A DNA stretch of 32,309 bases. It comes from an uncultured bacterium. Lineage in GTDB: Bacteria; Bacillota; Clostridia; Lachnospirales; Lachnospiraceae. The notes below the pieces were generated by a model. It was not told the DNA's origin. It was given only the letters and a program-made list of their open reading frames with translations, and searched no databases. This document shows, piece after piece, positions 1 through 32,309 of this stretch (the stretch's first letter is position 1; each line of letters starts with the position of its first letter). Position numbers and translations under genes: made by a program. The stretch is from the NCBI GenBank assembly GCA_946061355.1, contig CAMGRE010000003.1:1-32309 (forward strand). The letters are read 5' to 3'.

Positions 1-1
1 G

Positions 2-484
2 GACAGAAGTGTGAAACTCAATGATCTGCAGGAACGAATCCGTATTGTGCAGGGTGATATCAAAGAGGCTTCCGGGATTTTCGGGGCGTCCGTCTTTGAT
101 GATATCACTTGCAATCCGCCTTATATGATCGGAGATCATGGTTTACAAAATCCGGACGCACCGAAGGCGATTGCGCGTCATGAGATCCTATGTACTTTTG
201 AGGATGTGACAAGGGAAAGTGCCAGAATGTTAAAACCGGGAGGAAAGTTTTTCCTGGTGCACAGACCGTTCCGGCTGGCGGAGATTATGGAAACGCTGAT
301 GCGGTATCAGTTGGAGCCCAAACGGATGCAGCTGGTGTACCCTTATGTGGATAAGGAACCGAATATGGTGCTCCTTGAGGCTGCAAAAGGTGGAAGGCCG
401 CGGATGACTGTGGAGAAGCCACTCATCGTATATCGGGAGCCCGGGGTCTATATGCCGGAGATCTATGAGATATACGGATATTGA
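2..484 (+). CDS. tRNA1(Val) (adenine(37)-N6)-methyltransferase-like protein, 5' truncated by window edge
   Basis: Frame is open from base 2; NPPY motif of N6-adenine methyltransferases (CNPPYM); KPGGKFFLVHRPFRL region; directly upstream of rsmI, a common Firmicute arrangement. Confidence 0.85.
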   Translation, partial: DRSVKLNDLQERIRIVQGDIKEASGIFGASVFDDITCNPPYMIGDHGLQNPDAPKAIARHEILCTFEDVTRESARMLKPGGKFFLVHRPFRLAEIMETLMRYQLEPKRMQLVYPYVDKEPNMVLLEAAKGGRPRMTVEKPLIVYREPGVYMPEIYEIYGY

Positions 485-500
485 CAAGTGTGAAAAGATT

Positions 501-1349
501 ATGGATGGAAAGTTAGTGTTGTGCGCCACACCTATAGGCAACTTAAAGGATATGACGCCGAGGGTGGTGGAAGCACTGATGGAAGCTGATCTGATCGCTG
601 CGGAAGATACGCGCAACAGTCTGAAACTGTTGAATCATTTTCAGATCAATACACCGATGACCAGCTACCATGAACATAATAAGATAGAAAAAGCAAAAAA
701 TCTGACAGAGCAGATGCACGCGGGCAAAACAGTTGCGCTTATTACGGATGCGGGAACACCCGCGATCTCCGATCCCGGCGAGGTGCTGGTGCAGATGTGC
801 CAGCAGGAGGGTATCACAGTCACTTCTCTTCCGGGCGCCTGCGCATGTATCACGGCGTTGACGTTGTCGGGGCTCTCCGCCAGGAGATTTTGCTTTGAGG
901 GATTTCTTCCCGCTGACAAAAAAGAGAAGCAGGAAATTTTGAAAGAACTAAGGGAAGAGACGAGAACCATAATTCTCTATGAGGCGCCGCACAGGCTCGT
1001 CAAAACATTGAAGGAATTGTTTGAGATGCTGGGGGACAGGCGGGTGACACTCTGCAGAGAGCTGACCAAAAAGTTTGAGACGGTACTGCCCACAACGCTT
1101 GCCGGAGCACTTAGGCTGTATGAGACGGAAGAACCCAGAGGGGAATATGTATTAGTTTTGGAAGGCAGAAGCCTTGCAGATAAAAAACAGGAAACTATAA
1201 GAAGCTGGCAGGAGATCAGTATAGAGGAGCATATGAAGTTCTACGAAGACAGAGGCATCATCCGGAAGGAAGCCATGAAAGCCGTGGCGGCGGACAGGGG
1301 ACTTTCCAAGCGGGAGATTTACCGGTATTTGCTGGAAAAGGAGAGCTGA
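501..1349 (+). CDS. rsmI: 16S rRNA (cytidine(1402)-2'-O)-methyltransferase
   Basis: LVLCATPIGNLKDMTPR...AAEDTRNSLKLLNHF...LITDAGTPAISDPG...PGACACITAL signature; ATG at 501 preferred over the ORF-track start at 465. Confidence 0.95.
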   Translation: MDGKLVLCATPIGNLKDMTPRVVEALMEADLIAAEDTRNSLKLLNHFQINTPMTSYHEHNKIEKAKNLTEQMHAGKTVALITDAGTPAISDPGEVLVQMCQQEGITVTSLPGACACITALTLSGLSARRFCFEGFLPADKKEKQEILKELREETRTIILYEAPHRLVKTLKELFEMLGDRRVTLCRELTKKFETVLPTTLAGALRLYETEEPRGEYVLVLEGRSLADKKQETIRSWQEISIEEHMKFYEDRGIIRKEAMKAVAADRGLSKREIYRYLLEKES

Positions 1350-1371
1350 ATGTTTTTGTTGAAAAAATATG

Positions 1372-1400
1372 TTGACAAATAATACGGCAGCACATATACT
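1372..1400 (+). promoter_or_regulatory. sigma-A promoter of the fab cluster (TTGACA-17-TATACT)
   Basis: TTGACA 1372-1377, 17-nt spacer, TATACT 1395-1400, upstream of acpP. Confidence 0.85.
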
Positions 1401-1414
1401 TTGAATGTCAAACT
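1398..1414. promoter_or_regulatory. FabT-type operator ACTTTGAATGTCAAACT overlapping the -10 of the acpP promoter
   Basis: Inverted TTTGA-N3-TCAAA repeat resembling the lactic-acid-bacterial FabT box; a near-identical copy lies upstream of fabD. Confidence 0.75.
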
Positions 1415-1449
1415 ATCTTATAGAAGTTAAGAAAAAAGGAGATAAGACA

Positions 1450-1683
1450 ATGTTAGAGAGAGTAAAAGAAATCATTCAGGAGCAGTTAAACTTAGACGGC
1501 GTAGAAATCACAGAGGAGTCTTCCTTCAAGGATGATCTGGGCGCAGATTCCCTGGATCTTTTTGAACTGGTTATGGCATTTGAGGAAGAGTACGGTATCG
1601 AGATTCCTTCTGAAGATCTGGAGCAGATCACAACAGTTGGAGCGGTTATCGAGTACATGAAGAGCAAAGGCGTTGAAGCATAA
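1450..1683 (+). CDS. acpP: acyl carrier protein
   Basis: [20 protein letters not shown]...[26 protein letters not shown] with the DSL phosphopantetheine site; AAAAAGGAG SD upstream of ATG 1450. Confidence 0.97.
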
Positions 1684-1684
1684 T

Positions 1685-2608
1685 ATGAAAACAAGAGTGA
1701 CAGAACTGCTGGGAATCGAGTACCCCATTATTCAGGGGGGAATGGCCTGGGTTGCCGAGCATAATCTTGCGGCGGCTGTATCACAGGCAGGCGGTCTTGG
1801 CATTATCGGTGCCGGTGGCGCGCCGGCTGCTTTTGTGAAAGAGCAGATTGAAAAGGTAAAAGCAGTTACGGATAAGCCGTTCGGCGTGAATATCATGCTG
1901 ATGAATCCGGAAGCCGATGCGATCGCGAAGGTTGTTGTGGATGAGGGCGTCAAGGTCGTAACGACCGGCGCAGGTAATCCGGGCAAATATATGGCGATGT
2001 GGAAGGAAGCCGGCGTCAAGGTGATTCCTGTCGTTGCGAGTGTGGCAATGGCAAAGATGATGGAGCGCGGTGGTGCAGATGCCGTTGTTGCAGAGGGAAT
2101 GGAATCCGGTGGTCACATCGGCTCTGCCACAACGATGACACTGGTGCCTCAGGTTGTGGATGCAGTGAAGATACCGGTGATCGCAGCCGGTGGTATTGCG
2201 GATGGCAGAGGTTTTGCAGCAGCCATGATGCTGGGCGCTGAGGCTGTCCAGATGGGAACCCGCTTTGTTGTGGCGAAGGAATCCATTGTACATGAGAATT
2301 ATAAACAGAAAGTAATCATGGCAAAGGATATCGATTCCGAGGTGACAGGTATGAGTACCGGTCATCCGGTACGGCAGATCCGCAACAAAATGAGCAGGGA
2401 ATATCTGCAGATGGAGAAGGACGGCGCACCGTTTGAGGAGCTGGAGAAGCTTACGCTCGGATCTTTACGTCGTGCTGTTGTTGACGGCGATGTGGTTACC
2501 GGTACGATTATGGCAGGACAGATCGCGGGTATGGTGAAGAAAGAGCAGACCTGTGCCGAGATGATTCAGGAGATTATGGCGGAGGCGGAGAAGCTTCTTT
2601 CCAGGTAA
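1685..2608 (+). CDS. fabK: enoyl-[acyl-carrier-protein] reductase II (FMN-dependent)
   Basis: MKTRVTELLGIEYPIIQGGMAWVA...KPFGVNIMLMNP...EGVKVVTTGAGNPGKYM...AEGMESGGHIG, strongly FabK-like; within the fab cluster. Confidence 0.95.
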   Translation: MKTRVTELLGIEYPIIQGGMAWVAEHNLAAAVSQAGGLGIIGAGGAPAAFVKEQIEKVKAVTDKPFGVNIMLMNPEADAIAKVVVDEGVKVVTTGAGNPGKYMAMWKEAGVKVIPVVASVAMAKMMERGGADAVVAEGMESGGHIGSATTMTLVPQVVDAVKIPVIAAGGIADGRGFAAAMMLGAEAVQMGTRFVVAKESIVHENYKQKVIMAKDIDSEVTGMSTGHPVRQIRNKMSREYLQMEKDGAPFEELEKLTLGSLRRAVVDGDVVTGTIMAGQIAGMVKKEQTCAEMIQEIMAEAEKLLSR

Positions 2609-2691
2609 GAGGCATGACGACGCGGAAAGCTTTCGGAAGATGCTCCCGTGGCAAACAGTAAGATCAGTCAGATATATAAGAAATCATACAG

Positions 2692-2716
2692 GAGGTCTTT
2701 TATGTTAAAAGACCTC
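2692..2716 (+). promoter_or_regulatory. perfect 10-bp hairpin GAGGTCTTTT-ATGTT-AAAAGACCTC in the fabK-fabD spacer
   Basis: Direct inverted repeat; contains an AGGAGG SD and an ATG (2702) in frame with fabD. Confidence 0.8.
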
Positions 2717-2732
2717 TCATTTTCGAGAAAAT

Positions 2733-2749
2733 ACTTTGAATTTCAAACT
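2733..2749. promoter_or_regulatory. FabT-type operator ACTTTGAATTTCAAACT upstream of fabD
   Basis: 16 of 17 positions identical to the acpP operator at 1398-1414. Confidence 0.75.
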
Positions 2750-2764
2750 AAAAGGAGTCTTCAT

Positions 2765-3688
2765 ATGAGTAAGATTGCATTTATGTTTCCCGGACAGGGA
2801 TCCCAGTATGTAGGCATGGGAAAGGATTTTTATGAAGCGGTTCCGGTATGTAAGGAAACGTTTGATCTGGCAAGCAAAGCAAGCGGACTGGATGTACCGG
2901 CGTTATGTTTTGAGGAGAATGACAAGATCAATATCACAGAGTATACACAGATTGCCATGCTTGCTACGGAGGTGGCAATCCTGAAGGCTCTGGAAGAAAA
3001 AGGGATCAAGCCCGACGTGACAGGCGGCTTAAGCCTTGGCGAGTACGGCGCACTGGCCGCAAGCGGCGTTATGAGCACAGAGGATGTGTTTAGGGTAGTG
3101 AGAAAGCGCGGTATCTTTATGCAGGAGGCAGTTCCGACAGGCGGCGCCATGACTGCAGTGCTTGGGCTGGATGCAGCGGTGATCGAGCAGATCTGTGAGG
3201 AGACAGAAGGGATTGTTTCCATTGCAAATTATAACTGCCCCGGTCAGATCGTGATCACAGGTGAGGAAGCAGCGGTGGCTGCAGCAGCGGAAAAACTGTC
3301 AGCAGCAGGTGCAAAGAGATGTGTGCCGCTTAAGGTCAGCGGACCGTTTCACTCCAAAATGCTGACAGGCGCAGGCGAGAAGCTGGGCGAGGTGCTTGAG
3401 GACGTGGAGATTCATGATATTCAGATCCCTTACATCGCAAATGTGACAGCTGACTATGTGACGGACAAAACTGAGGTGAAGGAACTCCTCACAAAACAGG
3501 TGTCTTCCTCCGTGAGATGGCAGCAGTCTGTTGAACGCATGTTGGCAGACGGTGTTGATACCTTTGTGGAGATCGGACCCGGCAAGACATTGTCCGGTTT
3601 TATGAGGAAGATCAACCGTGATGTGAAGGTAGTCAATATCGATAAACTTGAGGATCTTGATAAGGCAGTGGAAGCGCTGCAGGCATAA
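2765..3688 (+). CDS. fabD: malonyl-CoA:ACP transacylase
   Basis: MSKIAFMFPGQGSQYVGMGKDF, GLSLGEYGAL active-site serine motif, SGPFHSKML, VEIGPGKTL. ATG 2765 has SD AAGGAG. Confidence 0.97.
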   Translation: MSKIAFMFPGQGSQYVGMGKDFYEAVPVCKETFDLASKASGLDVPALCFEENDKINITEYTQIAMLATEVAILKALEEKGIKPDVTGGLSLGEYGALAASGVMSTEDVFRVVRKRGIFMQEAVPTGGAMTAVLGLDAAVIEQICEETEGIVSIANYNCPGQIVITGEEAAVAAAAEKLSAAGAKRCVPLKVSGPFHSKMLTGAGEKLGEVLEDVEIHDIQIPYIANVTADYVTDKTEVKELLTKQVSSSVRWQQSVERMLADGVDTFVEIGPGKTLSGFMRKINRDVKVVNIDKLEDLDKAVEALQA

Positions 3689-3696
3689 ATTTCAGA

Positions 3697-3715
3697 CGGA
3701 ACAAAAAATGTTCCG
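3697..3715 (+). promoter_or_regulatory. 7-bp hairpin CGGAACA-AAAAA-TGTTCCG in the fabD-fabG spacer
   Basis: Perfect inverted repeat next to the fabG SD. Confidence 0.6.
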
Positions 3716-3730
3716 GGAGAGAGGTAGAAA

Positions 3731-4471
3731 ATGTTAGAGGGAAAGGTTGCACTGGTTACGGGTGCCAGCAGAGGAATCGGCAGGCAGATTGCACTGACGC
3801 TTGCAGGATATGGCGCTACAGTGATCGTGAACTACAATGGTTCCAAAGAAAAGGCCGAGGCAGTGGTGGCAGAGATTACATCAGCGGGCGGGACGGCAGA
3901 AGCTGTCCAGTGCTCTGTGGCGGATTTTGATGCATGCGGAAAGATGATCACCGATATGCTGGCAAAGTACGGTCACATTGATATTCTTGTGAACAATGCA
4001 GGCATCACCAAAGATAATCTGGTAATGAAGATGACAGAGGCAGACTTTGACGCTGTTATCGACACGAATCTGAAGGGCTGTTTCAATACGATCAAGCATA
4101 TGTACAAACCGTTCTTAAAGCAGAGAGCGGGACGAATCATCAATATGGCGTCTGTATCCGGGGTGCTGGGAAATGCAGGACAGGCGAACTACTCCGCATC
4201 CAAGGCAGGAGTGATCGGATTGACCAAGTCTATGGCAAGAGAGCTTGCGAGCAGGAATATCACTGTGAATGCGGTAGCTCCCGGATTTATTGATACGGAT
4301 ATGACGCAGGCAATGACAGATGCGGCAAAAGAAGCTGTATTAGGGCAGATCCCGCTTAAGAGAGTCGGAAAGCCGGAGGATATCGCGGAGACAGTAGCAT
4401 TTCTTGCCAGTGAAAAAGCATCGTATATTACAGGACAGATCATCAGCGTAGATGGCGGCATGGCCATCTGA
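3731..4471 (+). CDS. fabG: 3-oxoacyl-ACP reductase
   Basis: [38 protein letters not shown]; fab context. Confidence 0.97.
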
Positions 4472-4495
4472 CGGGATAATATTGTATGCATCAGT

Positions 4496-4529
4496 ATGCA
4501 GAACGGCTGCCGGGGCAGGCATTCTGCAT
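4496..4529 (+). promoter_or_regulatory. imperfect hairpin ATGCAGAA...TTCTGCAT in the fabG-fabF spacer
   Basis: 8-bp outer stem with inner CTGCC/GGCAG pairing. Confidence 0.5.
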
Positions 4530-4554
4530 TGTACAGGGAAAGAGAGGAAGCGCA

Positions 4555-5790
4555 ATGAGCAGACGAGTAGTAGTAACAGGTTTGGGTGCCATTACACCGA
4601 TCGGACTCAGTGTAGATGAGTTTTGGGCAGGTGTGAAGGAGCAGAAAATCGGATTTGCCGAAATCACAAAATTTGATACCACAGATTATAAGTGTAAGCT
4701 GGCAGCAGAGGTAAAAGACTTTGATGCAAAGCAGTTTATGGACTTTAAGGCAGCTAAGAGAATGGAAGCATTCAGTCAGTATGCGGTGGCAGCGGCAAAG
4801 GAAGCAATGACGGATGCATCTCTTGATATGGAGAAAGAAGATCCTTATATGGTGGGCGTTGCCGTAGGTTCCGGAATCGGTTCCCTTCAGGCAATGGAGA
4901 GAGAGCATATTAAACTTCTGGAGAAGGGACCGGGCAGGGTGAACCCTTTGTTGGTACCGATGATGATCTCCAATATGGCAGCGGGAAATGTTTCGATCCA
5001 GTTTGGATTGAAAGGGAAAAATATCAATGTGGTAACTGCCTGCACAACAGGCACGAACTCGATCGGTGAAGCATTCCGTACCATTCAGTACGGTGATGCG
5101 GATGTGATGATCGCGGGCGGTACCGAGAGCAGTGTTACACCGATCGGCATTGCCGGATTCAGTGCACTCACGGCGCTCTCCACCAGTACAGACCCTACAA
5201 GATGTTCCATTCCTTTCGATAAGGAGAGAAACGGTTTCGTCATGGGTGAAGGTGCAGCGATCGTGGTTCTTGAGGAGCTTGAGCACGCAAAGAAGCGCGG
5301 TGCCAAGATTTATGCGGAAGTGGCAGGCTATGGCTGTTCTGCGGATGCTTTCCATATCACATCTCCTGCGGAAGACGGAGCAGGTGCAGCGAAGGCAATG
5401 GAAAATGCCATTAAGGATGCGGGCATTGCAAAAGAGGATGTATTTTACATCAATGCCCATGGAACTGCAACACATCACAACGATCTGTTTGAGACACGTG
5501 CGATTAAGCTGCTGTTCGGTGATCATGCGAAGGAGATGAAGATCAACTCCACCAAGTCCATGGTAGGACATCTTCTTGGTGCGGCAGGTGCGATCGAGTT
5601 TGTTACCTGCGTAAAAGAGATTCAGGAGAATTACATCCATGCTACAGTCGGCTATCAGGTGCCGGATGAGGAGTGTGATCTGGATTACTGTAAGGAGCCG
5701 GTAGAGACAGAGGTAAAATATGCTCTCTCAAATTCTCTCGGTTTCGGAGGACATAACGCAAGTCTTCTTGTAAAGAAATATGAGGCATAG
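4555..5790 (+). CDS. fabF: beta-ketoacyl-ACP synthase II
   Basis: MSRRVVVTGLGAITPIGL, VVTACTTGTNSIGEA (active Cys), NAHGTATHHND, STKSMVGHLLGAAGAIE; ATG 4555 preceded by AGAGGAAG. Confidence 0.97.
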   Translation: MSRRVVVTGLGAITPIGLSVDEFWAGVKEQKIGFAEITKFDTTDYKCKLAAEVKDFDAKQFMDFKAAKRMEAFSQYAVAAAKEAMTDASLDMEKEDPYMVGVAVGSGIGSLQAMEREHIKLLEKGPGRVNPLLVPMMISNMAAGNVSIQFGLKGKNINVVTACTTGTNSIGEAFRTIQYGDADVMIAGGTESSVTPIGIAGFSALTALSTSTDPTRCSIPFDKERNGFVMGEGAAIVVLEELEHAKKRGAKIYAEVAGYGCSADAFHITSPAEDGAGAAKAMENAIKDAGIAKEDVFYINAHGTATHHNDLFETRAIKLLFGDHAKEMKINSTKSMVGHLLGAAGAIEFVTCVKEIQENYIHATVGYQVPDEECDLDYCKEPVETEVKYALSNSLGFGGHNASLLVKKYEA

Positions 5791-5802
5791 TATTGTAGTA
5801 AA

Positions 5803-5818
5803 TGATGAAGATTCATCA
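5803..5818 (+). promoter_or_regulatory. palindrome TGATGAA-GA-TTCATCA in the fabF-fabZ spacer
   Basis: Perfect 7-bp inverted repeat just before the fabZ SD. Confidence 0.5.
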
Positions 5819-5832
5819 GGAAAGAGGTTGGC

Positions 5833-6270
5833 ATGTCACTTTTAAGTGCAAAGCAGATTATGGAAATCATTCCCCACAGGCAGCCGTTTATGTTGATCGA
5901 TACCATCGAGGAGATGGAGCCCGGCGTCAGAGCTGTGGGTAAGAAATGTGTATCTTATAATGAACCTTTCTTTGCAGGGCATTTCCCCGGGGAACCGGTG
6001 ATGCCGGGCGTACTGATCATTGAAGCTCTGGCCCAGGTGGGCGCGGTGGCGATCCTGAGTCTGGAAGCAAACAAAGGCAAAACAGCATATTTCGGGGCGA
6101 TCAATTCCGCGAAATTTAAGGGAAAGGTCGTACCGGGGGATGTGTTGACTCTGGAGACGGAAATTGTAAAGACGAAAGGTCCGATTGGTGTTGGTAATGC
6201 AAAGGCTTATGTGGACGGTAAGGTAGTGGCACAAGCAGAGCTGACCTTTGCCATTGGAAGCGGTTCATGA
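5833..6270 (+). CDS. fabZ: 3-hydroxyacyl-ACP dehydratase
   Basis: IMEIIPHRQPFMLIDTI...NEPFFAGHFPGEPVMPGVLIIEALAQVGA catalytic His/Glu motifs. Confidence 0.97.
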   Translation: MSLLSAKQIMEIIPHRQPFMLIDTIEEMEPGVRAVGKKCVSYNEPFFAGHFPGEPVMPGVLIIEALAQVGAVAILSLEANKGKTAYFGAINSAKFKGKVVPGDVLTLETEIVKTKGPIGVGNAKAYVDGKVVAQAELTFAIGSGS

Positions 6271-7340
6271 CGATGGAAAATCAGAATAATAAGTCCAGAT
6301 CTCTGGTGATTGGGGATCTGACAGTAAAAGTGCCTCTGATCCAGGGGGGTATGGGCGTCGGAATCAGCCTTTCAAGACTTGCAGGCACAGTGGCTGCCGA
6401 GGGCGGTATCGGTATTATTTCCACGGCACAGATCGGTTATCGGGAGCCGGATTTTGACGAGCACCCCATTGAGGCGAATCTGCGGGCGATTCATACCGAA
6501 GTGGCAAAGGCACGGGAGATCGCCAAAGGCGGTGCCATCGGCGTTAATATCATGGTGGCTACAAGAGATTATGACAGATATGTGGAAGCGGCAATCGATG
6601 CGGGAGTGGATATTATCATTTCCGGAGCCGGACTTCCGATGAAACTGCCGGAGCTGGCGGGGAATTCCCATACGAAGCTTGCGCCCATTGTATCCAGCGT
6701 GAAATCGGCGGATGTCATCTGCAAATACTGGCTGAAGAAATATGACAGGCTGCCGGATCTGGTGGTGATCGAGGGTCCCCGTGCGGGCGGACATCTCGGG
6801 TTTCATTATGATCAGCTACAGAATATTGATGATGCTGCTTATGATGAGGAGATCAGGCGTATTATTGCGCTTGTGAACCGGTATGCGGCGGATCGTGGCA
6901 AAGTAATTCCTGTAGTTGTGGCAGGCGGCGTTTATGAACGCAAGGATATGGATCATTATATGTCCATGGGGGCAGCAGGCGTACAGGTGGCTACAAGATT
7001 TGTGACTACATATGAGTGTGATGCTTCCGAAGCTTATAAGCAGACATATATTGATGCAAAAGAGGAAGACATCATTATCGTACAGAGTCCTGTCGGTATG
7101 CCGGGACGCGCCATCAGCAATGATTTTATGAAACGTGCGAAACAGGGACGGATCCCTCACGGGAAGTGCCATACCTGTATCAGCACCTGCAAACCGGCGG
7201 AGACGCCATACTGTATCACGGAAGCGCTGGTCAATGCGGCAAAAGGCAATGTGCAGGAAGCTCTTTTGTTCTGCGGAAGCAATGCATACCGGGCGACAAA
7301 GCTGGAACATGTGAAAGATATCATGGATGAATTCCGCTGA
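6267..7340 (+). CDS. nitronate monooxygenase / FabK-like FMN oxidoreductase with C-terminal Cys cluster
   Basis: LIQGGMGVGISLSRLAGTVA, GAIGVNIMVATRDY, IEGPRAGGHLGFH, VVAGGVY; GKCHTCISTCKPAETPYCI near the C terminus. Start overlaps the fabZ stop (ATGA). Confidence 0.88.
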   Translation: MTMENQNNKSRSLVIGDLTVKVPLIQGGMGVGISLSRLAGTVAAEGGIGIISTAQIGYREPDFDEHPIEANLRAIHTEVAKAREIAKGGAIGVNIMVATRDYDRYVEAAIDAGVDIIISGAGLPMKLPELAGNSHTKLAPIVSSVKSADVICKYWLKKYDRLPDLVVIEGPRAGGHLGFHYDQLQNIDDAAYDEEIRRIIALVNRYAADRGKVIPVVVAGGVYERKDMDHYMSMGAAGVQVATRFVTTYECDASEAYKQTYIDAKEEDIIIVQSPVGMPGRAISNDFMKRAKQGRIPHGKCHTCISTCKPAETPYCITEALVNAAKGNVQEALLFCGSNAYRATKLEHVKDIMDEFR

Positions 7341-7368
7341 AATTTCCGGCAGTGCGGATGAGAAATTT
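7340..7368 (+). promoter_or_regulatory. hairpin AAATTTC...GAAATTT in the spacer before fabH
   Basis: 7-bp perfect outer stem, possible inner CCG/CGG. Confidence 0.4.
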
Positions 7369-7422
7369 TGAACATAAGGAAACAGAGATAAGATTCAGAG
7401 GAGACAGGAGAATACCTGAATT

Positions 7423-8397
7423 ATGGAAAATAGATTGACGAGCAGAATCATTGGGACAGGAAGCTGCCTTCCGGAGAATGTCGTGACAAATGACGATCTG
7501 TCAAAGATCATGGACACATCCGATGAGTGGATTTCCAGCAGAACCGGTATCCGCAAACGCCATCTGGTTAAGGAGGAAACGACTGCGGGAATGTCCATTG
7601 AGGCCGGAAAGCGTGCACTGCAGCAGGCGGGCGTATCGCCGGAGGAATTGGATCTGATCGTGGTGGGTACCTTGACGGGAGACTATATCACACCGTCTAC
7701 GGCCTGTGAGGTACAGGCAGGGCTGGGGGCGATAAATGCCACAGCCTTTGACATCAATGCAGCATGTTCCGGATTCATTTTCGGGCTGCAGACAGTGAAC
7801 GCCTATATAAGCGCAGGCATGTGCAAAACGGCACTCGTGATCGGTGCCGAGACGTTGTCCAAGATTGTGGACTGGAATGACAGAAGCACCTGTGTGCTAT
7901 TTGGAGATGGTGCCGGTGCAGCGGTTGTTAAGGCAGATACTATGGGTGTTCTCGCCTGCGATCACGGTTCTGACGGAGCAAAAGGCATGTATCTGGCGGG
8001 ACTTAACAGAACGAACAACAATCCCCTGATCCAGACAGACAAAGCGTTGCAGTATGTCCAGATGGACGGGCAGGAAGTTTACAAATTTGCAGTGTCCACT
8101 GTTCCGGCTTCTATTCAGAAGGTCCTGGATCAGGCGGGACTCGCGCCGGAGGATATTAAGTATTATGTGCTGCACCAGGCAAACTTACGTATCCTGCAGT
8201 CTGTGGCGAAGCGCCTGAAGGTTCCGATGGACAGATTTCCCATCAGTCTGGATCACTGCGGAAACATTTCCGCGGGAAGTGTTCCGATTCTGTTGGATGA
8301 AGTGAATCAGAAGGGTATGCTTCAGAAGGGCGATAAGATTATCATGTCCGGATTCGGCGGCGGCCTTACCTGGGGAACCTGCCTGATTGAGTGGTAA
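7423..8397 (+). CDS. fabH: beta-ketoacyl-ACP synthase III
   Basis: TSDEWISSRTGIRKRH, INAACSGFIFGLQ (Cys), LHQANLRI (His), HCGNISAGSVPILLDE (Asn). Confidence 0.97.
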   Translation: MENRLTSRIIGTGSCLPENVVTNDDLSKIMDTSDEWISSRTGIRKRHLVKEETTAGMSIEAGKRALQQAGVSPEELDLIVVGTLTGDYITPSTACEVQAGLGAINATAFDINAACSGFIFGLQTVNAYISAGMCKTALVIGAETLSKIVDWNDRSTCVLFGDGAGAAVVKADTMGVLACDHGSDGAKGMYLAGLNRTNNNPLIQTDKALQYVQMDGQEVYKFAVSTVPASIQKVLDQAGLAPEDIKYYVLHQANLRILQSVAKRLKVPMDRFPISLDHCGNISAGSVPILLDEVNQKGMLQKGDKIIMSGFGGGLTWGTCLIEW

Positions 8398-8430
8398 AAG
8401 AACGCATTTTACATATTGAGAAAAAACGTC

Positions 8431-8458
8431 TTGTAATTTGCGGAAAACATGATATTAT
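8431..8458 (+). promoter_or_regulatory. candidate sigma-A promoter TTGTAA-16-TATTAT
   Basis: Upstream of the SBP gene starting at 8513. Confidence 0.5.
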
Positions 8459-8512
8459 AATTATTTGATATATAAATGTATAAATATGCAGTTAAAACAG
8501 GAGGAGATTATT

Positions 8513-9388
8513 ATGAAGAAATTAGCAGCAGTACTGATGACAGTCTGTGTTGCAGCTTCTCTCATGGCATGCGGAAGCAGTGCTCCGGCAGAGACCGCAG
8601 CACCGGCTACAGAGGCAGCTGAGGCGGAAGCACCTGCAGCAGAAGAGAGCACAGAGGAAGCTGGGTCAGCAATTCCCAATACCGTAAATTCCCTTGAGGA
8701 TCTTCCGGGTAAGACCATCGGCGTACAGCTCGGCACAACAGGTGATATTTATGCAAGTGATTATGAGGCTGAAGGTTCTACCATCGAGCGTTTCAACAAG
8801 GCAGCCGATGCCGTACAGGCACTGAAGCTTGGAAAGGTTGACTGTGTCATCATCGACGGACAGCCTGCAGAGGAATTTGTGGCAGTAAATGATGACCTGA
8901 AGATCCTGGATGAAGATTTCGCATTGGAAGATTATGCGATCTGTGTGTCTAAGGATAAGCCGGAGCTTACCAAGGCAATGAATGAGGCTATGGCAGAGCT
9001 GAAGGCAGACGGTGTGTTTGATCAGATCGTGGCAAATTACATCGGCGATGATACAAAGGGAACTTGCCCTTATGAGACACCTGAAGGAACAGAGTATCCG
9101 AACGGCAAACTTGTCATGGCTACCAACGCAGCATTCCCGCCTTATGAGTATATGGAGGGAGATAAAATCGTAGGTATCGATGCCGAGATGGCAAAGGCAA
9201 TCTGCGACAAGATGGGCTATGAGCTTCAGATTGATGATATGGAGTTTGATTCTATCATCGCTGCAGTTCAGTCCGGAAAGGCTGATTTCGGTGCAGCCGG
9301 TATGACAGTGACAGAGGACAGACTGCTCAGCATCGACTTTACAGATTCTTATGCAACAGCAACACAGGTTGTTATTGTCAGAAAATAA
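8513..9388 (+). CDS. amino-acid ABC transporter substrate-binding lipoprotein with circularly permuted SBP_bac_3-type fold
   Basis: Lipobox SLMAC; lobe II (SLEDLPGKTIGVQLGTTGDIYA...YAICVSKDKPELTKAMNEAMAELKADGVFDQIVANYIG) precedes lobe I (LVMATNAAFPPYEYMEGDKIVGIDAEMAKAICDKMGYE...AGMTVTEDRLLSIDFTDSY...VVIVRK). Confidence 0.92.
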   Translation: MKKLAAVLMTVCVAASLMACGSSAPAETAAPATEAAEAEAPAAEESTEEAGSAIPNTVNSLEDLPGKTIGVQLGTTGDIYASDYEAEGSTIERFNKAADAVQALKLGKVDCVIIDGQPAEEFVAVNDDLKILDEDFALEDYAICVSKDKPELTKAMNEAMAELKADGVFDQIVANYIGDDTKGTCPYETPEGTEYPNGKLVMATNAAFPPYEYMEGDKIVGIDAEMAKAICDKMGYELQIDDMEFDSIIAAVQSGKADFGAAGMTVTEDRLLSIDFTDSYATATQVVIVRK

Positions 9389-9420
9389 ATTGTCGATTAT
9401 AATAGTATAAGTTACAGGCA

Positions 9421-9454
9421 AACGGGTCGTTACGTGTGTGACGGCCCGTTTTTT
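9421..9454 (+). terminator. Rho-independent terminator/attenuator between SBP and permease genes
   Basis: ACGGGTCGT-loop-ACGGCCCGT stem followed by TTTTTT. Confidence 0.85.
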
Positions 9455-9481
9455 AAACAGTGATACCGGGAGGGATCTTTC

Positions 9482-10171
9482 GTGGACGATTTCAAAATGC
9501 GGTTTTATGTGAATTTTATTAAGGATGACAGGTACATGTATCTGGTCAAAGGTCTGCAGAATACTTTGATCATTACTTTTTTTTCCGCGCTGCTGGGTAT
9601 CCTGCTCGGATTTCTTGTTGCCATCATCCGTTCCACTTATGAAAAGACGGGTAAGTGCAAAATTTTAAATGCTGTTTGTAAGGTGTATCTGACGGTAATC
9701 CGCGGCACGCCCATGATGGTTCAGCTCCTGATCATGTGTTATGTGGTGTTTGGAAGCTATAATCTGAATAAGATCGTTGTTGCATTTCTTGCGTTTGGCT
9801 TTAATTCCGGCGCTTATGTGGCAGAGATCGTCCGTTCCGGTATCATGTCCATCGATCCCGGCCAGATGGAGGCAGGACGGAGTCTTGGCTTCAGCTATGG
9901 AAAAACGATGTGGTATATTATTCTGCCCCAGGCATTTAAGAATATCCTTCCGGCGCTGGCAAATGAGTTTATTGTGCTTTTGAAGGAGACTTCGGTCTGT
10001 GGATACATCGGTCTGATGGATCTGACCAGAGGCGGAGATATTATCAGAAGCCGTACATACGAGGCATTTTTACCTTTGATTGCGGTTGCACTCATTTATC
10101 TGGTGATCGTAATGATTCTGACAAATCTGGTGGGAAGGCTGGAAAGGAGGCTGCGTACAAGTGAACGATAG
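9482..10171 (+). CDS. polar amino-acid ABC transporter permease (HisM/GlnP family)
   Basis: [82 protein letters not shown]. Confidence 0.93.
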
Positions 10172-10904
10172 AGGAGATGTATTATTCAAAGTAGAGGGCT
10201 TGTGCAAATCCTTCGGCAGCAACCTTGTGCTCGATCATATCAGTACAGAGATTAAGAGCGGGGAGGTTGTGGTGATTGTCGGTCCCTCCGGTTCCGGGAA
10301 ATCCACATTCTTAAGATCCCTGAACCTGCTGGAGATGCCCACAGGCGGGCAGATCCTGTTTGAAGGGCAGAATATTACGGATAAGAAGACGGATATTGAT
10401 GCCTACAGACAGAAGATCGGTATGGTGTTCCAGCATTTTAACCTGTTCCCACACAAGACGATTCTGGAGAACCTGACGCTTGCACCGATCAAGCTGTTGA
10501 AAAAATCAAAAGTTGAAGCTGATAAGGAAGCAATGGAACTTCTGAAGAGAGTAGGACTTGAGGAAAAGGCTTCAGCGTATCCTTCACAGTTGTCAGGAGG
10601 GCAGAAGCAGCGCATTGCTATTGTGCGTTCTCTTGCCATGCATCCCGAGGTGATGCTGTTTGATGAACCGACTTCGGCACTGGATCCGGAGATGGTAGGA
10701 GAAGTGTTGAATGTTATGACGGATCTTGCCAAAGACGGAATGACAATGGTCATTGTTACCCATGAGATGGGATTTGCGAAGGAAGTGGGAACCAGAGTGC
10801 TCTTTATTGATGAGGGACAGATCAAGGAGGAGAACACGCCGAAAGAGTTCTTTGAGAATCCGCAGAATCCCAGATTAAAAGAGTTCCTTTCAAAAATCCT
10901 GTAG
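10161..10904 (+). CDS. polar amino-acid ABC transporter ATP-binding protein (GlnQ family)
   Basis: GPSGSGKST Walker [18 protein letters not shown] signature, [14 protein letters not shown] Walker B; GTG start overlapping the permease. Confidence 0.95.
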
Positions 10905-10933
10905 TGTTTGATACAGATGACGGGAGAACTGTT

Positions 10934-11938
10934 ATGACAAAAAGAAATCTGCTGCTTGTCTTTACAGGCGGAACCATTGCATCTGTCCAGACGGAAAACG
11001 GACTGAGACCGGTGCTTGATGCAGAGGAGATGTTGAGATATCTTCCGGAGATCCCGGAAGATATTTGTCTTTCTTCTGTTCAGATCTGCAATATTGACAG
11101 TACCAATATGACGTATCGGGAATGGCTTAAGATTGCTGCAGCGATAGAGGAGAATTACCAGAAATATGACGGATTTGTCATATGCCATGGGACGGATACC
11201 ATGGCATACACGGCAGCAGCACTGTCTTATCTGATACAAAATTCCAAAAAGCCTATCGTGCTGACGGGTGCACAGGAGCCGATCCAACAGGAGATCACAG
11301 ATGCAAAAAAGAACCTGATGGACAGCATTCATTATGCGGAGGATCCGGAATCCTGTGGTGTCCAGATTGTCTTTAACGGCAAGGCAATCGCAGGAACAAG
11401 GGCGAAAAAGACAAAGAGTTCCAGCTACAGCGCTTTTTCCAGCATCAACTTTCCGGAGATTGCAACAATACGCCATGGAAAGATCATCAGATATATCACA
11501 CAGCAGATACAGGGGGAAGTTACTTTTTACCATCAGATGAATCCCCGGGTATTTGCGTGGAAAATGACACCGGGTGTGACATCAGAGGTATTATTGCCCA
11601 TCCTGCATGCGTATGATGCGGTGATTATAGAGAGCTTTGGCGTGGGAGGTATCCCGAACAGTCTTGTGGATGATCTTCTGTCCTTTATGAAGACCGATGA
11701 AGCAAAAGACAAAATATTGATTATGACGACACAGGTAACGTATGAGGGAAGCCATATGTCCACCTACGAGGTGGGAAAGCGTATGGAAAATTATTTTCCG
11801 TTTCTTGAAGGATTTGACATGACCTTTGAGGCTGTGCTGGCAAAGACGATGTGGCTTCTGGGGCAGGGCGGAATGAACCGTGAGAAATTCCGGGAACTGT
11901 TTTACCAAAAAATCGCGTATGATATTCTGTGGAACTGA
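10934..11938 (+). CDS. L-asparaginase
   Basis: LLLVFTGGTIASVQTE, FVICHGTDTMAYTAAALSYLIQ, KPIVLTGAQEP. Confidence 0.92.
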   Translation: MTKRNLLLVFTGGTIASVQTENGLRPVLDAEEMLRYLPEIPEDICLSSVQICNIDSTNMTYREWLKIAAAIEENYQKYDGFVICHGTDTMAYTAAALSYLIQNSKKPIVLTGAQEPIQQEITDAKKNLMDSIHYAEDPESCGVQIVFNGKAIAGTRAKKTKSSSYSAFSSINFPEIATIRHGKIIRYITQQIQGEVTFYHQMNPRVFAWKMTPGVTSEVLLPILHAYDAVIIESFGVGGIPNSLVDDLLSFMKTDEAKDKILIMTTQVTYEGSHMSTYEVGKRMENYFPFLEGFDMTFEAVLAKTMWLLGQGGMNREKFRELFYQKIAYDILWN

Positions 11939-12011
11939 TGAGAAATGGCAATATCCCGTATAAAGCGGACTGCAGGGGCATATGGATATAAAAAAGCGTT
12001 GAGGCGGATTT

Positions 12012-12644
12012 ATGCTCAATTATATATGGGGAGCCATGATCCTCATCGGGGTGCTGTACGGATCTTTCTCCGGGAATATGGAGGCAGTGACGAATGCGGC
12101 ATTTGACTCTGCCAGAGAAGCGGTGAACCTGTGCATTACCATGATGGGTGTGATGGCGTTGTGGATGGGACTTATGGAGATCGCGGAGAAGTCGGGAGTC
12201 ATAGCCAGACTCACGAAGGGGATCAACCCCTTTATTTCTTTCATGTTTCCGGATATTCCGAAGAATCATCCTGCGAGGAGATATATCTCTACCAATATCA
12301 TTGCGAATGTGCTGGGACTTGGCTGGGCATGCACACCTGCGGGGCTTAAGGCCATGGAGGCGCTTGCCGATCTGGAGAGAGAGCGGGGAAATCCGGATTA
12401 CACTGTGACGGAGAGCGGAAACCATCATCCGGTACAGGGAAAGGGTGTGCGGGTAGCGAGCAGGGAGATGTGCGTGTTCCTGATCCTGAATATTTCCTCC
12501 CTGCAGTTAATCCCGGTCAACATGATCGCATACCGCAGCCAGTATGGCAGCGCCAATCCGGCAGTCATTATTGCACCGTCAATACTTGCCACCACTGTGA
12601 GCACGCTGGCGGCAGTGATATTCTGTAAATGTAAAAGGACGTGA
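12012..12644 (+). CDS. spmA: spore maturation protein A (nucleoside-recognition/Gate domain)
   Basis: MNYIWG-like N terminus, LWMGLMEIAEKSG, FPDIPKNHPARRYISTNIIANVLGLGWACTPAGLKAMEAL, LILNISSLQLIPVNMIAYR, APSILATTVS. Confidence 0.92.
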   Translation: MLNYIWGAMILIGVLYGSFSGNMEAVTNAAFDSAREAVNLCITMMGVMALWMGLMEIAEKSGVIARLTKGINPFISFMFPDIPKNHPARRYISTNIIANVLGLGWACTPAGLKAMEALADLERERGNPDYTVTESGNHHPVQGKGVRVASREMCVFLILNISSLQLIPVNMIAYRSQYGSANPAVIIAPSILATTVSTLAAVIFCKCKRT

Positions 12645-12653
12645 GGACTAAGA

Positions 12654-13082
12654 ATGAAAAAGTACGAATCGATACGGCTTGTAAAGAGCGAGGATCTGAA
12701 TCACCATGGAACGTTATTTGCGGCGCGCGGGGCCGCGTGGCTGGTGGAGGCAGCGTTCACGGCGGCGGCATGCGCACAGGGGAATACTTCCCAGGTGGTG
12801 TGCCGCAATCTCCATGACATGGCGTTTACCCATCCGGTAAAACCGGGCGACATCCTGAATTTCACAGGCAGGATCGTCTATGCGGGCAAGACCAGTCTGG
12901 TCGTTCATGTAAAAGCGGTCAGTGTGATGACGGGAGAGCAGGCGATAGAAGGCTTTGCCACCTTTGTGACCGTGCAGGAGGGCATTGGTGGCAAGCTCGT
13001 ACATGGGATCGTGTTGGACAAGACCGAGGATGAAGAGGAACTCGGCCTGAGAGAGCGTGCACTGAAATATGTGAAGAAATGA
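12654..13082 (+). CDS. hotdog-fold acyl-CoA thioesterase family protein
   Basis: LVKSEDLNHHGTLFAARGAAWLVEAAFTAAA, HPVKPGDILNFTGRIVYAGKTSLVV. Confidence 0.82.
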   Translation: MKKYESIRLVKSEDLNHHGTLFAARGAAWLVEAAFTAAACAQGNTSQVVCRNLHDMAFTHPVKPGDILNFTGRIVYAGKTSLVVHVKAVSVMTGEQAIEGFATFVTVQEGIGGKLVHGIVLDKTEDEEELGLRERALKYVKK

Positions 13083-13086
13083 GAAA

Positions 13087-14808
13087 ATGGAGAGCAATAT
13101 TATGAACACAGCACAGCAGTTAAGGGACAATTTGAGAAGGATCGATCACAGGGGATATCCTGCCTATAAGGATCTGGCAGGAGTATATGAGTTCCAGGGA
13201 TATGTGTTTTCCATAGATCATGTGCAGGGTGATCCGTTTGCAGCACCCTCCAGAGTCAGCGTCCATGTGAGCAGTAAGATACATGGCTTCGGAAAAGAAT
13301 TGTATGATACAGAGGAGAAAAGGATTGCGCTGCAGGATCTGATCCTCAGGAGGTTTTCCAGGGAGGTTCAGGAGTTTACCTTTCAGGCAAAAGGTTCCGG
13401 CAAGAGCGGACTGATGTCGGTGAGCCGTCCGGGACAGGAAATGCTTGACCGGAGCGCGTGTCAGTTTGACAGAAAAAAGGATGAACTGATTCTGCGTATG
13501 GAGATCGGATTCCCTGCCAACGGGCGTTCGATCAATGCAAGAGAGCTTGAGAAGATCCTGTTTGATTTCCTTCCCGTCTGTGTGAAAAAGAGCTTATACA
13601 TTGGATCATATAAGCCGGAAACAATACAAAATGTACTGAATCTGGCGGAGGATCAGCGCGCGATACGGGATCAGCTCGAAAAAATGGGTCTGGCGGCGTT
13701 TGTGGCGAATGGAAGTATCTTACCAAGAGCGAACGGTATCTCGGACAAGCCCCTGCAGGGAGGGATTCCTTTCCGGTCTCCGGAGAGTCTTGAGGTGACA
13801 ATGACACTGCCTCACCTGGGGCAGGTTAAGGGAATGGGGGTCAAAAAAGGCGTCACGCTGATCGTGGGCGGCGGATATCACGGGAAATCCACGCTCCTGG
13901 AGGCACTGAAGCTTGGCGTCTACAACCATATCGTGGGAGATGGAAGAGAATATGTCATCACAGATGATACCGCAGTAAAGGTGCGCGCCGAGGATGGGCG
14001 CGGCATCAGGAAAGCGGACATTTCTCTTTTTATCAACAGTCTTCCGAACGGAAAGGATACCGTCTGCTTCGACACTGAGGACGCCAGCGGCAGTACCTCA
14101 CAGGCAGGCAATATCGTGGAGGCTGTCGAGGCAGGGAGCAGGACGCTTCTTCTAGATGAGGATACGAGTGCCGCCAATTTTATGATGAGAGATGAACTGA
14201 TGAAACGGGTGGTTCATGCCGAACTGGAACCGATCACGCCGTTTATCGACTGCGTCCGCGGGATGTATGAGGAGGGAGGCATCTCCACAATTCTGGTGGC
14301 GGGCAGCTGCGGCGCATATTTTCATCAGGCGGACACGATCATCCAGATGAAACAGTATGTGCCGGTAGATATCACGGAGGCAGCCAGGGCAGAGGCGGAG
14401 AATTTCCCGGAGAGCAAAGGAGCTGCCGTGCCTTACAGACAGCCATCTTTTGACAGAAGAGTCAAACCGGTGATTCCCTGGAAAAAATCAGAGCGCGGCG
14501 TGAAGTTAAAAGTCATGGGAACGGACGGTATTCTGCTTGATAAAGAGACGATAGATCTGCGGTATGTCGAGCAGCTGACAGACAGTGAACAGCTGTGTAT
14601 GCTGGGATATATGATGCGTCTGGCGGGAACTTCTCTTTTTGACGGGAAGCGGACGTTACAGCAGGTATTGGATGAATTTTACAGTCAGGTTGAGCGGGAC
14701 GGATTTGCGGCGGTCTGCAGGGGAAATGCCATGGTTTCCGGCCTCGCCATGGTGAGGAAACAGGAACTGTATGCCTGTGTCAACCGTTACAGGGGACTGA
14801 AAATGTAA
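13087..14808 (+). CDS. predicted ATPase of the ABC class (COG3044-type)
   Basis: LIVGGGYHGKSTLLEAL Walker A; RTLLLDEDTSAANFM Walker B; IDHRGYPAYKDLAGVYEF and DHVQGDPFAAPSRVSVHV N-terminal motifs. Confidence 0.88.
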   Translation: MESNIMNTAQQLRDNLRRIDHRGYPAYKDLAGVYEFQGYVFSIDHVQGDPFAAPSRVSVHVSSKIHGFGKELYDTEEKRIALQDLILRRFSREVQEFTFQAKGSGKSGLMSVSRPGQEMLDRSACQFDRKKDELILRMEIGFPANGRSINARELEKILFDFLPVCVKKSLYIGSYKPETIQNVLNLAEDQRAIRDQLEKMGLAAFVANGSILPRANGISDKPLQGGIPFRSPESLEVTMTLPHLGQVKGMGVKKGVTLIVGGGYHGKSTLLEALKLGVYNHIVGDGREYVITDDTAVKVRAEDGRGIRKADISLFINSLPNGKDTVCFDTEDASGSTSQAGNIVEAVEAGSRTLLLDEDTSAANFMMRDELMKRVVHAELEPITPFIDCVRGMYEEGGISTILVAGSCGAYFHQADTIIQMKQYVPVDITEAARAEAENFPESKGAAVPYRQPSFDRRVKPVIPWKKSERGVKLKVMGTDGILLDKETIDLRYVEQLTDSEQLCMLGYMMRLAGTSLFDGKRTLQQVLDEFYSQVERDGFAAVCRGNAMVSGLAMVRKQELYACVNRYRGLKM

Positions 14809-14875
14809 CGCAGGGATTCTTCTGCAAATGGAAGAATATGTTATAGAACTTTAATAAATTTTAAGGAAAAAACAG

Positions 14876-14904
14876 TTGGACAGAAGAAAAGAATGTAGTA
14901 TGAT
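14876..14904 (+). promoter_or_regulatory. sigma-A promoter TTGGAC-17-TATGAT
   Basis: Good -35/-10 pair ahead of the DUF3048 gene. Confidence 0.75.
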
Positions 14905-14927
14905 GAGGATAGGTTTTTAACCGAAAT

Positions 14928-16061
14928 ATGAAAGGAAAAAGGATACAGAAATTTATGAAGAAAAGAGTATTAGCAGCATTCATGTGCACGCTTCTTGTGG
15001 TATCCATGGCAGCAGGCTGTGGAAAGAAGGAAGAGGCGAGTGACGCAAACGTTGTGGACATGATCAAAGAGGAGGCTCCGGAGGAAGAGGTAGCGGAAGA
15101 GACCGAGGAGGAAGAGGCCGAGGAGGAAAATCACGACGGACAGTATAGAAGCGAGATTACAAATGAGTGGATTGATGAGAGTCTGAGGGATCAGAGACCC
15201 ATCGCTGCCATGGTAGATAATGAGCTTACTGCACTTCCCCACTATGGTCTGTCCAAGGCAGATGTGGTGTATGAGCTGATGAACAGCACCAAGAATGGCA
15301 GGATCACCCGTCTGATGGCGATCGTGAAGGACTGGGGAAGCATTGAGCAGCTCGGAAGTATCCGAAGCGTGAGACCTACGAATATTATGCTGGCAGAAGA
15401 GTGGAATGCTGTGCTTTGCCATGACGGAGGACCGTTTTATATCGACCCTTATCTGGCAAATGATGCCTCCAATAACTTTAGCGGTGGTTTCTCCAGAGTC
15501 AACAACGGAAAGGCGAGGGAGTTTACCGAGTACATTATGGCAGGGGATCTCGACAAGAAGTTTGCGGATTCCAAGTATACAACAGAATACAACGATTATT
15601 ATGAAGGACCTCATTATCAGTTCGCGGAGGAGGAACAGGATCTCTCCGATGTATCAGGCGCAATCGATGCAACGGAGATCAAACTGCCGTTTGAGCACAA
15701 CAAGTCCATGCTCAAATACAACGAAGAGACACAGACGTATGATTACTACGATTACGGCGATCTTCATGTGGATCCCGGCAATGATAATGCACCGTTGACC
15801 TTCAAGAATGTGCTGATCCAGAATTGTACCTTCCATCAGTATGACGAGAACGGTTATCTGATCTACAACTGTATCGACAACGGTCGAGAAGGCTATTATA
15901 TAACGAATGGAAAAGCAATTCCGATCACTTGGATTAAGGCGAGCGAAAACGGACAGACGAAATATCTCGATGAAAATGGCGACGAGATCAAACTGAATAC
16001 AGGTAAGACTTATGTGACACTTGTTCCCGACGACAGCTGGGATCAGATGTCCATCAAATAA
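14928..16061 (+). CDS. DUF3048 domain lipoprotein (YerB-like)
   Basis: Lipobox AAGC; RPIAAMVDNELTALPHYGLSKADVVYELMNSTKNGRITRLMAIVKDW...GSIRSVRPTNIMLAEEWNAVLCHDGG. ATG at 14955 is an alternative start. Confidence 0.85.
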   Translation: MKGKRIQKFMKKRVLAAFMCTLLVVSMAAGCGKKEEASDANVVDMIKEEAPEEEVAEETEEEEAEEENHDGQYRSEITNEWIDESLRDQRPIAAMVDNELTALPHYGLSKADVVYELMNSTKNGRITRLMAIVKDWGSIEQLGSIRSVRPTNIMLAEEWNAVLCHDGGPFYIDPYLANDASNNFSGGFSRVNNGKAREFTEYIMAGDLDKKFADSKYTTEYNDYYEGPHYQFAEEEQDLSDVSGAIDATEIKLPFEHNKSMLKYNEETQTYDYYDYGDLHVDPGNDNAPLTFKNVLIQNCTFHQYDENGYLIYNCIDNGREGYYITNGKAIPITWIKASENGQTKYLDENGDEIKLNTGKTYVTLVPDDSWDQMSIK

Positions 16062-16077
16062 AGAATCCGAAACATAT

Positions 16078-16120
16078 CCCCACAGTGCGTTTCATACAAT
16101 AGTAGAAAGCGCCTGTGGGG
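16078..16120 (+). promoter_or_regulatory. inverted repeat CCCCACAG...CTGTGGGG overlapping the spmB translation start region
   Basis: Perfect 8-bp arms with internal TTTC/GAAA pairing. Confidence 0.6.
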
Positions 16121-16660
16121 ATTTCTATGCTTTCTGTTCTTTCCAATTTATCAAACATTATTATTCCGCTGGTAATCTTTTATATTGTGGCAGAAGGAAT
16201 TCTTGCCAGAACCAATATCTATGAGGATTTTATCAAGGGCGCAAAGGACGGATTCCAGGTAGTGATCCGGATCATGCCGACTTTGATCGGCCTGATGGTG
16301 GCGGTCGGAATCCTCAGAGCATCCGGTTTTCTGGATTTTGTGGGCAGGATCACGGGCGGTCTGACAGACTGTCTGGGCTATCCGTCCGAACTAATCCCCG
16401 TGACGATCATCAAAATGTTTTCCTCCTCCGCGGCTACGGGACTTGTGCTGGATCTGTTCAAGCGTTACGGGACGGATTCGTACATCGGGCTGGTGACATC
16501 CATTATGATGAGTTGTACGGAAACTGTGTTCTATACGATGTCAGTTTATTTTATGGCAGCGAAAGTGACAAAAACAAGATTTACGCTGGCAGGCGCTTTG
16601 TTATCTACCTTGGCAGGAATTGTGGCGAGTGTTCTGCTGGCGCGGGGGATGGTTTTGTGA
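16115..16660 (+). CDS. spmB: spore maturation protein B
   Basis: YEDFIKGAKDGFQVVIRIMPTLIGLMVAVGILRASGFLDF, PSELIPVTIIKMFSSSAATGLVLDLFKRYGTDSYIGLVTSIMMSCTETVFYTMSVYFMA. Start GTG 16115 or ATG 16127. Confidence 0.92.
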   Translation: MGISMLSVLSNLSNIIIPLVIFYIVAEGILARTNIYEDFIKGAKDGFQVVIRIMPTLIGLMVAVGILRASGFLDFVGRITGGLTDCLGYPSELIPVTIIKMFSSSAATGLVLDLFKRYGTDSYIGLVTSIMMSCTETVFYTMSVYFMAAKVTKTRFTLAGALLSTLAGIVASVLLARGMVL

Positions 16661-16714
16661 AAGCGGGTGAGTCGAAACAGGCAGAGTCTGAATATGACGA
16701 ACGTAAAAACAGGC

Positions 16715-16743
16715 TTGACAAAGTAAAAAATGCGTTATATTAT
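16715..16743 (+). promoter_or_regulatory. strong sigma-A promoter TTGACA-17-TATTAT
   Basis: Perfect -35, 17-nt spacer, good -10; about 25 nt upstream of an intrinsic terminator. Confidence 0.75.
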
Positions 16744-16766
16744 ACTTTTAATACAAGGACAAGGTC

Positions 16767-16800
16767 GTCCGGACGGTTGGTTGCCGTCTGGACTTTTTTT
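16767..16800 (+). terminator. strong intrinsic terminator
   Basis: GTCCGGACGG-TTGGTTG-CCGTCTGGAC stem (10 bp, one G-U) followed by TTTTTTT. Confidence 0.9.
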
Positions 16801-16888
16801 ATGCGCACTCGCGTGAGAGGAAAAAGTCGCCTGACGGCGACCAAGCTCGGCGCGGGATCGCACAAGTGCGATCCATTCTGCATAAAAA
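16796..16888. repeat. palindromic intergenic element bounded by TTTTTATGC / GCATAAAAA
   Basis: 9-bp terminal inverted repeats enclosing hairpins GTCGCC-TGAC-GGCGAC (16826-16841) and GGATCGCAC-AA-GTGCGATCC (16855-16874). Confidence 0.5.
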
Positions 16889-16909
16889 TGCGTACAATGT
16901 AAAAAAGTC

Positions 16910-16938
16910 TTGCCTGCATTTCAAGAATCGTGTACACT
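16910..16938 (+). promoter_or_regulatory. candidate livJ promoter TTGCCT-17-TACACT
   Basis: -35/-10 with 17-nt spacing; TTGTCC...GGACAA stem at 16960-16980 lies in the leader. Confidence 0.55.
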
Positions 16939-16998
16939 TGGGATGTTAGTGAACGACAATTGTCCTTGAGAGACGGACAAATCTAGGAGGATTAAGTT

Positions 16999-18177
16999 AT
17001 GAAGAAAAAGTTATTGGCAGTATTGATGGTGGCAGCCATGACAGTAGCAACGCTGGCAGGTTGTGGCAAGTCTTCCGATGGTGCGGCAAGTGCGTCCGCA
17101 GATTCGGGAGATGTGATCAAGATCGGTGTGTTTGAGCCCCTGACAGGCGAGAACGGCGGCGGCGGTTCACAGGAAGTGGACGGTATCAAATATGCGAATC
17201 AGGTATATCCTGAAGTGCTTGGCAAGAAGATTGAACTCGTAGTGGTTGATAATAAGTCCGATAAGGGCGAGGCAACAACAGCGGCAACACGTCTGGTTGA
17301 GCAGGAAGGTGTTGTAGCGGTTCTCGGTTCTTACGGTTCCGGCGTATCTATCGCAGCAGGCGATATCTTTAAGAATGCAAAAGTACCTGCAATGGGATGT
17401 TCTTGTACAAACCCTATGGTAACACAGGGAAATGAGTACTACTTCCGTACCTGCTTCCTGGATCCTTTCCAGGGTACTGTAATGGCTAATTACTGTACAC
17501 AGCAGGGATTCACAAAGGCAGCGGTTGTATATCAGAATGGCGATGACTACTCCACAGGTCTTGCAAACTTCTTCAAGACAGCATTCACAGAGGCTGGTGG
17601 CGAGATCGTGAATGAGGGTGTCATCCAGACAAATGATTCCGATTATAACTCCATTCTTACCAACATTAAGTCCTCCGGCGCTGAGGTAATCTTTGCTCCT
17701 TCTTCCATCCAGGTTGCAGGTGCATTCATTAAGCAGGCAAGAGCACTCGGTATCGACGCGCTGATTTGCGCAGGTGACACATGGGAGAATGAGGCGATCA
17801 TCGATGTTGCAGGTGAGGCTGCCAACGGTATCGTACTTTCCACATTCTATGATGAGAACGATGCAAGCGCTTCCGATGAAGCTAAGAAATTTGTTCCCGG
17901 CTTCAAAGAGTATCTTGGAGGAGACGACAATATCATCCCTGCAGTATCCGCACTTGGCTATGACGCTTACTGCGTAGTACGTGACGCGATCGAGAGAGCA
18001 GGTTCTACAGACGGTGACGCAATCCGTCAGGCGCTCGTTGATACAAAGGAATTTGTAGGTGTTACCGGAGCGATCAAATTCGATGAGAACGGTGATGCTG
18101 ACAAGAGTGTTGCAATCGTTAAGACTGTAGAGAATGGTGAGTTCAAATACCTCGACACAGTGGAAGTTGCAAAATAA
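16999..18177 (+). CDS. livJ: branched-chain amino-acid ABC transporter substrate-binding lipoprotein
   Basis: Lipobox LAGC; IKIGVFEPLTGENGGGG, VAVLGSYGSGVSIAA, YQNGDDYSTGLANFFKTAF; first gene of livHMGF operon. Confidence 0.93.
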   Translation: MKKKLLAVLMVAAMTVATLAGCGKSSDGAASASADSGDVIKIGVFEPLTGENGGGGSQEVDGIKYANQVYPEVLGKKIELVVVDNKSDKGEATTAATRLVEQEGVVAVLGSYGSGVSIAAGDIFKNAKVPAMGCSCTNPMVTQGNEYYFRTCFLDPFQGTVMANYCTQQGFTKAAVVYQNGDDYSTGLANFFKTAFTEAGGEIVNEGVIQTNDSDYNSILTNIKSSGAEVIFAPSSIQVAGAFIKQARALGIDALICAGDTWENEAIIDVAGEAANGIVLSTFYDENDASASDEAKKFVPGFKEYLGGDDNIIPAVSALGYDAYCVVRDAIERAGSTDGDAIRQALVDTKEFVGVTGAIKFDENGDADKSVAIVKTVENGEFKYLDTVEVAK

Positions 18178-18207
18178 GTAAGACATTTGTCTGATTTGAG
18201 TACTATT

Positions 18208-18239
18208 TGAGAAAGGCCGGAGTTTTCCTGCCTTTCTCA
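18208..18239 (+). terminator. attenuator-like hairpin between livJ and livH
   Basis: TGAGAAAGGC...GCCTTTCTCA 10-bp perfect stem; weak T tail (ATTTCT). Confidence 0.65.
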
Positions 18240-18290
18240 TTTCTACTGTTAGTGCAGTGGAAATAAAATTAAGTATGGAGGAAGTAACAC

Positions 18291-19184
18291 ATGAGTATGG
18301 ACATTTTTATGCAGCATCTGCTGAACGGTATCTCCGTGGGCAGTTTGTATGCACTCATCGCGATCGGCTATACCATGGTTTACGGAATTCTGCTCCTGAT
18401 CAACTTCGCCCATGGCGATATTTTTATGATGGCATCCTATTTTATGATCTTTGCGGTGGTAGACTTTGGCATGCCGATCTGGATAGCAATTCCGTTAATC
18501 ATTCTGCTGACGGTGATCCTGGGTATGCTTTTGGAGAGAAGCGCCTATAAGCCTTTGAGAGAGGCGCCGAGGATGTCGATCATGATCTCGGCGATCGGCG
18601 CATCCTTCCTGCTGGAAAACCTCGCAACATATTTGTTTTCCGGCGTACCGAAAGGGTATCCGGATATTCCCTGGCTGACAAAGGTAGTGAACATTGGGAA
18701 TGTATCATTCCAGATTGTCACAGTGGTGGCACCGGTGCTGGTAATCTTCATCCTGATCGGCCTGATGTGGCTCGTGAATCATACCAAGACGGGTATGGCG
18801 ATGCGTGCGGTATCCAAGGACTTTGAGACAGCCAGACTGATGGGAATCAAGATCAATACCGTCATTGCAGCAACATTTGCGATCGGTTCCGGACTTGCGG
18901 CAGTTGGTTCGGTACTCTGGGGAGCAAAATACTCCTCGGTATATCCGTTGATGGGTGTTATGCCGGGATTGAAATGCTTTGTGGCTGCCGTGTTCGGCGG
19001 TATCGGCAATATACCGGGCGCTGTGCTGGGCGGTATTGTTCTGGGACTTGGTGAAACGATGCTGGTTGCATTCTTTCCGGGACTCACCGGTTACAGGGAT
19101 GCATTTGCATTTGTGTTATTGATCGTAATGCTCTTAGTCAGACCCAATGGTCTGCTGGGCGAAAAATCAACGGATAAGGTGTGA
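18291..19184 (+). CDS. livH: branched-chain amino-acid ABC transporter permease
   Basis: LLNGISVGSLYALIAIGYTMVYGILLLINFAHGDIFMM typical LivH N terminus; GAVLGGIVLGLGE. Confidence 0.95.
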   Translation: MSMDIFMQHLLNGISVGSLYALIAIGYTMVYGILLLINFAHGDIFMMASYFMIFAVVDFGMPIWIAIPLIILLTVILGMLLERSAYKPLREAPRMSIMISAIGASFLLENLATYLFSGVPKGYPDIPWLTKVVNIGNVSFQIVTVVAPVLVIFILIGLMWLVNHTKTGMAMRAVSKDFETARLMGIKINTVIAATFAIGSGLAAVGSVLWGAKYSSVYPLMGVMPGLKCFVAAVFGGIGNIPGAVLGGIVLGLGETMLVAFFPGLTGYRDAFAFVLLIVMLLVRPNGLLGEKSTDKV

Positions 19185-20263
19185 TGAATATGAGTAAAAA
19201 GACAAAAAATATATGTACAGCCATATTGATCCTGGTGGCAGTTATTCTGATCACTTTATTTGACAATGATGTGATCGGGAATGCCTATATCAAACGTGTG
19301 CTGAATCTGGCAGCAATCTATGCGATTATCAGTGTTTCGATGAATCTGGTAAACGGCTTTACCGGAATGTTTTCTCTTGGGCAGGCGGGCTTCATGGCGA
19401 TCGGTGCTTTTACCGTTGCGGTATTTACGGTTCCTGCGGAGAGCATACCTTCCATTTTCTACATAGAGCCGATGGCTCCCTGGCTTGCGGCGATCAGGCT
19501 TCCTTTTGTGGTAGCGCTTCTGGTGGGTGGATTGATCGCTGCAGTGCTGGCGCTGATCATCGGTTATCCGGTGCTGAGACTCAAGAGTGATTATCTTGCG
19601 ATCGCAACGCTGGGATTTTCGGAAATCATCCGTATCGTGTTTACACAGATGCAGACGATCACAAACGGAGCGCTGGGAATCAAATGTATTCCGGGCATTA
19701 CCACGATGTGGGTTCCGTTCGGTGCGGCGGCAATCTGTATCGGGATCATGGTCTTGCTGATCAATTCCTCTTACGGGAGAGCGTTTAAGGCGATCCGCGA
19801 GGATGATATTGCGGCGGAGGCCATGGGAATCAATCTGAGTTTTCACAAGAATCTGTCCTTTGCGATCAGTTCTTTCTTTACGGCGATCGCCGGTGGACTG
19901 TTCGCATCCCTGCTTACCGCAGTGGATCCCAAGCAGTTTTACTTTACACTGACCTACAACTTCCTTCTGATCATCGTATTGGGAGGTATGGGAAGTGTGA
20001 CAGGTACGATCATTGCTTCCTTTATCATAACTGGTGGGCTGGAATGGCTCAGATTCTTTGACGAGCCGCTTTCGGTTATGGGCTACAACATTCCGATCTT
20101 CCGCGCAGGACTTCGTATGGTAGTGTTCTCACTCCTCCTGATGATCCTGGTACTCTTCTACAGAAAAGGAATCATGGGACAGAAAGAGTTCTCCTGGGAT
20201 GGGATCTATAACTGGATCATGAAGGTGAAGACCAGACTCTCCAGAAAGAAAGGAGGGGCGTGA
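19184..20263 (+). CDS. livM: branched-chain amino-acid ABC transporter permease
   Basis: VNGFTGMFSLGQAGFMAIGAF, LRLKSDYLAIATLGFSEIIRIV, GGMGSVTGTIIASFI. Confidence 0.95.
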   Translation: MNMSKKTKNICTAILILVAVILITLFDNDVIGNAYIKRVLNLAAIYAIISVSMNLVNGFTGMFSLGQAGFMAIGAFTVAVFTVPAESIPSIFYIEPMAPWLAAIRLPFVVALLVGGLIAAVLALIIGYPVLRLKSDYLAIATLGFSEIIRIVFTQMQTITNGALGIKCIPGITTMWVPFGAAAICIGIMVLLINSSYGRAFKAIREDDIAAEAMGINLSFHKNLSFAISSFFTAIAGGLFASLLTAVDPKQFYFTLTYNFLLIIVLGGMGSVTGTIIASFIITGGLEWLRFFDEPLSVMGYNIPIFRAGLRMVVFSLLLMILVLFYRKGIMGQKEFSWDGIYNWIMKVKTRLSRKKGGA

Positions 20264-20265
20264 AG

Positions 20266-21114
20266 ATGGACAGACAGGTATTAGGTGTTAATGATGTAAC
20301 GATGCAGTTCGGCGGCGTGGTGGCTGTGAACAATTTGTCCCTCCATGTGAATGAAGGCGAGATCGTGGCTCTGATCGGACCGAACGGTGCCGGAAAAACA
20401 ACGGCATTTAATGTGATCACGGGTGTGTACGCGCCCAGCAACGGTCAGGTAGTGTTCAAGGACAATGTCATATCCTCAAACTATCCTCACGGGAAATTCC
20501 GGAAGAAATACCTCGGCGAGCAGGAAACCATGGATAAGTATTCCGTTGTGAAATCCATGACGCCGGATAAGATCACGAAACTGGGTGTGGCGAGAACCTT
20601 CCAGAATATCAGACTGTTTAAGAATCTTACAGTGTTTGAGAATGTATTGATCGCAAAGCATATGCGTTCAAAAGCGAATTTCCTGTCGGCAACCTTCCGC
20701 TTGAATTATAAAGAGGAAAAACAGAATCGCGATGAGACGATGGAACTTCTTAAGATCCTCGGACTGGATGATGTGAAGGATGAAGTTGCACATTCTCTCC
20801 CCTACGGAAAGCAGAGACATCTGGAGATTGCGAGAGCGCTGGCAACCAAGCCGGAACTGCTCCTTCTCGATGAACCTGCCGCAGGTATGAACCCGCAGGA
20901 AACGGTTGAGCTCACACAGTTCATCAAAAAGATCAAGGATGATTTTAACCTGACAGTATTTATGATAGAGCATCATATGGACCTGGTCATGGAGATTTCC
21001 GACCGGATTTATGTACTTGATTTCGGCAAGCTGATCGCGGAGGGTACACCCGAGGAGATTCAGAATAACCAGAGAGTAATTGACGCATATTTGGGGGTGC
21101 AGCAGGATGAGTAA
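20266..21114 (+). CDS. livG: branched-chain amino-acid ABC transporter ATP-binding protein
   Basis: GPNGAGKTTAFNVITGVY Walker A, GVARTFQNIRLF, LLLLDEPAAGMNPQET; AAGGAGG SD before ATG 20266. Confidence 0.95.
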   Translation: MDRQVLGVNDVTMQFGGVVAVNNLSLHVNEGEIVALIGPNGAGKTTAFNVITGVYAPSNGQVVFKDNVISSNYPHGKFRKKYLGEQETMDKYSVVKSMTPDKITKLGVARTFQNIRLFKNLTVFENVLIAKHMRSKANFLSATFRLNYKEEKQNRDETMELLKILGLDDVKDEVAHSLPYGKQRHLEIARALATKPELLLLDEPAAGMNPQETVELTQFIKKIKDDFNLTVFMIEHHMDLVMEISDRIYVLDFGKLIAEGTPEEIQNNQRVIDAYLGVQQDE

Positions 21115-21829
21115 AGAATATATTTTGGAAATTTCAAATCTGTCTGTATCCTATGGCGGTATCAAGGCGGTAAAGGATATCAGCTTTGCCGTTCCGAAGG
21201 GCGAGGTCGTAACGCTGATCGGTGCGAACGGCGCGGGCAAGAGTTCGACTCTGCGTGCCATTGTTGGTCTTGAGAAACCCGCTGCAGGCAGCATTAAGTT
21301 TGCCGGAGAAGAACTGGCCGGGCTTTCAACGGATGCTATCGTGGAAAAGGGTATCACGCTCGTTCCGGAGGGGAGACGTGTATTCCCCAATCTGACAGTG
21401 CTTGAGAATCTGAAGATCGGCGCATATATGCGCAAGGATGATCTCAGCAAGGATATCGAGTGGGTATGTGATCTGTTCCCCAGACTGAAGGAGCGTTCCT
21501 GGCAGAAAGCCGGAACACTTTCCGGAGGAGAGCAGCAGATGCTTGCCATCGGAAGGGCGCTCATGAGCAAGCCGTCCGTTATCATGATGGATGAGCCGTC
21601 GCTCGGACTTGCACCGATCGTGGTACAGGGTGTGTTTGATATCATCAAAGAGATCAACAGACAGGGCGTGACGATCCTGTTGGTGGAGCAGAATGCCAAT
21701 ATGGCGCTCAAGGCGGCGGATCAGGCATATGTCATGGAAACCGGACGCATTACCATGTCAGGAACCGGTACGGAGCTCCTTGAGAATGATGATATCAAGG
21801 CAGCTTACCTGGGTAAGTCAAAAAAATAG
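21107..21829 (+). CDS. livF: branched-chain amino-acid ABC transporter ATP-binding protein
   Basis: GANGAGKSSTLRAIVGL, LVPEGRRVFPNLTVLENL, LSGGEQQMLAIGRALM, DEPSLGLAPIVV. Confidence 0.96.
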   Translation: MSKEYILEISNLSVSYGGIKAVKDISFAVPKGEVVTLIGANGAGKSSTLRAIVGLEKPAAGSIKFAGEELAGLSTDAIVEKGITLVPEGRRVFPNLTVLENLKIGAYMRKDDLSKDIEWVCDLFPRLKERSWQKAGTLSGGEQQMLAIGRALMSKPSVIMMDEPSLGLAPIVVQGVFDIIKEINRQGVTILLVEQNANMALKAADQAYVMETGRITMSGTGTELLENDDIKAAYLGKSKK

Positions 21830-21860
21830 AAACTTTAGCTACTTCTTCCTACGAATCACA

Positions 21861-21888
21861 ACGGGACTGCCGCGGCGGTCCCGTTTTT
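21861..21888 (+). terminator. intrinsic terminator of the liv operon
   Basis: ACGGGAC-loop-GTCCCGT followed by TTTTT. Confidence 0.85.
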
Positions 21889-21893
21889 GATTC

Positions 21894-21922
21894 TTGCTTT
21901 CATTCTTAATCTCATGTAAAAT
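21894..21922 (+). promoter_or_regulatory. candidate sigma-A promoter TTGCTT-17-TAAAAT
   Basis: -10 ends 7 nt before ATG 21930. Confidence 0.5.
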
Positions 21923-21929
21923 CCTATAT

Positions 21930-22391
21930 ATGGATACGATTTGGCTGGCAGCAGGAATAGGAATAATATGCGTTTTTGCAGTGATCATATACGGCGTTGT
22001 CCGGGGCAGACGGAAGGAACTGCCGTTTGACAGTATGGAGGGCCATGATTTTGAGAGGTTCTGTGCGGATCTTCTGAAAGCCAGGGGGTTTTTGGAGGTG
22101 GAAGTCACCAAAGGGAGCGGAGACTTCGGCGTGGATATCCTGGCGGAGAAGGATGGTGTCAGTTACGCCTTCCAGTGTAAGCGCTATGACGAGCCGGTCG
22201 GGGTAAAAGCGGTACAGGAAATCTATGCGGGCCGGGACTATTATGACAGGCAGATCGGGGTGGTAATGACCAATCAGTATTTCACCGCGCCTGCCGTTGA
22301 AGCTGCTAAGAAGCTTAAAATACTATTGTGGGACAGAGGTTATCTGGAAGAGATGATGGAGGAGACACCGTGGACATCAACGCCGCTTTGA
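21930..22391 (+). CDS. membrane-anchored Mrr-like restriction endonuclease (PD-(D/E)XK)
   Basis: N-terminal TM (IWLAAGIGIICVFAVIIYGVV); FERFCADLLKARGF, KGSGDFGVDILAEKDGVSYAFQCKRYDEPVGVKAVQEI...GVVMTNQYFTAPAVEAAK. Confidence 0.85.
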   Translation: MDTIWLAAGIGIICVFAVIIYGVVRGRRKELPFDSMEGHDFERFCADLLKARGFLEVEVTKGSGDFGVDILAEKDGVSYAFQCKRYDEPVGVKAVQEIYAGRDYYDRQIGVVMTNQYFTAPAVEAAKKLKILLWDRGYLEEMMEETPWTSTPL

Positions 22392-22810
22392 ACGAAGTGT
22401 TCGTCAAGGTTTTTAAAAATATCATGGCAATCGAAGAAAAGGCAGTATCGGGACAGGAGTATCACAATGCCACAACAAATGACATGCATGTCATTGAGGC
22501 GATCGGCATCGGAAAGCCTAAGAATATGACTTCCGTTGCCAAGGCGCTTTCCGTTACCACGGGGACTCTTACCATTGCCGTAAACAGCCTGGTGAAAAAG
22601 GGATTCGTGGAGCGTGTCAGAAGTGAGGAGGACCGCAGGGTGGTCCTGGTTTCTCTGACAGAAAAAGGAAAAGACGTGTATGCCCACCACCAGGAGTTTC
22701 ACACACGTCTGGTGGAGAGCATCGTGGCGCAGCTCAGCGAGGAGGAGAAGGTTTTATTGGAGAAGGTACTCTCCAATCTGAGTCGGTATTTTAAAGATAT
22801 GAATCTATAA
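22370..22810 (+). CDS. fabT: MarR-family transcriptional regulator, FabT-like
   Basis: VFKNIMAIEEKAVSGQEYHNATTNDMHVIEAIG...GTLTIAVNSLVKKGFVERVRSEEDRRVVLVSLTEKGKDVYAHHQEFH resembles streptococcal FabT; GTG start with GGAGGA SD inside the nuclease gene. Confidence 0.8.
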   Translation: MDINAALNEVFVKVFKNIMAIEEKAVSGQEYHNATTNDMHVIEAIGIGKPKNMTSVAKALSVTTGTLTIAVNSLVKKGFVERVRSEEDRRVVLVSLTEKGKDVYAHHQEFHTRLVESIVAQLSEEEKVLLEKVLSNLSRYFKDMNL

Positions 22811-22883
22811 TCTCCGCTTTGGCAGCAGTTCACAAAACCTAAAATTATTTTTGAAAACGGAAGTTTGGCATTTGTGTCAGATT

Positions 22884-24701
22884 TCACTTCTCAGAAAGGA
22901 TACATTTCTCAAGAAGGTCAAACGGCATGGGACCGGCATCCAACAGGGCCTGATGGAAACGGAGTTCGGAAAAGCCTTCACCCCAGGAGGCTTTTGCCTG
23001 TTCTTTCAGCGCAAGGATCTCAAGATATCCAATATAATATTTCGGATATGTGGCAGGTTCTTCCACAATATATTCATAAATATTCTGAACAATCGTTTTG
23101 TCGGTAATCCCCATATCTTCAAGCGTCCGTGATACCTGTTCGGGATCGGCACCGTCATAGTGGATCGCGATGTCTAGCAGGGAAAACAGACACAGCTGCA
23201 TGCTGCGGTTTAAACGGCTGGCTTCATAGAGTGCGGACAGTTCGGCCGAAGCATTGTTTTCTGTGATCAGTTCCCGGCAGTATTGATAGGACTGCATTTC
23301 CGTATAATACCCCCATCCTTCAATATATCCTCCGTAGTGCAGCAGATTCCGTGTGGGATTCTGTCTGTGGGCCTGCCGGTACAGATGATGATAGACTGTC
23401 TGATACAGATGTCCTGGATAACCTTCATGCGCGAGCGTGGTATAGAGCGATAGCCCATCCGGATTGTCCTTTTGATTAATGTAAATCGTGTTAGACTGGA
23501 AATCATCGATGGGCGGCGTGAGATAAAATGCGGGGCTGCAATAGTCTTCCAGTGATTCGGATACATTTTTTACAGTACAGCAGGGGGCTTCCTTCCGGTT
23601 TGGCGGAAATGTCGGAAAATCATCACTCATTCTTTGTGACAGATCTGTCAGGATTTCTTCCGGTGTTGTGAGAGGAAAAGAATAGCCGGAATCTGACGCA
23701 AACATATCGGGATGGGCTTTGCACAATTCAGAGAATGCATGACTGTCTTCCCGGAACCGGGCTGCAAGCATTTTCTTGAGTTCGGGGATGGAGTGGCTGC
23801 TTCCGGTGGTCTGACTGAGGAGCAGTGTATAGTATTCCCTGCCCTGAGGAAAGTATGACAGTCCCTGCCTGTTATGTCCGGTTTCTTTCAATTCTGAGAT
23901 CGTATCAGCGAGAGACTGATATGCCGGGAGCACAGCTTCGGACAACAGCTCATGGTTACGTTTGTGGTAGGCGGAGGCCTCAGCAGCGGTGATCACTTTG
24001 TTTGCGGTGAGGGCGGCGAGCCTTTCGGAAAATGTCGTGTCCAGAAAATGACGCTCGGTGGCAATCAGATCCGGATCCATGATCGTCCGGCACTGAGTGA
24101 TAACTTTGTCCGCAGAGTAATCTGCCATAAAGAGACCTGCAGAAGCCTTTTCTCTTTCGTAGGTGCCTATCGAGGAGAGGCAGGCGGGGATCTGCTCCAG
24201 CAAGGAGAGATAATTTTCCACATCCTGCCCGGAACGAAAGGTATATTCGGCAAGAAGGATGGGCAGCTGGGACTGTATGCCGGAGGAGGGCGATAACGGT
24301 TCACTGTAGTAAGCAAATTCCTGTAATTTGACTTCATCGGTAAGATAATCGGTTAAAAGTGTGTGAAGCAGTCTGGAATCTTTTGGAAGAAAAACCGTCG
24401 GGATTGTTTCGAGGTGACGGATTGTCTTTGCCAGTTCCTGTACACTTGCAGTTTGTGAATCTCGGGAATAGACGGGGAGCACGGCGGTATTCTCCGGGAT
24501 CCCGTAATTTTGGGGATATGCAAGGATATAATGCATACTCAGAGTATCCCCCGTCATTTCATCTCTGAAAAGATTGTCGGTAAGTGCATGAAAACGAAAT
24601 GATGAACTCCCGGCGATGAGAAGAACGGACAGTATCAGTGCAAGAGGAATGACAAAAATCCTCTTTTTTTGTGAAAGCTTGACATTATTTTCCATAGACA
24701 A
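22884..24701 (-). CDS. DUF885 family protein, N-terminally membrane anchored
   Basis: HEGYPGHLYQTVYHH and EGWGYYTEM motifs; N-terminal TM/signal segment. Start 24701 or 24695. Confidence 0.85.
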   Translation of the reverse strand: MSMENNVKLSQKKRIFVIPLALILSVLLIAGSSSFRFHALTDNLFRDEMTGDTLSMHYILAYPQNYGIPENTAVLPVYSRDSQTASVQELAKTIRHLETIPTVFLPKDSRLLHTLLTDYLTDEVKLQEFAYYSEPLSPSSGIQSQLPILLAEYTFRSGQDVENYLSLLEQIPACLSSIGTYEREKASAGLFMADYSADKVITQCRTIMDPDLIATERHFLDTTFSERLAALTANKVITAAEASAYHKRNHELLSEAVLPAYQSLADTISELKETGHNRQGLSYFPQGREYYTLLLSQTTGSSHSIPELKKMLAARFREDSHAFSELCKAHPDMFASDSGYSFPLTTPEEILTDLSQRMSDDFPTFPPNRKEAPCCTVKNVSESLEDYCSPAFYLTPPIDDFQSNTIYINQKDNPDGLSLYTTLAHEGYPGHLYQTVYHHLYRQAHRQNPTRNLLHYGGYIEGWGYYTEMQSYQYCRELITENNASAELSALYEASRLNRSMQLCLFSLLDIAIHYDGADPEQVSRTLEDMGITDKTIVQNIYEYIVEEPATYPKYYIGYLEILALKEQAKASWGEGFSELRFHQALLDAGPMPFDLLEKCILSEK

Positions 24702-24821
24702 CGACCGGTTATTTGTTAAAAAATCATATGAATGTTATTTTTAGAATAGAATTTGTCCAAAACATATGCTAAACTATGTTTAGTAATCGTAAAACTATGG
24801 TAGGAAAGGCAGGAAACGGGC

Positions 24822-26630
24822 ATGAAAAAGGTTGGTTACAAATTTGCGTTTGTTATTGTGCTGCTTGTAGGGATTTCTTTTGCGGCACTGGCGTTCCTCA
24901 GCAATAACATTCGGACTGTATCGGAAGAAAGTCAGGCCATCATGAATGGAGAGGTGGCCGAGATTAATATGGTTCGTGAGATTTACGGATGTTACCTTGA
25001 GATTTATAACAATACATATGCTCATCTTGATACAAAGCTTGCTTCCACGATGGAGGGTTATGAAACCAAGATCGCAGAGCAGGAGGAAGCCATGTGGGCT
25101 CTGATGGATGAGTACGCGACCATGATCGATCAGCCTGAGGTGCAGAGTACGTATGATGTTTTGAGGGAAAAACTGACCGCTTTCTGCAATTCTGTCAGCA
25201 CGATTATTGAGTCAAGTAAGACGAATGATAAAGAAATGGCAAAAATCTACATGACAAATACACTGGGGACAATTAACAGCCTGCTGCATACAAATATGAT
25301 GCAGTTGATTGAGTATTCAGAGAGAGATCTGGAGGCCGGAAAGGCACACTTAAATGAGGTTGCCACACAGACAGAGATTGCGGTGGTGGTAGTAGTAGTA
25401 GTGCTTTTGATTGCCTCTGTCGTTATCATGATAGTTGCCCTGAGAACGATTGTGACACCGATCCGCAAGATTGCGGGAGCGATGAGTGAGATTACGGAGG
25501 ACATCAACCGCAAGGAAGGCGATCTGAGCAAGCGCGTACCTGTGCTTACAAAGGATGAGATCGCAGCGCTCGCAAACGGTGTGAATCAGTTTATGGAGAT
25601 TCTGCAGGGAATGATCGGAGGCGTGGTTGCCTGTGGACAGGAAATCGATGCCCAGCAGCGCAATGTAAACAATGTGGTTGCAAAGGCAAATGAGAGTGCA
25701 GAGAATACTTCCAGCATTATGGAAGAGCTCGCGGCAAGCATGGAAGAAGTGGCAGCGTCTGTTGCAAACGTAAATGAGAGTACCAGACAGGCAGAGGAGT
25801 CTGTGGAAGAGGTTACGAAGAAAACCATCGATGGAAGTAGCTTTGCAGATGAAATTAAGGTTCGGGCAGAAGAAGTGCAGAGGCGTGCGAAGGAGAGCCG
25901 TGAGAGTGCCGGCGCCATGATGGCGGAATTTGATGTTGCGCTGCAGACTTCCATTGAAGAGAGCAGACAGATTGACAGCATCAATAATCTGACGGCGGAT
26001 ATCCTGAAAATTGCCGGACAGACAAACCTGTTAGCGTTAAACGCTTCCATTGAGGCGGCGAGAGCCGGTGAGAGCGGAAGAGGCTTTGCGGTGGTGGCGG
26101 ATGAGATCCGGGTGTTGGCGGATAATTCCACCCAGACGGCCAACAATATCAAGAAAATTTCTGCGGGCGTGATCGGTGCAGTAAACAAACTGGCGGATAA
26201 TGCGAGGAAGCTGCTCGAGTTTATGAATCAGAGAGTGCTTCCGGATTACGGAATCCTGGAAGATACCGGCGAGCAGTATGTAAAAGATACGGTTACTTTT
26301 GAAGAAATGATGATGCAGATCAAGGTGGCTGCGGAGAGCCTGAATGAGATTATGGGAACCACGGCTTCAGCCATGGAGGACATTTCCGTCACGGTACATG
26401 ACAGTGCACAGGGTATTTCCAATGTGGTAGAGAATACGACAGAACTGGCACAGGAGATGCAGGATATCACGGATGCGTTGGAAGCAGTGTCCGGTGTCGT
26501 TGGAGAGCTGGCAGAGCAGACAAGCTGCTTTAAGGTGCAGGAGGAGTATTTCATGCCGGTGAAAGCGGAAATGACGGGAGAGGACGCATCGGCGGATACG
26601 GAAGAGAATGAGACTGAATCAGAACAGTAA
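24822..26630 (+). CDS. methyl-accepting chemotaxis protein
   Basis: Two TMs, 4-helix-type sensor, [46 protein letters not shown] signalling tip. Confidence 0.95.
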
Positions 26631-28107
26631 AAGAATTAAACATCCGATCAAAACAAAAATGACACTGCTTGCCGTTATGGCGGCAGTGCCATTTTTAGCA
26701 GTGATCATTTATCTGATCGCAGCATTGATGAATTATAGAAATGCATATGACAGTATTGTCAGTAATATGACGGTGGCAAACAACTACAATCTCAATTTTA
26801 AGGAAGAGATGGATGAGAGCATGTATAAGCTCGTGGTGGGTTATGTCACTTTTGAAAATATTGCGGAGGATGCATCGCTGAAGGATCCGTACCTGCTGAT
26901 CGGGGAACTGCGAAATGATTTTGGAAAATTGATTCGTATTACTGCGGACAGTGAGAGCGCCGTATGGCTGCAGAGTCTGATGCGGAATATTGATACGCTG
27001 GAGGATCGCGTTGACGATATCCGGGAAAGTATAGAGAACGGCGGGAGCTATGATGAGAATCTGGAGATGCTCGAAAATAATATTTATATTATGACTGAGC
27101 TTGTTCAGGATGATATTCAGTATTACATCTACTATCAGACGCGCAGTATTGACCAGATGACAACCCAGCTGAACAGGCAGGTGGAGGAATTTGTTGTCTT
27201 CTGTATCGGTCTGGTTGCGCTCATGATCATCTTGGTAATGATTGTCACATCCGCAACGGTTCGGGGAATTGTCCGGCCTGTTCAGGAATTGTGTCGTGTC
27301 ACGGGAGAGATTTCAGGCGGTGATTTTTCGGTGCGGGCAAATGTGAGCAGTGATGATGAGATTGCAGTGCTTTCCGACAGCGTGAACGATATGGCGGAAA
27401 ATATCGAGTCTCTTGTGGGCAAGATCAAGGAGGATGAACGCAGAATGCGTCGGGCCGATCTGCGCCTTCTGCAGGAACAGATCAATCCCCACTTCCTGTA
27501 TAATACGCTTGATACGATTGTGTGGCTGATTGAGGGAAATAATCCGGACAGGGCGGTGAATATGGTCGTGTCGCTCTCGGAGTTTTTCCGTCTGGTTCTC
27601 AGTAAGGGAAAAGAGTACATTACGATTCAGGAGGAAGAGCTTCACATCAGAAGTTATCTGGAGATTCAGCAGGTGCGCTATCAGGATATCCTGGATTATG
27701 AGATTCAGATCGATCCGGAACTGTATCAGTATCGGATCTTAAAGCTTACACTGCAGCCTCTGGTGGAGAATTCTCTGTATCATGGAATCAAGTACAAAAG
27801 GGCGAGAGGTCTGATCCGCGTTACGGGCAGGCTGAATGCAGAGAATATCTGCCTGGAAGTGACGGACAACGGAGTGGGCATGGAAGCGGAGGAGCTTGAA
27901 AAGCTCCGTCAGGAGATTCAAAAACCCTGCCAGGAAACGGAAAAAGGGTTTGGACTTGCCAATGTCAATGAGCGTATCCGCATGAATTTCGGTATGGAAT
28001 ACGGAATGGCGATCGATTCCGAAAAAGGAAAGGGAACCTGTGTCAGGATCGTTATACCGGCGGAGTATTATGGAAAGACAGAAAAGAAAGATGAAAGTGA
28101 AATATAA
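26608..28107 (+). CDS. sensor histidine kinase, YesM/LytS-type (HisKA_7TM-less, His_kinase + HATPase)
   Basis: [63 protein letters not shown]. Confidence 0.94.
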
Positions 28108-29131
28108 TAGAAAGATCAGCAAAATAATTATGGCGCTGCTTATTGTGTGTGCTGTTGTCGGAACGGTGTGCGGCTGTGGTATGTTTCCCCTGTTTGAAAC
28201 AGATCTGGAGGACAGTACCGCCGGTAAGGATGATGATCTGATCGTGATCGGTTATTCCCAGCTTGGGAGTGAATCGATCTGGAGAACAGCAAACACGGCA
28301 TCCATGCAGAGAGCTTTGACACAGGAGAACGGATTTTTCCTGATATTGGAAAACGGCAGGCAGAGGCAGGAAAACCAGATCAAATCGATTCGAAGCTTCA
28401 TCTCGCAGCGGGTAGATTATATCGTATTCTCTCCCGTGGTATCGACCGGATGGGATACGGTTTTGCAGGAAGCAAAAGATGCGGGGATTCCGGTGATCGT
28501 CGTGGATCGCATGGTTGATGTGAAGGATGACAGTTTATTCACAGCATGGGTTGGAACCGACAGCCGCGTAGAGGGCGAGAAGGCCGGTTACTGGCTGGAG
28601 CAGGATCTGAAGAAGCGTGGCCGGCAGTATGACGATATCAATATTGTGATCCTGACGGGAACGGAAGGCTCATCGGCGCAGATGGGGCGCAGCGCCGGAT
28701 TTGCACAGATTGCCAGCCGTTACGGAAACTGGCATATTCTGGGGGAAGGCTGCGGTGATTTTACGCCGGCGAAGGGCAAGGAGGTCATGAAGGAATTCCT
28801 GAAAAAGTATCCCCACATTGATGTGGTGGTTTCCCAGAATGACGATATGACTTTTGGCGCGTTGGAAGCGATCCATGAGGCCGGGCTGACAACGGGGATC
28901 CGTGGTGATATTATGATCATTTCGTTTGATGCGGTCAGGGAAGCGCTCGAGCTGGTTGAGGAAGGTGCGATCAACGCGGATATCGAGTGTAATCCCGAGC
29001 AGGGTGAGGCGGTCGCGGAGGTGATCCGCAAGCTGGAACGTGGCGAGCCGGTTGAGAAAAAGAATCCGATCGAGGAAAAGGTGTTTACCATCAGCAATGT
29101 AGGATTGTATAAGGACAGCAGGACATATTGA
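28070..29131 (+). CDS. periplasmic sugar-binding lipoprotein (type I PBP), sensor-associated
   Basis: Lipobox VCGC; VIGYSQLGSESIWRTANTASMQRA, QVDYIVFSPVV-type core, AGIPVIVVDRMV, VVSQNDDMTFGALEAI. Start 28070 or 28091. Confidence 0.9.
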   Translation: MERQKRKMKVKYNRKISKIIMALLIVCAVVGTVCGCGMFPLFETDLEDSTAGKDDDLIVIGYSQLGSESIWRTANTASMQRALTQENGFFLILENGRQRQENQIKSIRSFISQRVDYIVFSPVVSTGWDTVLQEAKDAGIPVIVVDRMVDVKDDSLFTAWVGTDSRVEGEKAGYWLEQDLKKRGRQYDDINIVILTGTEGSSAQMGRSAGFAQIASRYGNWHILGEGCGDFTPAKGKEVMKEFLKKYPHIDVVVSQNDDMTFGALEAIHEAGLTTGIRGDIMIISFDAVREALELVEEGAINADIECNPEQGEAVAEVIRKLERGEPVEKKNPIEEKVFTISNVGLYKDSRTY

Positions 29132-29148
29132 CAGGTGGAGGAGTTATT

Positions 29149-30771
29149 GTGTTAAAGGTTTTTCTGGTAGAAGATGAGAGCATTGTGAGAGAAGGGCTTC
29201 GTGATAATATGCCCTGGCAGCAGTACGGATATCAGTTTGTGGGTGAGGCAAGCGACGGAGAAATGGCTCTGCCTATGATCCGTAAACTGAAGCCGGATGT
29301 ACTGTTTACGGATATCAAGATGCCGTTTATGGATGGTTTGGCGCTCAGCCGCATCGTGAGCCAGGAATTCCCGGATATGAAAATTATTATCATCAGTGGA
29401 TATGATGATTTTGAATATGCCAGACAGGCGATTAAGCTGGGTGTAGAACAATATCTGCTAAAACCAATCACAAAAGGTACCATGACAAAGGTGCTTTCTG
29501 AGCTGAAAGAAAAGATAGAGAGTCAGCGGGAACAGAAGAGCTATCAGGATCAATATCAGGACGAAATGCGGGAATATGAGAAGTTCTCAAGGCGCGTCTT
29601 TTTTGAGAGACTTTTTGAGGGGCATATGTCTGTTCAGGAAATTTATGAGGAGGCAGGAAAACTTTCTCTGGAGATCAATGCACCCTGCTATAACCTGATT
29701 CTGGTAAGTCTGCAGGAAAAAAGAAATCAGGAGAACCGGAGGCAGGAATCCAGAGAGTTCGCGGGCAAGCAGGATGAATTGCTCAGGTACCTCCTGCGAT
29801 ATCCGGAACATATGGTGTTCCGTTGGAATATCAATACATATGGTGTTTTGTTGAAAAGCGAGAAGGTGCAGATGGAGGAACTGACTTCCCGGTGTATGGA
29901 GAATATCCGGCGTATCTGCGAGAGTGCTGATTTTGAGTTTGACTGGTACGTGGCGGCAGGGACGCCCGTGGAGCGTCTGAGTTCCCTTCCGGAGTGCTAT
30001 GCCAAGACAAATCATGTCTTTTCCTATCGTTTCCTGATGCCTTCTGTGCATATCCTCACGGAGGATGTGTTAAAGGGTGTTTTGCCGGAGAAGGAGGAGA
30101 GCGGGATCGGCGGTGTGGACTCCGCAAAGGTAGATCCGGATGTGATCAAAGAATTTCTCGCCACGGGACGCAGCGATGAGATTGAGGATTTTGCACAGAG
30201 TTATCTTCAGAGCGTTCATGAGGCGATGCACTCCAAGCTGTTCCGGAATTATCTGATGTTAAGCATCCGTTTTACGACGCTTTCCTATGTTGAAAGCCTC
30301 GGATGCAGTCAGGAGGAATTCCTGGCTGCGGTAGGTGGCGACAAAGCGCAGGAAGCGGGGATGAGTACGGAGGAGATTTCCGATTATCTGTGTGATATGA
30401 TGAGGGAAGCACTTCAGATCCGTGACCGGGAAAGCGACACTCAGGGAAAGAAGATTCTGAAGAAGGCACTCGACTATATCGATGAAAACTATATGCAGGA
30501 GAGCCTGTCATTAAATAGTGTGGCAGGGGCGGTAAATGTGAGTGCAAATTATTTCAGCGCCCTCTTCAGTCAGGAGATGCAGAGCACCTTTATCGAATAT
30601 GTGACACAGAAGCGTATGGACAAGGCTAAGAAGCTCCTGCGCCAGACAGATAAGCATTCCGGAGAGATCGCTTTGGAGGTGGGTTATAAGGATCCCCACT
30701 ATTTCAGTTTTGTTTTCAAAAAGACGCAGGGATGTACTCCGAGGGAATATCGGAGTCGCTCTCTTTCGTGA
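29149..30771 (+). CDS. response regulator, YesN/AraC family
   Basis: KVFLVEDESIVREGL, LFTDIKMPFMDGL, IISGYDDFEYARQAI, LLKPI; C-terminal AraC HTH ...NVSANYFSALFSQEMQSTFIEYVTQKRMDKAKKLL...EVGYKDPHYFSFVFKKTQGCTPREYR. Confidence 0.95.
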   Translation: MLKVFLVEDESIVREGLRDNMPWQQYGYQFVGEASDGEMALPMIRKLKPDVLFTDIKMPFMDGLALSRIVSQEFPDMKIIIISGYDDFEYARQAIKLGVEQYLLKPITKGTMTKVLSELKEKIESQREQKSYQDQYQDEMREYEKFSRRVFFERLFEGHMSVQEIYEEAGKLSLEINAPCYNLILVSLQEKRNQENRRQESREFAGKQDELLRYLLRYPEHMVFRWNINTYGVLLKSEKVQMEELTSRCMENIRRICESADFEFDWYVAAGTPVERLSSLPECYAKTNHVFSYRFLMPSVHILTEDVLKGVLPEKEESGIGGVDSAKVDPDVIKEFLATGRSDEIEDFAQSYLQSVHEAMHSKLFRNYLMLSIRFTTLSYVESLGCSQEEFLAAVGGDKAQEAGMSTEEISDYLCDMMREALQIRDRESDTQGKKILKKALDYIDENYMQESLSLNSVAGAVNVSANYFSALFSQEMQSTFIEYVTQKRMDKAKKLLRQTDKHSGEIALEVGYKDPHYFSFVFKKTQGCTPREYRSRSLS

Positions 30772-31822
30772 TCAGATGCCAGGGAATTTCCTGTGAAGTG
30801 ACAGGAAGTCCCCGGCATTTTTTGATCATTGCTTCGGCGACCTGCAGTCCGATCTCGTGCGGATCGTGTGACAGTGCAGTGATACGGATCCGGCTCAGTT
30901 CACTGAAATAGCTGTTGTCAAAACAGACTACCGTCATATCTGCCGGGATCGTATAACCGGCATATTGCAGCTCGCGGATCAACCAGTATGCGATCTCATC
31001 GTTATAACAGACGACAGCGGTACATCCATCCAGTTTCTTCTGAATAAAATCTGACAGGAAGCGTGTGTCCTGACGTTTCTCAAGACTGGCGAGATCATCC
31101 GTGGAGAACCATCCGGTGTGCATATCGGAAAGAGGAGTTCCCAGATCTCTCATGCTGCTGCTGAGTCCCTGATAGCGTTCCGGTCCCTGAAGATCATCAA
31201 ATTTGAATAAGGCGCCGATGTTCACGTGCCCGTGTGTGTGCAGATAATTTCCCAGCAGATATCCCCCGTATTGATTGTCGTCCTTAATGCAGGTTACGGA
31301 TTCCAATCCCTGATAACGATTGTGAAGGAAGACGAGAGATGTATCCGATCTCTGCAAAGTCTCATACAGATCCAGATTAGGGTTGGGAAGGGCGCTCTTA
31401 CAGCCTTCCACAATCAGACCGCGGAGGGGACTATGTATCATTTCTTCCAGAATTTGTCGTTCCTTACAGACGCTGTTTTCTGTAAGAAATATCTTCAGGG
31501 AAAAGCCGACTGCTGAGAGCGCTGACCGGATGTCGTCTATCAGCGCCGGATAGATGTATTCCTGATCTGTTGAGATCAGAAGGCCGATCATATTACATGT
31601 CGGATCAGGGGAAAGGCCGGTGATAAAAGAACCGCTTCCCTGGCGTGTTTCAATCAGACCCTCTGCACTCAGGAGAGATAATGCCTGGCGTACCGTCTGC
31701 CTGCTTACATGGTATTGTTTACACAGTTTTGCTTCTGTAGGAAGCTTCTCTGTTCCGTTTTTGCTTCCGGATACGATCAGATCCCGCAGCTGGTTAGCCA
31801 GAATTTTATATTTTACAGCCAT
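30716..31822 (-). CDS. GntR-type HTH / LacI-type effector domain transcriptional regulator (AraR-like)
   Basis: LRDLIVSGSKNGTEKLPTEAKLCKQYHVSRQTVRQALSLLSAEGLIETRQGSGSFI (GntR wHTH) followed by NMIGLLISTDQEYIYPALIDDI and TAVVCYNDEIAYWLIRELQ. SD fits ATG at 31822. Confidence 0.92.
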   Translation of the reverse strand: MAVKYKILANQLRDLIVSGSKNGTEKLPTEAKLCKQYHVSRQTVRQALSLLSAEGLIETRQGSGSFITGLSPDPTCNMIGLLISTDQEYIYPALIDDIRSALSAVGFSLKIFLTENSVCKERQILEEMIHSPLRGLIVEGCKSALPNPNLDLYETLQRSDTSLVFLHNRYQGLESVTCIKDDNQYGGYLLGNYLHTHGHVNIGALFKFDDLQGPERYQGLSSSMRDLGTPLSDMHTGWFSTDDLASLEKRQDTRFLSDFIQKKLDGCTAVVCYNDEIAYWLIRELQYAGYTIPADMTVVCFDNSYFSELSRIRITALSHDPHEIGLQVAEAMIKKCRGLPVTSQEIPWHLITKESDSDIPSEYIPASF

Positions 31823-31960
31823 AAAAATCTCCTTTTCCATTGAAAAAAATAAAATCGTTCATAATTTGTTCAAAAAATTTTCATAAAAAATCCAAACTTT
31901 AAAAGAAAAAAATCAGTTCTATGTAAAGTGAATAGGAACATTTCACAATTGTTTTTAACA

Positions 31961-31971
31961 GGAACCGTTCC
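31961..31971. promoter_or_regulatory. GGAACCGTTCC palindrome, cre-like
   Basis: Partial fit to WTGNAANCGNWNNCW, upstream of the SBP gene at 32227. Confidence 0.3.
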
Positions 31972-32055
31972 CCTTTTCGGACAGAGAAAAGATAAAAATT
32001 TAAAGAAACCTGAAAATTTTATACTTTTTTTGCTTAAAAAAGCAGTTGAAACGAA

Positions 32056-32095
32056 AAATTTGTATGCATAGTATTATATCACGATAAATTTGTAT
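32056..32095. promoter_or_regulatory. direct repeat AAATTTGTAT x2, 30 nt apart (candidate AraR-like operator half-sites)
   Basis: Exact 10-nt copies at 32056-32065 and 32086-32095, beside an AraR-like regulator. Confidence 0.4.
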
Positions 32096-32226
32096 TGTAA
32101 ATTCCAACGAACCTCGAAAAATAGCGTGTTCCGGTGTTGACGGTAAGAAGCAAAAAAAGGTAAAGTAATGGCACAGGGAACAAAAACCCGGAAACAATCA
32201 CATTCAGAAAGGGAGGATTTTTCGAA

Positions 32227-32309
32227 ATGAAAAAGAAAGTTTTGAGTGCTATTGTTATTGTAGCAATGGTTGCATCTCTTATTTTTGGATGCGGTGCAAA
32301 GGAAGAGAC
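32227..32309 (+). CDS. lipoprotein, probable sugar ABC transporter substrate-binding protein, 3' truncated by window edge
   Basis: MKKKVLSAIVIVAMVASLIFGCGAKEE signal/lipobox with AGGGAGGA SD; context of sugar-responsive regulators. Confidence 0.7.
   Translation, partial: MKKKVLSAIVIVAMVASLIFGCGAKEE

What the first reader, a model, noticed from the sequence alone, without database searches (positions are those of the whole stretch)
21930..22810. FabT-like regulator unlinked from the fab cluster and overlapping a membrane-anchored Mrr-like nuclease
In streptococci fabT lies in the fab cluster. Here the fabT-like gene starts (GTG 22370) 22 nt inside the end of a PD-(D/E)XK Mrr-family gene, with its SD in that gene, so they are probably translationally coupled. 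The nuclease-like protein has an N-terminal TM helix and no R-M partner nearby. Coupling a membrane-lipid regulator to a membrane-tethered nuclease is unexpected and may point to a phage-response or membrane-stress link.
Basis: partly seen in the sequence, partly recalled or inferred. Interest (0 to 1): 0.6.

Follow-up and report, generated by a model that had tools for sequence, protein, structure and literature searches.

The report
Unlinked FabT regulator overlapping membrane nuclease gene
This gut bacterium (family Lachnospiraceae) keeps the FabT switch for its fatty-acid genes 14 kb away from those genes, hooked onto the end of an unrelated membrane-anchored nuclease gene; the overlap is real, but comparison with relatives shows a shifting gene neighbourhood rather than a partnership between lipid control and phage defence.

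Summary
A Mrr_cat (PF04471) protein with an N-terminal membrane helix (21930-22391) overlaps a FabT-type MarR gene (GTG 22370) by 22 nt, and the FabT Shine-Dalgarno lies inside the nuclease gene. The MarR protein is FabT by sequence (nearest solved structure: pneumococcal FabT). Exact FabT boxes occur three times in the assembly: before acpP, fabD and a distant carboxyl-transferase gene. Across the family the box tracks FabT (35 of 36 genomes with FabT, 2 of 22 without), so FabT still appears to control the fab cluster 14 kb away.

The proposed lipid/nuclease link is not supported. The genes share an old neighbourhood in one Lachnospiraceae clade, but each is often kept without the other and co-occurrence is at background (p = 0.37). 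In Butyrivibrio the same nuclease precedes an 8-oxoguanine glycosylase. Most same-genus relatives have a separate fabT promoter with its own box; the window and its sister species lost it. The real interest is regulatory: a FabT that has lost operon linkage and its own box, unlike the "perfectly coupled" fabT operons of streptococci and enterococci. Two relatives have the box upstream of the nuclease-fabT pair, so a FabT-controlled nuclease is not excluded there.

The parts
21930..22391 (+). Membrane-anchored Mrr_cat-domain protein (153 aa; TM about residues 2-26, cytoplasmic PD-(D/E)XK domain, motifs GSGDFGVD and QCK)
   Evidence: Pfam PF04471 E 1e-30; TM and positive-inside signal in 77/77 homologues; catalytic motif in 79/81, the other two with a conservative change; AlphaFold pLDDT 85, helix 2-26; Foldseek to AF1548, MspJI, AspBHI
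22370..22810 (+). FabT (MarR-family fatty-acid synthesis repressor), GTG start inside the nuclease gene
   Evidence: NCBIfam FabT E 2e-41; PDB 6JBX E 1e-30; start conserved in relatives
22358..22391 (+). Junction: SD-like GGAGGAG in codons for the nuclease C-terminus (MMEE), fabT GTG 22370, 22-nt overlap to nuclease stop TGA 22389-22391
   Evidence: sequence, junction comparison
21894..21929 (+). Likely promoter of the nuclease-fabT pair (TTGCTT-N17-TAAAAT), downstream of a livF terminator-like hairpin (about 21867-21890); no FabT box
   Evidence: sequence reading; no box at <=2 mismatches
1372..1412 (+). acpP/fab promoter TTGACA-17-TATACT with the FabT box TTTGAATGTCAAA overlapping the -10
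   Evidence: conserved in relatives
2735..2747 (+). Second FabT box (TTTGAATTTCAAA), upstream of fabD
   Evidence: conserved in most of the genus
1450..8397 (+). fab cluster acpP-fabK-fabD-fabG-fabF-fabZ-NMO/FabK-like-fabH, the predicted FabT target
   Evidence: ORFs, tblastn synteny

Best explanation
The MarR gene is a true FabT: a dimeric repressor that binds TTTGA-N3-TCAAA overlapping the -10 of the acpP/fab promoter, the fabD promoter and a carboxyl-transferase promoter, presumably with long-chain acyl-ACP as co-repressor as in streptococci and enterococci. In the window's clade fabT lies outside the fab cluster, in an old neighbourhood (SpmA/SpmB-like genes - variable cargo - nuclease - fabT - convergent DUF885). 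In this species and its sister the spacer holding fabT's own promoter and autoregulatory box has been lost, so fabT is now read from the nuclease promoter and translated through an SD supplied by the nuclease's MMEE tail. FabT supply should therefore no longer follow FabT or acyl-ACP level. The nuclease is a separate, mostly vertically kept, membrane-anchored PD-(D/E)XK enzyme, most likely acting on incoming or damaged DNA at the membrane. Shown by sequence: identities, overlap, boxes, synteny, tree. Inferred: repression, ligand, coupling strength, nuclease function.
For: FabT identity. Boxes: 2 exact in the window against 0.10 expected; 3 genome-wide with 0 in the reversed control; the third is upstream of a PF01039 carboxyl transferase and that site is conserved in G001, G002, G003, G007 and G008. 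Box and FabT presence co-vary, 35/36 against 2/22, p 2.5e-12; the two exceptions have same-genus sisters with FabT. Own box 35-37 nt before fabT in G001, G002, G005, G006, G007, none in window/G004. Window+G004 nest inside these relatives (node 95/86) and tight coupling needs at least 3-5 state changes. Orthologues lie in the fab cluster elsewhere in the family. Nuclease/FabT co-occurrence 21/34 against 191/363, p 0.37. The nuclease is followed directly by DUF885 with no fabT in 18 loci and has an OGG glycosylase downstream in 30 Butyrivibrio loci, several overlapping. SD-like tail in 42/70 nuclease genes without a near fabT. Both genes under purifying selection, dN/dS 0.10 and 0.02.
Against: The FabT model score is below NCBI's equivalog cutoff, expected if the model was built from distant lactic acid bacteria but not proof. 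Tight coupling arose more than once in this clade, which selection for co-expression would also give. In two tight relatives (L232/G040, L288) a FabT box lies upstream of the nuclease, so there the pair looks autoregulated as one operon. Absence of a box in the window was tested only to 2 mismatches; a weak operator or another promoter inside the nuclease gene cannot be excluded. The box/FabT association is not corrected for phylogeny. The genome is a MAG, 80% complete.
Confidence: 0.8

Rival explanations
1. Functional pair: the nuclease and FabT form a selected unit linking membrane-lipid state to DNA cleavage (phage or membrane-stress response).
For: 22-nt overlap with internal SD; tight coupling in about ten genomes of several genera, at least 3 independent changes; in L232/G040 and L288 a FabT box precedes the nuclease, putting it in the FabT regulon; nuclease domain resembles the Mrr-like domains of defence proteins such as ZorD.
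Against: Co-occurrence no better than background; the nuclease is kept at the same site after fabT loss and couples to other genes; FabT kept without nuclease in most of the family and in three same-genus genomes; separate autoregulated fabT promoter in most same-genus relatives.
Confidence: 0.07
2. Neutral neighbourhood only: the overlap is a by-product of spacer deletion and has no regulatory consequence; FabT level is still set by an unseen promoter or is unimportant.
For: Gene overlaps are common in bacteria (general knowledge); the nuclease tail codes for MMEE, which supplies an SD by itself; FabT repression is weak, 2-5 fold, in model species (PMC13046290).
Against: Loss of an autoregulatory box that is conserved at -35 to -37 in five same-genus relatives should change FabT supply; other lineages keep a box at fabT or upstream of the pair.
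Confidence: 0.1
3. The MarR protein is not FabT but another MarR regulator, for example AdcR-like or of unknown target.
For: Below the NCBIfam FabT cutoff; not in the fab cluster here.
Against: Best PDB hit is FabT by 17 orders of magnitude; orthologues lie in the fab cluster in family-mates; box/FabT co-variation; AdcR model only 54 bits.
Confidence: 0.03

Closest known systems
FabT of Streptococcus pneumoniae / Enterococcus faecalis / Lactococcus (MarR family)
   Same: Same protein family (PDB 6JBX, E 1e-30), palindromic operator at fab promoters, fab genes as target, a second FabT-type promoter inside the cluster as in streptococci
   Different: There fabT is first gene of the operon it controls (PMC13046290); here it is 14 kb away, has no box of its own and is hooked to a nuclease gene
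Mrr-type (type IV) restriction endonuclease
   Same: Mrr_cat catalytic domain with D-x-G-x-D...Q-x-K motif; fold like MspJI/AspBHI modification-dependent enzymes
   Different: No Mrr N-terminal DNA-recognition domain; a single membrane helix in its place; 153 aa
COG4741 membrane-helix PD-(D/E)XK proteins (Kosinski et al. 2005, PMC1189080)
   Same: N-terminal membrane helix, small cytosolic nuclease core; proposed there as a membrane-associated guardian against foreign DNA
   Different: That family is YraN-like, this one is Mrr_cat

Membership tests
FabT fatty-acid synthesis repressor | Sequence closest to FabT among MarR families | tested here: met
   PDB best hit 6JBX E 1e-30, next 1e-13; NCBIfam FabT top model E 2e-41
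FabT fatty-acid synthesis repressor | Curated NCBIfam equivalog score of at least 200 bits | tested here: not met
   141.5 bits; this is a curated naming threshold rather than a biological feature, so FabT is assigned here by orthology and operator evidence
FabT fatty-acid synthesis repressor | TTTGA-N3-TCAAA operator at fab promoters, tracking regulator presence | tested here: met
   35/36 genomes with FabT, 2/22 without
FabT fatty-acid synthesis repressor | DNA binding enhanced by acyl-ACP | not testable with these tools
   needs EMSA
Perfectly coupled fabT operon | fabT co-transcribed with the fab operon, autoregulated | tested here: not met
   fabT 14 kb from fabH behind other genes; no box at <=2 mismatches upstream
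PD-(D/E)XK Mrr_cat nuclease domain | Pfam Mrr_cat match with intact catalytic residues and fold | tested here: met
Type IV restriction enzyme Mrr (full length) | N-terminal Mrr recognition domain plus Mrr_cat | tested here: not met
   only a membrane helix precedes Mrr_cat
Known anti-phage defence system | Partner genes of a described system next to the nuclease | tested here: not met
   PADLOC matches are domain-level only; identified neighbours are housekeeping or transport genes

The most novel reading that the evidence does not exclude
In part of this clade (L232/G040 and L288, with a FabT box upstream of the nuclease-fabT pair) the membrane nuclease is a genuine member of the FabT regulon, so acyl-ACP level would tune a membrane-tethered nuclease; the window would be a relative that kept the coupling but lost the box.
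Probability: 0.07. Interest if true: 0.6.

Novelty: new variant of a known kind. Interest (0 to 1): 0.3.

Why it matters
It points to a FabT regulon in Lachnospiraceae, for which I found no description in the open-access papers searched, including a distant carboxyl-transferase target. It also offers a natural series of regulator wirings within one family: fabT in the fab operon, unlinked but autoregulated, and unlinked without its own box. That makes the published argument that coupling fabT to its operon gives optimal control (Hlavacek-Savageau, discussed in PMC13046290) testable by comparison. It also warns against reading an overlap in one genome as a functional pair.

Tried and rejected
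Lipid/phage link: rejected as main reading on co-occurrence, alternative partners and box evidence. Overlap unique to this species: rejected; about ten tight pairs are known. Overlap as the ancestral state of the genus: not favoured by the FabT tree. Defence-island or R-M partner: none found in the neighbourhoods; PADLOC hits are domain-only. Phage-borne origin: 22 viral contigs carry related Mrr domains (best 63%), mostly without the membrane part, so no direct source. A first catalytic-motif regex was wrong and was corrected. Eight fab loci first scored as lacking a box had truncated upstream DNA or one mismatch; refetching five of them showed exact boxes. Literature searches for FabT in Lachnospiraceae/Clostridia found nothing specific.

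Full report
WHAT IS THERE. The window is a complete 32-kb contig (G000:C3) of a Lachnospiraceae MAG (named near relative L220, Lachnospiraceae bacterium SUG999). The nuclease ORF is 21930-22391 and the MarR ORF is 22370-22810, an overlap of 22 nt. GGAGGAG before the GTG lies in the nuclease codons for its C-terminal MMEE. Same-genus FabT proteins begin at the same GTG (or TTG) xDIN start even where the nuclease is separate or absent, so the start is sound.

THE REGULATOR IS FABT. The FabT model is the best NCBIfam match (E 2e-41, 141.5 bits; cutoff 200 bits not reached) and pneumococcal FabT 6JBX is by far the nearest solved structure. Exact TTTGA-N3-TCAAA occurs twice in the window against 0.10 expected, at the acpP and fabD promoters. 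At acpP it overlaps the -10 of TTGACA-17-TATACT. The extended box occurs three times in the assembly with none in the reversed control; the third is upstream of a carboxyl-transferase gene, conserved in five relatives. Across the family the exact box is at a first or internal fab promoter in 35 of 36 genomes with FabT (the other has one mismatch) and in 2 of 22 without; those two have same-genus sisters with FabT, so assembly gaps are likely. The association is not corrected for phylogeny.

WHERE FABT SITS. In many family-mates the orthologue is in or at the end of the fab cluster. In the window's clade it lies in a neighbourhood of Gate-domain SpmA/SpmB-like genes, variable cargo (here a branched-chain amino-acid ABC operon), the nuclease, fabT, and a convergent DUF885 gene. 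The nuclease-linked FabTs all fall within one supported clade (100/99).

THE OVERLAP IS DERIVED HERE. G001, G002, G005, G006 and the nuclease-less G007 have a fabT promoter with its own FabT box 35-37 nt before the start; the window and G004 have the 22-nt overlap and no box. Window+G004 nest among these relatives (95/86), so the spacer with the box was probably lost in this lineage; the box is also missing in G008 and in G003/G009. Tight coupling occurs elsewhere in the clade (G040, G412, G046, L224, L246, L273, L283, L288), needing 5 changes on the tree and at least 3 by well-supported branches. A likely reason for recurrence is that the nuclease tail carries an SD-like sequence in 42 of 70 genes even without a nearby fabT: a ready-made ribosome site tolerates spacer deletions. 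That reason is an inference.

IS IT A FUNCTIONAL PAIR? Mostly not. In a family sample of 397 genomes FabT is present in 21 of 34 genomes with a close nuclease homologue and 191 of 363 others (p 0.37). In 18 named loci the nuclease is followed directly by DUF885 with no fabT between. In 30 Butyrivibrio loci an OGG-type 8-oxoguanine glycosylase gene lies downstream, several overlapping by 1-29 nt. Both genes are under purifying selection. The exception worth keeping is L232/G040 and L288, where a FabT box lies upstream of the nuclease-fabT pair.

THE NUCLEASE. One membrane helix, conserved in position and hydrophobicity but not in sequence (77/77), with more basic residues after it than before (4.2 against 1.5), so a cytoplasmic nuclease domain is predicted. 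Catalytic residues are invariant in practice. The AlphaFold model (pLDDT 85) matches AF1548, MspJI, AspBHI and Hjc-type folds. It lacks the Mrr recognition domain, so it is not a Mrr enzyme in the strict sense. Kosinski et al. 2005 (PMC1189080) proposed a comparable architecture, COG4741, as a membrane-associated guardian against foreign DNA. That, or a DNA-damage role hinted at by the OGG neighbour, is the best guess here; neither was tested.

MECHANISM AND MEANING. [quoted passage not shown] Here FabT supply would come from the nuclease promoter, with no FabT box, and translation from a coupled start: an uncoupled repressor. The steps shown are sequence-level; binding, ligand and expression are inferred.

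Noticed in passing
G000:C149:4641-4657 (L302:1501-1517): Third FabT box of the assembly, about 70 nt upstream of a carboxyl-transferase (PF01039) gene; site conserved in five relatives, suggesting a FabT regulon that includes acyl-CoA carboxylation.
   Followed up: partly
L225, L233, L236, L256, L261, L276 and other Butyrivibrio loci: The same membrane-anchored Mrr_cat gene has an OGG-type 8-oxoguanine DNA glycosylase gene downstream in 30 Butyrivibrio loci, sometimes overlapping.
   Followed up: partly
L120 (G054:C53) 8623-10183: In this relative the nuclease gene lies directly after fabH at the end of the fab cluster while fabT is on another contig.
   Followed up: no
L232 about 6813-6830 and L288 about 6898-6915: FabT box upstream of the nuclease in two tight nuclease-fabT pairs, putting the nuclease in the predicted FabT regulon there.
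   Followed up: partly
window 16999-21829: A branched-chain amino-acid ABC transporter operon sits between the SpmB-like gene and the nuclease here and in some relatives but is absent in others: variable cargo in a fixed neighbourhood.
   Followed up: partly
window 6267-7340: A second nitronate-monooxygenase/FabK-like gene inside the fab cluster, between fabZ and fabH.
   Followed up: no
L303-L324 (viral contigs): Mrr_cat domains up to 63% identical to the window's occur on viral contigs, mostly without the membrane-helix part.
   Followed up: no
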